This document shows positions 1-64,000 of a DNA stretch of 64,000 nucleotides, in pieces. The stretch covers positions 908,727 to 972,726 of the forward strand of contig JAGWFT010000001.1 in assembly GCA_028867755.1 (NCBI GenBank), read 5' to 3'. Within the stretch, counting starts at the first letter, position 1. Each line of letters opens with the position of its first letter. The DNA comes from Nitrososphaerota archaeon. Lineage in GTDB: Archaea; Thermoproteota; Nitrososphaeria; Nitrososphaerales; Nitrosopumilaceae. The notes beneath the pieces were generated by a model that was given only the letters and a program-made list of their open reading frames with translations, was not told where the DNA came from and made no database searches. A program made the position numbers and the translations under genes.

Positions 1-135
1 AAGACAGCGCCTGTCATGCCAGAGCCTGTAAAGGCCCAGCCTGAGGCATCTGGCACAAGTTCAATTAATTTAACAAATCCTACTAGACGAGTTCACACCA
101 GTGATTACCTAACAAGAACCGCAGTTGAGATCTAG
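1..135 (+). CDS. C-terminal end of an unidentified protein (partial)
   Basis: Frame 1 is open from the first base to TAG at 133-135 and gives the last 44 residues of a protein that begins outside the window. The tail is proline-rich at first (PVMPEPVKAQPE) and ends LTRTAVEI. Only 11 nt separate it from cdvC, so the two genes are probably cotranscribed. A Pro-rich tail next to an MIT-domain ATPase would suit an ESCRT-III-like partner (CdvB carries such a MIT-binding segment), but too little of the protein is present to identify it. Confidence 0.7.
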   Translation, partial: KTAPVMPEPVKAQPEASGTSSINLTNPTRRVHTSDYLTRTAVEI

Positions 136-146
136 TTGGTAATATT

Positions 147-1331
147 ATGAGTCTAGCCCCGCAAGAACTAGAAAACAGTGCAAGTAGATTTGCTGCAGAA
201 GCTATAAAGCTTGATTCTCAAGGTGCTAGAGGCATGGCAATTTCTAATTATCAGAGAGCAATAGAGTCTCTCACTAAACTGATTCAACTATACCCTGAAA
301 ACAAACTAAATAGGGTATACCAGGAACGCGTTGCTGCATATCAGAATCGCATCAAGGCACTTCAATTGAATAATGTGGACATTGAACCAGTGGTAGATTC
401 AAAAGCAAGCCCTGAAGAGCAAAAACAATCTCTTGCAAAAAATGATCTTGATTCATTGATAATGAAGGAAAAGCCAAACGTCAGCTGGGCTGAGGTGATA
501 GGTCTTGAAGATGCAAAAAATGCATTGCGAGAATCAATTGTTTATCCTGCTAAACGACCTGACTTGTTTCCACTTGGATGGCCAAGAGGCATGTTGCTTT
601 ATGGTCCGCCTGGCTGTGGCAAGACTGTACTAGCTGCTGCCACCGCAAGCGAGATTGATGGATATTTCATTAATGTTGATGCTGCATCAATGATGAGCAA
701 ATGGCTCGGCGAAGCAGAAAAGAATGTAGCAAAATTATTTACCATGGCACGAGGAATGGCAGAAAAAGAAGGACTGCCAGTAATACTATTCATTGACGAA
801 GTGGACTCACTTTTAGGAAACCGCAACAGCGAGATGGGCGGGGAGATTCGAGTAAAAAACCAATTCCTAACTGAGATGGATGGAATCAACGGAAAAGGAA
901 AGGACCTCAAGCTCTATGTTATCGGAGCTACGAACAAACCTTGGAGCCTTGACTGGCCATTTCTTAGAAGATTCACAAAGAGAATCTATGTATCGCTTCC
1001 AACACTAGAGGCAAGAATTAATCTCTTTGAGCTTTACACTGCACCTCTTAAGAACGCAGGCGACGTAAAACCTGCCGAGCTTGCAAAACTTGCAGATGGA
1101 TACAGCGCAAGCGACATCAAGGACATCTGCCAGTCTGCGCAGCTAATGGTCGTAAATGACTTGTTCCACTCTCCAGAGTTCAAAGACCCTGTAGTAGGAG
1201 AAGAAAGGTCACAGCCTCGCCTTATTACAATGTCTGACTTTAAGGAAATCGTAACAAGAAGAAAGCCAAGTGTCAGCATGGAAATGATTCGCGCCTATTA
1301 CAAGTGGAGCGATCAGTTCAAAGCTCTGTAG
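147..1331 (+). CDS. cdvC: CdvC, Vps4-like AAA+ ATPase of the ESCRT-type division machinery
   Basis: This is a 394-residue Vps4 homologue. Residues 1 to about 75 form an MIT-type helical domain, followed by a charged linker and one AAA+ module. Walker A is GPPGCGKT at 153-160, Walker B is ILFIDE at about 213-218, and sensor-1 GATN and the paired arginines LRRF follow near 260-275. In archaea CdvC disassembles CdvB (ESCRT-III) filaments in cell division, using the MIT domain to bind CdvB tails. The ATG start lies 11 nt after the preceding stop. The function is inferred from the MIT plus AAA architecture, which separates it from CDC48-type ATPases. Confidence 0.93.
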   Translation: MSLAPQELENSASRFAAEAIKLDSQGARGMAISNYQRAIESLTKLIQLYPENKLNRVYQERVAAYQNRIKALQLNNVDIEPVVDSKASPEEQKQSLAKNDLDSLIMKEKPNVSWAEVIGLEDAKNALRESIVYPAKRPDLFPLGWPRGMLLYGPPGCGKTVLAAATASEIDGYFINVDAASMMSKWLGEAEKNVAKLFTMARGMAEKEGLPVILFIDEVDSLLGNRNSEMGGEIRVKNQFLTEMDGINGKGKDLKLYVIGATNKPWSLDWPFLRRFTKRIYVSLPTLEARINLFELYTAPLKNAGDVKPAELAKLADGYSASDIKDICQSAQLMVVNDLFHSPEFKDPVVGEERSQPRLITMSDFKEIVTRRKPSVSMEMIRAYYKWSDQFKAL

Positions 1332-1427
1332 ATTTTTCAAATCTATTGTGGAACCGTTGTACTTTAAACCAGAAAACAAAAACCAAATCTAGATCGACAT
1401 AAAACTTAAATTCTCATTGTTCTGCAG

Positions 1428-2600
1428 TTGCTGAGGGTCTCAGAAATTCCAACAAAAAAAGCCAAACATGTAAACAAGTTTGGTAAGCTTGTTTTGGAAG
1501 ATGGCACTGTTTTTAACGGAATGGGTTTTGGTTATTCTACGACTGTTTCTGGCGAGGCAGTTTTCAATACTGGGATGACTGGCTACACTGAATCTCTAAC
1601 TGACCCGTCATACAGCGGGCAAATTCTTACCCTCACATATCCATTGATAGGAAACTATGGAATTCCAAATGTTTCAGAAAAAGACAAAGATGGTATCAAA
1701 AAATACCTAGAGTCTGATAAGATACAGGTGCGTGCACTTGTGGTACACGAGTTGTCACTTACCGCAAGCCACTGGAATCTTGCCATGACGCTAGATGAGT
1801 GGCTGTACAACGAGAAAATACCTGGGATTGCAGGAATTGATACAAGGGAGCTTACAACAAAACTTAGGACAAAAGGTGTCATGATGGCAATACTTGCCGT
1901 ATCTGAAAAAGAAATTGATGAGCAAGAACTAAAAAAACAACTTGCATCTGCCAAAAAGTATTCTGATGATGAATTTATGACTGCAGTATCCACCAAGGAG
2001 CCTCAGACATATGGTACGGAAAAAGAGTCTATTGTGGTAGTGGATACAGGTGTAAAAAATGCCATACTGCGAAATATAATAAAACTTGGGTACAAAGTAA
2101 TACGTGTTCCGTGGAACTATTCTGTAGAAAAGATTCTTGCGTATAACCCAAAAGGTATTGTAATATCAAATGGTCCTGGCGATCCGCTAAAATGTGCAGA
2201 GACCATGAACACTGCTAAAACATTGATTGACAAAAATATTCCAACACTTGGAATATGTCTTGGTGCGCAGATTCTTGGGCTTGCAGGTGGTGCTAGCACA
2301 TACAAGATAAAGTATGGCCATCGTGGACAAAACAAGTCATGCATCAATTTAGACACAAAGCAAGTTTATGTGACAAGCCAGAACCACGGATACTGCATAA
2401 ACCCAGACTCGCTAAAAAATACCAACTTCAAATTATGGTTTGAAAATACCGATGACAAGACAGTAGAAGGAATAAAGCACAAGGAAAAAAAGATAATTGC
2501 AGTCCAGTTTCATCCGGAAGCGTCACCTGGTCCTTTTGATTGTATGTTTATTTTTGAAGAGCTCAAGAAACTCATAGGGGAGGGCAATGCCAAAAAATGA
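1428..2600 (+). CDS. carA: carbamoyl-phosphate synthase, small (glutaminase) subunit
   Basis: The 390-residue protein has an N-terminal CPSase small-chain domain and a C-terminal class I glutamine amidotransferase. The nucleophile is Cys277 in GICLGAQ, and the His362/Glu364 pair sits in FHPEAS. It releases ammonia from glutamine for the large subunit, feeding pyrimidine and arginine synthesis. Translation probably starts at TTG 1428: a TATA-like AACTTAAATT lies about 20-25 nt upstream, as expected for a leaderless archaeal mRNA, and no ATG fits the conserved KLVLEDGTVF start better. The 3' end overlaps the carB ATG by 14 nt, so translation of the two is likely coupled. Confidence 0.95.
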   Translation: MLRVSEIPTKKAKHVNKFGKLVLEDGTVFNGMGFGYSTTVSGEAVFNTGMTGYTESLTDPSYSGQILTLTYPLIGNYGIPNVSEKDKDGIKKYLESDKIQVRALVVHELSLTASHWNLAMTLDEWLYNEKIPGIAGIDTRELTTKLRTKGVMMAILAVSEKEIDEQELKKQLASAKKYSDDEFMTAVSTKEPQTYGTEKESIVVVDTGVKNAILRNIIKLGYKVIRVPWNYSVEKILAYNPKGIVISNGPGDPLKCAETMNTAKTLIDKNIPTLGICLGAQILGLAGGASTYKIKYGHRGQNKSCINLDTKQVYVTSQNHGYCINPDSLKNTNFKLWFENTDDKTVEGIKHKEKKIIAVQFHPEASPGPFDCMFIFEELKKLIGEGNAKK

Positions 2601-5600
2601 GTCGCTAAAAAAAATATTGGTTCTTGGCAGTGGGGCAATTAAAATCGGAGAAGCAGGCGAAAGTCACTAAATGACCGTCAATTCGACTACTCCGGTAGCC
2701 AGTGCCTCAAGGCCATCAAGGAAGAAGGGATACAGAGCATTCTTGTAAATCCAAACATCGCAACAATTCAGACTGACACAAGATTTGCAGATAAAGTATA
2801 TTCCATTCCAGTAAACCCACAGTACGTAGAGTCCATCATAGAGTCTGAAAGGCCAGACGGTCTGATGCTTGGGTTTGGAGGACAGACTGCCCTGAACTGT
2901 GGAGTAAAACTCGACGAGATGGGCATACTCAAAAAATATGATGTACGTGTACTTGGCACGCAGGTAGCAGGAATTCGTGCAACAGAAGACAGGCAGCTCT
3001 TCAAAGACGCCATGATAGAGTGTGGTGTTCCAGTATTGAAGAGCAGGACAGTTTACAACTTTGAGCAGGCAAAAGAGATTGCAAATGAACTTGGCTATCC
3101 TGTGATCATACGTGTTGCATATACGTTAGGTGGAAAAGGCGGAGGGGTTGCCCACAATGAAATTGAATTGCATGAAATTGTGACAAGGGGCCTTAATGCA
3201 AGTCTTGTTGGCCAGGTTCTAATCGAGGAATATGTTGGACACTGGAAGCAGATAGAGTATGAGGTCATGGCAGACTATCACGGAAACAATATCATAATTT
3301 GTAACATGGAAAATGTTCTTTCAATGAGGGTGCATACTGGTGACAATATCGTTGTGGCACCATCACAAACACTTGACAATTATGAATACCAGCTGTTAAG
3401 GTCTGCTGGACTGCGGGCAGCAAAACATGTTGGGATTGTTGGTGAATGCAACATCCAGTTTGCACTAGATGTTGATTCTGACAAGTATGTTGCAATAGAG
3501 ATGAACCCGAGACTCTCGCGTTCGTCTGCACTTGCAAGCAAGGCAACAGGATACCCGATAGCATACATGGCAGCAAAGATCGGGATGGGTTACACCCTGT
3601 CTGAGCTTGTAAATCGCATAACAAAAACCACCACTGCGTGCTTTGAGCCATCGCTTGACTATATAGTATGCAAGCATCCGCGATGGGATTTTAGCAAGTT
3701 TGAGCTTGCAAACCGAAGCCTTGGGCCTACGATGAAATCAGTAGGAGAGGTGATGGCAGTAGGAAGATGCTTTGAAGAATCATTTCAAAAGGCAATTCGA
3801 ATGCTGGAGATTGGAAATGATGGTCTTGTTGCAAACAGGAACCCTGACAAAGTTTACGATATCGAGGATCTAGAAGACAAGCTGCAAAAAGCAGATGACC
3901 GTATACTGTATCATGTTGCAGCTGCACTACGGCAGGGAATCTCAGTTGAGAGGATCTGCAAGCTTTCTGCAATTGACCCGTGGTTTATTGAAAAAATTCA
4001 AAACATTGTAGAGACAGAAAAAAATCTCAAAGAGTCCAAGTTTGAAAAAAATATTTTGCACAAGGCAAAAAAATTCGGGTTCTCAGACAAGCAGATTGGA
4101 AGACTGGTAGGAAAAGACGACATGGAGATTCGAAAGACAAGAAAAGAATTTGGAATCGTGCCAGTAGTAAAGCGAATAGACACACTTGCAGCAGAGTGGC
4201 CTGCAAAGACAAACTATCTCTATCTTACGTATGGCGGAACAACAAATGACTTTGAGGTAACCTCTGACAATGAAAAGATAGCAGTGCTTGGGGCAGGACC
4301 ATATCGCATTGGGAGCAGCGTAGAGTTTGACTGGGGAACTGTAAACATGGTCTGGGGTCTAAAAGAAAACGGCGTAAAAGAAGTCTCTGTGATAAACTGT
4401 AACCCGGAAACCGTATCAACAGACTATGACATTTGTGACAGGCTGTACTTTGAAGAGTTGACACTTGAGCGAGTCCTTGACATTGCAGAGTTTGAAAAAC
4501 TCACAGGCATTGTAACTGCAGTGGGAGGCCAGACTGCAAACAACCTTACGCCAAAGCTTGCAAAAAATGGAATCAAGATAATTGGAACGTCATACGAAGA
4601 CATTGACAGGGCAGAGAATAGGTCTCACTTTAGCAAGGTACTTGACGAGCTACACATAAGGCAGCCCCCATGGCAGGCATTCTCAAGTCTTGCTGATGCC
4701 AAGAAATTTGCGCTAAAGGTTGGCTATCCTGTTCTTGTAAGGCCGTCTTACGTGCTAAGTGGCGCTGCAATGAAGGTTGTCTGGTCCGAAGAGCAACTCA
4801 AAAGATATCTTGAGGAGGCAACCAATGTCTCGCCAGACTATCCTGTAGTGATTACAAAATTTATGCTAAATTCTCTTGAGGCCGAAGTGGATGGCGTATC
4901 TGATGGAAAAAATGTTGTAATCGGTGCTGTAATAGAACACATCGAAGGTGCAGGTGTTCACTCTGGAGACTCTATGATGTGCATCCCGCCCTGGAGTCTT
5001 TCAAACAAGGTGATTGAAACAATACTTGATTACACCAAAAAAATTGCCACTGCGTTTACGATAAAGGGGCCGTTTAATTTGCAATTTCTGATAAACTCTG
5101 ATCAGGTCTTTGTAATTGAGCTTAACATCAGGGCCTCGCGCTCTATGCCTTTTGTGTCAAAATTTGTCAGGATGAATCTTATCAATCTTGCAGCAAAGGC
5201 AGTACTTGGGAAAACTCTTCCTGTGGTTCCAAAAGACAGGTGGCGCAAGATACACAACTATGGAATCAAGGTACCACAGTTTTCATTTATGCAGCTTGAA
5301 GGCGCTGATGTCATACTTGGAGTAGAGATGCAGTCAACAGGAGAAGCCGCTTGCTTTGGCGAGAGCTTTTACGACGCACTTGCAAAGGGGCTAATATCAG
5401 TGGGATACTCTCTGCCAAAGGAAGGGTCTGTACTGATAACAGCAGGAGGCTCTGAGAACAAGGAAAAACTCTTGCAGACAGCACTCTTGCTCAAAAGTCT
5501 TGGATATACGATTCTTGCAACAGAGCACACTGCAGAATTTCTGTCAGACAAGAGGATAGGAGATGTACAAATAGTATACAAGATTAGCGAGCCTCAAAGA

Positions 5601-5852
5601 AAGCCAAACATTGCAGACATGTTGTACGAGCGCAAGATTGATTTTATAATAAATGTTCCAAGCACATCGACACTTGAAAAATATGTTGGAATGTTGTACG
5701 ACGAGTATCAGATTAGAAGAAAGGCAGTAGAGCTTGGTATACCAGTACTGATAACGACAGAGCTTGCAGACTCTTTTGCAAAGACACTAGAGTGGTTGAG
5801 GCACAATGAGACGACCAAAAAACCACTCGAGTCATACGAGTCCATTCAGTAG
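2587..5852 (+). CDS. carB: carbamoyl-phosphate synthase, large subunit; reading frame broken near the start
   Basis: This large subunit has two ATP-grasp halves and a C-terminal MGS-like regulatory domain (GSVLITAGGSENK). It makes carbamoyl phosphate from bicarbonate, ammonia and two ATP. The ATG at 2587 lies inside the carA end and opens with the expected Rossmann-type start LVLGSGAIKIGEAGE, but stops at TAA 2668-2670. The rest of the family sequence, FDYSGSQCLKAIKEEG and onward, resumes in another frame at 2682 and runs to 5852. Removing exactly 20 nt (2662-2681) joins the halves into the conserved GEAGEFDYSG. No usable start precedes 2865 in the downstream frame, and a protein starting there would lack about 90 N-terminal residues. 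It is either a sequence error or a true lesion. Confidence 0.9.
2662..2681 (+). other. 20-nt insertion splitting carB
   Basis: These 20 nt sit between codons for Glu and Phe of the invariant GEAGEFDYSG segment. They carry an in-frame TAA and shift the frame by two. The insert is bounded by AA on both sides, so its placement is ambiguous by two bases. It contains a small GTCA...TGAC dyad, and the flanking CGAA and TTCG are complementary. Excision would recreate a GAATTC hexamer. No match to the insert was noticed elsewhere in the window. Confidence 0.85.
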
Positions 5853-5858
5853 ACTTTT

Positions 5859-6815
5859 CTAAAATGAGTCGTCGATGCCGAGGCTTTTTCTTAGTATCTT
5901 TGCGACATTTCTTATTGTCACACTGCTAATGCCTGATGCTTTTGCAATCTTGTCCTGAGTAAACTTTTCCTCGTTTAGTACTCCAGATATGAACATGGCA
6001 GTTGCTGCAAGCGATATCGGGCTTTTGCCATCTGTTATTCCTTTTTCTTTTGCTCTGTAAAGTATGTCAAGTGCATCTCTTTTTGCTTTCTCGCTAGAAC
6101 CAATGGCTGTACCTATCTTTGATACAAACTCTGATGGGTCAAATGCATCTACTTGCAAGTCAAGTGCCTTGACAAATACTCTATAGTGTCTTGAAAGCTC
6201 CTTGACTGTTACGTTTCCTGCATGTGCAATATCGCTTAGAGCTCTTGGAACATTTGATTCCCTGCAAGAAATGCATAATGCAGAAAGAATCATTCCTGTT
6301 ATGGTTCTTCCTCTGATGATATTTTTTGTTAGTGCCTTTCTATACAGGTAAGCTGCTCTTTCAATTACAGCATCTGAGAGCTCAAGTTTTGATTGTATTG
6401 ATGTCATGACAGCAAATGCTGCACGTAAGTTTCTCTCAGTTGAGCTTGACTTGCTTCTGCTGTCCCACGTTCTTAATCTATTAAACGTGTACTTCATGTA
6501 ACTTGAAATTGAATTTCCTAATGCATCTCTTCCAGTGTTTCCAATCATTGTTGACAATCCCTTGTCGTGAATGGCAAGTGTAGAGGCCATTCCTGTTCTT
6601 GCATTGTTGTTATACTCTTCTGGAGTGAATGATTTTTGCTCAGGACCGGTATCTTCTACCTTGTCTGCTAGTACTGCACCACAACTTGCGCACAAGATCT
6701 CGCCTCGTATGTTGTCAGTAATCAGCGGTCCATGGGATTTTCTACCGTCTGCGCACGCATCCTTGGTGCCTTTTTGAACTATACACTTCTGTCCGGATTT
6801 GCTATTAACTATCAT
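5859..6815 (-). CDS. tfb: transcription initiation factor B (TFIIB homologue)
   Basis: The 318-residue protein has an N-terminal zinc ribbon, a B-reader/linker region and two cyclin-like repeats (about 105-200 and 205-318). The C-terminal helix-turn-helix, near SGISSVTIRNVAKILRKSLG, binds the BRE next to the TATA box. TFB recruits RNA polymerase to TBP-bound promoters. The ribbon is unusual: the second knuckle is a normal CASC (42-45), but the first pair appears to be Cys21 and His28 rather than C-x2-C. Archaea of this group usually carry several TFB paralogues, so this one may serve a subset of promoters. It converges on carB with a 6-nt gap. Confidence 0.93.
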   Translation of the reverse strand: MIVNSKSGQKCIVQKGTKDACADGRKSHGPLITDNIRGEILCASCGAVLADKVEDTGPEQKSFTPEEYNNNARTGMASTLAIHDKGLSTMIGNTGRDALGNSISSYMKYTFNRLRTWDSRSKSSSTERNLRAAFAVMTSIQSKLELSDAVIERAAYLYRKALTKNIIRGRTITGMILSALCISCRESNVPRALSDIAHAGNVTVKELSRHYRVFVKALDLQVDAFDPSEFVSKIGTAIGSSEKAKRDALDILYRAKEKGITDGKSPISLAATAMFISGVLNEEKFTQDKIAKASGISSVTIRNVAKILRKSLGIDDSF

Positions 6816-6818
6816 TTG

Positions 6819-6850
6819 TATATCTAATATAGTAATGAAAGTATTTAAAC
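6819..6850 (-). promoter_or_regulatory. tfb promoter with TATA box and dyad
   Basis: Read on the minus strand, a TATA box (GTTTAAATAC, 6841-6850) is followed by a TATAT-TAG-ATATA dyad (6819-6831) just before the ATG at 6813-6815. The spacing fits a leaderless or near-leaderless transcript. The same order, TTTAAATACTT then a TA-rich dyad, is found upstream of the quinone reductase gene at 7568-7602. Confidence 0.6.
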
Positions 6851-6930
6851 ACTAAAGTAAGAAACCGGATATTAACTGAAGGCATGGTAAGTTGGGTATT
6901 TAAAAAAAGACAGAATTTTGGAGTATCGCA

Positions 6931-7551
6931 CTAGCCGTACCAATCGTGAGCTATTGCATGTATGTCCTTGATTGCCTTTGCAAAATTGCTTGCCTTGGTA
7001 TCCTCGTCTCTGTTCATTGCTTCTGCCAAGACTCCCTTCACTTCACTGAATCCCATGAATTGAAACTCGGCATTGGAAAGAGACAATGCGTGCTCCCATG
7101 CTTTCATTGGCCCAGTGCTGTAAGCACCTCCGCTAGAAACTATTGTTAGTGCTTTTTTCCCTTGCATCAATCCGGCATAGCTTCCATCTTTGGCATCCCA
7201 CGTGTGACCTTTTAGCATGATAGAATCAAACCAAGCCTTGACTGCTGCTGGCATGGAAAAGTTGAACATTGGGTATGCCAGTACTACCATGTCAGCCGAT
7301 TTTACCTGCTCTGTCATCTTGTCCATCTTGGTCAAGAGGCTCTTTTGTTCTGGTGGCAGGCTCTGCCCTAAATAATCACGCGAGATGTATGCCATAAGAT
7401 TATCAGACAAGAATAGGTCTGGGACATCCTTGGTAAGATCAAGCTCTTCAATTGTAGAGTTTTTTACTCTAGACTTGAATTCTTCTAGAATTTTTCTTGT
7501 GTTGGAGCGCTCTCCGCGCGGAACATATTTTACAACAAGTGTCTTGGTCAA
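6931..7551 (-). CDS. FMN-dependent NAD(P)H:quinone / azo reductase, flavodoxin fold
   Basis: The 206-residue protein matches the AcpD/AzoR family: an N-terminal beta strand and phosphate-binding segment (VKYVPRGERSNTRKILEEF), the YPMFNFSMPAAVKAWFD block and the GGAYSTG FMN loop near residue 140. These enzymes use two-electron transfer from NAD(P)H to reduce quinones or azo compounds and act in oxidative or electrophile defence. The start is TTG at 7549-7551, preceded on the minus strand by AGGTGA, an acceptable Shine-Dalgarno sequence. It is divergent from an HxlR regulator across a 93-bp region with a strong dyad, a common arrangement for HxlR-controlled reductases. Confidence 0.88.
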   Translation of the reverse strand: MTKTLVVKYVPRGERSNTRKILEEFKSRVKNSTIEELDLTKDVPDLFLSDNLMAYISRDYLGQSLPPEQKSLLTKMDKMTEQVKSADMVVLAYPMFNFSMPAAVKAWFDSIMLKGHTWDAKDGSYAGLMQGKKALTIVSSGGAYSTGPMKAWEHALSLSNAEFQFMGFSEVKGVLAEAMNRDEDTKASNFAKAIKDIHAIAHDWYG

Positions 7552-7567
7552 TCTATCTCACCTAAAT

Positions 7568-7602
7568 TTTCTATACTAGATATAGAAAGGTAAGTATTTA
7601 AA
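7568..7602 (-). promoter_or_regulatory. reductase promoter with 8-bp inverted repeat, probable HxlR operator
   Basis: TTTCTATA (7568-7575) and TATAGAAA (7581-7588) form a perfect inverted repeat around a 5-nt spacer. It abuts the minus-strand TATA region TTTAAATACTTACC (7589-7602). A protein bound here would sit at the transcription start of the reductase gene, as expected of a repressor. The divergent hxlR gene is the obvious candidate for the DNA-binding partner. Confidence 0.65.
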
Positions 7603-7644
7603 TCAGGCAGTAACTACAAGTAAATCAACTGAGGTTGTGGTGAG

Positions 7645-8055
7645 TTGAAAGAAGAAGAGTGCAACATACTGATGGACAACATGAAAGCATGTCCTATTGA
7701 CAATACATTTGCAATAATTGGAAGAAAGTTCACCGTACACATCATACGAAATATGACACGACTGAACCAAAGTAGATTCAATGAATTTCTTGATTCAATT
7801 GAGGGCATAAACCCAAAGACACTGTCCGCAAGACTGCGCGAGATGGAAAAAAATGGGTTGATTGAGAGGAAGATCTACCCTGGGAGCCCTGTAAGGATAG
7901 AATATTCCATGACTGAAAAAGGCAAGGCGCTAAAACCAGTTCTGGAACAAATGGCTGCGTTTTCTATGCAACACTGCGCAAAAGAAGTCTTCAAGGATGG
8001 AAAGCCTCGTGTATTCAAACAAGTGTTTGAAAAACCTCCAAGGATTGCAAAATAA
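7645..8055 (+). CDS. HxlR-family winged-helix transcriptional regulator
   Basis: The 136-residue protein has the HxlR signature: an N-terminal Cys (Cys6 and Cys16, in CPID), the helix block FAIIGRKFTVHIIRNM, then RFNEFLDSIEGINPKTLSARLREMEKNGLIERKIYP and a wing SPVRIEYSMTEKGKAL. HxlR dimers often sense electrophiles or oxidants through the N-terminal cysteine and repress adjacent oxidoreductase genes. TTG 7645 is the start in frame; an ATG at 7672 would remove the first Cys. TTTAAAT at about 7597-7603 may be its TATA box. A decayed copy of this gene's 3' end lies at 21421-21496. Confidence 0.9.
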   Translation: MKEEECNILMDNMKACPIDNTFAIIGRKFTVHIIRNMTRLNQSRFNEFLDSIEGINPKTLSARLREMEKNGLIERKIYPGSPVRIEYSMTEKGKALKPVLEQMAAFSMQHCAKEVFKDGKPRVFKQVFEKPPRIAK

Positions 8056-8117
8056 AATTCTAAAAACGTTTACACTTACCCCAAGTTAATCTGATTTCCC
8101 AAACTTCACTTTCCATC

Positions 8118-8147
8118 TTATATACTTACCATTGTATAGTAACTATA
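8118..8147 (+). promoter_or_regulatory. promoter and palindrome upstream of the Cys/His-rich gene
   Basis: TTATATACTTACC (8118-8130) provides a TATA box. The odd-length palindrome TATAGT-A-ACTATA (8135-8147) follows immediately and ends 10 nt before the ATG at 8158. The ACTTACC extension and downstream dyad match the layout at the reductase promoter (7568-7602), which suggests the same regulator. Confidence 0.6.
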
Positions 8148-8157
8148 AGAACGTAAT

Positions 8158-8496
8158 ATGGAATGTACATCTGAAACATGCAATACAAAAGAACATGCAA
8201 CGTGTTCATGTAGCTCTGAAATGCATGGTGAACAATGCGGATGCGATGAAATAGATGCAGTACATCATGTCATGGATCTGTGGCACAAGGCATTCCATGA
8301 CGCGATGCACGAAGCCCAAGTGGAACGACTCAAAAAAAGAATAGATGCTAATTTTGGGCCTACCATGGACAAAGCAGCTGATGCGTTTATTGAAACAGCA
8401 GGCAAGGTATTCCAATCCGTTGTTGTAAAATCCGAAGCAAAAAAAGAGCTAGAATCAAAGTTGCAGAAAATCCTTTCTGAAACAAGTAGGAGATAA
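8158..8496 (+). CDS. Cys/His-rich small protein, possible metal- or redox-binding, unknown function
   Basis: The 112-residue protein is of a family I do not recognise. Its first 30 residues hold seven cysteines (C3, C8, C16, C18, C27, C29 among them, as CxC pairs) with several His. A His-rich amphipathic helix follows (HHVMDLWHKAFHDAMHEA), then a charged helical tail. The pattern suggests a soluble metal-binding or thiol-redox protein. It follows hxlR in the same direction but has its own TATA box and operator-like palindrome, and a strong hairpin terminator overlaps its stop codon. Function is inferred only from composition and context. Confidence 0.75.
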   Translation: MECTSETCNTKEHATCSCSSEMHGEQCGCDEIDAVHHVMDLWHKAFHDAMHEAQVERLKKRIDANFGPTMDKAADAFIETAGKVFQSVVVKSEAKKELESKLQKILSETSRR

Positions 8497-8530
8497 CTCC
8501 CCAATTATCTCCTGCTTTATTTTTTTATAA
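8485..8530 (+). terminator. hairpin terminator overlapping a stop codon
   Basis: AGTAGGAGATAA (8485-8496) pairs with TTATCTCCTGCT (8505-8516), 12 bp with one G.T wobble, around the loop CTCCCCAA. A T-rich run (TTATTTTTTTATAA) follows. The 5' arm includes the TAA stop of the Cys/His-rich gene. Confidence 0.75.
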
Positions 8531-8678
8531 CTTGGAAAATTAGCGGTAGGATATGAGATGACCATGCATGGACAATTCTGATCGTGAAATATTTGATGCC
8601 TATGTGAATGTGGGCAAATAACGAAGGTATAAGGTATAGCAACGACACTACAAACTCATAAACAAAAATGAAACCTCG

Positions 8679-10856
8679 CTGAAAATATTAGAAGCATATA
8701 CTCGTGATGTTGGTAGAGTCATAGCACGAATCGATTACAATTCCATGGAATCCCTTGGGGTATCAACTGGAGACATTTTAGAGATCAAAGGAAAGCGAAG
8801 ATCGGTTGCAAAATGCCTTCCACTTTATCCGTCTGATGAAGGAAAAGGGGTTATTCGGGTAGATGGTCTTGGACGAAACAATGCAGGTGTAGCAATAGGG
8901 GATACCGTTGTTGTATCCAAGATCAAGACAGTTGCAGCCGATAAGGTCCTAGTTGCACCACTAGAGTCAATCCCAAAGCTAGATGAGCGTTATCTTACTG
9001 ATTCGCTTGAAGGCGTTCCTTTGGTAAAAGGCGACAACGTCATGGTTCCTTACTTTGGAGGAAGGATAACGTTTCAGGTACTTGGATTAACGCCTCCTGC
9101 AGATGCTGTACTTGTAACTTCAAAGACAACATTTAACATTGCTGAAAAAGGCGCCGAGTTGCGCGGGGTTCCACAGGTCTCGTACGAAGATATCGGGGGA
9201 TTAACAGATGAGATCAAAAAAGTTCGTGAAATGATAGAGCTTCCAATGCGACATCCGGAGATTTTTGAGAAACTAGGAGTAGAGGCCCCAAAGGGAATAT
9301 TGCTTTATGGAGTTCCGGGTACTGGCAAGACACTTTTGGCAAAAGCCGTTGCAAATGAAAGCAACGCCAATTTTCTTAGCATATCAGGACCTGAGATAAT
9401 GAGTAAATTTTATGGAGAAAGCGAAGCAAGGCTTAGAGAGATTTTCAAGGAAGCGCGTGAAAAGGCACCATCCATCATATTCATAGATGAGATTGATTCT
9501 ATTGCTCCAAAACGTGAAGAGGTAACAGGTGAGGTTGAGAGAAGAGTGGTATCCCAAATGCTTTCACTGATGGACGGTCTTGAGGGAAGAGGCAAGGTAA
9601 TTGTGATTGCTGCAACAAATAGACCAAATGCGCTTGATCCTGCATTGCGAAGACCTGGAAGGTTTGACAGAGAAATTGAAATCCGAATCCCAGACAAGAA
9701 GGGCCGGCTACAGATACTTTTGATTCACACAAGAAACATGCCATTAAATGAAGATGTCAACTTGGAAAAAATTGCAGCAACAAGCCATGGATATGTGGGA
9801 GCTGACCTTGAATATCTGTGCAAGGAAGCTGCAATGAAATGCTTGCGAAGACTGTTGCCAGAAATTAATCTTGCAGACGAAAAGATTCCAGTTGAAACTT
9901 TGGACAAGCTTATTGTAAATGATGAAGATTACCAGTTTGCATTTCGCGAAGTCACACCTGCCGGCATGCGTGAAGTTTACATTGAAAAGCCTGACGTAAA
10001 ATGGGACGAAATTGGAGGGCTTGAAAATGTAAAGCTTGAACTGCAAGAGGCAGTAGAGTGGCCAATGAAATATCCTGTACTTTATTCAAAACTTGGGCAC
10101 AAAATGCCAAAGGGAATCCTGCTTTATGGCTCAAGCGGCACTGGAAAGACACTTTTGGCAAAAGCTGTTGCAACAGAGAGCGAGGCTAATTTTATCTCTG
10201 TAAAGGGGCCTGAGCTTTTATCAAAATGGGTTGGAGAGTCAGAGCGTGGAATACGTGAGATATTTCGAAGGGCAAGGCAGGCGTCCCCCTGTGTAATATT
10301 TTTTGATGAGGTTGACTCTATTGCACCCATCAGGGGGTCTATGGACAGTGGGTCTAGTGAGAAAGTTGTTAGCCAGCTATTGACTGAGCTTGATGGCATT
10401 GCAAGCCTCAATGAGGTGGTAGTCATTGCGGCAACAAACAGGGCAGACATGATAGACAGAGCGTTGATTCGACCAGGGAGATTTGACAAGATAGTTCTAG
10501 TGCCAATTCCAGACAAAGCAGGACGACTCAAAATATTGCAGATTAGCTCAAGAGATGTTCCAATGTACGTGGGTGACGGTACTGCCACTGATGAAAATCC
10601 TGATTATGTCAATCTTGAAAAAGTTGCAGATTCAACTGATGGGTTTAGCGGTGCAGACGTTGCTGCAATTGCTAACACTGCTGCATCAATTGTGATAAAC
10701 GAGTTCATTGACAAGTATCCTGATCCAAAGGAGGCAGAAAAACACACCGAGGTTGCCAAAGTTATGATGCGACACTTTGAGGATGCAATCAAAAAAGTCA
10801 GGGCCCAAAAAGATCTAAAGATTGGGCAAAAATTATCTGTGTCACACTTTAGGTGA
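8679..10856 (+). CDS. CDC48/VAT-type tandem AAA+ ATPase
   Basis: The protein has a double-psi-barrel N domain and two AAA modules. Walker A motifs are GVPGTGKT (DNA about 9309-9332) and GSSGTGKT (about 10128-10151), with Walker [10 protein letters not shown] and VIFFDEVDS. It unfolds protein substrates, probably delivering them to the proteasome whose alpha subunit is also in this window. Conserved N-domain sequence ([19 protein letters not shown]) is encoded from at least 8679, but the first canonical start in frame is ATG 8745, which would cut into the barrel. ATG 8668 is out of frame by one base; one extra A after it would give [11 protein letters not shown]. Either a non-AUG start or a one-base sequence error is likely. 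A perfect hairpin follows the stop. Confidence 0.92.
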
Positions 10857-10876
10857 TTTTTTATCTGACACTGTTT

Positions 10877-10912
10877 GAAAAGAAGTGCTCTACCGCTCAC
10901 TTCTTTTCTATA
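10877..10912 (+). terminator. hairpin terminator after the CDC48 gene
   Basis: GAAAAGAAGTG (10877-10887) and CACTTCTTTTC (10898-10908) form a perfect 11-bp stem with a 10-nt loop, about 20 nt after the CDC48 stop. A T/A-rich stretch follows. Confidence 0.7.
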
Positions 10913-10970
10913 TTTGTTAACATGGGATTTTGTTGGAAAAAGGAAAAGACCCTTTCAGGTCAATTATGAT

Positions 10971-11024
10971 TTACTTTTTGCTTTTTGACTTCTTTGATTT
11001 TGCTTTTGATTTGGCTTTTGCCAT
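10971..11024 (-). CDS. 17-residue Lys/Ser/Ala mini-protein
   Basis: A minus-strand ATG (11022-11024) opens 17 codons ending in TAA: MAKAKSKAKSKKSKSKK. Nine of the 17 residues are Lys, and the only other residues after Met are Ala and Ser, like a histone or ribosomal-protein tail. A TTAATA element at about 11046-11051 lies about 25 nt upstream of the ATG, the spacing of a leaderless archaeal promoter. It is the only coding-like feature in the 375-nt gap between CDC48 and the phosphoesterase. Nucleic-acid binding is a guess from charge, and the low-complexity reading could also be accidental. Confidence 0.5.
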   Translation of the reverse strand: MAKAKSKAKSKKSKSKK

Positions 11025-11231
11025 ACAAAGTAAGACTTTGCATGGCTATTAAGCATAGGGTTTTTCGTTTTCTGACATTGATTTGTGATTTTTGCAATTA
11101 ATTTTGCTCAACTTTTTTGATTTGCAAAATTTGATTTGACTAAAACAGCATACAACATCAAATAGTTTGAACAAGAGATCTAACTGTCAATTGATTTTCT
11201 GCATTGTTTGATCTAAAATTTTGCTTTTCAT

Positions 11232-11981
11232 CTACAGAACATTTGGTATCATTGACTCGTTACCGATTATAGAGCCGTCAAGTGTGACTATTTTTGCAGA
11301 TTTTGGCGTCTTGATGGCGTTTATGATTGGAGAAATTGATTTTTTGTACGATCTTTTGAATGTCGCGTAAAAATACTTGTTAAACGATGGCACTATGACG
11401 ATCTCTATCTCACCTACAGTTGAAGGAAAGATTTGGCTCTTTTCTGCCTTGATTGATACCCATACTCGCTGGCCATCAAGGACCGAGCCCTCCTGAAAGT
11501 ATACTGGATGAACGTGGCCCATCACAATCTTGTTTATGTGGGATAGGTTCTCAGACGGCATTACATGCCCATGGGTCAGTAGTACATCGCCAACTACAAT
11601 GCCTGATGAGCTAGATACCGTTACCCAGTCTGGAACAAGTTTCTGTATATTGCCATCATGGTTTCCTGGAATTACAACTGTGTCAATCTTTTTCCCAATC
11701 TCGAAAAAAAGCGGCACGGCACTCCATTCTATCTTGGATATTGTCTCTACACCTGACTTGATATCGCCTAGCAATACAAGTGAGTCTGGTTTTTGGGATT
11801 CTATGATTGACTCTAGGCTTTGTATTGTTTCTGCAATCATTTGCTTTGGATCGATATGTATGTCATTTGCAACAAGCTTGCTTTCAAATCCGATATGCAG
11901 GTCAGTCACGACAAGATAGCGTTTTTTGTCTTCTACAATTAGGGCAGGCTGAGATTTGACTAGCCTTGTTAATACCATCAA
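11232..11981 (-). CDS. calcineurin-like metallophosphoesterase
   Basis: The 249-residue protein shows all the metallophosphoesterase blocks: VVTDLHIGFE, GDIKSG, IPGNHDG, LTHGH and MGHVHP. These bind two metal ions. The start MVLTRLVKSQPALIVEDKKRYLVVTDLHIGFE is typical of the archaeal family that resembles the nuclease component linked to Lhr helicases. A DNA or RNA phosphodiesterase role is therefore plausible but not shown. It is divergent from the SWIM gene across 31 bp. The C-terminal third (about 200-249) is basic and less conserved. Confidence 0.85.
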   Translation of the reverse strand: MMVLTRLVKSQPALIVEDKKRYLVVTDLHIGFESKLVANDIHIDPKQMIAETIQSLESIIESQKPDSLVLLGDIKSGVETISKIEWSAVPLFFEIGKKIDTVVIPGNHDGNIQKLVPDWVTVSSSSGIVVGDVLLTHGHVMPSENLSHINKIVMGHVHPVYFQEGSVLDGQRVWVSIKAEKSQIFPSTVGEIEIVIVPSFNKYFYATFKRSYKKSISPIINAIKTPKSAKIVTLDGSIIGNESMIPNVL

Positions 11982-12012
11982 AGATAATACATTAGTTTTG
12001 AATTAAATTCTT

Positions 12013-12315
12013 GTGAAAGGACGCGGCGATGCCGACTCTATTGTATCTGCCATGGGTGTCAAGCTGCACTACTTTGAGCCAAGCGGGAGAAAAATCTGGA
12101 CCGTAGTAGGAAATGAAAATGAGCACTGGCTTGACCCTGATCTGGGGTTTTGCTCTTGTGCAGATTATTATTACAATGCACTAAGTACTGGTGGAGAGTG
12201 CTACCATCTCAAGGCAGTGAGAGTAGCACAGGCACAAAATAAGATTGAGACTGTGAAATTTTCTGATTTGGAGTTTGAGAATTTTATTTCTGCTCTAGTC
12301 AAAGACTTACTGTAA
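12013..12315 (+). CDS. SWIM zinc-finger protein
   Basis: The 100-residue protein has a SWIM motif, C-S-C-A-D...C-Y-H (about residues 47-64), that binds one zinc ion. SWIM proteins act as DNA- or protein-binding modules, and archaeal ones have been linked to RadA-paralogue recombination complexes. The start is GTG 12013. Its promoter must share the 31-bp gap with the divergent phosphoesterase gene, and the pairing may point to DNA repair. Its 3' end overlaps the convergent gene 12299-12595 by 17 nt. Confidence 0.82.
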   Translation: MKGRGDADSIVSAMGVKLHYFEPSGRKIWTVVGNENEHWLDPDLGFCSCADYYYNALSTGGECYHLKAVRVAQAQNKIETVKFSDLEFENFISALVKDLL

Positions 12316-12595
12316 ACAAGTCTTCTTTTGCAACACCCTTCCAAAGACCAATCATTCCCTCTGGCTTTACTGGCTCTACTTTTGTTATCTTTTGAATCTT
12401 GATGTGGTCAGGATTTGGCGGCATCCAGAGCATTGCCATGTAATCACCCACTGTGCCAACAGCGTCTGGCCTTGCAGAGACTATCTTTTCTTTTGCAAAT
12501 CCCTTTGATACTAGTGCATCAACTGCCTTTTGCTCCAAGTCTCGTCTGCCATGGGTAAAAAGATAGATTGACTTTTGCAAGTCTATTGCACTCAT
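12299..12595 (-). CDS. conserved-type small protein, unknown function
   Basis: This is a 98-residue protein starting MSAIDLQKSIYLFTHGRRDLEQKAVDALV. It shows an alternating beta/helix pattern with no catalytic motif I recognise. The reading frame is open further upstream, but that extension lies antisense to purD and is very Gln/Leu-rich, a typical shadow. ATG 12593-12595 is therefore the better start. It is divergent from purD and overlaps the SWIM gene tail. Confidence 0.7.
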   Translation of the reverse strand: MSAIDLQKSIYLFTHGRRDLEQKAVDALVSKGFAKEKIVSARPDAVGTVGDYMAMLWMPPNPDHIKIQKITKVEPVKPEGMIGLWKGVAKEDLFTVSL

Positions 12596-12681
12596 GGCTC
12601 TTTGAGATTGGGCACCGTTAATCAATATTTCTGCGTGGCATTTTTTTTCATTAGCTTTTATACGAGCCACATGAAGAAAAA

Positions 12682-13962
12682 TTGTTGATAAACGTTCTAG
12701 TTGTGGGCTCTGGCGGACGCGAGCATGCACTTGGGTGGAAATTATCTTCCAGTCCCAAAGTTGGCATAGTGTACCATGCGCCAGGAAATGGCGGAACTCC
12801 AAATAATGTTGAAATTGAGGTGCACGAGATTGAAAAACTTGCAAAATTTGCGTCTGAGAATAACTGCCTGACTGTGGTAGGCCCAGAGGTGCCGCTTGCT
12901 GCAGGAATTGTGGACGAGTTTGCAAAAAAAGGTCTTGCGATATTTGGCCCAACAAAAGCTGCAGCTCAGCTAGAGTCAAGTAAGGTCTGGGCAAAAAATT
13001 TCATGAAAAGAAATGGCATCCCAACTGCACGCTTTGAGGTATTTGACGATGCAACAAAGGCAAAAGAGTATGCAAAATCAGTTGATTATTCACTTGTAGT
13101 AAAGGCAGATGGGCTGGCAGCAGGAAAAGGAGTGATTGTATGCAATGATAAATCAGAGGCAATCTCTGCAATTGACAAGATTCTAGTTGACAAGAGTTTT
13201 GGCGCATCAGGTGCTAGAATTATTTTAGAAGAGAGAATTGATGGTGTGGAGGCGTCATATATCGCAATCTCAGATGGCAATGTTGCATATCCAATGGCTA
13301 CAAGCCAGGATCACAAAAGAATCTATGACAACGATAAAGGGCCAAACACAGGCGGCATGGGTGCATACTCGCCAACTGGCGTTATTGATGATACCATGGC
13401 AGAAAATATTCAAAAAAATGTAATTGAAAAAACTGTCTTGTCGATGAAAAAAGAAAACATCTTGTTTTGTGGATTTTTGTATGCTGGAATAATGGTAAAA
13501 GACGGCAAGCCGTATGTTTTAGAGTTTAATGCAAGGATGGGCGACCCAGAGTGCCAGCCCATAATGATGAGGATGGACTCTGACCTGCTTGATTACATCC
13601 AGGCAAGCATTGATGGAACACTTGCTAGCCTTCCCAATATATCATGGAAGCGCCAGAGTGCAGTCTGCGTGGTCTTGGCCTCAAAGGGATATCCTGATTC
13701 TTATCCAAAAAACGAAGAGATTTTGGGCCTTGATGCATCAAACAAGGACTCGTATGTGTTTCATGCTGGAACAAGGCGTGTGGATGGCAAGGTGTTGACA
13801 AATGGTGGGCGTGTACTTGGAGTTACTGCAACAGGTGATACGTTGCAAAGTGCAATCTACAATGCATATACCAGAGTTGAGAAGATTAGATGGCCTAGTA
13901 AATACTGCAGAACCGACATTGGAAAAAAAGGACTCAGATCCTCTGTGGGTTCAGACTTGTAA
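12682..13962 (+). CDS. purD: phosphoribosylamine-glycine ligase (GAR synthetase)
   Basis: The 426-residue ATP-grasp enzyme joins glycine to phosphoribosylamine, the second step of IMP synthesis. Motifs include GSGGREHALGWKL at the N terminus, PGNGGTPNN, VKADGLAAGKGVIV in the ATP-grasp, and EFNARMGDPECQ for the metal site. Start codons TTG 12682 or 12685 lie about 25 nt after TTTTATACG (about 12656-12664), a good leaderless promoter. The C-terminal tail SSVGSDL and about 14 nt past the stop recur in degenerate form at 15945-15988. Confidence 0.95.
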   Translation: MLINVLVVGSGGREHALGWKLSSSPKVGIVYHAPGNGGTPNNVEIEVHEIEKLAKFASENNCLTVVGPEVPLAAGIVDEFAKKGLAIFGPTKAAAQLESSKVWAKNFMKRNGIPTARFEVFDDATKAKEYAKSVDYSLVVKADGLAAGKGVIVCNDKSEAISAIDKILVDKSFGASGARIILEERIDGVEASYIAISDGNVAYPMATSQDHKRIYDNDKGPNTGGMGAYSPTGVIDDTMAENIQKNVIEKTVLSMKKENILFCGFLYAGIMVKDGKPYVLEFNARMGDPECQPIMMRMDSDLLDYIQASIDGTLASLPNISWKRQSAVCVVLASKGYPDSYPKNEEILGLDASNKDSYVFHAGTRRVDGKVLTNGGRVLGVTATGDTLQSAIYNAYTRVEKIRWPSKYCRTDIGKKGLRSSVGSDL

Positions 13963-13980
13963 GATTCTGGACTGGATAAC

Positions 13981-14430
13981 TTACTTTATCTTGAATTTTC
14001 TAGAAACCATTATTGCCCCAATTATGGCGCATATGGAAATTATCCCAACCATTGAGCCAAATTCTGGAACCGTCTGCATGATTATCTTTGTAGATGTAAC
14101 TACTTGCCCATTAATTTTGGCATTTGCCTCTATTCCAAAATTGCCTGAGGTTGCTGTTGGTGGCACTTTAAATTGGAGTGCAAAGTTGCCATTGGAATCA
14201 GTTTGAACTGTCCTAATTACAATAAGATTTCCACTTGGATCTTTAACTTGAATTCCAACCAGAGTATTTGGAGCTCCGCTTATTGCTCCATTTATCTGAA
14301 CCGTATCACCAGGGCCATACGAATTTTTGTCGGTATTGAGAATTATCTGTGCTTGTTCAGTAGAAGGATGCACCATTAGAGAAATCAATACAATTGAAAG
14401 CAATGTAAAGAGTACTGTAAAATGTTTCAT
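13981..14430 (-). CDS. secreted beta-sandwich protein with a PEFG-CTERM sorting signal
   Basis: The 149-residue protein has an N-terminal signal peptide (about 1-27), one Ig-like/MG2-type beta domain (TDKNSYGPGDTVQINGAI...) and a C-terminal tripartite sorting signal. That signal is PEFG at about 122-125, then a hydrophobic helix and the basic tail SRKFKIK. PEFG-CTERM proteins are substrates of a thaumarchaeal archaeosortase, so this one is likely anchored at the cell surface. It begins one nucleotide after the cupredoxin stop, so the two genes form an operon and the proteins may work together at the surface. Confidence 0.85.
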   Translation of the reverse strand: MKHFTVLFTLLSIVLISLMVHPSTEQAQIILNTDKNSYGPGDTVQINGAISGAPNTLVGIQVKDPSGNLIVIRTVQTDSNGNFALQFKVPPTATSGNFGIEANAKINGQVVTSTKIIMQTVPEFGSMVGIISICAIIGAIMVSRKFKIK

Positions 14431-14431
14431 C

Positions 14432-15874
14432 TTATTGAATCCCTACTGTTGCTGAGGACTCTGCAGTAAGAGGTGTACCACCATTGCTTGGCCAGTCAGA
14501 ATAAACATCTGCATAAATAGTAGCAGCACCAACACTGGCTCCTGCAGGGATGTAGAATGATACCACCGTCTCACTGCTTCCAGATCCTAATGTTGTTTTG
14601 ATTGAACCAATGCCTAGACTAGTACCATCAGATCCTACCAAGTTGAGAGTGACAAGCGCAGATTGGCTTGAGGTAGACGACAAGACTACTTTAGCAAAAC
14701 CTGTTCCTCCCCTTGTAAATGATGTTACACTATTATTTCCTTGTTGGTCTGTCGGTTGTACAGAGGTTAGAGATACACTAGATAGTTGAGGCGTGTAAAT
14801 CGGTGATAACACCATAAATTGAGCGGAGCCTTTTACATAGTTGTCATTATATGACATGGTTGCAGTTATCTGATAAGTTCCAGCTTTGGCATCTGGTGGT
14901 AATCCTATCTTAAGTACGCCATAACCCTGATTATCTGTTGATATTGTTCTTGATGAAATAACATTGGATAGTGGATCTGTAACAAGAATAGCTACATTCT
15001 GTCCTGCTGGAACACCGGGAGAATACGTCGTTATGGTTGTAGTATCACCTGGATTATACGATGATTTGTCAGATTGAACATTTATTGTGTATGGTGTTGG
15101 CGTAGGAGGAGACGATTGCACTCCATTTCCCACGATAATTTCACCTGTCATCCATGGATGAACCATACAAAAGTAATTGTATGTGCCTGCGGTATTGAAA
15201 GCAGTGCTTGTGTAGGACTTACCAGCTGCAATCAAGCTACTGTCAAAGACAGTGCCAGTCTGACTGTCTGATGGTTTACCGCTTGTTGCAGTGTGACCAA
15301 CGGTGTCAGTGTTTGTCCAAGTTACAGTCTGTCCGATATTGATGTTTAAAATATTTGGATTAAAACAACTTGTTGCTGAGCATGTTCCGTTTGTGGCGCT
15401 TGCACCCCTACTAATTGTTACTTGAGTGCCAGATGGAGTTTGAGATAGCGGTGGAGTATACGGCGGAGTTATTGGTGATACGCTTGCTGTACCAACAATA
15501 ATTTCACCTGTCATCCATGGATGAACCATACAAAAGTAATTGTATGTGCCTGCGGTATTGAAAGCAGTACTCGTGTAAGATTTGCCAGCTGCAATCAAGC
15601 TACTGTCAAAGACAGTGCCAGTTTGATTATCAGATGGGTGACCACTTGTTGCAGTATGTCCAACGGTATCAGCATTTGTCCAAGTTATAGTATCTCCAAT
15701 GCTGATGTTTGCAACTTGGGGATTGAAGCAGGTTGTTGCTGAGCATATTCCGTTTGTAGCACTTGCGCCCTTGCTAATTGTTATTGGGACGTTTGCTGCA
15801 TAAGCTGGTTGAGCTATTGCAAAAATTCCAGCAACTAGGATAAGAGAGAATACAAATAAGTTGTTGTATCTCAT
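14432..15874 (-). CDS. secreted protein with two tandem cupredoxin domains and beta-sandwich domains
   Basis: The 480-residue protein has a signal peptide (cut near Ala26) and two plastocyanin-like domains exactly 121 residues apart. Copper ligands are His73, Cys115, His118, Met121 in the first and His194, Cys236, His239, Met242 in the second. Each also has a Cys pair (44/49 in the first) that could form a disulfide. Residues 84-128 are identical between copies. An Ig-like domain (about 265-355) and a second beta domain follow. Ammonia-oxidising archaea use many such blue copper proteins for extracellular electron transfer. There is no membrane anchor or PEFG motif; the next gene supplies one. 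Confidence 0.92.
   Translation of the reverse strand: MRYNNLFVFSLILVAGIFAIAQPAYAANVPITISKGASATNGICSATTCFNPQVANISIGDTITWTNADTVGHTATSGHPSDNQTGTVFDSSLIAAGKSYTSTAFNTAGTYNYFCMVHPWMTGEIIVGTASVSPITPPYTPPLSQTPSGTQVTISRGASATNGTCSATSCFNPNILNINIGQTVTWTNTDTVGHTATSGKPSDSQTGTVFDSSLIAAGKSYTSTAFNTAGTYNYFCMVHPWMTGEIIVGNGVQSSPPTPTPYTINVQSDKSSYNPGDTTTITTYSPGVPAGQNVAILVTDPLSNVISSRTISTDNQGYGVLKIGLPPDAKAGTYQITATMSYNDNYVKGSAQFMVLSPIYTPQLSSVSLTSVQPTDQQGNNSVTSFTRGGTGFAKVVLSSTSSQSALVTLNLVGSDGTSLGIGSIKTTLGSGSSETVVSFYIPAGASVGAATIYADVYSDWPSNGGTPLTAESSATVGIQ
15129..15792 (-). repeat. tandem duplication of the cupredoxin module inside one gene
   Basis: Two coding units offset by 363 nt (121 codons) repeat. For example, the AATTTCACCTGTCATCC block occurs at 15137 and 15500 on the plus strand. 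Long stretches are identical at the DNA level, including synonymous sites, which indicates a recent duplication or gene conversion. Confidence 0.88.
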
Positions 15875-15944
15875 TAGTATTGTACGTAGTATTCCACTAT
15901 ATGACTTTGATCCTAATCTCGTATAATGTCTTTGTCCATTTAAA

Positions 15945-15988
15945 CTCGAATCTTTAGTGGATTCAGACCTGTAAGAGCTTGAACTAGA
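15945..15988 (+). pseudogene. degenerate copy of the purD 3' end
   Basis: An ungapped comparison with 13933-13976 gives 32 identical bases of 44 and keeps the reading frame: the copy reads ..SLVDSDL then TAA against purD SSVGSDL then TAA. Similarity continues about 14 nt past the stop. The copy lies just beyond the promoter side of the cupredoxin/PEFG pair, so the pair is bracketed by purD tails. Confidence 0.45.
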
Positions 15989-16012
15989 ATGGAAAATATT
16001 GATTCTGTTCTA

Positions 16013-16576
16013 TTATGAATCAGGATAGATAATCTCACTTTCTGTTACAATACAGTCCACTTTGACGTCATGGTTTTCGTGAGGAATCACTTTTACGACT
16101 TGTTTAGAATAGGATAACGCAATCTTCTTGGAACGCTTGTCATGCAGATATCTGTCATAGTATCCAAATCCATATCCTAGCCTGTATCCTTCCCTTGTCA
16201 GTGCAATTGCAGGCACCAAAATCACCTCAAGCTTCTTTACTGTCTCGCAGCGCTCCTTTGGTTCCATAACAGAAAAGTTTCCAAGCTCAAGGTCTGAAAA
16301 ACTAGAAATTTTCTTAAAGACCAAGTCATCTTTTTCCACCCTTGGAAGTGACAGTTCCTTTCCTGCATTTAGTATCTCTTGCAAGATATCTTGTGTGTGA
16401 ACCTCGCTTCCTACCGCATGATACCCGCCTATTATCTTGGCATTTCTGTAAAACTCTATCTTTCGCAGGTTATCCTGAATCTTGCCGCTTGCTATCTTGA
16501 TAAAATCAAGCGAGGTGTTGTCGCGCTGGTCCAAAAGTTGCTTGCGAAGACGCGCCTTTTCAACGATTTGTGGCAA
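16013..16576 (-). CDS. 5-formyltetrahydrofolate cyclo-ligase
   Basis: The 187-residue protein carries the family blocks: basic N-terminal KARLRKQLLDQRD, GGYHAVGSEVHTQDIL and the C-terminal signature YRLGYGFGYYDRYL that binds ATP and folate. It converts 5-formyl-THF to 5,10-methenyl-THF, recovering folate for one-carbon transfer. The TTG start lies inside the folD 3' end (17-nt overlap), so the pair is one operon with folD first. PurN, the formyl-THF user, is nearby. Confidence 0.9.
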   Translation of the reverse strand: MPQIVEKARLRKQLLDQRDNTSLDFIKIASGKIQDNLRKIEFYRNAKIIGGYHAVGSEVHTQDILQEILNAGKELSLPRVEKDDLVFKKISSFSDLELGNFSVMEPKERCETVKKLEVILVPAIALTREGYRLGYGFGYYDRYLHDKRSKKIALSYSKQVVKVIPHENHDVKVDCIVTESEIIYPDS

Positions 16577-17429
16577 ATCCTTTACTAATTGAAGCTGCAG
16601 TGACAGTGTTTCTTAAAAGCATCGCTCTAGTCATGGGCCCAACACCCCCAGGAACAGGAGTTGCATATGACGCCTTTTTGATTATACCATCATAATCAGC
16701 ATCTCCTGCAAGCTTGCCATTTACCCTGCTTGTCCCAACATCAATTACAACAGCACCTTCTCGTATCATGTCTGCAGTAAGGGTAAACTTGGCCCTGTTC
16801 CCAACCGCAGTTACCACAATGTCTGCACCAAGGCACAGATCCTTGAGATTTTTTGTCTTAGAATGGCATGTAGTAACAGTAGCATTTTTTTCTAGCATGA
16901 GATGATAAAGCGGCTTTCCTACCAAGTTGCTCCTGTTTATTATGACAACATTTTTTCCAGACAGGTCAATGCCATAGTAATCAAACAGTTCCATTATCCC
17001 TGATGGTGTGCATGGTTTTAGAATTGCCCTGCCAGAGGCCAAGAGGCCAACGTTGTAGGGAGTCAGACCATCAACATCTTTTATTGGCGAGATGCGAGTT
17101 GTCGTTGAAAACTCGTCAAGTTGCTTTGGCAGCGGCAACTGGACTAGAATTCCATGAACCGTCTTATCATTATTTAGAAGGTCAATGAGGCTGTCAAGTT
17201 CCATCTGAGAGAACTCTTGTGGTAATCTATGGTCCTTTGTGATGATGCCAACCTCGGCGCAATCTTTTTGCTTGCTTGTTACATATGACGCAGATGCTGG
17301 GTCGTCTCCAATTAGTATGGTTGCAAGGCATGGCTCGACACCATCTTTTTTGAGCTCAGAAACTGATGCCCTAACTAACTCCTTGACAGAATTTGCAACT
17401 GTAATACCGTCTATTTTCTGTCCAGTCAA
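16560..17429 (-). CDS. folD: methylene-THF dehydrogenase / methenyl-THF cyclohydrolase
   Basis: The 289-residue bifunctional enzyme has the FolD signatures SASYVTSKQKDCAEVGI (with the catalytic Lys of YxxxK), LPLPKQLD, DVDGLTPYNVG, PCTPSGIMELF, the nucleotide-binding INRSNLVGKP and PVPGGVGPMTRAML. It interconverts 5,10-methylene-THF and 10-formyl-THF, the formyl donor of purine synthesis. The next gene on the strand is 5-formyl-THF cyclo-ligase. Confidence 0.95.
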   Translation of the reverse strand: MTGQKIDGITVANSVKELVRASVSELKKDGVEPCLATILIGDDPASASYVTSKQKDCAEVGIITKDHRLPQEFSQMELDSLIDLLNNDKTVHGILVQLPLPKQLDEFSTTTRISPIKDVDGLTPYNVGLLASGRAILKPCTPSGIMELFDYYGIDLSGKNVVIINRSNLVGKPLYHLMLEKNATVTTCHSKTKNLKDLCLGADIVVTAVGNRAKFTLTADMIREGAVVIDVGTSRVNGKLAGDADYDGIIKKASYATPVPGGVGPMTRAMLLRNTVTAASISKGFATNR

Positions 17430-17499
17430 ACATCATTGAGTAACTTTTAGGATATTTAATCCTTGGAATTTATTATCTCAAACTACGATAGATTTCTTG

Positions 17500-18042
17500 A
17501 TGAATCTACGAGAAGCAGAAACTGTAATTCGGGATACCATTGAGCAAATAAAAAAACACGAAATAGAGCTGCACCAAGGATGTGTTGCATGCCACGTAAT
17601 ATTTTCACTAAAACAAAAGTCTGGAAGATCAGAACAAGACGCAGCAGACATGATGTCAGAAATTCTAACAAATGACCCAGAATTAAATTCTGAACTAATA
17701 GAGACTGTGGAGCAGGTACACATGACAGAGCGAGGAATGGGGGGAACATTCGCAGCAAGAGAGCGAGAATCAAAGGACATCTATCTTGAAGCCTACTTTG
17801 CAAATGTACTTGACGAGCTTACATCAGACCTGCAACATGCAACGCACGATGTCATACTGAGAAAATTACTGCTAAGCTACCTGTCGCTCTATCTTGCACA
17901 AACCATCGGCGTGGATTATCATGCAGCAACTGAGGAACTCTATTACCTATTGCGAAAAGATGATGGCAAGAATTCAAAGATTGCACAACTGATTGCAAGA
18001 TTTGAAGAAAGGATAAAAAAACAAGGTTCTGGCATGCGTTAA
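17500..18042 (+). CDS. all-helical protein of unknown function
   Basis: This 180-residue protein is acidic to neutral and predicted almost wholly helical (MNLREAETVIRDTIEQIKKHEIELHQGCVACHVIF...). A CVAC dithiol near residue 28 with adjacent His residues could be a metal or redox site. I do not recognise the family. ATG 17500 is preferred over the TTG codon just before it. It is divergent from folD. Confidence 0.8.
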   Translation: MNLREAETVIRDTIEQIKKHEIELHQGCVACHVIFSLKQKSGRSEQDAADMMSEILTNDPELNSELIETVEQVHMTERGMGGTFAARERESKDIYLEAYFANVLDELTSDLQHATHDVILRKLLLSYLSLYLAQTIGVDYHAATEELYYLLRKDDGKNSKIAQLIARFEERIKKQGSGMR

Positions 18043-18077
18043 ATCCATTAATATCTCAACTAGCCCATGCTAAACTA

Positions 18078-18398
18078 TTGAAGATAGAGTTTGATACAAA
18101 AAAATATGTAAAAGACTTGGCCAAGTCCAAGTCATATTTTCACACATTTCTGAATAAAGAAAACATTGCCGCAGGCATTCTAAGACTTGAGCCAGGTGAA
18201 AAAGACACCCAATCTCCACATGAGAGCGACGAGGTGTATTATATCGTAAAAGGAGACGGCTTTTTGAGCATAGGTGGCAAGGATTACAAAATATCAGAAG
18301 GAATGTCATACTATGTGGCAAAAAACATTGAACACCAATTCCATAATAACACAAAAGAGCTAATAGTTGTGTATTTTTTTAGTGGGCAAGACTCTTAG
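18078..18398 (+). CDS. small cupin-domain protein
   Basis: The 106-residue protein is a single cupin barrel. Motif 1 resembles PHESDEVYYIVKGDGFLSIGG and motif 2 is EHQFHNNT. His and Glu in motif 1 and His in motif 2 are present, so a metal site is likely. The start is TTG 18078. Its TAG stop interlocks with the purN stop (TTAG, 18395-18398). Small cupins range from isomerases to dioxygenases, and no specific reaction can be assigned. Confidence 0.82.
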   Translation: MKIEFDTKKYVKDLAKSKSYFHTFLNKENIAAGILRLEPGEKDTQSPHESDEVYYIVKGDGFLSIGGKDYKISEGMSYYVAKNIEHQFHNNTKELIVVYFFSGQDS

Positions 18399-19012
18399 GA
18401 TGTTACAGTCTTTCTGCCCCTTGTCTTTATTCTGCCTTCTGCAAAAAGCCTGACTGCTTTGGGATAAATCCTGTGCTCTTGCTCTAGTATTCTTTTTGAG
18501 AGGCTCTCTTCTGTGTCTCCATCTTTTACCTTGACTATAGCTTGTAGTATTATGGGGCCAGTATCTACTCCCTCGTCAACAAAGTGCACCGTGCATCCTG
18601 AATATTTCACGCCATGCTCGATTGCCTGCCTTTGGGAATGTAGTCCTGGAAATGCAGGCAAAATTGCAGGATGTATGTTGATTATTCTTCCTTGATACTT
18701 TTTGATAAACTCTGGACTCATTATTCTCATAAATCCAGCAAGGCAGATCAGGCCATTTTTTGGCGTGACATTGTTTTCTTCAAGAAGTGATACTAGTTTT
18801 TGGTCATACTCCCAGCTTCCGCCCTTGAGCCCGGTGCTATCAACTATTGCAGTCTTGACTCCAAGTTTTTGCGCAACCTTCAGCCCCTTCGCATCAGGTT
18901 TGTTTGATATTACAACTGCAGGCTTGATTGGAATCTTTTTCTTTTTGACCGTGCGCAAGATTGCTTCCATGTTAGAGCCGCGTCCTGAAATCAGGATTGC
19001 AAGATTTACCAT
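18395..19012 (-). CDS. purN: phosphoribosylglycinamide formyltransferase
   Basis: The 205-residue enzyme transfers the formyl group of 10-formyl-THF to GAR, the third step of IMP synthesis. Motifs are LISGRGSNMEAIL, VVISNKPDAKGL, GFMRIMSPEFI, NIHPAILPAFPGLHSQRQAI with the catalytic Asn/His, and the Asp of FVDEGVDTGPI. The frame is open to an earlier ATG at 19045, but ATG 19010-19012, giving MVNLAILISGRGSN, matches the family start. It sits with the folate genes that make its substrate. Confidence 0.94.
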   Translation of the reverse strand: MVNLAILISGRGSNMEAILRTVKKKKIPIKPAVVISNKPDAKGLKVAQKLGVKTAIVDSTGLKGGSWEYDQKLVSLLEENNVTPKNGLICLAGFMRIMSPEFIKKYQGRIINIHPAILPAFPGLHSQRQAIEHGVKYSGCTVHFVDEGVDTGPIILQAIVKVKDGDTEESLSKRILEQEHRIYPKAVRLFAEGRIKTRGRKTVTS

Positions 19013-19150
19013 GTGTATTGGTTTTGGCCTTGTGTAAATAAACATCTTACGCTAGTTGCAAAAAAGATCGAGTTTGAATTGCTTTAGACTAGATGTTGTG
19101 ATGGATCAATCTTGCAATTTATATCCGATGCACTTCTCCAAAATCTCAAT

Positions 19151-20134
19151 TTGAAGCAAGTTGTAAAGATGACCTCTAACGGTATTTTTGTATCAACCCA
19201 GAATGGTGCCAAGATACACCTTGATCCAAAAAAGGGTGCAGACGACGGCATTACCTTTGTCTCTCATGCCCATCTAGACCACCTTCACAGGCAGAATGGC
19301 GGGCTTGTACTGACATCAAAGCAGACAAGCGAGATTGCAAGACTGCGAGGCTATTCAATTGAGAACTATCTTGAAGAGTATGAGGATTTTTCGCTAATTG
19401 ATGCAGGCCATATTCTTGGGGCAAAGGGGCTCTTGTTTGGAGACGGTGTTTTCTATACTGGGGACATTAGCATACGCGAGCGCGCTTTTATGAAAGGTGC
19501 CAATGTTCCAAAATGCAAGGTATTGATAACAGAGTGCACATTTGGGATGCCAGAGTACGTATTTCCGAAAGTGCAAGAAACAGTCAAACGTGTCAACGAA
19601 ATAATATCTGAATTATACTCTAAAGGCAAGCCCGTGATTCTTCTTGGGTATGAGCTTGGCAAGGCGCAAATTCTCTCGTATTTGTTCTCACACTGGTCAC
19701 CATACTATCATGATTCTGTAAAAAAAGTAAATGATATCTATCGAAAATTTGGAATAAACCTGCAAGATTCCATGGGCCACTCTGAAGCAGAAAGTGCTGG
19801 GCTCTTGGACAAAAAGCCATGGCTTATGATTGCGCCAAACATGAGTGGCAAGAATAGTTTTGTGCAGCACATGAAATCAAGATATGATGCAATAACAATT
19901 GGCTTTAGCGGATGGGCCCAGTCGCCAAGATTTGCATTTGCAAGACAGCATGATTATTCCATACCGTTGAGTGACCATTGCGATTACAACGAGTTGGTAC
20001 AGCTTGTCAAGCAGTGCAATCCTGAAAAAATCTATACAGTGCATGGGTTTGTGGAGGAATTTGCATCAGATCTAGTCAAAATGGGATATGATGCCCAGCC
20101 TCTCACTGAAAACGCGCTAGACGATTATTTTTGA
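19151..20134 (+). CDS. metallo-beta-lactamase-fold nuclease, RNA/DNA-processing type
   Basis: This beta-lactamase-fold protein (about 327 residues from TTG 19151) has the metal motif SHAHLDH, then GHILGAKGLLF, the Asp of YTGDIS, LITECTFG, SDHCDY and a final VHGF. It fits the archaeal mRNA-3'-end-processing/exonuclease group, related to nucleases that accompany Lhr helicases. The frame extends to TTG 19112, but TTTATATCC at 19118-19126 looks like the TATA box. A leaderless start at 19151 (or ATG 19169) is therefore more likely. Confidence 0.85.
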   Translation: MKQVVKMTSNGIFVSTQNGAKIHLDPKKGADDGITFVSHAHLDHLHRQNGGLVLTSKQTSEIARLRGYSIENYLEEYEDFSLIDAGHILGAKGLLFGDGVFYTGDISIRERAFMKGANVPKCKVLITECTFGMPEYVFPKVQETVKRVNEIISELYSKGKPVILLGYELGKAQILSYLFSHWSPYYHDSVKKVNDIYRKFGINLQDSMGHSEAESAGLLDKKPWLMIAPNMSGKNSFVQHMKSRYDAITIGFSGWAQSPRFAFARQHDYSIPLSDHCDYNELVQLVKQCNPEKIYTVHGFVEEFASDLVKMGYDAQPLTENALDDYF

Positions 20135-20180
20135 GTGCAACTATTAATCTTGGGTGCTCTTCCAACTTACCACATTTTCA

Positions 20181-20214
20181 TCTAGTAACTAGATTGTCAC
20201 TTTGCACTTTATAT
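20181..20214 (+). promoter_or_regulatory. palindrome and TATA box upstream of the short-chain dehydrogenase
   Basis: TCTAGT-A-ACTAGA (20181-20193) is a perfect odd palindrome sharing the TAGTAACTA core with 8135-8147. An ACTTACC heptamer lies just upstream (20165-20171), and TTTATAT (20208-20214) about 31 nt before the ATG is the likely TATA box. Here the palindrome is upstream of the TATA box, so binding there could activate rather than block. Confidence 0.5.
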
Positions 20215-20244
20215 GGATTGTAGCTGTATGGTAATTGTACAAAA

Positions 20245-21081
20245 ATGACAGATCAAAAAGTTGCTATTGTTACTGGTAGTTCAAGTGGAATAGGATATGA
20301 GACTGCACTTGTACTTGCAAGAAATGGTTTTCGTACATATGCAACTATGAGGAATCTAGAAAAAGCAAAAGCTATCTCAGATGTAGCAAAAAAAGAAAAA
20401 CTTTCATTGCATACAATAAAGTTAGATGTTACAGATGAAAAATCTGTAAACGACGCCATTAAAACTATCAAGTCTGAAGCAGGAAGAATTGATGTACTGG
20501 TAAATAACGCAGGCTATGGTCTAATGGGATCTCTTGAGGATCTATTGATGAGTGAGATAAAGGCGCAGTATGAAACAAACGTCTTTGGTCTGATACGAGT
20601 AACCCAAGCAGTTCTGCCTATTATGAGGGAGCAAAAAGGTGGCATTATTGTAAATATTAGCTCTATAGGTGGGAAGATGGCAATGCCGTTGTCATCGCCA
20701 TACATTGGTACAAAATTTGCAGTTGAGGGCCTCAGCGAATCTATTGCATATGATCTAGAGCCATTTGGAATCAAAATTATCCTAATAGAGCCAGGTGCAA
20801 TCAAGACCAATTTTGACACTGGCATGATAGTAGCTCAAAAAAATCAAAACCCAATCTCTCCTTATTACAACGGCATGCAAAAGTTGCAGAGTTCTCTTAA
20901 TGCCATTTTAAAGAATGGCACCTTGCCTGCCAAGGTCGCTGATGTAATATTAAACGCAATTACAATACCCAATCCTAATCTTAGATATACTGTAGGTGAT
21001 GATGCTGCCTTGCTTGCACAAAAAAGAAGAGAGCTGCCAGATTCAGAATTTCGTAAACTTGTTTCAGAGTTTCTCAAATAA
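20245..21081 (+). CDS. short-chain dehydrogenase/reductase
   Basis: The 278-residue classical SDR has the nucleotide motif TGSSSGIGYETA, the NNAGYG motif, catalytic Ser in NISSIGG and the YIGTK Tyr-Lys pair. The LIEPGAIKTNF segment follows the active site. The Arg after the first motif (TMRNLEKA) suggests NADP(H). The substrate is unknown. Its upstream palindrome resembles that of the HxlR-linked genes, and a decayed hxlR tail lies 340 nt downstream, so it may once have had its own HxlR regulator. Confidence 0.88.
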   Translation: MTDQKVAIVTGSSSGIGYETALVLARNGFRTYATMRNLEKAKAISDVAKKEKLSLHTIKLDVTDEKSVNDAIKTIKSEAGRIDVLVNNAGYGLMGSLEDLLMSEIKAQYETNVFGLIRVTQAVLPIMREQKGGIIVNISSIGGKMAMPLSSPYIGTKFAVEGLSESIAYDLEPFGIKIILIEPGAIKTNFDTGMIVAQKNQNPISPYYNGMQKLQSSLNAILKNGTLPAKVADVILNAITIPNPNLRYTVGDDAALLAQKRRELPDSEFRKLVSEFLK

Positions 21082-21130
21082 AGATGATTTAGTAATAATT
21101 TTAATAATCTCGGATTTTTAAATCAGAGAA

Positions 21131-21244
21131 ATGGCTGAACGCTGTAGGTTCTGTAAAAAAACCCTTGGATCTTGCACCTGTGATGAGAACAATTTGGGAG
21201 AATATTACAATAAACCCAAAGAACGCGATGATCCATATGAATAA
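21131..21244 (+). CDS. 37-residue Cys-rich mini-protein
   Basis: ATG 21131 opens 37 codons: C-x2-C near the start (AERCRFCKK) and C-x-C (GSCTCDEN), then an acidic/Tyr tail. Four cysteines in 13 residues suggest a mini zinc ribbon. TTTTAATAA at about 21099-21107 lies about 27 nt upstream, and TTTTTAAAT is closer, so a leaderless transcript is plausible. Function is unknown. Confidence 0.6.
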   Translation: MAERCRFCKKTLGSCTCDENNLGEYYNKPKERDDPYE

Positions 21245-21640
21245 CTAGTATCACACAGTTTTTGTGGACAAACAATTTATCATGCCTGGTATATCGCAAT
21301 TAAGACCATAGGACTTCAACGGAATGATGATAATTACGGCAATCCTTTGACTGTCGGAGTGCTGTGGTCACTCTAACTTTAATATGCAAAAAGGATTAGT
21401 TTCCTATCTGTAAGACATAAGATGTCTTCAAGGTATTGCGGTATTCAAACAAATATTTGGAAAATCTCCGGGAATTGTAAAATAAAATTCTAAAAATCTA
21501 TTGCGTTTATCTTAAATTACTCTGATTTTCTCAAGTTCTATTTTATTTTTCAGACTATTGTCTCAGCTCTAAATCCTGTATATCAATTGATAAAAACAAT
21601 TGATACAATTCATTATAATTTCAATTTAAAATGAACCAAA
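21245..21640. other. 396-nt gap, mostly non-coding
   Basis: Apart from the hxlR remnant at 21421-21496 I see no coding feature. The stretch 21245-21420 has no convincing open frame. The last 100 nt before the secreted-protein gene are AT-rich and contain several TTTAAA/TATAAT-like elements that could be its promoter. Confidence 0.5.
21421..21496 (+). pseudogene. remnant of an HxlR gene 3' end
   Basis: Bases 21441-21496 match 8011-8066 at 48 of 56 positions with no gaps, and all eight differences are transitions. The match covers the final codons, the TAA stop (21483-21485) and about 11 nt beyond. Read in frame it gives VFKQIFGKSPGIVK-stop against VFKQVFEKPPRIAK-stop. A preceding block (21421-21433) matches 7984-7996, with seven nucleotides missing in between. 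The N-terminal part of the gene was not found. Confidence 0.75.
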
Positions 21641-22195
21641 ATGAAAATACAACTATTTTTGACACTGCTGGTGTCATGCGCCTTGCTTGTTCATACTGCA
21701 TATGCGACCATGTATACTGGAGATTTACAGACTAGACAAGAAAACTGCTCTCTTGAATCATGTGTAACTCCAGCATTTTTTGGGATTTTTACGTATCAGA
21801 CAAGCGAACCTGTAGTAAACTCACAACCTAGTATCAGTACTTCCTATGGGGCTACAATGACCTCAAACCACGGCCAAGACTGGCTTGTACAATTTAATCC
21901 ATTTACACCACAAAATGCATATGCTACATTTGTGTCTCAGGTAAATCAAACAGTTCAGACTATTTTCTGGGGCCAGTTTAACTTTACAGAGCAGAAAACA
22001 AATCAAGGTCTTGCTGCTATGAATCAAGTTCTTCAAAATGGAGGCACCAGTGATCAAGCAAGAAATGCATTAGCTCAAAATGCTCAGAGCTCTAGAAGTG
22101 AAATAACAAAAGTCAACAATGATTTGAATGTAAAGTATGGCAATGCAAGTGCTGACGTCCAGTCAAAGTTTGACAAATATGGTAACTTGCGGTAA
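21641..22195 (+). CDS. secreted protein of unknown function
   Basis: The 184-residue protein has a clear signal peptide (KIQLFLTLLVSCALLVHTAYA, cut near residue 22). The mature part has two cysteines (QENCSLESC), a Ser/Thr/Gln-rich middle and a helical C-terminal half rich in Asn and Gln. Potential N-glycosylation sites include NQT and NFT. I do not recognise a domain. The Ni/Co transporter follows after 160 nt, but the operator in between suggests separate transcription. Confidence 0.75.
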   Translation: MKIQLFLTLLVSCALLVHTAYATMYTGDLQTRQENCSLESCVTPAFFGIFTYQTSEPVVNSQPSISTSYGATMTSNHGQDWLVQFNPFTPQNAYATFVSQVNQTVQTIFWGQFNFTEQKTNQGLAAMNQVLQNGGTSDQARNALAQNAQSSRSEITKVNNDLNVKYGNASADVQSKFDKYGNLR

Positions 22196-22285
22196 TGGAA
22201 GTTGGAATCTTGGTCTTGCACCGAACGGCAAATAATTAACCCTTAAGTATTTGTTTTCCGATCAAGATTCTAATTGCTAGTGCCC

Positions 22286-22304
22286 TATCCTAGGGGGGAG
22301 GATA
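22286..22304 (+). promoter_or_regulatory. CsoR/RcnR-type operator with G6 tract
   Basis: TATCCT (22286-22291) and AGGATA (22299-22304) are perfect inverted 6-mers around AGGGGGG. CsoR/RcnR-family tetramers recognise exactly this layout: a G-tract flanked by a short inverted repeat. It lies about 50 nt before the transporter start, and the repressor gene follows the transporter. Confidence 0.8.
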
Positions 22305-22355
22305 TGCTTTTTAGGAGCTTATTTTTAATTTTAATTCAAGGAAACATGTGTTTGA

Positions 22356-23024
22356 ATGATTAACCTTCTTCCCTACGTAATAGGAGCAGCTGTAGTTGGA
22401 ATACTGCACATGTCAGCACCTGACCATTGGGTTACGCTTTGCGTCCTTGCAAGGAATAAACAGTGGGCACCCAAAAAGCTATTCGGGATATCGTTTGTAG
22501 CAGCAGTCGGACATGTTGGCCTGTCTATTGTCATGGGTCTTGCAGTAGTAACTCTTGGACTAGTATTCTCACATTTGATTTCATACTATCTTGATACTGG
22601 AATTGGAATTATCATGGTTGGGGCTGGGTTAATTGTTGGAATCAAACCACTTGTCGTAAAAAAAGGTCATCATCACGATGACCACGAACATGAACACAGT
22701 CTTGATACTCAGGATAATGAAGGAAAGGAAGGTGTTGGCAAACTAACGCAGGGAATAGGGTATTTTGCAGTCCTAGGGGCCGCACTCTCACCGGATCCTA
22801 GCATCATACCAATTTATCTTTCGGCAATATCTGCTGGGTTTTATTTTGCGCTTGAGCTATCTGCAGTGTTTGCAACTGCCTCAATTCTGACACTCTTACT
22901 TTTAGTCAAGCTTGGTACGGTGGGACTTGCAAAAACCTTCGAGAAAATTCCAGAAAAATACAATGACTCACTAGTAGGTTTTGTAATTGCTGTTATAGGA
23001 GTTTATGTTCTTATTGCAAGATAG
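22356..23024 (+). CDS. nickel/cobalt transporter of the NicO/RcnA type
   Basis: The 222-residue integral membrane protein has about six hydrophobic segments. The first helix carries the NiCoT/NicO signature H-x4-D-H (His18, Asp23, His24). A cytoplasmic loop around residues 102-116 is a His/Asp metal-binding tract (GHHHDDHEHEHS). Such proteins move Ni or Co; the RcnA branch exports them. The G-tract operator upstream and a CsoR/RcnR-family regulator 52 nt downstream support metal-responsive efflux. SO2-exporter-like relatives exist, but they lack the His motif. Confidence 0.85.
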   Translation: MINLLPYVIGAAVVGILHMSAPDHWVTLCVLARNKQWAPKKLFGISFVAAVGHVGLSIVMGLAVVTLGLVFSHLISYYLDTGIGIIMVGAGLIVGIKPLVVKKGHHHDDHEHEHSLDTQDNEGKEGVGKLTQGIGYFAVLGAALSPDPSIIPIYLSAISAGFYFALELSAVFATASILTLLLLVKLGTVGLAKTFEKIPEKYNDSLVGFVIAVIGVYVLIAR

Positions 23025-23076
23025 GTTGGATAAACTATCCAATTAGATAAATATCTCAATAGGTACAACATAGATC

Positions 23077-23334
23077 ATGACTCATCATAAACTGCCTGAA
23101 GTGAAGAAAAGGTTGGCAAGGATAGAGGGACATGTTAAAGGCATAAGAAAGATGATTGACGATGAAAAGGGATATCCTGAGATTGTACAACAGATCACGG
23201 CAGTCAGAGCGGCTCTTGATAGCACAATGGAGATAATAATTCAGGATCTTGTAGATCATGTTAACCTTAATACAAATACTAGAGGCAAACAGGCAGCCAG
23301 TGATCTAAAAAATACAGTGTCCAAAATTCTATAG
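23077..23334 (+). CDS. CsoR/RcnR-family transcriptional repressor with altered metal ligands
   Basis: This 85-residue four-helix repressor has the family pattern VKKRLARIEGHVKGIRKMI and EIVQQITAVRAALDS. Known members bind metal through a Cys/His set (CsoR: Cys-His-Cys; RcnR: N-terminal His plus Cys-His-His). Here there is no cysteine at all: the usual Cys before the EIxQQI helix reads Tyr33-Pro34, and in helix 2 only His61 remains. His3 and His4 at the N terminus recall RcnR. Sensing of Ni or Co by an all His/Asp/Glu site is the likely reading. The target is probably the operator at 22286-22304. Confidence 0.87.
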   Translation: MTHHKLPEVKKRLARIEGHVKGIRKMIDDEKGYPEIVQQITAVRAALDSTMEIIIQDLVDHVNLNTNTRGKQAASDLKNTVSKIL

Positions 23335-23437
23335 GGTGTTGACAAGAATAACAGAAGCAGGCAGAAAAATTCACAATGCGCTGGATGATCAATAATTCAA
23401 ACTGGCTTTTATTTTTCAAGTTTACTCAATCCTGTGT

Positions 23438-25024
23438 TTAATTTGCAGAAAACTTTCTTAGCGCCCTGTTGTACGCAACACCGAACCTGTGGGCCTCGTC
23501 TCTTGCATATTGCAGAACCTTTAGTGCGGCACTGCTTTTTGGCAAGACAATAGGGCTTTTCAGGTTTGGATGGTAAATCTCCTCATTTTCCTTGGCTAGT
23601 GAGACAATTGCTATGCTTACCCCAGCTGACTTGAGTGCCTCACGCGCAGCATTTAGCTGCCCTCTCCCTCCATCAATTAGCACCAAGTCAGGCATCTTGG
23701 AGTCTTCCTGCCGTGCTCTAAGGTATCTTCTTTTTACTATCTCATTTATCATTGCAAAATCATCTCTGCCCTTTACTGTCTTGATTCTAAACTTGCGATA
23801 TCCTGACTTTGATGGTCTGCCGTCTACAAGGCACGACATTGAACCAATTGCATAATCTGTGCCATGATTTGATATGTCAAAACATTCTATGGTTCTTGGG
23901 GTGTGTTCTAGTTTTAATTTCTCTTGGAGCTCAACTACCGCAGGGTCTGCACCCTTTGTCAGTACAAGATCAATATTTTTCATTATGAGTCCTATCATCT
24001 CTTTTCGTTTCCCGCCTGCTGGCACCACAATGTTTACCTTGAATCTTGCAGAGCGAGAAAATATTTCTTCGAGAATCTCTTTTTTGTCCGGCATCTCGCT
24101 TGCTACAATGAACTTTGGAATTGGGTTTGACATATAGTATTGTGACAGAAAACTTGAAAACGAGTTGTCTCCCACCAAGTCAAATGAAAACTTGTTCCTG
24201 TCTTTTATTACGCCACGAGTCTGCCTGAAGCTCATGACATGAGCAGTCTGGTCTTTTATCTTGATGCCAAAATATTCTTCATCTGATTCTCTTACTGTTT
24301 CCATCTTTTGTCTTGTCTGAAGATTTTGAAGCCTCTGCAGGGTCTCGCGAATCTCTTTTGCCCTTTCATATTGGAGGCTTGATGAAGCTTCTTTCATCTC
24401 CATTTCTAGTTTTGTAACAAAGTCTTCCAGTCTGCGTTTTCCTTTTAGTATGGATTCAAGTTCTGCTATGTGTTCTGGGTATTGTTTCCGTGCATCCTTG
24501 AACTGGCATGGGGCTTCACAGTTGCCAAGGTGATATTCAAGACATGCCTCCTTTGGGAGTTTTTTGCATATTCTAATCTTGAATGTCTTTCTTAGGTGTC
24601 CAATTGAGAGCATCTTTGAGCTACCATGTGTGAAAGGCCCGTACACGCGTCCGCCTCCAAGAAATTCTCCAGTTCGGGTCCTTCTTGCCACCATGAGACG
24701 AGGAAACTCTTCGTTTGTAATCCTAAGGTAGGTATACCTTTGCTGGTCTTTTAGTTCGATGTTATAGGGTGGCCTGTAACGCTTGATCATGTTTGATTCA
24801 AGCAAAAAGGCCTCCTCTTCATTGTCTGTTAGGACAAACTCGATATCGCGTATCTTTTCAACAAGTTTCTGTGTCTTGTAGTTCTGGTTCTTGACAAAAT
24901 AAGACCTGACTCGATTCTTGAGGTTCTTTGCCTTTCCGATATACAGTATGTTGCTGTTGTCATCTTTCATGATGTAGATGCCAGAGTGTGGTGGAATGTT
25001 TACAGTTGATATGTCAAGTGTCAT
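23438..25024 (-). CDS. uvrC: UvrC excinuclease subunit lacking the C-terminal HhH domain
   Basis: The 528-residue nuclease makes both incisions in nucleotide excision repair. The GIY-YIG domain (GIYIMKD...ILYIGKAKNLKNRVRSYF) is at the N terminus, followed by a Cys cluster (CKKLPKEACLEYHLGNCEAPC), the UVR domain that binds UvrB, and the RNase H-like 5' nuclease (CFDISNHGTDYAIGS, DLVLIDGGRGQLNAA). Bacterial UvrC usually ends with a helix-hairpin-helix pair of about 55 residues; here the protein stops soon after the HRFGVAYNR block. It is last in a uvrB-uvrA-uvrC run and overlaps uvrA by 11 nt. Confidence 0.95.
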   Translation of the reverse strand: MTLDISTVNIPPHSGIYIMKDDNSNILYIGKAKNLKNRVRSYFVKNQNYKTQKLVEKIRDIEFVLTDNEEEAFLLESNMIKRYRPPYNIELKDQQRYTYLRITNEEFPRLMVARRTRTGEFLGGGRVYGPFTHGSSKMLSIGHLRKTFKIRICKKLPKEACLEYHLGNCEAPCQFKDARKQYPEHIAELESILKGKRRLEDFVTKLEMEMKEASSSLQYERAKEIRETLQRLQNLQTRQKMETVRESDEEYFGIKIKDQTAHVMSFRQTRGVIKDRNKFSFDLVGDNSFSSFLSQYYMSNPIPKFIVASEMPDKKEILEEIFSRSARFKVNIVVPAGGKRKEMIGLIMKNIDLVLTKGADPAVVELQEKLKLEHTPRTIECFDISNHGTDYAIGSMSCLVDGRPSKSGYRKFRIKTVKGRDDFAMINEIVKRRYLRARQEDSKMPDLVLIDGGRGQLNAAREALKSAGVSIAIVSLAKENEEIYHPNLKSPIVLPKSSAALKVLQYARDEAHRFGVAYNRALRKFSAN

Positions 25025-27833
25025 TTCTCAAGATTCGTTTTAGGTACTGCCCAGTGTAACTTCTTGGATTTTGGGAAACCTGCTCGGGAGTTCCAGTTGC
25101 AACAATTGTTCCGCCGCCATCTCCTCCCTCTGGGCCCAAGTCAATTATCCAGTCTGAGTTTTTGATAACATCCATGTTGTGCTCAATTATGATTACCGTG
25201 TTTCCCATCTTTACCAATCTGTTTAGCACCTCAAGTAGTTTCTGAACGTCTGCAAAGTGCAATCCGGTTGTTGGCTCGTCTAGTATGTAGACTGTTCTTC
25301 CAGTGTCACGCTTTGACAGCTCTGCTGAAAGCTTTACACGCTGGGCCTCGCCGCCAGACAATGTTGTAGCAGCCTGGCCTAGCTTGATGTATCCAAGACC
25401 CACATCAAAGACTGTTTGAAGTTTTCTCTGAATTGAAGGAATGTTTTTGAAAAACTCTAGTGCCTCTTCTACTGTCATTGCAAGTATGTCTGAAATGTTC
25501 TTGTCTTTGTAGTGCACTGCAAGTGTTTCAGAGTTGTATCTTTTTCCTTTGCATTCATCGCATACTACGTATACGTCTGATAGAAACTGCATCTCTATTT
25601 TTTTGACCCCGTCTCCTTCGCATGCAAAACACCTACCGTCTGCAACATTAAACGAAAACTGTCCTGGGGCGTATCCTCTCTCTTTTGACAGTTCGGTCTC
25701 TGCGTATAGGTCTCTGATTGGCGTAAATGCACCAATGTATGTGGCAGGATTTGAGCGCGGAGTTCGTCCTATTGGTGACTGGTCTATTCCTATGACTTTA
25801 TCAATCTCATCTAGCCCTGTTATTGTCTTGTGCCTTCCCGGCCTCTCAATTGAACCATAGATGTCTTTTGCAAGGGCCCTGTAGAGAACGTCGTTTACAA
25901 GCGTAGATTTTCCAGAGCCTGATACGCCTGTCACTGTAATCATCATGCCTAGAGGAAACTGGACATCGATACTTTTGAGATTGTTCTCTGCTGCACCTTT
26001 TACTGTTATCTCTCCTTTTTTTGTATGCACTCTTTTTTCAAATTTTATTGCATCATGGTTTTTGAGATACTGTCCAGTTACAGAGCCAGAACTTTTTAAA
26101 ATATCATATATCGTTCCTTCAAAGACCACTTCTCCTCCATGTACTCCGGCACCAGGTCCCAAGTCAATTATCCAGTCAGAGCTTCGCATTACTTCTTCAT
26201 CATGCTCTACGACAAGTATTGTGTTTCCAAGATCACGAAGCTTTGTTAGTGTCTTTATCAACTTTGCATTGTCTCTTTGGTGCAATCCAATTGTTGGCTC
26301 GTCAAGAACATAGAGCACTCCTGTAAGATTAGAGCCAATCTGTGTTGCAAGTCTTATTCTTTGTGCTTCTCCTCCAGACAAAGTAGAGCTTACGCGATTA
26401 AGTGTAAGATAGTTCAGGCCAACGTTTTTTAGAAATTCAAGTCTTGAGAGAACCTCTTTTAGAATGGATTTTGCAATATATTTTTCAGTCTCGCTTAGCT
26501 GGAGATTTTTGAAAAACTCGTAACAAGAGTCAACTGACAGGTCACAGACATCCATGATTGATAATGAATTAATTGACACTGCAAGTGATTCGTCTTTTAG
26601 TCTTCTTCCCTTGCATGTGTTGCATGGAGTCTCTCGCATGAACTTGCTTAGCTCCTCTCTTTTTGACTCGGAATCTGTCTCTGCAAAGTTTTTCTGAAGG
26701 CTTGGAATTACTCCATGAAAAGTATTGGTATACTCCCACCTTGAATCAGTTGACTGGGATTCATATGAAAACTTGACAGCTTCTTGGCTACCGTGCAAAA
26801 TGATTTGGAGCTGCTTTTGTGTCATCTTGTTAATTGGCGTCATTAGGTCAAAGCCGTATTTTTTTCCAACGTCTCGCAGAGTCTGCCTTCTAAATGAAGA
26901 AAACCTGCCTGACCATGGCACTATGGCCCCATCTAGGATGGATTTTGTCTTGTCAGGAATCAGCAGATCAGGCTCAAACTCCATCTTTACGCCTAGCCCA
27001 TGGCATGTCTTGCATGCCCCAAAAGGAGAGTTGAACGAAAAGCCTCTTGGCTCAAGCTCGCCTATTGAGATTCCACAAAAAGGACATGCATTGTTTTGAG
27101 AGTAGACTTTTTCCTCAGTGTCAACAATCATGACATCGCCCTTTCCTGCCTTGAGCGCAGTCTGGATTGATTCGTAGAGCCTACTTTTTTCCTCCCAGGA
27201 TGCCTTGAGCCTATCAACGACGATTTCTATATTGTGCCACTTTTGCTTGTCAAGTACTGGGAATTCTCCTGTGATCTCAAGTATCTCACCGTCTACTCGA
27301 ATTCTCGAGTATCCTTGTTTTTTTACTTCATCAAATAGTTTTTCATAAGTTCCTTTCTTTCTTCTAACAAGTGATGCAAGAATCAATATTTTTTTTCCTT
27401 CAGATTCTTTGAGAATTGACTCGCAGATTGATTCTATTGACTGGTTTGATATCTTGCGTGAGCATCTTGGGCAGTGCGGCGTTCCAATTCTTGCGTATAG
27501 CAGTCTGAGATAATCGTAAATCTCTGTTATTGTCCCAACAGTAGAACGAGGATTTTTGCTTGTAGTTTTTTGCTGGATTGATATTGCAGGAGAGAGTCCT
27601 TCGATTGAATCAACATCAGGCTTGTTCATCATCTCAAGAAACTGTCTTGCATAAGCTGACAGTGATTCAACATATCTTCTCTGCCCTTCTGCATAAATTG
27701 TATCAAATGCAAGCGTTGATTTTCCAGAGCCTGAAAGACCAGTGATTACTACAAGTTTATTTTTTGGAATATCGACATTGATATTTTTTAGGTTGTGCTC
27801 CCTTGCACCTCGGATGATTAGCTTGTCATTCAT
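25014..27833 (-). CDS. uvrA: UvrA excinuclease ATPase subunit
   Basis: The 939-residue damage-recognition ATPase has two ABC modules. Walker A motifs are GLSGSGKST (near residue 32) and GVSGSGKST (near 640), each with an LSGGEAQR signature. Zinc sites are visible as CPFC...CKTC and CFAC...CDEC. It loads UvrB onto damaged DNA. It overlaps uvrB by 8 nt and uvrC by 11 nt, so the three are cotranscribed. The system is of bacterial origin by family history but is common in this archaeal lineage. Confidence 0.97.
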
Positions 27834-29766
27834 TTCTAAGTTGTCTCTGTACCTTGGTTAATTTATCCCGGTATTCGATTGCATTCTCAAAGTCAAGGTC
27901 TTCCGCATATCGCTTCATGGTGGCTTCTATCTCAATTGCAAGTGTTTGCAGGTCATGTCTTGACATATGTTTTGTCTCATCTAGTGCTATTGTTTGCTGT
28001 GGTATTGCCTTTACAATAGTTGCAGGGGTAATTCCCATCTTTTTGTTGTATTCTACCTGTTTCTTTCTTCTTCTTTCTGTCTCTGCAATGGCAAGCCTCA
28101 TTGACTGGGTGACGTTATCTGCATACATTATCACAGAGCCGTCCACGTTTCTTGCTGCCCTTCCAAAGGTCTGAATCAAACTTGTGATATTTCTCAAAAA
28201 TCCTTCCTTGTCTGCATCAAGTATTGCAACAAGGGCAACTTCAGGTATGTCAAGGCCCTCCCTTAGGAGGTTTATGCCTACAAGTACATCAAACTCCCCT
28301 AGCCTCAGCTGTCTTATTATCTCGGTTCTCTGGAGATTTTCAATCTCCGAGTGAAGGTATCGCACCTTGACCTTGTTTTTAGACAAGTATTCTGCCAAGT
28401 CTTCTGCCATTCTTTTTGTTAGTGTAGTAACAAGTACGCGCTGATTTTTATCAACACGCTTTTTTATTTCTAAAATTAAATCGTCCATCTGCACATCTGT
28501 CTTTCTTATCTGAACTGTTGGGTCAACAAGGCCTGTTGGTCTTACCAGTTGCTCGACTATCTGGAAACTTTTTTTGCGTTCATACTCTCCAGGAGTTGCA
28601 GATACAAAGATTGTGTTTCTTACATACTTTTCAAATTCATCAAATCGTAGTGGCCTGTTATCAAAAGCGCTCACCAGCCTGAACCCATAATCTATGAGAG
28701 ATTTTTTGCGTGTATGGTCGCCATTATACATTCCATGCAACTGTGGCAAAGTTACATGCGACTCATCAATTACAAGTAAAAAATCATCTCCAAAAAAATC
28801 AAGAAGACAAAAAGGAGGTTCCCCTGCAAGCCTTCCATCAAAATGTCTTGAATAATTTTCAATTCCGGAACAATATCCAAGCTCTTCAATCATCTCTAAA
28901 TCATACTTTGTTCTCATCTCAAGTCGTTGTCTTTCAAGCTCGGGCAGCTCTTGCAGTCTTTGTTTTAGCTCATTTCTTATTGACTCGATTGCAGTTTTTC
29001 TAACGTCTGCTGCAACAAGATAGTGCTTTGCAGGATAAATCTTGATCTTGGACACTTGTTTTTTCTCTTTGAGAGATATGGGGTCGCAAATTGATATCTT
29101 TTCAACATCGTCGCCAAACATGGAGATTCTTACTACAGAGTCAGAATAAGCCGGAATGATGTCTATTGTATCGCCCTTTATTCTGAATCCGCCTGGTGCC
29201 AACTCCATATCATTTCTTTCATATCTTGCATTGACGAGTTTTTTTATCAAAGATCCTCGTCCAATCTCAGAGTCTTTTTCTATTGTAATTGACATGAGCT
29301 CCCATTCGCGTGGAGAACCAAGTGAGTATATGCAAGAAACTGTGGCAACTATGATGGTGGGCTCCCCTGAGAGCAACATTGCAGTTGCCTCAAGCCTCAT
29401 CTTTTCAATTTTCTCGTTTATCTGGGTGTCTTTTTCTATGTAGGTGTCAGTCTGTGGTATGTAGCTTTCAGGTTGATAGTAATCGTAATAGCTTACAAAA
29501 TATCCAACATTGTTTTTTGGGAAAAACTGTTTTAGTTCAGAGTAAAGCTGTGCAGCAAGCGTCTTGTTGTGTGAAATGACAAGTGTATTTTTCCCAGTCC
29601 TCTGAATGGCATTTGCAACAGTAAACGTCTTGCCGCTTCCTGTAACCCCAAGCAAAGTTTGGATCTTCTTTTTCCTAATGCCTTCTGCTAGTGCATCTAT
29701 TGCCTGGGGCTGATCCCCTGTAGGTACAAAGTCTGATGCTAACTCAAAGGTAGGATTTTCAAGCAA
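27826..29766 (-). CDS. uvrB: UvrB excinuclease helicase subunit
   Basis: The 646-residue helicase-like protein has Walker A GVTGSGKT near residue 40, the beta-hairpin segment [18 protein letters not shown] that clamps DNA, motif [12 protein letters not shown], and the QTFGRAAR motif VI. A C-terminal UVR helix pair (about 610-646) binds UvrC. It verifies lesions delivered by UvrA. The first gene of the uvrBAC run, it starts at ATG 29764-29766 with an 89-nt upstream gap to the next gene. Confidence 0.97.
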
Positions 29767-29855
29767 GATTGCTATTTGTTGGTGCTTTCCTAACTAAAAC
29801 TTTGAGTTGTTATGGATGCTGACTAGATGTTTGCAGCATTTTTCAAATGATGTAC

Positions 29856-30503
29856 TTACCAGAGCGGATCTTCTGATATCTCGAGGTCTTTGCCTGTCTG
29901 TCTTATACCCATTGTCTTGACCGTATTTTTTGCAGTAGGTGAGTTTCTCTCAAGGATTAGTTTTGCTAGCGCAAGCCTTGTTTTTTTGTCCAAATGTTGG
30001 CCTATCTTGTACTTGCCACGCATTGTCTCTGGCACCACCTTGATTATGGCAACTTCATCTACTACGTGCATCTCAGGCGTTATCTTCTCATACTTGCCTT
30101 CTGGCTGGTATTTTTCCATAAGTGAGTTTAGGGCAAATACCTTCTCGTTTCTGTCTGACACTAGGCTTCCATGTCCCTTGATGACGACGCTGATGTAAAA
30201 CGTGTCTGCCTGCGATGCATCTGTCGGGCTGCTAAAGTATGACGGTAAAAATTCCAAGCTATGATCTACCTCAAAGCCCACCTTTGAATTTCTTGAGATG
30301 TTTTCAAGTTTCTCACCCTTGATGTGAGAATGCATGTAGATCGAGTCTCTTGCATAGACAAAATTCATTGGGATTATCTGGGGGTACCCATCCTTGTCTA
30401 TACTGCATACACGCCCGGTCTCCTGACTGTTTAGAAATTCGATTATCTTTTCCTTTGATTTTATCTCTAATCTTCCAAGTAATTGCATGTATCTTGTTCT
30501 CAT
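29856..30503 (-). CDS. pyridoxamine-phosphate-oxidase-like FMN-binding protein
   Basis: The 215-residue protein has a split-barrel FMN-binding domain (FLNSQETGRVCSIDKDGYPQIIPMNFVYARDSIYMHSHIKGEKLENI), like NimA/PNPOx-like proteins. The C-terminal extension (KYKIGQHLDKKTRLALAKLILERNS) contains the conserved tail of that group. Substrate is unknown; flavin, F420 or haem binding are all known in the family. ATG 30503 is the outermost start; ATG 30488 (MQLLGRLEI) is equally plausible. It is divergent from the membrane protein at 30563. Confidence 0.8.
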   Translation of the reverse strand: MRTRYMQLLGRLEIKSKEKIIEFLNSQETGRVCSIDKDGYPQIIPMNFVYARDSIYMHSHIKGEKLENISRNSKVGFEVDHSLEFLPSYFSSPTDASQADTFYISVVIKGHGSLVSDRNEKVFALNSLMEKYQPEGKYEKITPEMHVVDEVAIIKVVPETMRGKYKIGQHLDKKTRLALAKLILERNSPTAKNTVKTMGIRQTGKDLEISEDPLW

Positions 30504-30562
30504 AATTGGTATTTTTGCGTATGTTTTTAATGGTTAAATTGGGGGACATACCATTACCGGGC

Positions 30563-30973
30563 ATGCAATCAGACCAAGTGAAATCCAGTCTTAGGGCATT
30601 TGTGATGATTGGAGCATCAGTTGTAGGATTTTCAAGCTTTGTGTATCATTTGTTTGGAGATACGATTCCGTCGTTTTTCTCAGTATATCTCAAAGAAATT
30701 GGTGCTGCCCTGATAATGATGGCAGTCTTTGTGTTTGCAATTGCATGGCTACTCAAAGCAAAACCACACAAAAAACCGCAACGATACTTTATCAAAGTGT
30801 TTGATCTCTTCGGACAAGAGTTTAAGATTGAAAACGTGAGAACCGAGTTTAAGACACACGATGTGGCATGGAGCTTTATGAAACAATACAAAACATCTTA
30901 CCCGCTCTACAACTTTGCACTAGTATCAGACCTGCCAAATTCTGACAAGATGACGATTTTCAGATATCTGTAA
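30563..30973 (+). CDS. small membrane protein, unknown function
   Basis: About 136 residues. Two hydrophobic helices (about 12-35 and 45-67) are followed by a soluble basic/aromatic domain ending in DKMTIFRYL. The frame is open from 30506, but TTTTTAATGG at about 30518-30527 looks like the TATA box and the 30506 start would lie upstream of it. ATG 30563 (MQSDQVKSS) is preferred. The C-terminal domain (YFIKVFDLFGQEFKIENVRTEF) is unrecognised. Confidence 0.72.
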   Translation: MQSDQVKSSLRAFVMIGASVVGFSSFVYHLFGDTIPSFFSVYLKEIGAALIMMAVFVFAIAWLLKAKPHKKPQRYFIKVFDLFGQEFKIENVRTEFKTHDVAWSFMKQYKTSYPLYNFALVSDLPNSDKMTIFRYL

Positions 30974-30978
30974 AGAAA

Positions 30979-32064
30979 CTATTTTCTTGGATTGTTTTGG
31001 TCTTTAAAGTAAGGCAATACAGTAGAGCCAAACTTGTCTATAGAGCCAAAGTATCCAGAACCCCAGAATCTGACTATAAAGTGGTTGACTCCTGCCTTGA
31101 TGAATCTCTCAAAGACAGGTATGATATCATCTGGGGTGCCAATACCAATTGAAGAGCGTGCCACCTGGTCAGGAATTGTCTGTGCGGCCTCTCTCATCTT
31201 TACTATCCATTCCTGATTTGACATGGAATATTCTGTGAAATACTTTTTGAAGTCAAAGCCTGCAACATCTTTGATTCCGTGTACCTTGAGAACCTCTGGC
31301 TTGAACAAGCTTACCTTTACTGCATTTTTCATCTTTGCCCATGCTATTTCTGTGTCATCTGCAAAGTAAACATCGATATCTACGCCAAACTGGAAATTTG
31401 AGCTGTCTCTGCCGTTTTCTTTCATTGATTGCTTGATTGATTTTACGTGCTCTTCATATAATTCTGGAGTGTATCCTATTGGAATCCATCCATCGCCATA
31501 TTTTCCGCACAATGCAAGTGTCCTTGGTGCACCTGCTGCCATGTAAATTGGTGGATGTGGTTTTCTAATCGGTGCAGCTTGCAAGCATGCATTTTCAAGC
31601 TCATAGTATTCTCCCTTAAAGTTAACTCTGTGATCAGGTGATGACTCGAAAAGTAATTTGATTACCTGAAGCTGTTCTTCAAATCTGCCAACTGGTTTGT
31701 CCCATAATATTTTGAACTCTTTGATATTTTGTGCCTCCCCTGCACCTATTCCAAGTGTTCCTCTTCCATGTGATACTCTGTCAAGAGTAATTGAAGCAAG
31801 CGCAATATTTGATGGATGACGTCTTACTGCATCTGTTACACAAGTTCCAAGCTCAACCTTGTTTGTGATGGACGCTATGGCAGAGAGCATCACCCATGGG
31901 TCATTTACAATTGCATGATTCCACTGAGGAACATTGCTGTGGTCCATGTACCAAATCGAATCGTATCCGACCTTGTCAGCCAGGACACATGCCGTTAAGA
32001 TCTGGTCTTCTGTTAGTCCAAGACGAGCAACGTTTAACCCCTGTTGAATTCCAAACTTGATCAT
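30979..32064 (-). CDS. LLM-class (F420/flavin-dependent) oxidoreductase
   Basis: The 361-residue TIM-barrel protein belongs to the luciferase-like family and resembles archaeal F420-dependent reductases of the Mer/Adf type. Visible marks are the FGIQQGLNVARLGLTED start, the SIWYMDH strand, the DAVRRHPSNIALASITLD block and GRGTLGIGAGEAQN, followed by KPHPPIYMAAGAPRTL. Ammonia-oxidising archaea make F420 and encode several of these enzymes with unknown substrates. It converges on the small membrane gene with a 5-nt gap. Confidence 0.88.
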   Translation of the reverse strand: MIKFGIQQGLNVARLGLTEDQILTACVLADKVGYDSIWYMDHSNVPQWNHAIVNDPWVMLSAIASITNKVELGTCVTDAVRRHPSNIALASITLDRVSHGRGTLGIGAGEAQNIKEFKILWDKPVGRFEEQLQVIKLLFESSPDHRVNFKGEYYELENACLQAAPIRKPHPPIYMAAGAPRTLALCGKYGDGWIPIGYTPELYEEHVKSIKQSMKENGRDSSNFQFGVDIDVYFADDTEIAWAKMKNAVKVSLFKPEVLKVHGIKDVAGFDFKKYFTEYSMSNQEWIVKMREAAQTIPDQVARSSIGIGTPDDIIPVFERFIKAGVNHFIVRFWGSGYFGSIDKFGSTVLPYFKDQNNPRK

Positions 32065-32198
32065 TTTTTATTCGAAATCCTGTTGCACTTTGCTCAATTG
32101 AAAGCAGTATTTAAGTTTAGTAAGAAAGACAGTAATCGTCATCCCGTGTGATAAAGTGACAGAAAAATATACCAAAAGTATCAATTGCCAGAAAAATC

Positions 32199-33524
32199 CT
32201 ACAATTTAACCCTGTAATAGTCCCACCTTTCAGGATCAAATTGTCTTACAAACTCAATTTTCTCGTTGCGCTTCATCCTTTCCTGTACTACATCTCTTAG
32301 GGCAAAACTTGAGAGATACTTGTATCCCTTGGATTGGGCCTGCATCAAAAACAACAGGCGCATCTCACGCCCGCCTTTTAATCCCCAATATCCCATCTTC
32401 AGTGCAATTGGCTCTAAAAACACGGTATCATTTTTTCCAAAGTGTGGATCGTCAATACCCGGGCGAAGCTTGTAATTTTCAAGAGCACTTCCCTTCACAA
32501 ACCCAACTATTGGACCATTTTCGTTTCCAATCCTTAGTGTGTTAAGCAATATGTCGGGGTTTCGCACAGAGTCTGCAAAACCTGTTTGCAGAAACTGGAG
32601 AGGGTATGGTAATTCTTTGAAGATCTCAAAGAGTGCATTGACAAACTCATCTTCTCGTCTTGTCTTGATTGGATCAATTGTCGGTACGAGTTGCACCTTG
32701 TCATAAATTACAGATGCCTGATTTTGTATCTCGTTTTCTCTAAGCCTCATGAAACCAAGTACGTTATCCATGAACGACTTGCGCATAGCCCTTGGCAGTG
32801 CTTCTAGGATGTGATTACACATTTCAGATTCATTGTTTAACAAATCCTCAAAGTATGCAACAGAGCGAATTGCAATCAAGTTTGGATGCCATGCAAGCGA
32901 GTGGGCATTTTTCTTTGCCATCTCAAGTGCATATGAAAAGTTTCCCATGGCATATCCTCCTATCCTGTCTGATACAGAAAGAAACCATCCAAGTTTTTTA
33001 TAGTGCTCGACCTTGGATGGATTGTCATGTGTGCTGTCTGCCATGGAATAAAAATTATCAATCAGTAATTCGGCTTTTTCCTTTTTTTCTCCATTCCACG
33101 GATAAGTGGTCCTCAATATCATTGCTGCAACAATGTTAGAGTCAACACCAGCTTCTTTTAGTAATGATTCTAGTGTCTTGTCAGTCTTGACAAAATTAAC
33201 TGCATCAGGTTCGTGCGGCTTGTCGATTCTTTTCTGAGGATCATAATCATGAAACAAGGCTGACACAAAAAGATACTTGATGTCGTCTTTTGTAATGATA
33301 TTCTGCATGCTATGCCATTGTGCAGCTATGAGAGTGACATATGTGACTTCGAGCTCGTGAACAATATTGTGGTATCCGTAATAGTCAATGCCAAGACCTT
33401 TTTGATGAAACAGGTCTATTGTGTAATCAAGTATTTTGGAATAGCAAGATGAGTCAAATCCGTTCTGGTTGAGGTTTTCTAGTATCTTATCCCTGAGGCT
33501 GTTTGTACTGTAAATCTCTTGCAT
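32199..33524 (-). CDS. HD-domain phosphohydrolase fused to an acetyltransferase-like C-terminal domain
   Basis: The 441-residue protein has two parts. Residues about 15-230 form an HD domain: YHNIVHELEVTYV (first His), SALFHDYDP (His-Asp) and later helices with SDRIGGYAM. Residues about 290-441 look like a GNAT-type fold (TRREDEFVNALFEIFKELPYPLQF...VGFVKGSALENYKLRPG...MRLLFLMQAQSKGYKYLSSFALRDVVQERMKR). HD domains cleave phosphate esters, often nucleotides. Both domain assignments rest on motif reading, the second more weakly, and the substrate is unknown. Confidence 0.72.
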   Translation of the reverse strand: MQEIYSTNSLRDKILENLNQNGFDSSCYSKILDYTIDLFHQKGLGIDYYGYHNIVHELEVTYVTLIAAQWHSMQNIITKDDIKYLFVSALFHDYDPQKRIDKPHEPDAVNFVKTDKTLESLLKEAGVDSNIVAAMILRTTYPWNGEKKEKAELLIDNFYSMADSTHDNPSKVEHYKKLGWFLSVSDRIGGYAMGNFSYALEMAKKNAHSLAWHPNLIAIRSVAYFEDLLNNESEMCNHILEALPRAMRKSFMDNVLGFMRLRENEIQNQASVIYDKVQLVPTIDPIKTRREDEFVNALFEIFKELPYPLQFLQTGFADSVRNPDILLNTLRIGNENGPIVGFVKGSALENYKLRPGIDDPHFGKNDTVFLEPIALKMGYWGLKGGREMRLLFLMQAQSKGYKYLSSFALRDVVQERMKRNEKIEFVRQFDPERWDYYRVKL

Positions 33525-33616
33525 TGGAACTTTTAGTTTTATGGATCTGGTTGCATAAAAGCTTAATCAGAAATGAAAAAGAGGATAAAATGAGGCAGAG
33601 AAAAGCTAGGAGCGAA

Positions 33617-34561
33617 TTACATTCTGCCGTCTACAATATCCTGTAAGAGATGCATAATGTCCTCTTTTGTTACAGGTATTGGATTTGGGTCAAGGTGACC
33701 TCTGTCTGTCATGACAACATCTGCAGCTTGGTCAATTGGAGCTTTGAGTGCAAGCTTGTCAAATCTTAGTTTCTCTATTACTTCTTTGAATTTGTCGTAG
33801 AATATTGATTTGTTGAACCTGTGTGCCACCGTAGTGCAAGATGAAAGTGAGTAACCATGTGGAACTCCCTCGTTTGAAAACACATACGACAATGCATGTC
33901 CAAGTGTAGTTGATGCGTTGCCAAAACCAATTCCAGACAACATGGAACCAAATGGATAATTTTCTGGCTTGTTGTTAATTATTGCATCATACAGTACATC
34001 AAAAGCAGACTTGCACATCATTTTTGTAAACTCGTTTCCTCTTTTGCTGTCATAGCCCTCTGTTGCTTGAGCACATGCATCGCAAACCGAGTTCTTGACT
34101 ATGGCTTCTGGTGTTCCATCCATAAAATAGGAATCTATTACTGCTACATCTGCAAGAAACCTTTCGTCCTGCAATAGTTTCTTTTTTCCTTCAAATTTAA
34201 GTACACAATACGTTGTCATCTCTGCACCTGTGCCAAATGTTGTTGGAATGAGTATCTTTGGTATCTTCATTTCCATACCTGAATATTTTGCTACATCAAG
34301 TGAGCTTCCTCCACCAAGGCCTATGATTGCAGAAATATTCTTTGGCTTGTATTCTGCAATGACTTTGTTTACTGTCTCAATGGAAGGCTCTGGCTCTACC
34401 TTGTCATAGAGCATGTAATCTGTGATCTTCATTCTGTCAATCCATTTCTTTGATACCTCAGGAGGCGCCGTTGTAACAACAAGGGCGTTTTTTGGATATT
34501 GTGTTTCTGATAACGCATTTTTACCATAGTTTATTGTCTTTGGGATTCTTACTGTATTCAT
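33617..34561 (-). CDS. iron-containing alcohol dehydrogenase family, candidate semialdehyde reductase
   Basis: The 314-residue protein has the family nucleotide motif GLGGGSSLDVAKYSG, IPTTFGTGAEMT, and the metal-binding blocks DACAQATEGY and GHALSYVF...PHGYSL. Thaumarchaea use an enzyme of this family to reduce malonic (and succinic) semialdehyde in the 3-hydroxypropionate/4-hydroxybutyrate carbon-fixation cycle. That role is a strong candidate here but is an inference by lineage. It is shorter than typical family members (about 380), mainly at the C terminus. Confidence 0.85.
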   Translation of the reverse strand: MNTVRIPKTINYGKNALSETQYPKNALVVTTAPPEVSKKWIDRMKITDYMLYDKVEPEPSIETVNKVIAEYKPKNISAIIGLGGGSSLDVAKYSGMEMKIPKILIPTTFGTGAEMTTYCVLKFEGKKKLLQDERFLADVAVIDSYFMDGTPEAIVKNSVCDACAQATEGYDSKRGNEFTKMMCKSAFDVLYDAIINNKPENYPFGSMLSGIGFGNASTTLGHALSYVFSNEGVPHGYSLSSCTTVAHRFNKSIFYDKFKEVIEKLRFDKLALKAPIDQAADVVMTDRGHLDPNPIPVTKEDIMHLLQDIVDGRM

Positions 34562-34703
34562 AGCACAGTAAGATCTGCAATTATTATTATACTATTGCCT
34601 GTTCTGGTATTTTAAAAAACAAAACAAAATGTGGTTTTGTATCCCAGATAACGGGAATAAAGGCGTTGATTTTTATATCTAAAAACTAGAGGATAGTAAG
34701 AAA

Positions 34704-35009
34704 ATGAGTCCTAAGAACTCTGATGAAACAATTTCTAAAGTAGAATCCATGATTCGTGTGCTTTCTAAAGCAGTACCACACGGTGATGTTTTAGATCAAG
34801 ACGACATCAAGGCTCTAAATCAGGTGGATAAGGAAGACCAGCCCAAGTTGGCTGATAGGCTAGAAGACATGATAATGTTCCTAAAGGACGAGCCAGATAA
34901 TAAACGAAAGATACTTGAGATTCATGACACTGCAATGGACGAGTTTGGCCATGTCAAACCAGTCCGCGATGTACTAGAGTCAGTAAAAACATACTTTTTG
35001 AACAAATAA
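34704..35009 (+). CDS. small acidic helical protein, unknown function
   Basis: A 101-residue, charged, mostly helical protein (SPKNSDETISKVESMIRVLSK...). It has no cysteine and no recognisable motif. TTTTTATATC at about 34669-34678 lies about 27-30 nt before the ATG, a good leaderless promoter. It converges with the zinc-ribbon gene (2-nt gap). Confidence 0.75.
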   Translation: MSPKNSDETISKVESMIRVLSKAVPHGDVLDQDDIKALNQVDKEDQPKLADRLEDMIMFLKDEPDNKRKILEIHDTAMDEFGHVKPVRDVLESVKTYFLNK

Positions 35010-35011
35010 AA

Positions 35012-36031
35012 TTACAAACCTATGCTGTTTATTGCTGCACCGGAATTTGCATCAATTACTAGGATTATTTTTTTTCCCTTGTGATCGTATTTTGCAAACC
35101 AGATTGGAACATGTAATATCTCCCCACTTGAAACATCCATCTCGGTTTGCATCTGCTGTATCATGTGATATTTTGAGTGGGCTGCGTCTGACTGTAACTT
35201 GTCTGCTATTGTTTTGGCTTGATTTTTGGCAATGTCCTCATTGATGTCGCCATTTAGAATCTTGACTGATTTTGGAATCTTTTTAGAGTCAAAGTCTACT
35301 CGGCCATCAAGTGCAAACTCATAATCATGAGGCTGGTACATTGTCAATGCCTTGAGTGCAATTACGGGGCAATTGTAATTTGCGTCAATTGTGTATGCTT
35401 TTTTGGTATTTGCAGAACCCATCATTCCTCCGCCGCCTAGCATGCTACCCATGAGCATGCCATCCATCATGCCCATCCCCATTCCTCCTCTTCTTGAACC
35501 AAAACCCCCTCCTCCCATGGCTCCACCCATCACACCAAACAAAGCAGCTGTTGTGGCAATACTTCCAACCTCTGCAGCAATGTCTGTTGCAACAAGATTA
35601 GTTCGCGCAGCAACAGGAATTATCCAATAAGGAATCATGCTCAAGCTAATCTCTTCTAGAGTTGAAGTTTCTTGCAAGTGTCTGTGGAGCAGACCCTTGT
35701 CCATCATCTTTTTCAATCTTGCAGTGATGTCGTCTTTGTCAATTATGGTGATTGGCAACATGGTGTGCCTTTCTACATTTTTCCAACCGGTGTTTTCAAG
35801 AGTAACACTACTGCCGCAATATTCACATGTTATGACCATCTCGCCGAATTTTGGAGATATTGGAGCGCCACAACTTGGGCACTTGATCTCTTTTACTCCC
35901 TGTGATTCATTTGTTGATTGGCTTGCTGATTTCTCAGGCTGTGCCGTCTGGGGCACTTGTTGTTTTGAACCGCATTTTATGCAAAAAGCCGCGTCATCTG
36001 GAAGTTGAGAACCGCATTTTATGCAATACAT
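35012..36031 (-). CDS. double zinc-ribbon protein with Gly/Met-rich linker
   Basis: The 339-residue protein opens with a zinc ribbon (MYCIKCGSQLPDDAAFCIKCGS) and has a second, TFIIB-like ribbon at about 50-78 (KCPSCGAPISPKFGEMVITCEYCGS). A domain with a hydrophobic stretch and a Gly/Met-rich linker (about 160-205) follows, then a C-terminal beta domain ending in LHVPIWFAKYDHKGKKIILVIDANSG-type sequence. This resembles bacterial YdjG-like proteins that accompany SPFH/YdjI and PspA. It is last of a three-gene minus-strand operon (9-nt gap). Confidence 0.8.
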   Translation of the reverse strand: MYCIKCGSQLPDDAAFCIKCGSKQQVPQTAQPEKSASQSTNESQGVKEIKCPSCGAPISPKFGEMVITCEYCGSSVTLENTGWKNVERHTMLPITIIDKDDITARLKKMMDKGLLHRHLQETSTLEEISLSMIPYWIIPVAARTNLVATDIAAEVGSIATTAALFGVMGGAMGGGGFGSRRGGMGMGMMDGMLMGSMLGGGGMMGSANTKKAYTIDANYNCPVIALKALTMYQPHDYEFALDGRVDFDSKKIPKSVKILNGDINEDIAKNQAKTIADKLQSDAAHSKYHMIQQMQTEMDVSSGEILHVPIWFAKYDHKGKKIILVIDANSGAAINSIGL

Positions 36032-36040
36032 GTTTTTCTC

Positions 36041-37126
36041 CTAACTTGTCTTCAGTGCCTTGCCGCAGCTGGAGCAGAACTTGGAATCGCTGGCAATATG
36101 GGCCCCACACTGTGGACACAAAATTCCTTCCTGTGGCTTTGGCTGCTGCACCTGTTGCTGGCTTGAACCACAATTTGGACAGAAACTATTGGAGACAGGC
36201 ATCATCATGCTGCACTTGGGACACTGCTTCATTGGGGGCTGGTACATTCCTTGGGACATCTGGCCTGCAAGGGCATATCCTATTCCGCTTCCAGCTCCAA
36301 ATCCTACTCCCAAGCCAACTCCTGCTCCTGCAGTACCTCCTGGGTTCTTGGCAGCATCAGTCATGGCTTGGCCTGCCTGATACTGCATGTAATTTACACC
36401 AAGTACAGACATTTCTGATCTGGTGTCAATTGCCTTTTGAACCTCTTCTGGTAAACTAATTGTAAGTCCTGATATCTTGTTAATCTCAATTCCGTACTGT
36501 CCAAAATTGGACGTTGAGTTGGCAAGTACTACCTGCTCGATGTTCTGAAGATTGGTAGCAAGGTCGGTCACCTTCAGACCATTGTCTTTCATCTTTCCTA
36601 ATGCATTGAATATCAGCAGAGTCATCTGTTCTTTTAGTCTTGATTCTATCTCGTCTGATGTCTTGACTGCAAATGTGCCAACAAACTGATTTACAAAATT
36701 CTCAGGCTGTGCTACTTTCCACCTGAACTCTCCAAAGATTCTCAAATTCACTATGCCAAAAACAGGATCTACAAACTGGTATGGTTGTGTAGAGCCAAAT
36801 TTACCGTCAACATACCTGTTTTGAAGATAATACACTTCTGCAGCTTGCTGTACTCCGGTGAAGAATTTTAACAGGCCTCCAACTATTGGAGCGTTAAAAT
36901 CGGTAAGGGCATATCTGTTTGGTTTGTCAAAATATGTCAGAACCTTTCCGTCTCTGAAAAATACTGCAATCTCGTCTTGTCTTACCACTATGTTATCGTT
37001 TAACCTGATAAGGCGGGGAACCTTCCACATTACGTTTCCCTCTTTGTATTGTGAGTCCCATTCTATTGTGGTGGACCCTACTACGCTACCGCCGCCAAAA
37101 TCTGGATCTTTTTTGTGCCCAAACAT
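36041..37126 (-). CDS. SPFH-domain (YdjI / virion-core-like) protein with C-terminal zinc ribbons
   Basis: The 361-residue protein has an SPFH/band-7-like core of the YdjI type: VIRLNDNIVVRQDEIAVFFRDGKV-type start, then RIFGEFRWKVAQPENFVNQFVGT and a helical segment to about 255. A Gly/Ala-rich linker and two zinc ribbons (CPKCSMMMPVSNSFCPNCGS and CPQCGAHIASDSKFCSSCGK) follow. Bacterial relatives assemble on membranes and help recruit PspA under envelope stress. The shared zinc-ribbon pattern with the next gene product suggests the two form one complex. Confidence 0.85.
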   Translation of the reverse strand: MFGHKKDPDFGGGSVVGSTTIEWDSQYKEGNVMWKVPRLIRLNDNIVVRQDEIAVFFRDGKVLTYFDKPNRYALTDFNAPIVGGLLKFFTGVQQAAEVYYLQNRYVDGKFGSTQPYQFVDPVFGIVNLRIFGEFRWKVAQPENFVNQFVGTFAVKTSDEIESRLKEQMTLLIFNALGKMKDNGLKVTDLATNLQNIEQVVLANSTSNFGQYGIEINKISGLTISLPEEVQKAIDTRSEMSVLGVNYMQYQAGQAMTDAAKNPGGTAGAGVGLGVGFGAGSGIGYALAGQMSQGMYQPPMKQCPKCSMMMPVSNSFCPNCGSSQQQVQQPKPQEGILCPQCGAHIASDSKFCSSCGKALKTS

Positions 37127-37171
37127 TTATAGTTCACTTTTTTCCTTTCTTGTTATTATAATTTTCATCAA

Positions 37172-37717
37172 CTATTTTGTCACCAATATGTTTTCAACAG
37201 ATTCCAGCCTTTGTCTCCAAACATGCTTGAAATCTTCTAGCATTGTACTTATCTTGGCCGAAATTGCCTGTGCGGTAATTGTTCCTGCTGTATACCCTGA
37301 AAGCGATTCTGTAACTGTAGAAAATATCTGCTCAGAATTATTTACAAAATTGTAATCATACTCGTATAGTTTGTTTAGTACGTTTTCATCTATCCTTATG
37401 TTTGGCGATATGCCTGCAGAGCCTTGTTGGGCATGAAACACCTCTCCGCCTATTTGTTGCATCTGAGAGATAATACCTCCAATAGCAGTTAGACCGCTAA
37501 AATCCCCCTTGTCAGACATTGCCTTTCTTAGCGTCTCAAGTCTTCCCCTTGATTCCCCAAGTCTGTCAAAGACTTGTTTTCTGAGAAGCTCGTCAGCTGC
37601 TCTAATATCCTCTAGTTTGCGATATTCTTTGAGTGCAGGTATGGCAAGCTGTAACTTTTTGAAAAAGCCACGACTCTCGTTTACTTTGTCTCGAAGATCT
37701 GGATTATTTGTTGACAT
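37172..37717 (-). CDS. helical partner protein of the SPFH operon, unknown function
   Basis: A 181-residue, almost all-helical protein (NPDLRDKVNESRGFFKKLQLAIPALKEYRKLEDIRAADELLRKQVFDRLGESRGRLETLRKAM), likely coiled coil over residues 5-75. No transmembrane segment is seen. It is the first gene of the SPFH/zinc-ribbon operon. By position it could fill the role played by PspA-like coiled-coil proteins in bacterial ydjFGHI clusters, but I cannot show PspA homology. Confidence 0.75.
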   Translation of the reverse strand: MSTNNPDLRDKVNESRGFFKKLQLAIPALKEYRKLEDIRAADELLRKQVFDRLGESRGRLETLRKAMSDKGDFSGLTAIGGIISQMQQIGGEVFHAQQGSAGISPNIRIDENVLNKLYEYDYNFVNNSEQIFSTVTESLSGYTAGTITAQAISAKISTMLEDFKHVWRQRLESVENILVTK

Positions 37718-37798
37718 GTATCACACCATATGTAGCGATATCGCTTAAGTATTGCGTAACAAAATTCTTGATATTTTTCAAAATAACAATCACCATAA

Positions 37799-38536
37799 CT
37801 AGACTACAATTATGCCGTTAGAAACAAGCCACTGAATTCCCTTGACAAAGTCTTGATCAGAGATTTGACCGCTTGCCCACCATCTTGCGTTTGTCTTAAT
37901 CCAAGATGGAATCTGAGATGCTCCAGATGTTGCAGATGAATTTGATTGTAAAGGCACTTGCATTATTTTTTGTTGTATCAAGTACTGGATTCCCTTGACA
38001 AAGTCTTGGTCTCCGACTTGACTCTGTGACCACCATTTTGCAGTATTTTTAATCCATGATGGTATTACTATTGTTGAATTGATACCTGTAGTGCCACTAG
38101 AATTTCCTCCTCCAAGATTAACAGTAAATGTTGCAGTCTCAGGTGGTATTGGCTGGAAAAGTATTCCGTCTACTTCAACAACTACTTGGTATGTTGCAGC
38201 GTCAGGAAATTGGCATGGGATGGTAACTGATCCTTCTGCTGTATGCAATATTTGAGTACCACAGATCTGACTACTTCCTTCCATTACTGCTACCTTGTAG
38301 TCTATGTGTTGTTGAATGGCATGAGTTGATTTGTTAACAAAGCTTATCTGAAGATTTGTGTTTCCACCTGGAGTTGGGCTGGCAGGGTCTGTTGCAAAAC
38401 CCACATCAATAGTTCCTCCGCTTGTTGGCTGGATTACCTGATCAGCGTAAGCTGGTATCACAATAATAGAAGCGATTACTAAAAACCCAAAATACATTGA
38501 TAGTTTTCCCTTGGGCCCGAAACCTGTGCCTCCCAT
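37799..38536 (-). CDS. secreted protein with two WIK..WW repeats
   Basis: The 245-residue protein has an N-terminal signal peptide (hydrophobic LSMYFGFLVIASIIVIPAYA, cut near 31), an Ig-like beta domain (about 35-145), and two C-terminal repeats of about 40 residues. Each repeat reads IPSWIK..A.WW....(I/V).D.DFVKGIQ.L(I/V)...I. The same repeat ends the secreted proteins at 45494-46366 and occurs in 48908-49768. The second repeat ends the protein (SNGIIVV). It is probably extracellular, and the repeat's function is not known to me. Confidence 0.8.
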   Translation of the reverse strand: MGGTGFGPKGKLSMYFGFLVIASIIVIPAYADQVIQPTSGGTIDVGFATDPASPTPGGNTNLQISFVNKSTHAIQQHIDYKVAVMEGSSQICGTQILHTAEGSVTIPCQFPDAATYQVVVEVDGILFQPIPPETATFTVNLGGGNSSGTTGINSTIVIPSWIKNTAKWWSQSQVGDQDFVKGIQYLIQQKIMQVPLQSNSSATSGASQIPSWIKTNARWWASGQISDQDFVKGIQWLVSNGIIVV

Positions 38537-38672
38537 AAGCTATCTTACTGCTGACTATATATAAAAAAACTGTAACAAGGGTAAGCATTCTTTTTAAGTC
38601 TGTGCAAGTGTTTTGGGACTAAAAAGATTCAAAAATTCAAACAACTTTTCTTTATTTGTATTATGATGACAA

Positions 38673-39953
38673 ATGATTGTTAGGAATTTCAAGCAACTAG
38701 CAAGAGACAGCAAGAAAAAATCAGCACTGTCGATAATTGAAGCAGGTTTTGCTGCTGCCATACCAAATGCAGCACTGGGAAAGATCATAAAGAAAAATTT
38801 TCTTCAAGTGGGAAGAAAAAAGATCTTTTTTAAAAAATATGACCGTGTCTATGTAGTTGCCATAGGTAAATCTGCAGATTTGATGACAAAGGTAGCAAAT
38901 TCTTTGACTAGAATTCACAAAGGCATTGTAGTGTTGCCTGATAATGCTTCAACTATTCTAAATGCAAGAAAATTTACTGTGATAAGGTCTAGTCATCCAA
39001 TCCCTACCAAGAAAAGTATTGTAGCTGCAAAAAAGATAATTGATTTTCTTACGATCCCAAAAGAGTCAGATCTGGTTCTCTTTCTGATCTCAGGCGGTGC
39101 TTCATCATTGGTATCTGTGCCTGATGGTGTGTCACTTGAAGACAAGCAGCTTGTAACCAAACTCTTGCTACGATCTGGGGCCAATATACGTGAGGTGAAC
39201 TGCATTAGAAAACATCTTTCAAAAATAAAGGGTGGAAGACTGGTAGAGTCACTTGGATGCAAAGCAATATCCCTTGTAATGTCTGACGTAGTGGGAGACA
39301 ATCTATCTGTAATTGCATCTGGAATCACATATTGTGACAATTCAACTTTTCATGACGCAAAAAAAATCCTATTAAAATACAACTCTAAAAACCGCATCCC
39401 AAAATCAGTCTGGTCGCACATCATTCTTGGAACAAAAGGGCTGATTCCTGAAACTCCAAAAAGACCTATGATTCCTAACTATGTCATACGAACCAACAGG
39501 GATTGTGTCAATACCATGAAGATTCATGCGCAAAAACTTGGATTTGCTACAAAAACAATCCTCTCATTGGAAGGAGATGTAAAAGATGTGGCATCGAAGA
39601 TCTCAAGACATGTTTGCAATTCTCAAAACTTTTGTCTTATTTTCGGAGGTGAGCCTACAGTTACAGTAAAAGGAAAAGGAAAAGGTGGGCGAAACCAAGA
39701 ATTGGTCTTACATCTACTCAAAAAATTAAGAGATCATAAAATGATCGTTGCATCTGTTGGTACAGATGGAATTGATGGAAACACAAATGCTGCAGGCGCA
39801 ATTGCAGATTTTACCATGCCATTAAAACCGATCGACCGATATCTTTGCAAAAATGATTCATATCAATATTTTAAAAAATACGGCGGGTTGATATTCACAG
39901 GACCAACTCGCACTAATCTTATGGATATTGGCATAGCGTTACGAAGAAAGTAA
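38673..39953 (+). CDS. glycerate 2-kinase, MOFRL/GckA type
   Basis: The 426-residue protein matches the GckA/TtuD (MOFRL) family. The N-terminal domain has VYVVAIGKSAD, RSSHPIPTKKS, LFLISGGASSLVSVP and NCIRKHLSKIKGGRL; the C-terminal MOFRL domain has FGGEPTVTVKGKGKGGRNQELVL and SVGTDGIDGNTNAAGA. It phosphorylates D-glycerate to 2-phosphoglycerate. The ATG at 38673 follows an AT-rich promoter region. The 3' end overlaps the convergent gene 39939-40325 by 15 nt. Confidence 0.93.
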   Translation: MIVRNFKQLARDSKKKSALSIIEAGFAAAIPNAALGKIIKKNFLQVGRKKIFFKKYDRVYVVAIGKSADLMTKVANSLTRIHKGIVVLPDNASTILNARKFTVIRSSHPIPTKKSIVAAKKIIDFLTIPKESDLVLFLISGGASSLVSVPDGVSLEDKQLVTKLLLRSGANIREVNCIRKHLSKIKGGRLVESLGCKAISLVMSDVVGDNLSVIASGITYCDNSTFHDAKKILLKYNSKNRIPKSVWSHIILGTKGLIPETPKRPMIPNYVIRTNRDCVNTMKIHAQKLGFATKTILSLEGDVKDVASKISRHVCNSQNFCLIFGGEPTVTVKGKGKGGRNQELVLHLLKKLRDHKMIVASVGTDGIDGNTNAAGAIADFTMPLKPIDRYLCKNDSYQYFKKYGGLIFTGPTRTNLMDIGIALRRK

Positions 39954-40325
39954 TGGTGTCGCCTTGTTTTTCTGTTGCTCGATCAGATGATATCTGATTT
40001 GTAATTCTCGCTGATCTACTAGTTGTTGAATGAATCTGATTTTAGAAGCAATGAGCGGATCATCAGCAATTTTATTTTCTGCAAGATGCTCAAACATGGA
40101 TTTTAGATCAAGCATGACATTTACAGTATCTCCATTTTTTATTACGAATCTACCAATTCCCCAAAAGATTCCTACGTGCAATGCAATGTATTTTGACTGC
40201 TCTGCAGACACCATGTCATAGTAATTTTCTGCATGTGTTCTAGTTTGATCTGTTTTTGTCTCACTGTTCTCAATCGTCCATGAGATCATTTTTGAATTTC
40301 CATCCAAATAAAAAACATGTTCCAT
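39939..40325 (-). CDS. small protein, unknown function
   Basis: A 128-residue protein with a beta-rich first half (MEHVFYLDGNSKMISWTIENSETKT...) and a helical second half (KSMFEHLAENKIADDPLIASKIRFIQQLVDQREL). No cysteine and no known motif. It ends convergent with and 15 nt inside the glycerate kinase gene. Confidence 0.7.
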   Translation of the reverse strand: MEHVFYLDGNSKMISWTIENSETKTDQTRTHAENYYDMVSAEQSKYIALHVGIFWGIGRFVIKNGDTVNVMLDLKSMFEHLAENKIADDPLIASKIRFIQQLVDQRELQIRYHLIEQQKNKATPLLSS

Positions 40326-40401
40326 ATGTCAATCAAAAAGGTGTTGATTGTCTATATATTTTGAATATACAACTGAATAACAAAAATAAAAATCTGATTT
40401 C

Positions 40402-40608
40402 GTGTTAGAGGCCAATTCATTCTTCACAAACATGGTAGACGAGTTGGTAGAGTTCTCAGAATATGATCCAGAGCTCGCTGAGGGGCTAAAGTGGATCGAT
40501 GGTGAAGCACAAAAACGAGGAATAACTTTCTATGAGATGGTCTTCCATGTTCTGCATAGATATGATACTGATGCACGAGCAAAGGACTGGCTTGCTAATA
40601 GAAACTAG
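40402..40608 (+). CDS. 68-residue acidic mini-protein, paralogue of 42196-42429
   Basis: The 68-residue acidic helical protein reads F..MVDELVEFSEYDPELAEGLKWIDGEAQKRGITFYEMVFHVLHR. It aligns with the 77-residue protein at 42196-42429, sharing a (V)D..V......DP......(L/I)D.E....GI(T/S)FY(E/D)M pattern. The start is GTG 40402. The two paralogues lie on either side of citrate synthase. Function is unknown; the shape suggests a small adaptor or regulator. Confidence 0.75.
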   Translation: MLEANSFFTNMVDELVEFSEYDPELAEGLKWIDGEAQKRGITFYEMVFHVLHRYDTDARAKDWLANRN

Positions 40609-40653
40609 GTCTCAAGTTATCTGTTAAAGGTATTTTAAAACAGTTTTAAAAAA

Positions 40654-40836
40654 TTAAGACAATGATGAGCAAATATCGCTGAACACATTTGGGTTGTATT
40701 GTCCGGCATACATCTTGATGCTTTTATCGCGCGGAATTATTTTGCAGATTACCTGTGGTATGAAAAAGTCTGCCATAAGGTACACCCCTATGAGCAAGCA
40801 TCCAATCAAAATTATAATTCCAAATGGTACTTTCAT
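40654..40836 (-). CDS. 60-residue single-pass membrane protein
   Basis: One N-terminal transmembrane helix (about 4-26, PFGIIILIGCLLIGVYLMADFF) is followed by a short polar tail with two cysteines. TTATTATACG at about 40860-40868 on the minus strand lies about 27 nt before the ATG, so a leaderless transcript is plausible. No known family. Confidence 0.6.
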   Translation of the reverse strand: MKVPFGIIILIGCLLIGVYLMADFFIPQVICKIIPRDKSIKMYAGQYNPNVFSDICSSLS

Positions 40837-40896
40837 CGCTTGGCAGTGTAGTACTCCCGTATAATAATCATTTAATTGATTTTCTAATTTTATGTA

Positions 40897-42069
40897 TCAG
40901 ATAGATGCAAGTCTTTTTTCAATGGGCACATATTCGCATCCAGAAGGACCGCAATACTTGCCAACATAGACTGCCTTTGGTCTGTAAAGCATTGGTTTTG
41001 GTTGTGCTTCTGCAAATTTTTCTTCAATAACATGTGCAGTCCATCCTGCCACTCTTGAAATTGCAAATATTGGTGTGTTAAGATCCATAGGTATGCCAAG
41101 CATGTAATATGCTGACGCACTGTACAAATCCACGTTTGGAAATATGTCAGACCCCTTTATCTTTTTCATTTCTTCCTCTGTTACATCTTCAACTTTTTTT
41201 GTGATTTTGTACCATGGCTGGCCCGTCTTCTCTGAGAGTCTACGAGAAAGTTCTCGTAATACCTCGGCTCTTGGATCAAATGTCTTGTATACTGCATGGC
41301 CCATTCCCATGACTCTTTCTCCTTTGGCAAGTTTTTCTTTTATCCATGGTTCCACCTTGTCTTCTGTTTGGATGCCAAGAAGCATCTTCATGACTTGAAA
41401 GTTTGCTCCTCCGTGCAGTTCTCCACTGAGCGCACCAATGGCAGCGCTGACTGCTGCGTATATGTGGGCCCGGGTCGAGGCAACTTCTCTTGCAGCAAAG
41501 GTAGATGCGTTAAAACTATGCTCTGCGTGTAAAATCAAGCATATGTCAAAAATTCTGGCAATCTCTGAATCTGGCTCTTTTCCTGTTAGCATGTAAAGAA
41601 AATTTCCTGCATGGTCTAACTTTTTTGAAGGTGGAATGACGTCTTTACCATTTCTTATTCTGTCCCAGTATGCTATGATTATTGGAATTTTTGAAATAAG
41701 ATCTATTGCCCTGTTATAGTTGGTTTCCCTGCTGTCCCCCTTCTCTTTGTCATATGCAGCTAATTCTGATACACGAGACTGTATGACATCCATTGGATTT
41801 GCTGTCTTGGGCAGGTTTTCTAGATTCTTTTCAATATTTTCTGGAACTTCTCTTGCTTCAACCAATCTTTTTGCAAAATCAGCCAAAACATTGTCTGTGG
41901 GAAGGTCATCATTGAGAAGCAGGCAAGCAGTTTCCTCAAAATTAGATTTTTTTACCAGATCTAAAATGTCATATCCTCGATAGATTAGTTTGCCATTGAT
42001 TCCGTCAATTGCACAAATCTTTGTATCTGCAACTTCAATATTGCGAAGACCGATGTTCTTTGTTTCCAC
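40897..42069 (-). CDS. gltA: citrate synthase
   Basis: The 390-residue enzyme condenses acetyl-CoA and oxaloacetate. Motifs include IDGINGKLIYRGYDI at the N terminus, ELHGGANFQVMKML, the active-site GMGHAVYKTFDPRAEVL and the FPNVDLYSASAYYMLGIP block with the catalytic Asp, and RPKAVYVGK near the end. In autotrophic thaumarchaea it feeds a partial, biosynthetic TCA cycle to 2-oxoglutarate. Methylcitrate synthase is a close relative that cannot be excluded, but there are no prp neighbours. Confidence 0.94.
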   Translation of the reverse strand: METKNIGLRNIEVADTKICAIDGINGKLIYRGYDILDLVKKSNFEETACLLLNDDLPTDNVLADFAKRLVEAREVPENIEKNLENLPKTANPMDVIQSRVSELAAYDKEKGDSRETNYNRAIDLISKIPIIIAYWDRIRNGKDVIPPSKKLDHAGNFLYMLTGKEPDSEIARIFDICLILHAEHSFNASTFAAREVASTRAHIYAAVSAAIGALSGELHGGANFQVMKMLLGIQTEDKVEPWIKEKLAKGERVMGMGHAVYKTFDPRAEVLRELSRRLSEKTGQPWYKITKKVEDVTEEEMKKIKGSDIFPNVDLYSASAYYMLGIPMDLNTPIFAISRVAGWTAHVIEEKFAEAQPKPMLYRPKAVYVGKYCGPSGCEYVPIEKRLASI

Positions 42070-42195
42070 TGCTGATAATAATGCAGCAAATGTGTATTAA
42101 ATTATTGCTAAGGGTGAAAAAGGTAAAAAATTAAGCACTTGGTCTAATCTAACAACTCTGGTGCATATAGCAAAATTTTCAATGAATTATATAAA

Positions 42196-42429
42196 ATGGT
42201 TCAATTGGAAGAAGATTTCATCAAATTAGTTGACGGTTTTGTGGTAGAAACTAGAGACCCAAAAATCTTGGAAGAGATATCACAGCTTGATGAGGAATCT
42301 AGATTGCTTGGAATCTCATTTTATGACATGTACTGTGTAGTTTTACAAGATGCAACCAAGCACAAAAAATTGGTCTCAGAATTCAAACACTATATGAATC
42401 TCAAAAAACCCGCAACTTTTGTAGCTTGA
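42196..42429 (+). CDS. 77-residue acidic mini-protein, paralogue of 40402-40608
   Basis: A 77-residue acidic helical protein (VQLEEDFIKLVDGFVVETRDPKILEEISQLDEES...GISFYDMYCVVLQD). It shares the D-x-E-(x)-GI(S/T)FY(D/E)M core and overall length with the GTG-started gene at 40402, on the far side of citrate synthase. It is divergent from citrate synthase and starts at ATG 42196. Function unknown. Confidence 0.75.
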   Translation: MVQLEEDFIKLVDGFVVETRDPKILEEISQLDEESRLLGISFYDMYCVVLQDATKHKKLVSEFKHYMNLKKPATFVA

Positions 42430-42491
42430 ATTAATTATTAGATTTTTATCGGTTTTGATTTAAATGAGGGTGGTTCTGCCTTGTTAGTTCG

Positions 42492-43472
42492 ATGGCAAGA
42501 ACCAAAGTTATCTGTCTTTCTCACAAAGAAGATGCCGATGGAATAGGCGCAGCATCACTTATCAGGCAAGCTTTTGGAGGCGATACTAGACTTGTTGATT
42601 ATCCAGGTCTTATGACAGAGCTTGAACAACTGCGTAACGACGAATCTCTAAAAACGCTATACATATGCGATCTGGGTCTTAGCAAAACCAACCAAGATCA
42701 GTTCATCGAACTTTTACGTAATCTACGAAAGAAACGCGTTGCTATAACCTACATTGACCACCATGATATCGAAGAAGGCATAAAGAAGAAGATCAAGGCT
42801 CTAAAAGTCAAGTTAATTCATACGATAAACGAATGCACTACAGTCCAAGTCTATAACGCATTCAAGTCAAAACTAAACGATCACAGTTCCTTGATTGCGG
42901 CGTGCTCTGCAGTCACTGATTATATGGAAGACAGGCCAATTGGCTCTAAGCTGCTTCAGAGGTTTGACAGGCAATTTGTCTTACTTGAGGCCACTGTTCT
43001 CACATTTACAATTGTCAGCCATCAAAAAGATGGGGATTACCTGCTGTATCTTGTAGACGAAATTAGCCAATTAAAATATCCACACGAAATTCCAAATACT
43101 TTTGAATTTGCGCGCATACAAGCAGAAAGAATCTCAGGCGTCATTCAAAAGGTAAAAGATAACATGAAGAAAATGAAAAACCTGTCCTACATGGAAGTCA
43201 CAGACTCTGGTGCAAGCATGGTAGTCAACTTTGTCTTGGGGTTATCAGGAAAAGATGTTGGGGTGTCATACAAATTTAGAGAAGAAAAAGGAATCTATGC
43301 AGTTTCTATTCGTGGTTCAAAGGCATGCAAAGTACATCTTGGTAGAATAGTAAACCAGTTGGCAACAGATCTTGGAGGATCAGGTGGTGGTCATGACAAG
43401 GCATGTGGTGCAGTCATCCCAAAAGAAAAAATGCCTCTATTTCTAAAAAAATTCAATTCCAAACTTAACTGA
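42492..43472 (+). CDS. DHH-family phosphoesterase (RecJ/NrnA-like)
   Basis: The 326-residue protein has the DHH superfamily motifs: SHKEDADGIGAA (motif I), ICDLGLS (II), YIDHHDI (III, the DHH itself), CSAVTDYMED (IV), and a C-terminal DHHA1 domain ending in GGSGGGHDKACGA. It is a metal-dependent nuclease for short oligonucleotides, ssDNA or RNA. Archaeal members include Nar71-like exonucleases and GINS-associated nucleases, and this one cannot be placed more finely. It converges on the RidA-like gene (8-nt overlap). Confidence 0.88.
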   Translation: MARTKVICLSHKEDADGIGAASLIRQAFGGDTRLVDYPGLMTELEQLRNDESLKTLYICDLGLSKTNQDQFIELLRNLRKKRVAITYIDHHDIEEGIKKKIKALKVKLIHTINECTTVQVYNAFKSKLNDHSSLIAACSAVTDYMEDRPIGSKLLQRFDRQFVLLEATVLTFTIVSHQKDGDYLLYLVDEISQLKYPHEIPNTFEFARIQAERISGVIQKVKDNMKKMKNLSYMEVTDSGASMVVNFVLGLSGKDVGVSYKFREEKGIYAVSIRGSKACKVHLGRIVNQLATDLGGSGGGHDKACGAVIPKEKMPLFLKKFNSKLN

Positions 43473-43920
43473 CTTCGGCTATTGCATCTATCTCAACAGT
43501 AGAGTTCAAAGGAAGACTTGCAACTCCAACCGCAATTCTGGAATGTTTTCCTTTGTCACCGAATATCTCAAACAACAAGTCTGAGGCAGCGTTGATAATT
43601 TTTGGTTGCTCAGTAAAATCGCTGGCGCTGTTTACAAATCCAGACACTCTCACAATTCTGGAAATCTTGTCTAGTGTTCCAAGTTCTGCTCTGAGTTGTG
43701 CCAAGATGTTGATGATGCACAGTTTAGCTGCTTGCTGGGCTGTATCAATTGATACATCTGTAGGAACTTTTCCCTGAAATTCCACTTTGCCATCCCTCAT
43801 TGGAATCTGGCCTGAGACAAACACCAGATTTCCAGTTCTAATTACAGGAATGTACGAGCCTGCCGGCTTTGGCGGTACTGGAAGTGAAATATTCAAAGAA
43901 GCAAGTTTTTCTTCAATCAT
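43465..43920 (-). CDS. RidA/YjgF-family protein lacking the deaminase arginine
   Basis: The 151-residue protein is a YjgF/YER057c/UK114 family member (GSYIPVIRTGNLVFVSGQIPM..., HSRIAVGVASLPLNSTVEIDAIAEV). True RidA enzymes, which hydrolyse enamines, carry an Arg in the VARLP segment; here the segment is VASLP, so enamine deaminase activity is doubtful. The length (about 150) and SLPLN motif match the related Rid subfamily of unknown reaction. Confidence 0.88.
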   Translation of the reverse strand: MIEEKLASLNISLPVPPKPAGSYIPVIRTGNLVFVSGQIPMRDGKVEFQGKVPTDVSIDTAQQAAKLCIINILAQLRAELGTLDKISRIVRVSGFVNSASDFTEQPKIINAASDLLFEIFGDKGKHSRIAVGVASLPLNSTVEIDAIAEVS

Positions 43921-43985
43921 GATTTTTGCTTGCCTGATGAATCTTTTAACTTTATGTTCATATACATTGTAAACGGAGCCTAATT

Positions 43986-44222
43986 ATGGAAAAGTCGCAT
44001 GGCAAGAAAATGCAAAAGGACTTGGACATTATGGAATCTAGGCTTAATGCGCTTGATGCCTCGTCATCTGACAAGTATCAAAAATCGCTCATTAGCGTTC
44101 TAAAGGGGATTGTCGAAAACCAAAAACACCTTGTAGATGAGTTTGAGCATTTGAAAAAAGCTATAGATCTGCTTACACTCCATATATTCAAAGTAGAGCA
44201 AAGCTCCAATTCAAGATCGTAA
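43986..44222 (+). CDS. small coiled-coil protein
   Basis: 78 residues, highly charged and helical throughout (KKMQKDLDIMESRLNALDASSSDKY...LKGIVENQKHLVDEFEHLKKAIDLLTLHIFKVE), with heptad spacing of Leu/Ile. It is probably a coiled-coil adaptor. No family recognised. A TATA-like element lies near 43957-43966. Confidence 0.68.
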   Translation: MEKSHGKKMQKDLDIMESRLNALDASSSDKYQKSLISVLKGIVENQKHLVDEFEHLKKAIDLLTLHIFKVEQSSNSRS

Positions 44223-44312
44223 ACTTGTGAGCAGAAATTATGTTATGCTTTAAGACTCGACGAGGCATTTATTAATAAAGATTAAATTCAGCACCTATTT
44301 TTTGGTCAACGA

Positions 44313-45290
44313 ATGTCATCGTCAAATGAGCCATCTGATAGCTCAAAGCCTGTTCTAAGAGACAAGAATCCTCATAATTATAGAAAAGTGGGCTATTCGA
44401 TGATAGTAATCTCAGTATCCCTAGTGGCAATTGGTTTACTTGTATGGGCAATAGGAAGTGACTATCACTTTTCAACCAACATCATGGCCTCGCAAGAAGT
44501 AGATGCCATGACGCCAAAAACAGGATACAATGTTGTTCTCTTTGATATCTCACAGCCTGTTGGTGCCAAATTAAAATTACTAGATCACGCAGATGCACTT
44601 GATGCTGCCCAAGTATTGCAATCGCAAGACGCACAGCAAAACCAAGGCTCTACAATGCAAGTACTACTCTTTAACGCTACTAACAATTACAATCTTAATC
44701 TAATGGCTAATGCCGAAGTATTCGTTCAGACTCCAAAACAATGTTACAACGTAATTCTCTTCAACGATGATTTGCCTGTGGGGCAAAAACTAACGCTGGG
44801 AATTCATGAAAATGCATTTGAAAATGCTACAGCGTATCAAAAACAACAAGTAGACTCACTTCAAGGGCAGGGAATTCAGGTATTGATTTTCACTCCGTCT
44901 TTTACTGATGATTTGAAAATGGTAACAGGCTCTAGCACACCAGTTGGTGCTTATGCTGTTCTAGCTAGTAATGAGACAAGTCCTGCATCATTTTGTCCTG
45001 CACTGCAGCCAGCAAATCAAACGAAAACTGTTACAACAAATCAAACAGCAGTTGTACCAACAAATAACACTATGATATCAAACAAGACTACAACTGTTGT
45101 AGCAAACCAGACTGCAGTTATGGCAACAAGCCCAATTGCAAAGATGATGATATCCCACCAAACTAATTCCACAACTCCAAAAACAATGAACACAACTACA
45201 AATGTTTCAATTAATGCTACAGTATCTGCTGGGGCTGGCAAGTCAGTTACACTAAATGAAACAATGTCAGTTAACGCCACAGGAAAATAA
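44313..45290 (+). CDS. membrane-anchored, sequon-rich surface protein
   Basis: The 325-residue protein has a short cytoplasmic N-terminus, one transmembrane helix (about 27-49, VGYSMIVISVSLVAIGLLVWAIG) and an exterior part. The exterior has two related modules of about 65 residues (TPKTGYNVVLFDISQPVGAKLKL and TPKQCYNVILFNDDLPVGQKLTL) and a Thr/Asn-rich tail. The tail holds at least ten N-x-S/T sequons (NQT, NNT, NKT, NST, NVS, NET, NAT), so it is probably heavily N-glycosylated. It looks like a stalked cell-surface protein. No enzymatic motif seen. Confidence 0.8.
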   Translation: MSSSNEPSDSSKPVLRDKNPHNYRKVGYSMIVISVSLVAIGLLVWAIGSDYHFSTNIMASQEVDAMTPKTGYNVVLFDISQPVGAKLKLLDHADALDAAQVLQSQDAQQNQGSTMQVLLFNATNNYNLNLMANAEVFVQTPKQCYNVILFNDDLPVGQKLTLGIHENAFENATAYQKQQVDSLQGQGIQVLIFTPSFTDDLKMVTGSSTPVGAYAVLASNETSPASFCPALQPANQTKTVTTNQTAVVPTNNTMISNKTTTVVANQTAVMATSPIAKMMISHQTNSTTPKTMNTTTNVSINATVSAGAGKSVTLNETMSVNATGK

Positions 45291-45293
45291 AGA

Positions 45294-45446
45294 CTAGATT
45301 AATTCCTCGTCAATTTCATCTATAGGATCTATGTATTGTTTGCAAGAACAGTTTGATATTATGCATCTGCCCACCTTTAGAACCGAATGACTGTCACTTG
45401 ATGGTTCATGTGCAGCATCAGTGTGATGGCAGCGCTTGCAATTCAT
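45294..45446 (-). CDS. 50-residue Cys/His-rich mini-protein
   Basis: Minus-strand ATG 45444-45446 opens 50 codons to TAG. It has C-x2-C-H-H at the start (NCKRCHH), then Cys28, and a C-x-C pair (NCSCKQY), followed by an acidic tail (DPIDEIDEELI). Five cysteines and three or four His suggest a zinc site. GTTAAATAAC at about 45464-45473 is about 22-26 nt upstream of the ATG, which fits a leaderless promoter. It lies in a 203-nt gap with no other gene. Confidence 0.65.
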   Translation of the reverse strand: MNCKRCHHTDAAHEPSSDSHSVLKVGRCIISNCSCKQYIDPIDEIDEELI

Positions 45447-45493
45447 AACTGAAAGAATTTGAACTGTTATTTAACGCTTGAATAATGCCGGAC

Positions 45494-46366
45494 TCATAGT
45501 TTCAATATTCCGGCATTTATCATGTATTGAATTCCAGAAATAAAATCGTCATCAGAGATAGTTCCCTGTGCCCACCATCCAGCATTACTTTTTATCCAGT
45601 GCGGGATGTCATGTGTTGTATTATTGCCAGAGGAACCATGAGGTATCTGCATGATTCCATTTGAGACAAGATATTGTATGCCTTTCACAAAGTCATCATC
45701 TGATATCTCACTGCTTGCCCACCATCCTGCGTTTGTTTTAACCCAAGCTGGAATGATTATGCTCTTTGAAGGTTGTGTATAATTAGAATCGGAACTAATG
45801 ATGTCAGTATCTATCAGATTGTTTGAAAATGTAACTGTAATGGGTTTTCCCAAAAACTTTGTCATTCCAACAGAATGTGCACTCAAAAGGACACCAGTTT
45901 GTGTATCGTATGCCATATCAGATGAGCCGTTGGTATTAGACTCGGTAGCAATCAGCACCGTCCTCTTAAACCCGTTATAGTCTTTCAATTCTTGTGATAT
46001 TACAATATCACTTTGGTTATACTGGATTGGTACTGGTAATATTGAAACAAACGGAACAATATTTCCTTGCTTATCATGTCCGTATCCAGTTTTTAGGCTC
46101 AAAACAAAAGTGTCATTTTCAACATCCTTTCCAAGATAATATGTTTCTGTGACATTGATGCTTTCTGGATTGATCATGTTTCCAAATGAGTATATGATGG
46201 AGCTATTGACAATGCCTGTCTGGATAGCATATTTTAGATGATCTCCTGAGTGCACGCATACATTATGAGGCGCGCATACATTTCCTTGGTCTGCAAAGAC
46301 CTTGCCTGAATACATTACGCCAAACAGAATAGCAAGAACTGCTAAACCCAAAACCAATTTTCTCAT
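45494..46366 (-). CDS. secreted protein with two C-terminal WIK..WW repeats
   Basis: The 290-residue protein has a signal peptide (LVLGLAVLAILFGVMYSGKVFA, cut near 25), a beta-rich domain (about 30-200) with a Cys pair (CAPHNVC), and two repeats. These read IPAWVKTNAGWWASSEISDDDFVKGIQYLV and IPHWIKSNAGWWAQGTISDDDFISGIQYMI in outline. They match those at 37799-38536 and 48908-49768. A role outside the cell is inferred from the signal peptide. Confidence 0.8.
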   Translation of the reverse strand: MRKLVLGLAVLAILFGVMYSGKVFADQGNVCAPHNVCVHSGDHLKYAIQTGIVNSSIIYSFGNMINPESINVTETYYLGKDVENDTFVLSLKTGYGHDKQGNIVPFVSILPVPIQYNQSDIVISQELKDYNGFKRTVLIATESNTNGSSDMAYDTQTGVLLSAHSVGMTKFLGKPITVTFSNNLIDTDIISSDSNYTQPSKSIIIPAWVKTNAGWWASSEISDDDFVKGIQYLVSNGIMQIPHGSSGNNTTHDIPHWIKSNAGWWAQGTISDDDFISGIQYMINAGILKL

Positions 46367-46447
46367 TTGTTAGCCCACTACGAAGGGCAAACATTACTCT
46401 TTCCATATCCCATCGAAAACAATATGGAACAATACAAATAGCCATTT

Positions 46448-48493
46448 TTGATTCTAGAAATTGTGGAGCCAAACAAACTCGTTCATGAATCAAGTCCATA
46501 TCTTTTACAGCATGCATACAATCCTGTAAAATGGTATCCGTGGTGTGATGATGCCTTAAAGAAGGCAAAGGACGAGAACAAACCAATTTTTCTCAGTGTG
46601 GGCTACAGTGCTTGTCACTGGTGTCATGTCATGGCGCACGAGTCTTTTGAAAACGATGAGATTGCTCAAGTAATGAACGAGAACTTTGTCAATATCAAAG
46701 TCGATAGGGAGGAAAGACCGGACATTGATGATATTTATCAAAAAGTATGCCAGCTTGTTACAGGTAGCGGTGGCTGGCCTCTTAGTGTATTTCTTACACC
46801 AGACCAGAGGCCATTTTATGTTGGAACATATTTTCCACCACTTGATAGTTATGGCAGGCCTGGCTTTGGAAGTCTCATAAGACAGCTTGTGCAAGCCTGG
46901 AAGGAAAAACCCCAAGACGTTGAGGCTGCTTCTGAAAACTTTGTAAACTCGTTGCAAAAAACTGAATCAATTTCTCTGCCATCAAAATTAGAAAAACCCA
47001 TACTTGACGAGGCTGCCATGAATTTACTCTCACTTGGAGACCCAACAAATGGAGGATTTGGGCATGCTCCCAAGTTCCCAAATGCCGCAAACCTATCATT
47101 TATGTTGCGATACTCAAAACTTTCAGGAATATCCAAGTTCCAAGAGTTTGTCCTAAAAACTCTAACAAAGATGGCAAATGGGGGAATATATGATCAAATT
47201 GGCGGCGGCTTTCACAGGTATTCAACTGATTCCAGATGGCTTGTGCCGCACTTTGAAAAAATGTTGTATGACAATGCATTGTTGCCAGTTGTATATGCAG
47301 AGGCATATCAGATAACAAAGGACTCGAGATATCTTGACGTGATAAATCACACACTGCGATACATCTTAAAAGAAATGACCTCCCCTGATGGCGGGTTTTA
47401 TTCTGCGCAGGATGCAGACTCTGAAGGAGAAGAAGGAAAATATTATGTTTGGAAAAAAAATGAGATCCAAGAAATACTTGGAAATGACTCTGATGTTTTT
47501 TGTCTATTTTACGATGTAACAGATGGAGGAAACTTTGAAGGACATACCATATTGAATAACGCCATAAAACAATCATCCGTGGCATTTCAGTTTGGCAAGA
47601 CAGAATCCGAAGTCCAAAATATTATAGAAAAAAGCAAGACAAAGCTTTTGGAAGCAAGAAGCAAACGTGTACATCCTGGCAAAGATGAGAAGGTTCTCAC
47701 TAGCTGGAATGGGCTTATGATGACAGGGTTTCTGCGAGGTTACAGGGTTACACAAGATGCTGACTTCCTAAAGGCAGCAGAAAATTGCATCAGGTTTATG
47801 GAAGAAAAAATGGTAAAAAATGGAGAACTATTACACACCTACAAAGACGGGCAAGCAAAACTCAGGGCATATCTTGATGATTATGCATACTTTGTAAATG
47901 CATTGCTTGATTATTTTGAAGTCAGGCCTATCAAGAAGTATCTTGATCTTGCAATATATTATGCAAATTATTTACTGGAACATTTTTGGGATGAAAATGA
48001 AAGGAGTTTCTTTTTCACTGCAGACAATCATGAAAAGTTAATCATCAGAACAAAGAACATTTATGATTTGTCTCTTCCTTCTGGAAATTCTGTAGCAGCA
48101 GGCACGCTGCTACGATTATACCATATTACACAAGACAAGCGGTATTTTGACACATCGCTTAAGATAATGGAGTCTCTTTCTACGATGGCTGCTGAAAACC
48201 CATTTGGTTTTGGCCAGCTCTTAAATGTCATTTACATGTATTTGCAAAAACCAACTGAGATTACCATGATAAACTATGTCAACAAGGAACTATGCACTTA
48301 TCTTGAAAAGAAATTTCTCCCTGAATCAATTCTTGTAGGGATAAGCAAAGAAGAATCTCTAAAGGAGCTGCAACATTTGTCGTTTTTTGCAGGTAAGGTG
48401 TTTGACAAGACAAAAACTAATGTCTATGTATGCAAAGATTTTACGTGCTCATTGCCGCTAGGAACAATAGAGGAAGTTGAAAAACTTCTCTAG
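46448..48493 (+). CDS. thioredoxin-domain protein of the YyaL/SSP411 (DUF255) family
   Basis: The 681-residue protein begins with a thioredoxin-like domain carrying the unusual CHWCHVM motif ([18 protein letters not shown]) and [14 protein letters not shown], then an all-helical (alpha/alpha)6 barrel resembling glycosidase folds ([24 protein letters not shown]). Related bacterial and eukaryotic proteins (spermatogenesis-associated protein 20) have no settled function. TTG 46448 is the outermost start; GTG 46463 ([17 protein letters not shown]) gives the conserved family N terminus. Its stop interlocks with the next gene as CTAG. Confidence 0.9.
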
Positions 48494-48810
48494 ATTTTTT
48501 TAATATTGATCTCTAGCTTGTGTCCTACTTGAGGGCTGCCCATTCTTTCGTATCTGCGCTTTGGCATGCTTATTGTTATTGCAGTCTGGGCATAGCTTTT
48601 GATTGCAATGGTAGGCTGGGCCTGAAGTATGGCCTCTAGGAATGGAAGAATCTGGTCTCGCAATTCTGGTTCTAATTTTTTATTGATGGCTTCTAGCATG
48701 AGCTGTTTTTGTGAAACAGGTTCTGTCTGCACATCTTCTATGAGAGAAAGTTGCACTGTCTGTCCATTGTCAACTAGCTGCTGTATCATATATTGCACAA
48801 TTTCAGACAT
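48490..48810 (-). CDS. small protein, unknown function
   Basis: 106 residues; helical first half rich in Gln, then a beta-rich C terminus ([23 protein letters not shown]...). The sequence suggests an adaptor or OB-like fold, but none can be assigned. The stop interlocks with the YyaL-like gene's stop (CTAG, 48490-48493). Confidence 0.7.
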
Positions 48811-48907
48811 GGATTGTGGTTTACCATGTCGGGATTTATCTGTATATGCAGAACACTCTATGGATGTTATTTCATCTTAGGCTAGGTAGAAAATATCTTA
48901 CCAAGAC

Positions 48908-49768
48908 CTAGTTGTGCAATATGGCAAGCTTTGAGTTTTCTGTAACATTGAATTTGTCCACAAAGCCTGAGGTTACTTCTAGGACATATTTTGTATTCTG
49001 TCTTTGAGCATCATAAATTGGACATGTAGAGTTGTCATTGCAGGGAGGCAAGTTTTTTTCAATATGCACTACATTTCCATTGTCATCAAACCAAATCATA
49101 TCCAACGGAAACTGCATGTCCTTCATCCACATTGCAACTATCTGTGGTTCTGGGAACACAAAGATCATTCCTTGGTCATATGGAAGTTGTTGCTGAAACT
49201 GTAATCCTTCTGTCATCCTGTCCGGAGTGTCTGCAATCTGGACTTTCAGTATAATGTTGTCGATTTTGATCTTGCCCTGTGGGAAATTACTTGATAACAG
49301 GTTTGAATCCTGTCCTATGTCCTGGCTTACGCCAGGCTTTAGCTTGATTTCACCATTATTGATAAGGTATTGTATATCTGAGAAAAACTCATAGTCTGAA
49401 ACACTTCCGCTTGTCCACCATGCTGCAACATCTTTAACCCATGAAGGAATTGTACCTTGCAAATTGGCAGTGTCGTACTCATGAGAGAGTGGCACTATGT
49501 TATTTGCAACAAGATATCGCACGCCTAAAACAAATTGTGAATCACCAAGTTTTCCTTGTGCCCATAAACTGGTATCGTTTCTAATCCATTCGGGAATGGG
49601 GGAAACGAACGCGCTTGAAGGCTGCGAATTCGTAGTATCATTAGTTGGTTGCTGTGCAAGAGCGACATGTGTTGTCTCAAGTTGATTTTGAGAGAATGGA
49701 TTTACAATAACTCCAAGTGTTGATACAAGCAACAAACTACACGCCAACAAACTTGTCTTTTGTTTCAA
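48908..49768 (-). CDS. secreted protein: WIK..WW repeats plus DUF192 domain
   Basis: The 286-residue protein has a signal peptide (LACSLLLVSTLGVIVNPFSQ), two diverged WIK..WW repeats (IPEWIRNDTSLWAQGKLGDSQFVLGVRYLV and IPSWVKDVAAWWTSGSVSDYEFFSDIQYLI in outline), and a C-terminal DUF192 beta domain (about 165-286). The DUF192 hallmarks are VQIADTPDRMTEGLQFQQQLP, GMIFVFPEPQIVAMWMKDMQFPLDMIWFD and VLEVTSGFVDKF. It is the only one of the three repeat proteins with a recognisable domain. Confidence 0.85.
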   Translation of the reverse strand: MKQKTSLLACSLLLVSTLGVIVNPFSQNQLETTHVALAQQPTNDTTNSQPSSAFVSPIPEWIRNDTSLWAQGKLGDSQFVLGVRYLVANNIVPLSHEYDTANLQGTIPSWVKDVAAWWTSGSVSDYEFFSDIQYLINNGEIKLKPGVSQDIGQDSNLLSSNFPQGKIKIDNIILKVQIADTPDRMTEGLQFQQQLPYDQGMIFVFPEPQIVAMWMKDMQFPLDMIWFDDNGNVVHIEKNLPPCNDNSTCPIYDAQRQNTKYVLEVTSGFVDKFNVTENSKLAILHN

Positions 49769-49842
49769 CTTCTCTAATTCTTTCCTGCTGGCATATTAAA
49801 AAGCTCGAATTATTCTTTATGCATGATCAAAATACTGCAAAG

Positions 49843-50124
49843 TTATATTTTCGCATCAATGATGCTTCGTTTTATTTGAGCTGCTCTTTTTTTAATAATT
49901 TGTGTGAATTCTTGCATGTCTTCTAAAGACGGCTTTTGTTGTTGGGTGGTGTATGACTGTATGAACGCTGAATAGATTGAGCCTAGTATGATTCCAAAGG
50001 CAGCTGCTGGAACATCGCCTACCTCGTCGGCATATGTTTTTGCCATCTGTTTGTATGACGATGCCTCGCTTATGTAATAGTCCACCAAATTATCAATGAA
50101 GCTCTTGGTAGTTGCAGAAATCAC
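49843..50124 (-). CDS. small helical protein, unknown function
   Basis: 93 residues, helical, with a hydrophobic middle (VPAAAFGIILGSIYSAFI) that may be a membrane or core helix and a basic C-terminal coil. No motif. It starts at ATG 50122-50124. Confidence 0.65.
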   Translation of the reverse strand: MISATTKSFIDNLVDYYISEASSYKQMAKTYADEVGDVPAAAFGIILGSIYSAFIQSYTTQQQKPSLEDMQEFTQIIKKRAAQIKRSIIDAKI

Positions 50125-50225
50125 AACCTAGAATTGAGTCCTATTCTTTATAACGTTTGATTTTACAGCGATTGCAAATATAATTTGACCTTGTTTCTTT
50201 TGTAGAAAAACAATGACTGTTACCT

Positions 50226-50345
50226 GTGCCAATTGAAGTTAACCGTATCAACAGGGAATGTCCCGAGTGCAAGAACTCTACCATATTTAATACTGGTAAG
50301 GGATATTTTTGTGGTAAATGCCTTAACACAGTTTCCATATCCTAA
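50226..50345 (+). CDS. 39-residue zinc-ribbon mini-protein
   Basis: GTG 50226 opens 39 codons with two C-x2-C knuckles: ECPECKN and FCGKC. The spacing between them (about 15 residues) is that of a zinc ribbon. An in-frame TGA at 50214 rules out a longer protein. AAATATAAT at about 50176-50184 could be the TATA box. The next gene (50374) follows in the same direction after 28 nt. Function unknown. Confidence 0.65.
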   Translation: MPIEVNRINRECPECKNSTIFNTGKGYFCGKCLNTVSIS

Positions 50346-50373
50346 TCAACAAGTAGATTTTAGGTAAAATATA

Positions 50374-50829
50374 ATGTGGAAGATAGAACGTGAAGGAGTT
50401 TATTTCAAAATATATGACAAAAGAAAAAACCTAGTTGGATATTTTGCTCCCGAATATGGCAATATATACCCAGAAGACAGGGCAAACGAAGTAATTGATC
50501 AGACGCATAGGCAACATGACAAGATAAAAAGCGGCTACCTCATGATTCCGATGGTAAAATTTGGAATCTTCCAAGAAGGAAATGAGATGAATGTTGCGTA
50601 CCTGGCAAAGCAACTAGACAACGTGAAAACACGTCTCACGTATTGGGATGATTTTCTTTCAAACAATAACATAAAACAATACAAGATTATGGTATCTCAC
50701 ACAGATCACGACATGCTTAGCATAACCATGGACCTGGTGTTTTCCTCTCCAACAGATCTTGAAAAAAATGCTTTAGAAAATGAGATTGGTAAAATACTTG
50801 ATCCGCTTGCTGCACTAGGCTTACTATGA
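50374..50829 (+). CDS. conserved-type protein of unknown function
   Basis: 151 residues, mixed alpha/beta (WKIEREGVYFKIYDKRKNLVGYFAPEYG..., HDKIKSGYLMIPMVKFGIFQEGNEMNVAYLAKQLDNVKTRLTYW), no catalytic motif recognised. It follows the zinc-ribbon mini-gene and its 3' end overlaps the convergent gene 50824 by 6 nt. Confidence 0.72.
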   Translation: MWKIEREGVYFKIYDKRKNLVGYFAPEYGNIYPEDRANEVIDQTHRQHDKIKSGYLMIPMVKFGIFQEGNEMNVAYLAKQLDNVKTRLTYWDDFLSNNNIKQYKIMVSHTDHDMLSITMDLVFSSPTDLEKNALENEIGKILDPLAALGLL

Positions 50830-51336
50830 ATTGCCTGATTTAGCATTATGAAAAGACTGTAATGCACTCATTTCATACTGAAATGACTGCTGTAGCAGTT
50901 GATCTGATTTTGCTCTAGTTGAATTGTCTCCTGTCTGAATCCATTCTTTTAGAAGATTGTCGCTTTCTATCTGTGTCTGAGTTGATAGCCTGAAGAGCTG
51001 CAATGAAGCAGAAAATGGCTCTGGTGGGCTCAAAGCATCATATCTTGGTATGATGGTTTGCATCTTTGCAATGTGTGCATCTGTTATGTTTAACATTTGT
51101 TCTTTTGATATCTGGCCTTTTTCGTACATTGTAAGATTGGCATCAAAACCAATCGTCTCGTTTTTCAAATCAGATTGAATCGCTGATAAACTATCCCCAA
51201 ATCTCTGTCCAGATAGATTTGCTTGGTCTAAATTGTAATTGACAAGAATGACTACAGCTATTATGGCCACGCCTATTATGATTGCAACTTGTAACCCTCT
51301 CTTGGGGTGGGGCTTTACTTCCTTCTTTTTCTTCAC
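50824..51336 (-). CDS. membrane-anchored helical protein
   Basis: The 170-residue protein has a Lys-rich N terminus, one transmembrane helix (about 15-35, LQVAIIIGVAIIAVVILVNY) and an extracytoplasmic helical domain with sequons (NETI, NLT, NIT, NST). It may resemble sensor-type four-helix domains, but this is uncertain. Confidence 0.72.
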   Translation of the reverse strand: MKKKKEVKPHPKRGLQVAIIIGVAIIAVVILVNYNLDQANLSGQRFGDSLSAIQSDLKNETIGFDANLTMYEKGQISKEQMLNITDAHIAKMQTIIPRYDALSPPEPFSASLQLFRLSTQTQIESDNLLKEWIQTGDNSTRAKSDQLLQQSFQYEMSALQSFHNAKSGNS

Positions 51337-51419
51337 AAGCCGACTAGATTGCTATCTAAAATAAATCGTTTGGCATGGTTGCATGTAATTTTAAAAATAC
51401 TGATGTTTGCAATAAAGGG

Positions 51420-51707
51420 CTATTCTATGTAGTTGCCGTCTTGATCGGCTTTTAGCTCAATGATAGCTACGCTCCCGCTTATGTACGAGTCATTTCTGAC
51501 AGTTCTCACACGCCCAACTTCCAAGTGATATGGCCATACATCTACCACAATTGTCCCAATTTTGACACCAGTAGGGGCATCTGTGAATTGTATGTCTTCC
51601 TTTCTTACCCCATAATCCATTAATTTTTTGACACAATGATCAAGCAAAGGTTGAGGAAGGCCGTGATTTATGGCCCAAACGGTGCCTTCGTATTCAATTT
51701 TTTCCAA
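51420..51707 (-). CDS. small protein, unknown function
   Basis: 95 residues of alternating beta/alpha character (EKIEYEGTVWAINHGLPQPLLDHCVKKLMDYGVRKEDIQFTDAP...). One Cys (25). Two conserved-looking Trp (WAINHG, VWPYHLEVG) are notable. No family recognised. Confidence 0.65.
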   Translation of the reverse strand: MEKIEYEGTVWAINHGLPQPLLDHCVKKLMDYGVRKEDIQFTDAPTGVKIGTIVVDVWPYHLEVGRVRTVRNDSYISGSVAIIELKADQDGNYIE

Positions 51708-51769
51708 TTGGTTATCAAAAAGTTAATGTTTTTTTTAAAGCTATCTGCGCACAAAAATGCTAAAGAATC

Positions 51770-52006
51770 TTAGCTAGGAGTTGTCACTTTTAATGTCATC
51801 GTACTTTCAACTCTTGATATATTTCGAATCTTATGCGATACGGCTCGATCAAATTCTTCAGAGGTAGGAGTTTGCAATTCTGCTATCACGTCATAAGCAC
51901 CAAAAGTCACATATGCACTCTTGACTTGAGGTAAAAGCTTCAACTCCTCTATCACATACTCCTCTGCACCAATATCGCAATTGATCAAAATAAACCCCTT
52001 TTCCAT
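51770..52006 (-). CDS. stand-alone Lrp/AsnC ligand-binding (RAM) domain
   Basis: The 78-residue protein is the C-terminal RAM domain of Lrp/AsnC regulators without a DNA-binding half (GFILINCDIGAEEYVIEELKLLPQVKSAYVTFGAYDVIAELQTP). RAM domains bind amino acids or other small ligands and oligomerise. It may modulate a partner regulator. A second such protein lies at 60302-60547 in the purine operon. Confidence 0.86.
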   Translation of the reverse strand: MEKGFILINCDIGAEEYVIEELKLLPQVKSAYVTFGAYDVIAELQTPTSEEFDRAVSHKIRNISRVESTMTLKVTTPS

Positions 52007-52123
52007 ACTTTTCTCAAATCTACAAATTACTTAACTTTGTCTATTATGTGAAATGAATCAGAATTGAAAAATAAAAAAATACCAGTTCTTGAAATGCTGG
52101 CTAAACTGCAGATTGTCTTGCAA

Positions 52124-52486
52124 TCAACGGCGTAATAGATTCAGCACTTTAAATGGAGTGGCAGATAAATCAATTTCTTTTTCTGCTGACAAGAGAAGAA
52201 GATTATCCTTTATAGGAAAACTCATGATCACGACTCTTTCTCTATATGACATGGCAAAAGATACCTGTCCTAGCACACTGTCGGACCCCTGGCGCATCTT
52301 GGCTCTTGTAACAATGCCACAGTAGAGTGATTCATCGTCTTTTTTATCGCCTATTGGCTTGATGCCGCTCCTCATTCCGCCTCCCACTAGTTTGCCGTCT
52401 TGGTCAATTATTCCCACAAATCTTATTTTTTTATCAATTTCCATTATTTTCTCACAAAGTCTGTTAAAATCTCCATGCGTTAGCAT
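52124..52486 (-). CDS. small protein, possibly roadblock-like, unknown function
   Basis: 120 residues. It has a beta-hairpin (IRFVGIIDQDGKLVGGGMRSGI), a polar loop, and a second sheet (VSFAMSYRERVVIMSFPIKDNLLLLSAEKEID) with a final helix. The order would fit a roadblock/profilin-like fold, as in small GTPase regulators, but no diagnostic motif is present. Confidence 0.68.
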   Translation of the reverse strand: MLTHGDFNRLCEKIMEIDKKIRFVGIIDQDGKLVGGGMRSGIKPIGDKKDDESLYCGIVTRAKMRQGSDSVLGQVSFAMSYRERVVIMSFPIKDNLLLLSAEKEIDLSATPFKVLNLLRR

Positions 52487-52610
52487 TTCGAGAATGTTTT
52501 ACACAACACTGCTATTAACCTAGTCGATTTTTCAAGCATGAGACAAGGGCCTTTCTTACAAACCTCTGTTTGGTGCAAATGTGGCAGAAATATCACGATA
52601 TAATATTGAA

Positions 52611-52684
52611 GCCAATGAGGGGATTTGGACCCCCGACCTTCTGATTACAAGTCAGATGCTCTAGCCAGGCTGAGCTACATTGGC
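52611..52684 (-). tRNA. tRNA-Thr (TGT)
   Basis: The minus strand folds as a 74-nt cloverleaf. The acceptor arms are GCCAATG and CATTGGC, the anticodon arm TCTGA-CTTGTAA-TCAGA gives anticodon TGT, and the T arm contains GGTCCAAATCC. No CCA is encoded and no intron is seen. A TTTTAAA box at about 52713-52719 lies about 30 nt upstream, a normal archaeal tRNA promoter distance. Confidence 0.95.
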
Positions 52685-52797
52685 GTTAGGTAATGGCATT
52701 TAGAGGGTGGTTTAAAATGTTATTGCGTGATGAACTGACAGATTAAGTTCATGATCGTCACCAAGAATTAGCAAAAACTGAATATCCGCGAAAGGCA

Positions 52798-52833
52798 AAA
52801 CCTCGCTTGTAAAAATATACTCATGATGTGGTA
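52798..52833 (+). repeat. degenerate fragment matching the 5' end of the CDC48 gene
   Basis: AAACCTCGCT (52798-52807) equals 8671-8680, and after a shorter gap ATATACTCATGATGTGGTA (52815-52833) matches the CDC48 start region 8696-8715 with one substitution and one missing base. It is non-coding here and lies in the 205-nt gap between the tRNA and the cupin gene, where nothing else was recognised. Confidence 0.4.
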
Positions 52834-52889
52834 ACTATTACACAATCAAAAGGAAACGGCTAATTATAATTTAATTCCAGACAAGAAAA

Positions 52890-53348
52890 GTGAAAAAAGA
52901 AAATTACGACAGGATAAAACTTGACAAATCTCTTCTAGCTGAAAAAAGAAGATATTTTCTTGGCAATGTTGTCTTGCACGACATTTCAAAAAATATTGGC
53001 ATTAAGGATTCAAAAGTATACTATGCAGGCTTTAAAAACGGCGCAAGAACAAAAGTTCACTATCACGAAGGGGGACAGACACTGGTTGTAACTCAGGGCT
53101 TGGGTGTTCTTGTCTTGTTTAAGGGCAAGATTCAAGGCAAGAGTGTTAGAATAAAACAAGGGGCAAGGCATGTCTTGAAAACTGGTGATATAGTGTACAT
53201 TCCAAAAAATACACTTCATTGGCACGGTGCAATAGAGAACAAAAACTTTGGGCATGTTGCATTTAATGCATTTTCAGGCAAGGGCAAAGAATCAAAAACG
53301 ATTTGGTATGATTCAGATTTTAAGACGCGCGCAATAAAAATTCTCTAA
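52890..53348 (+). CDS. cupin-domain protein
   Basis: The 152-residue cupin has motif 1 KVHYHEGGQTLVVTQGLGVLV with His/His/Gln and motif 2 HWHGA near residue 111. Both are consistent with a single metal site. Start is GTG 52890. A TATA element (AATTATAATTT) lies about 25-30 nt upstream. Family members include quercetin-2,3-dioxygenase-like and related small cupins; no substrate can be assigned. Confidence 0.83.
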   Translation: MKKENYDRIKLDKSLLAEKRRYFLGNVVLHDISKNIGIKDSKVYYAGFKNGARTKVHYHEGGQTLVVTQGLGVLVLFKGKIQGKSVRIKQGARHVLKTGDIVYIPKNTLHWHGAIENKNFGHVAFNAFSGKGKESKTIWYDSDFKTRAIKIL

Positions 53349-53364
53349 AGGTCTTTTTGATATC

Positions 53365-54210
53365 TCAAGTGTTGTGTGCCAGTGCTGTGAGCACAGTCCA
53401 TGGAAAAGTTATCTTTCCATCTTTTGTGTAGCGTACAGTGTTTTGCAGTGAATCATGTTTTATCTGGGATCTGATATTTTCTCCCATGCTCTCAATCTTG
53501 GGTCTAATTGAATTTGCAGTTGAGTGCATGTAATCATGCCAGTACTCTTCAAAGGTCCCCGCCTCATAGCTGAAAACATGTTTTGTTATTGATACATTGG
53601 AAAATCCTGCTCTCTCAAGTTCTTTTTGCAAGTCGCCAGTGTTGCCAAACCTATGTACCGTAGGGACACCTTTTGGCCTGATGTCTGGGATATATTTCAA
53701 AATGGGTGACATTATACTACTAAAATATGGTACATCTTCTGCTAGCCCATGAACTGCAAAAACAATTCTTCCATTATGTTTTAAAATTTTTCTTGCAGTT
53801 TCAAGTACTTTGTTGACATTTGGAAAAAACATGAGTCCATATTGACATAATATTTTGTCAAACACAAAGTTGAATCCAAGATTTTCTGCATCCATTTCAA
53901 AAAAATTCGCATTTGGTAAACTCATTGTTTTCTTTGCAATATGGAGTGCTGTCCTTGACAAGTCTATTCCAACCAATAACCCTGTCTTGTCAAGACGGCG
54001 AAATATCTCAGTTGAAACAGCGCCTGTTCCGCATGCAATGTCAAGCACCTTGTCTGACGGATTTATCTCTGCCAGATTTACTACTTCCACAGTGGACTTG
54101 AATGGACCTGCATGCTTGTTGGCCCAGTTGTAATGGTAATCTGGAGCAACAGCATTCCAGTTGGCTTTTGAATTAATCTTGTACTCTGTAGGATCAAAAA
54201 GTGCTACCAT
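53365..54210 (-). CDS. class I SAM-dependent methyltransferase
   Basis: The 281-residue Rossmann-fold enzyme has motif I VLDIACGTGAVSTEI, motif II GLLVGIDLSRTALHIAK and motif post-I ANFFEMDAENLGF. It resembles UbiE/Coq5-like methyltransferases acting on quinones or small molecules. Target unknown. It is convergent with the cupin gene (16-nt gap). Confidence 0.87.
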   Translation of the reverse strand: MVALFDPTEYKINSKANWNAVAPDYHYNWANKHAGPFKSTVEVVNLAEINPSDKVLDIACGTGAVSTEIFRRLDKTGLLVGIDLSRTALHIAKKTMSLPNANFFEMDAENLGFNFVFDKILCQYGLMFFPNVNKVLETARKILKHNGRIVFAVHGLAEDVPYFSSIMSPILKYIPDIRPKGVPTVHRFGNTGDLQKELERAGFSNVSITKHVFSYEAGTFEEYWHDYMHSTANSIRPKIESMGENIRSQIKHDSLQNTVRYTKDGKITFPWTVLTALAHNT

Positions 54211-54258
54211 GCCAATCCTCTAGTCAAGGCTTAAATTAATTCTCTTTTTAGCAACTCC

Positions 54259-54519
54259 ATGCCCTCTTTTCTGGTTAGTGTGATAATAGAGAACAAGCCA
54301 GAAATTGTCGATCCTGAAGGGGATACCATCCTAAATGACCTTATTTTAAAAGACAAAAAGACATCTGTCAAAAAGATTCGTTCAGCCAAGATGCTAAGGT
54401 TTCAGATAGAAGCAAAGAGCAAAGAGCTAGCAGAGAAGGCTGTCATGGATCTGTGCAATGAATTTAGAATATATAATCCGCTAGTAAGCAAGGTCTCAGT
54501 AGACACTTCTCAAATCTAA
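54259..54519 (+). CDS. purS: FGAM synthase subunit PurS
   Basis: The 86-residue protein is PurS: PSFLVSVIIENKPEIVDPEGDTILNDLI with the invariant DPEG, then KKIRSAKMLRFQIEAKSKELAEKAVMDLCNEF and NPLVSKVSV. PurS bridges PurL and PurQ in the three-part FGAM synthase. It is not next to purQ-purL but lies 1.5 kb upstream, with two minus-strand genes in between. The stop interlocks with the CBS gene's stop (CTAA, 54516-54519). Confidence 0.9.
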   Translation: MPSFLVSVIIENKPEIVDPEGDTILNDLILKDKKTSVKKIRSAKMLRFQIEAKSKELAEKAVMDLCNEFRIYNPLVSKVSVDTSQI

Positions 54520-54968
54520 CTGTTTTTTACAACCTTTCTGTTTAACGCAGTACTGTCTTCCATGGCCCCATCTATGAGAAGCTTGCTGCGAAGGTACTTT
54601 GCCAGATCTGTCTCAGTTATGATGCCGGCAAGCTTACCATTGTCCAAAACTAACAGCCTGCGTATGTTCTTGTTTGTCATTTTTTGTACCGCGTCCTCAA
54701 TAGGTGTCATAGGCTCTACCCATCTAAAGTTTGGAGACATTATCTCTGATAATTGCACTTCGGAGCTTTTCTTATCAGTGGTTGAAACCTTGCGAGCAAG
54801 ATCTCTTTCTGTTACCAACCCTATCGGTGTTCCTTCTTTTACGACCACAAGTGAGCTAATGCCTTTTTCTGCCATCAGTGATGCAACATCTTTTGCTGTC
54901 TTGTCATACTCGATAGTGACTACGTTATGAACCATAATGTCGCGAACTAGGCCCATAGCTAGTACCAA
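54516..54968 (-). CDS. tandem CBS-domain protein
   Basis: The 150-residue protein consists of two CBS domains (about 8-62 and 78-134), each with the GISSLVVV/GKLAGIITE pattern and EG-TPIGLVTERDLAR. Such pairs bind adenine nucleotides or SAM and act as energy or ligand sensors. It has no attached effector domain. Confidence 0.9.
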   Translation of the reverse strand: MVLAMGLVRDIMVHNVVTIEYDKTAKDVASLMAEKGISSLVVVKEGTPIGLVTERDLARKVSTTDKKSSEVQLSEIMSPNFRWVEPMTPIEDAVQKMTNKNIRRLLVLDNGKLAGIITETDLAKYLRSKLLIDGAMEDSTALNRKVVKNS

Positions 54969-55140
54969 AGAGTATTAGAATAAAAACGATGTGTTGCTTT
55001 TTGACTATTAATCTTGTAAACTATTATGAAAATTCCAAGTCGATCTATTTTTCTTACAACAAAATTTCAGTATAGTTTGCAGTTACTTGCTTCGCATACG
55101 TCCTTTTTAATTATCTGAGTTCCGATTTCTTGTACAAGAG

Positions 55141-55180
55141 ACTGCGAAGCTACAGTTTCCTACCAAAACTGCTTCGCAGT
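55141..55180. other. intergenic structured hairpin with inner stem
   Basis: ACTGCGAAGC (55141-55150) and GCTTCGCAGT (55171-55180) form a perfect 10-bp stem. Inside, AGTTT and AAACT can extend it across a 3-nt bulge. The decamer CAGTTTCCTA occurs at 55153-55162 and again at 55178-55187. It lies 3' of the rhomboid gene, in a 291-nt gap with no open frame, and could be a terminator or a small RNA. Confidence 0.5.
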
Positions 55181-55259
55181 TTCCTATGGTTTATAGCTAG
55201 ACAGGGTTTCAGTGTTGTAAAAAATTGCATCTGCAACAAACAAAAGAGATGATACTGTC

Positions 55260-55880
55260 TTATGTAGGAAAAATGTCAAAACGCCCCATTCTTTTTCTGC
55301 GTTCAATTTCTATCATCAACTTTGTTAGGAACAACCCCGTGACAAATCCTCCCACGTGAGCCATGAATGCTATGGTAAGTGAAGCAAACGAACCTATGAA
55401 TACATACAAAACTTGGATTGCAAGCCAATAGTATCCACGTATGTCTCCTAGTGCAGCTGATACTCCCAGTATTCCAGATATTGCTCCTGATGCACCAATC
55501 AGTATACTATCGCCACTTGATAGTGCATAAGATGAGACAACTCCATGGAGCAGTGCGCCGCCAAGCCCTGCAGCAATGTAAAGTGTTATGAACCGTGGAA
55601 CTCCTATTGATCTTTCTGCAAAGCCTCCCATGTATGCCAAGGCAAAGAGATTGAATGCAATGTGCGCAATGTTTGCATGAATGAACATCGAAGTAAACAG
55701 TCTCAAAAGACTGTCAGATAGTGGAGAGTTGGTGTCACGGAATAATTCATTTGGGATAAAACCATAGCGCGCAATAATGTCATGCTGTGAATTGCTAAGT
55801 ATCCCATAGGCAAAGATCAAGGCATTTATTGTAATCAGTGCGGTGGTGACAGGAGCAGGACGCCCTACTAGTCTTAACAC
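55260..55880 (-). CDS. rhomboid-family intramembrane serine protease
   Basis: The 206-residue membrane protein has about six hydrophobic helices. The catalytic Ser is in GASGAISGILG and the His in FMAHVGGFVTG; LRLFTSMFIHANIAHIAFNLFAL gives the HxxxN region of the family. It would cleave transmembrane helices in the membrane. The substrate is unknown. Confidence 0.9.
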   Translation of the reverse strand: MLRLVGRPAPVTTALITINALIFAYGILSNSQHDIIARYGFIPNELFRDTNSPLSDSLLRLFTSMFIHANIAHIAFNLFALAYMGGFAERSIGVPRFITLYIAAGLGGALLHGVVSSYALSSGDSILIGASGAISGILGVSAALGDIRGYYWLAIQVLYVFIGSFASLTIAFMAHVGGFVTGLFLTKLMIEIERRKRMGRFDIFPT

Positions 55881-56027
55881 CCTTTATTGAAATCGGTTAC
55901 ATAATAAATTGTATGAGATAAATTCTAACCAAATCTGCAAAATAAAAAGCGATCGCATTTTTTGATAAAAATCTCCTAAGCTATTTCATCCGATTCGATT
56001 TAATATTGCTAGCAAGTAAGGATACTT

Positions 56028-56708
56028 GTGAGGGTTGCAGTAATAGTTTTTCCTGGCAGTAATTGCGATCGCGACATGCACCATGTCCTAACAGACGTCT
56101 TCAAGCTTGAATCCCAATTAGTATGGCATACCGATAACCTGCCAAACAATATTGATGCAATTGTGCTACCGGGGGGATTTTCTTATGGTGATAGGCTAAG
56201 AGCAGGTGTAATTGCAGCTCATAGTCCAGTTATTGCAGAGGTAAAAAAGATGGCAGAAAAAGGCATGCCAATTCTTGGTGTATGCAATGGATTCCAAATA
56301 TTGACAGAGTCTGGCCTTTTGCCAGGTGCACTTTTAAAAAACACATCTCTTAGCTACATCTGTAAATGGACTGAGATAATTGTCAAGAACAATAAAACCC
56401 CATTTACAAACCGGTTCAAACCAAACCAAAGAATTCCTATTGCCATTGCAAATGGTGAGGGGAGATACTATGCAGACAAGAAAACACTAGAGTCACTGAA
56501 GAAAAATAATCAGATTGTTTTTGCTTATGCCGAAGATATCAATGGCGCTACAATGAAGATTGCAGGAATATGTAACAAGGAAGGAAATGTTGTTGGGATG
56601 ATGCCGCATCCAGAAAGATCAGCTGAACAAATCCTAAACCCAAGTGATGCCAAGCCTGCCTCGTTGATCTTCGAATCATTGCTAAAGACTCTGGGTGTTA
56701 CTGCATGA
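56028..56708 (+). CDS. purQ: FGAM synthase, glutaminase subunit PurQ
   Basis: The 226-residue class I amidotransferase provides ammonia to PurL. It has the N-terminal VIVFPGSNCDRD, nucleophile Cys in LGVCNGFQ (near residue 86), and MMPHPERSAE with the His and Glu. Start is GTG 56028. The 3' end overlaps purL by 4 nt (ATGA), so the two are translated together. Confidence 0.94.
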   Translation: MRVAVIVFPGSNCDRDMHHVLTDVFKLESQLVWHTDNLPNNIDAIVLPGGFSYGDRLRAGVIAAHSPVIAEVKKMAEKGMPILGVCNGFQILTESGLLPGALLKNTSLSYICKWTEIIVKNNKTPFTNRFKPNQRIPIAIANGEGRYYADKKTLESLKKNNQIVFAYAEDINGATMKIAGICNKEGNVVGMMPHPERSAEQILNPSDAKPASLIFESLLKTLGVTA

Positions 56709-58870
56709 GTCTGACTCCTCAAGAGTCAGAATATCTTGAAAAAAAGATAGGACGAAAACCAAATCATGTGGAGACCCAAATAGTTGCAGCAGAATGGTCA
56801 GAGCACTGCTCTTACAAGTCATCAAAAAAACACCTAAAAATTCTTCCACGGCAAGGCAAAAGAGTCATCTCAGGTCCTGGATACGATTCTGGTGTACTTG
56901 ATGTGGGTGATGGATATGTTGTCACAGTACACATTGAGAGTCATAATCACCCGTCTGCAGTAGAACCGTATGGTGGTGCAGCAACAGGAGTTGGCGGTGT
57001 GATACGAGATATCCTGTCTGCTGGTACAAGACCAATTGCAATTTTGGATGGTCTTCGATTTGGCGATATTGAAAAAGATATGCACGCAAGATGGCTTTTC
57101 AAAAATGCTGTCAGGGGAATTGCCGATTATGGAAATTGTTTGGGAATACCTACTATTGGTGGTGAAATAGAGTTTGACAAATGCTTTACCAACTATGCAC
57201 TAGTAGATGTGGCCTCTGTAGGTTTTGGTAAAAAAGAAAGGCTCATCCAAAACAGAGCCGACAAGGGTGATTTTGTAGTGTTGCTTGGAGGTTCTACGGG
57301 AAGAGATGGCGTCGGAGGCTCACAGTTTGCATCCGACAAGCTAGAGTCAGAAAATCGTTCTGCTGTACAAATCCCTGATCCGTTCATTGAAAAATTAGTA
57401 ATTGAGGCAATTCTTGATGCTAGGAATCAGAACTGTATCAAGGCAATGAAAGACTTGGGGGGTGGTGGGCTTTCTTGCGCCATTTCAGAAACAGCAGATG
57501 CTTTGTCAGTTGGCATAGATCTTGACCTGTCTTTGGTTCATAAAAGAGAACAAAACATGTCTCCAACTGAACTGATGATATCTGAATCACAGGAAAGAAT
57601 GCTTGTAATTACATCTCATGAAAAGCTTGAAACTCTAAAAAAAATATGTGAAAAATTCCACGTGCCATGCTCTGTTATCGGTAGAATAACTGACGACAAA
57701 ATGATGGAAGTCAGATCTGAAAAAAATATTATTGCTAAACTGCCAAGCGATGTGGTTGCAAATGCACCGCTTCTTGACAGGCCTTCAAGTGTGCCCAAAT
57801 ATCTAAAAAATATTTCTTCTGTAGAAAAACCAAAAACTCCAAAAAACCTATCTCAAACAATTCTAAAGATGCTCTCAAACCCAAATATTGCAAGCAAGCA
57901 CTGGGTCTATACGCAGTATGATCACGAGGTTGGAATTCGTACTGTGGTCAAGCCTGGAAACGATGCCTCTGTACTGAGGCTTGATAATGGAAAATTTTTG
58001 TCAGTCAAGATAGATGGAAATTCCAAGCACTGCTACGTTAACCCAAGACAAGGAGTAATAGGATGCTTTGATGAAGCCTGCAGAAATGTGATCTGTACTG
58101 GTGCAACACCAATAGGAATGGTTGACCACCTGCAGTTTGGAAACCCTGAAGACCCGCAAATATTTTGGACATTCAAAGAATCAGTAGAAGGAATTACAGA
58201 GTATGCCAAGTATTTTGAGATTCCATGTGTGGGGGGAAAGGTGAGTTTGTACAACGAGACTGATAATGGCCCAATCAAACCAACTCCATTGATAGGAATT
58301 CTTGGTCTGATTGAAAGTAAACCATTGATACCAAAGAAAGCAGAAAAAAACGACCTTGTCGTCATGGTGGGCCTCACAAAGGACGAACTTGGAGGATCAG
58401 AGTATTACGAATACATTCATGACATTATTGGAGGCAAGTGTCCCACTGTAGATATGAGCTCATCCAAGGCCAACCAAGCTGCAGTCTTGGAAGTAATACC
58501 TCAAGACCTAGTAAAGTCTGTACATGACTGCTCAAAAGGAGGAGTCGGAGTTGCAATATCAGAAACTTGCATAAAAAATGAGATTGGCTGCAATGTTTTA
58601 TTAAATAAAATTCCGTCTGAGAATCTCAGGCATGATGAGTTGCTTTTCTCAGAGTCACATTCTAGATTCTTGCTGATAGTTGACCCCTCGAAGATCAAAA
58701 AAGTCAAGTCGATTCTAGAAAAAAGAGGAGTTCAAAATGAAATCATAGGCAAGTTTTCAGGCCGTAATATTACATTTAAGGACAAAACCAAGTTGGTTGC
58801 AAGTGTAAGGGTTGATAAAGCACAAGAAAAATGGTTAAACTCGTTGGGGTCATTGGTCGGTCATGGTTAA
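56705..58870 (+). CDS. purL: FGAM synthase, large subunit PurL (small type)
   Basis: The 721-residue PurL of the three-component type converts FGAR to FGAM with ATP. Motifs include WSEHCSYKSSKKHLK, HIESHNHPSAVEPYGGAATGVGG, GSTGRDGVGGSQFAS, and in the second half TKDELGGSEYYEY and KSVHDCSKGGVGVAISE. It lacks the extra domains of the single-chain enzyme, which PurS and PurQ supply. It overlaps purF by 8 nt. Confidence 0.95.
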   Translation: MSLTPQESEYLEKKIGRKPNHVETQIVAAEWSEHCSYKSSKKHLKILPRQGKRVISGPGYDSGVLDVGDGYVVTVHIESHNHPSAVEPYGGAATGVGGVIRDILSAGTRPIAILDGLRFGDIEKDMHARWLFKNAVRGIADYGNCLGIPTIGGEIEFDKCFTNYALVDVASVGFGKKERLIQNRADKGDFVVLLGGSTGRDGVGGSQFASDKLESENRSAVQIPDPFIEKLVIEAILDARNQNCIKAMKDLGGGGLSCAISETADALSVGIDLDLSLVHKREQNMSPTELMISESQERMLVITSHEKLETLKKICEKFHVPCSVIGRITDDKMMEVRSEKNIIAKLPSDVVANAPLLDRPSSVPKYLKNISSVEKPKTPKNLSQTILKMLSNPNIASKHWVYTQYDHEVGIRTVVKPGNDASVLRLDNGKFLSVKIDGNSKHCYVNPRQGVIGCFDEACRNVICTGATPIGMVDHLQFGNPEDPQIFWTFKESVEGITEYAKYFEIPCVGGKVSLYNETDNGPIKPTPLIGILGLIESKPLIPKKAEKNDLVVMVGLTKDELGGSEYYEYIHDIIGGKCPTVDMSSSKANQAAVLEVIPQDLVKSVHDCSKGGVGVAISETCIKNEIGCNVLLNKIPSENLRHDELLFSESHSRFLLIVDPSKIKKVKSILEKRGVQNEIIGKFSGRNITFKDKTKLVASVRVDKAQEKWLNSLGSLVGHG

Positions 58871-60299
58871 AGAAAACTGTGGTGTAGTGGGAATCTTCAG
58901 CCTGGATGGAGTAAATGTTATCCCAATGGTTATTGATGCATTGCGTGCACTGCAACACAGGGGCCAAGAAGCTTGGGGTGTTGCAGTTCCAAAAAAACAG
59001 CCATTCAAACAACTAGGGCTTGTATCTTCTGCAGTATCAGAATTTGACAAGATAACACGTGATTATGTTTCTCCTGCAGCAATAGGCCATGTCAGATATT
59101 CAACTATTGGTAAAAGTAACTTGGAAAATGCCCAACCGCTCAAAGTCAAGGATCTATGCATTGCCCATAATGGTACAATATCTAACGTTGAAGAGTTGGC
59201 AGGAATGGTAGGAGGATGCACATTTACCCCACAAAATGCAAGTGATACGCTTGTTGCAGCACAAAGACTAGTCTCACTCATGTCAGAAAATGGAAAACTA
59301 GGAAATGCTCTCTCAATTCTAAAAAACGAGATGGTTGGCTCGTTTTGTTTTACTTTTGTTTCTGACGATAATGCGGTATACGCCGCACGTGACCCAAGGG
59401 GATTCAGACCCATGGTTATAGGGCACAGAAAAGATAACAACACATACATCGTGGCGTCAGAATCAGTGGCCCTCTCTGCAGTGGGCGCACAGCTTGTAAG
59501 AGATGTAAAGCCAGGTGAGCTTGTAAAAATAAGCAACACGGGTCTCGAGTCTGAGATGTTTTCTGAAGCAATAAAGCCTGCCCATTGTTCTTTTGAGTTT
59601 ACTTATTTTGCACACCCGTCAAGTGTGATGGAAGATTCCAATATCTACGTGGCACGAAAAAGAATTGGGCAATTTCTAGCAAGAAAATACCCAATAAAGG
59701 ATGCAGACATTGTTGTCCCAGTTCCTGATTCTGCAAGGCCTGCTGCACTCGGGTATGCACAAGAGCTCGGAGTTCCATTTGAAGAGGGGCTACTCAAGGA
59801 TAGATACAGCAGAAAGGGCCCACTGCGTAGTTTCATTGAGCCGCATCAAAGTGACAGAGTTGAAATCAATCGATGGATTATTCCAATTACTCAGGTAATC
59901 AGCGGTAAACATGTTGTAGTAGTTGACGACAGTCTTGTAAGAGGTACAAGCTCAAAAGCAATTATCAAGGCTCTAAGACGAGCAGGCGCTAGAAAAATCA
60001 GCATGGTTATCACTTTTCCTCAAATAAAATTCCCATGTTATGCAGGAATTGACTTTCCGTCACAAGACGAGCTGGTTACATATCTTGGTGACGATAAAGA
60101 TTACACTGAAGCAGAAATTACAGAAAAAGTCAGACAGCTAATAGGTGCAGACTTTCTTGGATATAATGATTCTAAGAATCTTGCAGACGCTGTGGGCATG
60201 GACCACAGTTCCATGTGCTTTACGTGCTATTCTGGTGATTATTCCACTTTGGGAATAAAACCGACATTTAAGAGCAGAGCGGAGATCAAGGGTGAATAG
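58863..60299 (+). CDS. purF: amidophosphoribosyltransferase, Fe-S type
   Basis: The 478-residue enzyme makes phosphoribosylamine from PRPP and glutamine, the committed purine step. The N-terminal nucleophile would be Cys6 after removal of a five-residue propeptide (VKEN-CGVVGIF). The PRPP motif is VVVDDSLVRGTSSK. Cysteines in CSFEFTYF, FPCYAGIDF and the C-terminal CFTCYSGDY match the four cluster ligands of the Bacillus-type enzyme. It overlaps purL by 8 nt. Confidence 0.95.
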   Translation: MVKENCGVVGIFSLDGVNVIPMVIDALRALQHRGQEAWGVAVPKKQPFKQLGLVSSAVSEFDKITRDYVSPAAIGHVRYSTIGKSNLENAQPLKVKDLCIAHNGTISNVEELAGMVGGCTFTPQNASDTLVAAQRLVSLMSENGKLGNALSILKNEMVGSFCFTFVSDDNAVYAARDPRGFRPMVIGHRKDNNTYIVASESVALSAVGAQLVRDVKPGELVKISNTGLESEMFSEAIKPAHCSFEFTYFAHPSSVMEDSNIYVARKRIGQFLARKYPIKDADIVVPVPDSARPAALGYAQELGVPFEEGLLKDRYSRKGPLRSFIEPHQSDRVEINRWIIPITQVISGKHVVVVDDSLVRGTSSKAIIKALRRAGARKISMVITFPQIKFPCYAGIDFPSQDELVTYLGDDKDYTEAEITEKVRQLIGADFLGYNDSKNLADAVGMDHSSMCFTCYSGDYSTLGIKPTFKSRAEIKGE

Positions 60300-60301
60300 A
60301 T

Positions 60302-60547
60302 TTGGAGATAGCATTTGTTCTTGTAAAAAGCAAGATGGGCCATGAAATGGAAGTATTAAATGCACTATTGAAGATCGAGGGAGTAAAAGAAGTGATGGGA
60401 ACATACGGGCAATACGACATTTTTGCCAAAGTTCAAGTGCCAACTGAGGACCAAATTGAAAAAATAATCACCAAAAAAATACGTCAAATACCGCATGTAG
60501 TTTCCACTACCACCTTGCCTGTCATTCCAGGTCAAGGCGAAAAATAG
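60302..60547 (+). CDS. stand-alone Lrp/AsnC ligand-binding (RAM) domain in the purine operon
   Basis: The 81-residue RAM domain (EIAFVLVKSKMGHEMEVLNALLKIEGVKEVMGTYGQYDIFAKVQVPTEDQIEKII) starts at TTG 60302, two nt after the purF stop. It has no helix-turn-helix. Its position suggests a ligand-sensing role tied to purine synthesis. It is a diverged paralogue of the protein at 51770-52006 (shared (T/Y)(F/Y)G.YD(V/I) core). Confidence 0.86.
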   Translation: MEIAFVLVKSKMGHEMEVLNALLKIEGVKEVMGTYGQYDIFAKVQVPTEDQIEKIITKKIRQIPHVVSTTTLPVIPGQGEK

Positions 60548-60621
60548 ATAATTTCCTTCTAAACGTTCCTGTATCTGAAAAGTATATCAGTTTAAATCCG
60601 AGTCAGTCCAATGACGCCTGA

Positions 60622-61449
60622 TTGAGGTTTCTACGCTCAGGCAAGGTTAAAGACATATACGAAGTAGACGACAAGCATGTCTTATTTCATTTTTCAGACA
60701 GGGTTTCTGCATTTGACGTAAAATTTCCTACTCCAATACCGAGAAAGGGCGAGGTTCTTTGCAAGTTTGCCGAGTTTTGGTTCAAAAAACTTGCAGTCAA
60801 AAACCATTATGTAAGAACAGAGGCAAAGGACAAGATAGTTGTTAAAAAGATGGCCATGATGCCAATCGAGTGCGTTGTTCGCGGATATTTCTATGGCAGC
60901 CTGATTCAAAGGTGGAAAGAGGGCGAAGTGAAACTTCCGGAAGGTGCAGACACCAGGATTGCAGCAAAACTTTCAACGCCAATCTTTGATCCAACAACAA
61001 AGTCAGAAACTCATGATGTTCCAATAACTAGGGATGATGCATTGGCAAAAAACCTTGCAAGTGCTGCTGAATATGATTGGCTAGAAAAAACCTCGCTTGA
61101 GATTTATCACGCAATGTCTGGCATTGCAGATAAGGCAGGATTCATCCTGGCTGACCTGAAGATGGAATTTGGAAAGATAGGAAACGAGATTATCCTGGGT
61201 GATTCTATTGGTCCTGATGAATATCGCATGTGGCCAAAAGAGTTGTACGCTGTAGGAAAGATTCAGGAAAGCTATGACAAGCAACTATTGCGTGACTGGC
61301 TTGCAGCTCGAGGACTGCAACAAAAGTTTGAAGATGAAAGAAAGAAAGGCATCGAGCCTGTTGCACCTGCATTGCCACCTGAGATGTGCAACGAATTGTC
61401 CTCTAGATACCTAACTTCATACGAGCGCATTACTGGAACTCGTCTTTAA
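60622..61449 (+). CDS. purC: phosphoribosylaminoimidazole-succinocarboxamide synthase
   Basis: The 275-residue SAICAR synthetase joins aspartate to CAIR. Marks are RSGKVKDIYEVDDKHVLFHFSDRVSAFD near the start, PIECVVRGYFYGS and the ADLKMEFGKIGNEIILGDSIGPDEYRMWP block. Start is TTG 60622; a nearby ATG (60611) is out of frame and closes at once. It follows the RAM gene after 74 nt, and a TTTAAATCC at about 60592-60600 may provide a separate promoter. Confidence 0.94.
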   Translation: MRFLRSGKVKDIYEVDDKHVLFHFSDRVSAFDVKFPTPIPRKGEVLCKFAEFWFKKLAVKNHYVRTEAKDKIVVKKMAMMPIECVVRGYFYGSLIQRWKEGEVKLPEGADTRIAAKLSTPIFDPTTKSETHDVPITRDDALAKNLASAAEYDWLEKTSLEIYHAMSGIADKAGFILADLKMEFGKIGNEIILGDSIGPDEYRMWPKELYAVGKIQESYDKQLLRDWLAARGLQQKFEDERKKGIEPVAPALPPEMCNELSSRYLTSYERITGTRL

Positions 61450-61503
61450 CTCGAATTTTGTTTTAGGCCATAATGCAAAACCTGTCAATCCATGCTGTTT
61501 TTT

Positions 61504-61544
61504 TCTGCTCCAAGGAAATCTTTTTCCAAAAAAGCAGATTTTTT
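61504..61544 (+). terminator. hairpin with T-tract after purC
   Basis: TCTGCT (61504-61509) and AGCAGA (61533-61538) enclose an inner GGAAA/TTTCC stem, and TTTTTTCC follows. The structure lies about 55 nt after the purC stop in an AT-rich gap of 312 nt. The rest of the gap holds the dyad at 61579-61603 and the promoter of the next gene. Confidence 0.55.
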
Positions 61545-61578
61545 CCTTTTTCTACTTTTATCATACCGTTACGATATG

Positions 61579-61603
61579 TGATATAATAATACTAGATATA
61601 TCA
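61579..61603 (+). promoter_or_regulatory. 7-bp inverted repeat upstream of the ArsR-like gene
   Basis: TGATATA (61579-61585) and TATATCA (61597-61603) form a perfect inverted repeat with an 11-nt spacer. It lies about 160 nt before the ATG. The winged-helix protein encoded next is a plausible binder (autoregulation). A TTTTAAAA box at about 61742-61749 is the likely promoter core. Confidence 0.45.
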
Positions 61604-61761
61604 TAATAGTACAAGTTGTATAGTTATGGTATCACTAAAGTTATAATAAAAGGAGAAAATTAGGACTCTTCCAATTATTATGACGTGAAAATAAATCACG
61701 TATTGGACAACAAAATGTGATCTCATGATCTTTTAGGTTGTTTTAAAACTAAAATCAGGAA

Positions 61762-62295
61762 ATGTCGACTTTACTGCAAAAAGAAATCAAGATAAACAAA
61801 ATTCTTGCCACTAATATGGAACAAGCAAAAGCCCTCGATGACCAGGCTCGACTTAGAATCCTGAAGATATTATATCACAAGCAACTTTCAACAGAGCAAA
61901 TTGTAGCAGAGTTGCACAAAGATGGATACAAGAAAGCTACCACTACAATAAGGCATCATTTGGATATTCTAAAAGAAGCTGGATTGATAGAAATTGTAAA
62001 GATGGAAGAAATTAGGGGAGCGGTTCTAAAATATTATGGAACTACAGTGCGGGTTTTTGGACACAAGCTTCCGCCAAATTTTGAAAATGAATTTTCAAAA
62101 ACAATTGCAGATACGTCGGTTAAACTAGAAAAGGTAATCAAAAACATAGCACAGAACGCCGGCTCAAAAATGAAGAAAAAAAATTCATCAAAAAATAATT
62201 CAGAGCCAAACTATGAAGAATACATCTTGGTTGAAATTGTAAACAGGGCAATGGCCAAAGTATTCGAAGACAACGGTTCCATGGTTCAAAAGTAA
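61762..62295 (+). CDS. ArsR-like winged-helix transcriptional regulator
   Basis: The 177-residue protein has an ArsR/HTH-20-type wing (AKALDDQARLRILKILYHKQLSTEQIVAELHK...TTTIRHHLDILKEAGLIEIVKMEEIRGAVLKYYGTTVRVFG). No Cys metal site is present, so it is not a classic arsenic sensor. A basic, low-complexity linker (KMKKKNSSKNN) and an acidic C-terminal helix follow. It is next to a dyad at 61579-61603 that could be its own operator. Confidence 0.85.
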   Translation: MSTLLQKEIKINKILATNMEQAKALDDQARLRILKILYHKQLSTEQIVAELHKDGYKKATTTIRHHLDILKEAGLIEIVKMEEIRGAVLKYYGTTVRVFGHKLPPNFENEFSKTIADTSVKLEKVIKNIAQNAGSKMKKKNSSKNNSEPNYEEYILVEIVNRAMAKVFEDNGSMVQK

Positions 62296-62296
62296 T

Positions 62297-62713
62297 TCAT
62301 ACCACTTCTATTGCAAAGACACCTTTTGTTTCAGGACTTTGCAGAATCTTTATCATCTTTCTTGGAATCATGTCAGACGCCAAATCACAATTAGTGGCCA
62401 GAGTTCTCGGGCACACAAAAGCGCTTTTTCTAATTACGATATCATGAGGATTTGTCAGAGTCAACTTGTCATTTCCTCTGCCTTTTACTTTGAACGTAAA
62501 ATCCTTCACTGTGATTGTACAACTAACATGAGATTTTGAATTTTGCAAAAGTTGCTTCATTTTTTCTGGAATGTCGTTGCATCCAGAGCTTGCACTTACT
62601 CCGATGATGCAGTCACCATTTACTGTAAGATTTGACTCTGTTGTTATCTCAATTGTTTTTGGATGAAGTGATCTTATGTTTTCATGACCATAGAAAGGGA
62701 TCTCAAAACGCAT
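62297..62713 (-). CDS. DUF371 family protein
   Basis: The 138-residue protein matches the archaeal DUF371 pattern: FYGHENIRSLHPKTIEITTESNLTVNGDCIIGVSA near the N terminus, then KGRGNDKLTLTNPHDIVIRKSAFVCPRTLATNCDLASDMIPRKMI. The His/Cys/Asp-rich positions hint at a metal or ligand site. Function is not established. It is divergent from psmA (52-nt gap). Confidence 0.88.
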   Translation of the reverse strand: MRFEIPFYGHENIRSLHPKTIEITTESNLTVNGDCIIGVSASSGCNDIPEKMKQLLQNSKSHVSCTITVKDFTFKVKGRGNDKLTLTNPHDIVIRKSAFVCPRTLATNCDLASDMIPRKMIKILQSPETKGVFAIEVV

Positions 62714-62765
62714 GATCTGTCACTTGTATAAACTTAAATTAAACCTTCAAAGGTAGAATTTTGAA

Positions 62766-63506
62766 ATGCTTCCAGCAGCAGCAGGTTATGATAGAGCAAT
62801 TACTGTGTTTTCTCCTGACGGTAGACTTTACCAAGTAGAGTATGCAATTGAGACCGTAAGAAGAGGCACTCTTGCAATCGGAGTTAAATGCAAAGAGGGA
62901 ATTGTCTTGGCAGTTGAAGAAAAGCCAAGAAAGCTACAAAATTCTGATATTACACAAAAAATATTCCAAGTCGACGATCACATTGGGGTAGCAGCAGCAG
63001 GATACATTCCTGATGCAAGATCTCAGGTAGACAACGCTCGATTCTTTTCACAGAGTAACAGGATGATCTACGATGAACCAATCGAGGTCGAATCAGTTGC
63101 AAAGCATCTTGCTGACCAATGTCAACAATTTACCCAGTATGCAGGTGTAAGACCATTTGGTGTTGCGCTGATAATTGCAGGCATTGACAAAAGCGGCAGT
63201 ACAATTTACCTAACTGACCCAAGTGGCACCTACATTTCCTATGATGCAGTTGCAATAGGCGCAGGCGCAGATCAGGTAACCGAGTATCTTGAAAAGTTTT
63301 ACAAAAGAGATATGGCACTTGATGATGCAGCAGCACTTGCAATAGAATCGATATATCTTGTAAGCGAAGAAAAAGAAGGAGTCAAACACATCAAAATGGC
63401 TCAGATTCTAAATGAATCCAAAGTCATGACAAGAACTGCTGAAAAAGATATTGAAAAGTATGCCGTTAAAGCCAAAGATAACATTTCAAAAAGACAGCAA
63501 AAGTAA
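62766..63506 (+). CDS. psmA: 20S proteasome alpha subunit
   Basis: The 246-residue alpha subunit has the H0 gate segment (AAAGYDRAITVFSPDGRLYQVEYA) with the conserved YDR-x-FSPDGRLxQVEYA signature, a KP-less N terminus, and the full Ntn fold with GVRPFGVALIIAGID. Alpha subunits form the outer rings and gate of the 20S core and bind regulators such as PAN or CDC48. CDC48 in this window is a natural partner. ATG 62766. Confidence 0.96.
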   Translation: MLPAAAGYDRAITVFSPDGRLYQVEYAIETVRRGTLAIGVKCKEGIVLAVEEKPRKLQNSDITQKIFQVDDHIGVAAAGYIPDARSQVDNARFFSQSNRMIYDEPIEVESVAKHLADQCQQFTQYAGVRPFGVALIIAGIDKSGSTIYLTDPSGTYISYDAVAIGAGADQVTEYLEKFYKRDMALDDAAALAIESIYLVSEEKEGVKHIKMAQILNESKVMTRTAEKDIEKYAVKAKDNISKRQQK

Positions 63507-63545
63507 CATCTAGTATTTTATAACGCACCCAAGTTATTTGCAATA

Positions 63546-64000
63546 TTGAAAATATCCGTAGCCATTCCAGACTCCTCATTAAGTGAAGAGCCCTCGCCTA
63601 TGGGAAAGGCGTTAAAAATCTCTGAGATTGCACGTGCCTGTGCCGTCTTTCGTGTAAAGACAATCTATCTGTACCATGAAGCTGATGGTAGAGATAGTGA
63701 CAGGTCACTTTTGCGTACCACCTTGCGTTTTCTTGAAACCCCACAGTACCTCCGTAGAGCAATGTATAGAAAAACAGACGAGCTTCAGTTTGCAGGCAGT
63801 CTTAGCCCTCTTAAGATCCCATCTCATGTGCAAACTCCAGACCCTCACAAGATAAAACAAGGTGATGTTCGTGATGGGGTTGTTGTTTTTGCCAGAGGAA
63901 AAAAATTTGTCGATGTTGGATTTGAACAGTTCATTCCGTATTATGGACCTGATGAAGTAGGAAAAAGGATCACAGTTCAGTTCAAAGAGGAATTTCCAAA
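63546..64000 (+). CDS. MTH1-type SPOUT RNA methylase (partial, 3' end beyond the window)
   Basis: The first 151 residues are present. They read SVAIPDSSLSEEPSPMGKALKISEIARACAVFRVKTIYLYHE, then an OB-fold insert (KQGDVRDGVVVFARGKKFVDVGFEQ). This is the COG2106/MTH1 SPOUT methyltransferase pattern, a putative RNA uridine-N3 methylase. TTG 63546 is the likely start: TATTTTATA (63514-63522) lies about 27 nt upstream. The SAM-binding knot is beyond the end. Confidence 0.85.
   Translation, partial: MKISVAIPDSSLSEEPSPMGKALKISEIARACAVFRVKTIYLYHEADGRDSDRSLLRTTLRFLETPQYLRRAMYRKTDELQFAGSLSPLKIPSHVQTPDPHKIKQGDVRDGVVVFARGKKFVDVGFEQFIPYYGPDEVGKRITVQFKEEFP

Follow-up and report, generated by a model that had tools for sequence, protein, structure and literature searches.

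A conserved promoter module marks a putative HxlR regulon that includes a TFB gene in Nitrosotalea-type archaea

RESULTS

Genes of the locus and their products

We analyzed a stretch of archaeal DNA 64 kb in length (hereafter the window) that contains a TFB gene, a reductase gene, an hxlR gene and a gene for a small Cys/His-rich protein (CH), with an SDR gene farther along (Table 1). Judging from its relatives, the source would be an acid-soil ammonia-oxidising archaeon of the Ca. Nitrosotalea type. The named relatives of the hxlR gene include one from Candidatus Nitrosotalea sp. TS, alongside MAGs labelled Thaumarchaeota or Nitrosopumilaceae, and within the genome set compared the hxlR-type loci of the relatives belong to the same genus as the window genome.

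Table 1. Positions in the window of the genes, putative operators, TATA boxes and promoter modules
Feature	Positions	Strand	Details
tfb-A	5859–6815	-	Divergent TFB paralogue, hxlR-linked across the genus; PF00382, E 6e-29
Full tfb module	6813–6894	-	Model R1, E 1e-12
Putative operator at tfb	6817–6833	-	Core TATATCTAATATA at 6819–6831; adjoins the start codon (ATG at 6815)
tfb TATA box	6842–6849	-	TTTAAATA; ACTTTC follows
red	6931–7551	-	FMN-dependent NADH-azoreductase/quinone-reductase family protein; PF02525 (Flavodoxin_2)
Full red module	7567–7647	-	Model R1, E 1.7e-14; includes AGTAACTA at 7609–7616
Putative operator at red	7570–7586	-	TCTATACTAGATATAGA; in the gap shared with hxlR
red TATA box	7595–7602	-	ACTTACC follows
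hxlR-A	7645–8055	+	HxlR/DUF24 regulator; PF01638, E 1e-23; YodB match, E 9e-17
Full CH module	8074–8151	+	Model R1, E 1.7e-18
CH TATA box; TATA plus ACTTACC	8117–8124; 8117–8130	+	From the sequence
Putative operator at CH	8133–8149	+	TGTATAGTAACTATAAG; core TATAGTAACTATA
CH	8158–8496	+	Small protein, Cys-rich N terminus, helical C terminus
SDR promoter module	20163–20244	+	Upstream element including dyad (20180–20194), TATA (20207–20216); model R1, E 2e-8
SDR oxidoreductase	20245–21081	+	PF00106, E 9e-53
Decayed copy of hxlR 3' end and start of hxlR downstream promoter	21441–21528	+	blastn 78% over 88 bp, E 4e-15

The product of hxlR-A scored 83.4 bits against the winged-helix model PF01638 (cut-off 20.8), which places it in the HxlR/DUF24 family, and it matches YodB, HypR/YybR, HxlR and QsrR. 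Two of its cysteines, Cys16 in an N-terminal Cys-Pro and Cys111, align with both redox cysteines of YodB. All 28 correctly framed orthologues have Cys16 (L009 and L035, frame or assembly artefacts, are left aside), and Cys111 is found in 29 of 30. A paralogue, hxlR-B (G000:C24:218944-219785; L001), is 63% identical to hxlR-A and keeps both cysteines. It is divergent from a small gene that we read as DsrE-like (no match in Pfam or NCBIfam), and the promoter that the two share is the module described below, with a weaker dyad.

By family comparison, red encodes an AzoR-type quinone reductase. Searches of Pfam and NCBIfam with the CH protein returned no match, and PHROGs no confident one; its fold was predicted with low confidence (pLDDT 63, pTM 0.25). 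A distant paralogue of CH, about 50% identical, occurs without the module in G014, G018 and G021 (L207/L271 and L204-L206), and G018 has a second copy of the CH promoter at a contig end.

TFB-A has two cyclin-like repeats, matched by PF00382 in two stretches. Its zinc ribbon departs from the canonical CxxC...CxxC pattern and scores 23 bits against a PF08271 cut-off of 29. Judged by its core domains, the protein is still a TFB, one with a variant ribbon. In a tree with 23 other TFBs, the hxlR-linked TFBs form one well-supported clade (100/99). Their usual first CPxCG pair is reduced, with the first Cys missing in L017 and L027, and the stretch after VTIRN differs from that of other TFBs. The residues that would read the BRE, by analogy with human TFIIB, are VTIR, and these are unchanged.

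TATA boxes and dyads at three promoters

The initial annotation had described, at the promoters of tfb, red and CH, a TATA box followed by ACTT(ACC) and then by a TA-rich inverted repeat. All three promoters have these elements in this order, at the positions claimed; ACTT continues with ACC or TC, and the repeat is a dyad of the form TATA-N5-TATA. Across the 1.545 Mb of this genome that were scanned, the dyad pattern was counted 37 times, or once per 42 kb. The 64-kb window contains three occurrences, exactly the three described, and all lie within 1.33 kb, where 0.03 would be expected (Poisson probability about 5e-6, calculated from the genome rate). The stricter pattern TATABTNAVTATA missed two of the three window sites, and we used TATA-N5-TATA and a position weight matrix (PWM) instead. 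The PWM was symmetrised and built from relatives' sites with this genome left out. In the genome-wide ranking CH came first, red second and tfb third; later matches scored lower and lay mostly in coding sequence.

TATA boxes in this genome lie mostly 30–34 nt before starts, a leaderless mode, and the TATA-to-ATG distance of tfb matches. The tfb mRNA is thus probably leaderless, with the dyad covering the start-site region. We rejected an RNA hairpin or attenuator on grounds of position, as at tfb and CH the dyad is mostly upstream of the expected start. Nor is ACTT after TATA a generic promoter feature, given that it directly follows only 5 of 426 TTTAWAT boxes in this genome. AGTAACTA, which the initial annotation had also pointed out upstream of hxlR itself, is indeed present at 7609–7616 but is not an operator; it aligns with the TATA-proximal ACTT element of the red promoter. 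Just upstream of another, third HxlR gene lies ATTAAATACTTACC (G000:C35:201937), which suggests that HxlR-associated promoters share TATA plus ACTTACC.

An 82-bp promoter module

Promoters of both classes, including those on the hxlR side, align over 82 columns with no internal gaps. The order of elements is ACTT-type upstream repeats, TATA, CTTACC and dyad: ACTTACC occupies columns 3–9, a TCAnyTGAT element columns 16–24, TCACTTNCC columns 35–43, TATA columns 46–53, CTTACC columns 53–58 and the dyad columns 63–77. Across promoter classes, palindromy was seen only at the column-70 centre, that of the dyad (0.74 complementary versus 0.29 for the control, sd 0.09). Besides the dyad, the ACTT-type repeats farther upstream form another conserved element. 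We considered them as a second dyad and rejected this, as they are palindrome-like only in a subset of hxlR-side promoters and have no class-wide centre.

A model of the 82-column alignment (R1) found exactly five places in this genome: the CH, red, tfb and SDR promoters (Table 1) and that between hxlR-B and the DsrE-like gene (E 5e-6). A whole-promoter profile trained on relatives outside the window clade matched CH, tfb, SDR and red, to which an hxlR-side profile added the divergent hxlR-B/DsrE-like promoter; nothing further appeared in this genome before an E of about 5. A relatives-trained model recovers all four promoters named in the initial annotation and almost nothing else in this genome. 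When the model was split, the upstream half and the TATA/dyad half each recovered tfb, red and CH as leading matches. With the upstream half alone, SDR was the best match in the genome (E 4e-5) and hxlR-B was found weakly.

Among 37 genomes of the genus, the window's included, the module has strong matches in 30 of the 30 with a close hxlR. The seven congeners that lack a close hxlR gave no strong match and one weak partial match (E 0.011); three of these seven are less than 80% complete. The calculated probability of this split by chance, about 1e-7, is inflated by shared descent and linkage, and the co-occurrence itself is partly a product of both, with hxlR adjoining several of the sites. 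In four other genera (G038, G043, G052 and G057), module matches lie within about 400 bp of hxlR.

The SDR promoter

Upstream of the SDR gene, the initial annotation had placed a fourth palindrome of the same kind. The dyad is there (ATCTAGTAACTAGAT, 20180–20194), but it lies upstream of TATA, unlike in the other three promoters, and is not a positional operator. At the operator position is a degenerate copy, TGTATGGTAATTGTACA (20225–20241), with three mismatches to the consensus. The SDR orthologue of a relative (G017) has a near-perfect putative operator, CATATAGTAACTATACA, at that position. Leaving the SDR gene out of the regulon, on the grounds that its dyad is upstream of TATA and was missed by the PWM, was overturned by the whole-promoter profiles and the G017 operator. 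The decayed 88-bp remnant of the hxlR 3' end lies just past the SDR gene, so the SDR promoter may have arrived with a duplicated hxlR segment.

A rival reading is that the promoters are alike simply as duplicated intergenic DNA around hxlR, of no regulatory meaning. Pieces do appear to have spread in this way, since the promoters flanking hxlR are inverted copies of each other and an hxlR remnant sits beside the SDR gene. Yet the same 82 columns are found across about 27 species, with the positions of TATA, ACTT and dyad fixed and the spacers free, and the upstream and operator halves independently recover the same core promoters. We therefore disfavour duplication without regulatory meaning as highly improbable.

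Conservation of the dyad and linkage of hxlR to tfb

Conservation of the dyads at orthologous promoters had been set beforehand as a test of the regulon, and the outcome was strongly favourable. The dyad stands beside the tfb start codon in 28 of 28 hxlR-linked tfb promoters of the genus Ca. Nitrosotalea. It is also kept at 26 of the 30 promoters beside hxlR, although the gene served varies: red in the window clade, CH in some genomes and a 28-aa Cys/His peptide in many. Six full-length CH orthologues keep the putative CH operator. Among the relatives, about 25 of 30 loci have tfb as the next gene downstream of hxlR, in the same orientation; the window and the two relatives closest to it have tfb and red inverted. 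This tfb is absent from the tested genomes that lack hxlR-A, where the best TFBs are 46–52% identical to it. Dyad conservation, module specificity, hxlR–tfb linkage and the nature of the target genes thus support what the initial annotation had proposed, a small HxlR regulon of redox genes that would include a TFB.

The 28-aa peptide is conserved and divergent from hxlR (e.g. MTTQAQHKHQWSVISNHWQCNTCGKTYG; L008, L015, L017, L019-L022, L025-L030 and L035). It had no match in the window's genome.

Weaker module matches in relatives precede AzoR paralogues, SDRs, MFS transporters and a Zn-alcohol dehydrogenase with a divergent MFS gene; in G043, a match lies ahead of a quinone-oxidoreductase-like gene. 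By predicted function, these wider targets are a coherent quinone/electrophile detoxification set. At L258-L277, the promoters of AzoR paralogues, MFS transporters and SDRs retain the upstream ACTT repeats and TATA without the dyad. Because several relatives' targets keep the upstream element and TATA and not the dyad, the upstream element is, on these alignments, the broader common denominator; another regulator, or another way of binding, may act on it. For the same reason, the dyad may not be the sole, or the main, control site.

DISCUSSION

Which protein reads the module?

We consider it probable that the dyad is the operator of the adjacent HxlR-A, and that the promoters form a YodB/QsrR-like redox repressor regulon that has recruited a divergent TFB. 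This reading rests on sequence, conservation, linkage, module membership and the cysteine alignment; from these we infer that HxlR binds, that it represses and does not activate, which signal it senses and what the TFB does downstream.

Another regulator, such as HxlR-B or an activator of the upstream repeats, might instead bind the dyad and the repeats, leaving HxlR-A a co-regulated neighbour. HxlR-B is 63% identical and has a similar divergent promoter, which carries the module, and it could recognise the same sites. In many relatives, CH stands beside a B-type hxlR with the same operator, and in G001 the sole hxlR is CH-linked, without tfb, and CH has the full module. Promoters with the upstream element and no dyad fit this alternative as well. 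On the other hand, the tfb dyad is always beside hxlR-A, the tested genomes without hxlR-A also lack this tfb, and palindromes next to the regulator are common in the HxlR family. HxlR-A and HxlR-B may simply share specificity. On balance, we regard control by another regulator as rather unlikely.

Still less probable, in our estimate, is that the module is a promoter type read by TFB-A itself, through a TFB-specific BRE/TATA context, with positive feedback and the dyad secondary. Conserved ACTTNCC flanks TATA on both sides, where TFB contacts DNA, and TFB-A is divergent, with its atypical zinc ribbon and altered stretch after VTIRN. However, the distal repeats, some 40 bp ahead of TATA, are past the expected TFB contacts; G001 has the module and lacks this tfb; and the VTIR residues are those of other TFBs.

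A proposed mechanism

If HxlR-A is the regulator, the reduced dimer would bind the TATAGTAACTATA-type palindrome between TATA and the transcription start and block initiation; at tfb, it would abut the start codon. When Cys16 reacts with a quinone, another electrophile or an oxidant, either to an adduct or to a Cys16–Cys111' disulfide, HxlR would be released. Release would switch on the azoreductase-type reductase, the accessory TFB and the Cys/His protein, and probably the SDR as well, and a rise in TFB-A could alter promoter choice. More speculatively, TFB-A may act as an alternative initiation factor under a redox switch, comparable in part to an alternative sigma factor that a thiol sensor restrains. 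Once HxlR no longer represses, TFB-A would rise and would in turn drive the detoxification promoters, and possibly a broader stress response; the ACTT upstream repeats would be part of a dedicated promoter type. We hold this extension to be possible, though doubtful.

Comparison with known systems

The closest bacterial parallels are YodB and QsrR, quinone-sensing MarR/DUF24 repressors of Firmicutes. In B. subtilis, YodB recognises a palindrome at azoR1, and its cysteines sense quinones and diamide (PMC8063818); in S. aureus, azoR1 and further genes for quinone detoxification are under QsrR control (PMC6798810). Shared features are a homologous regulator, the N-terminal Cys-Pro sensor and C-terminal Cys at the YodB position, and palindromic operators (here predicted). 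An AzoR-type quinone reductase is a target in the bacteria; red, which is AzoR-like and carries the dyad, would be its counterpart here. QsrR has the consensus GTATA-N5-TATAC, and the operator predicted here would be identical to it. What differs is the setting of archaeal TATA/TFB promoters, the additional upstream repeat element, and the range of predicted targets, with a basal transcription factor and a Cys/His-rich protein among them.

B. subtilis HxlR, a formaldehyde sensor, belongs to the same PF01638 family, and its structure is matched by HxlR-A. It is an activator, so the direction of regulation is not readable from the family. By contrast, the dyad here is downstream of TATA, the usual place for archaeal repressors (PMC4287449).

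The nearest precedent for a TFB gene under stress control is RosR of Halobacterium salinarum, an oxidative-stress regulator that acts directly on a tfb gene (TfbB) via a palindromic site and so links stress to the basal apparatus (PMC4287449). RosR is global, with 252 bound loci and a 20-bp site (PMC4287449); here the site is different, the predicted regulon covers about five promoters, and the tfb and sensor genes are physically linked.

Mesophilic ammonia-oxidising archaea (AOA) have 4–11 TFBs, proposed to be global regulators (PMC7554672), and TFB switching has been described in N. maritimus biofilms (PMC12448741). In the passages of these reports that we consulted, no tfb regulator is named; the present locus offers a candidate regulator and operator. 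We found no description of an HxlR–TFB link in AOA in the literature searched.

AOA carry several TFB copies. A conserved sensor–TFB pair with a defined putative operator is a concrete, testable case in which chemical stress would set how much of one TFB is present. Genetic manipulation of AOA is difficult, and DNA binding and transcriptomics are feasible for them. If the reading is correct, the cell's choice of initiation factor may shift under chemical stress, and the quinone-sensing logic of YodB/QsrR would have been carried into archaeal promoters. Outside the genus, Nitrosopumilus-type loci have TATAGTnACTATA-like sites near hxlR and a CH relative.
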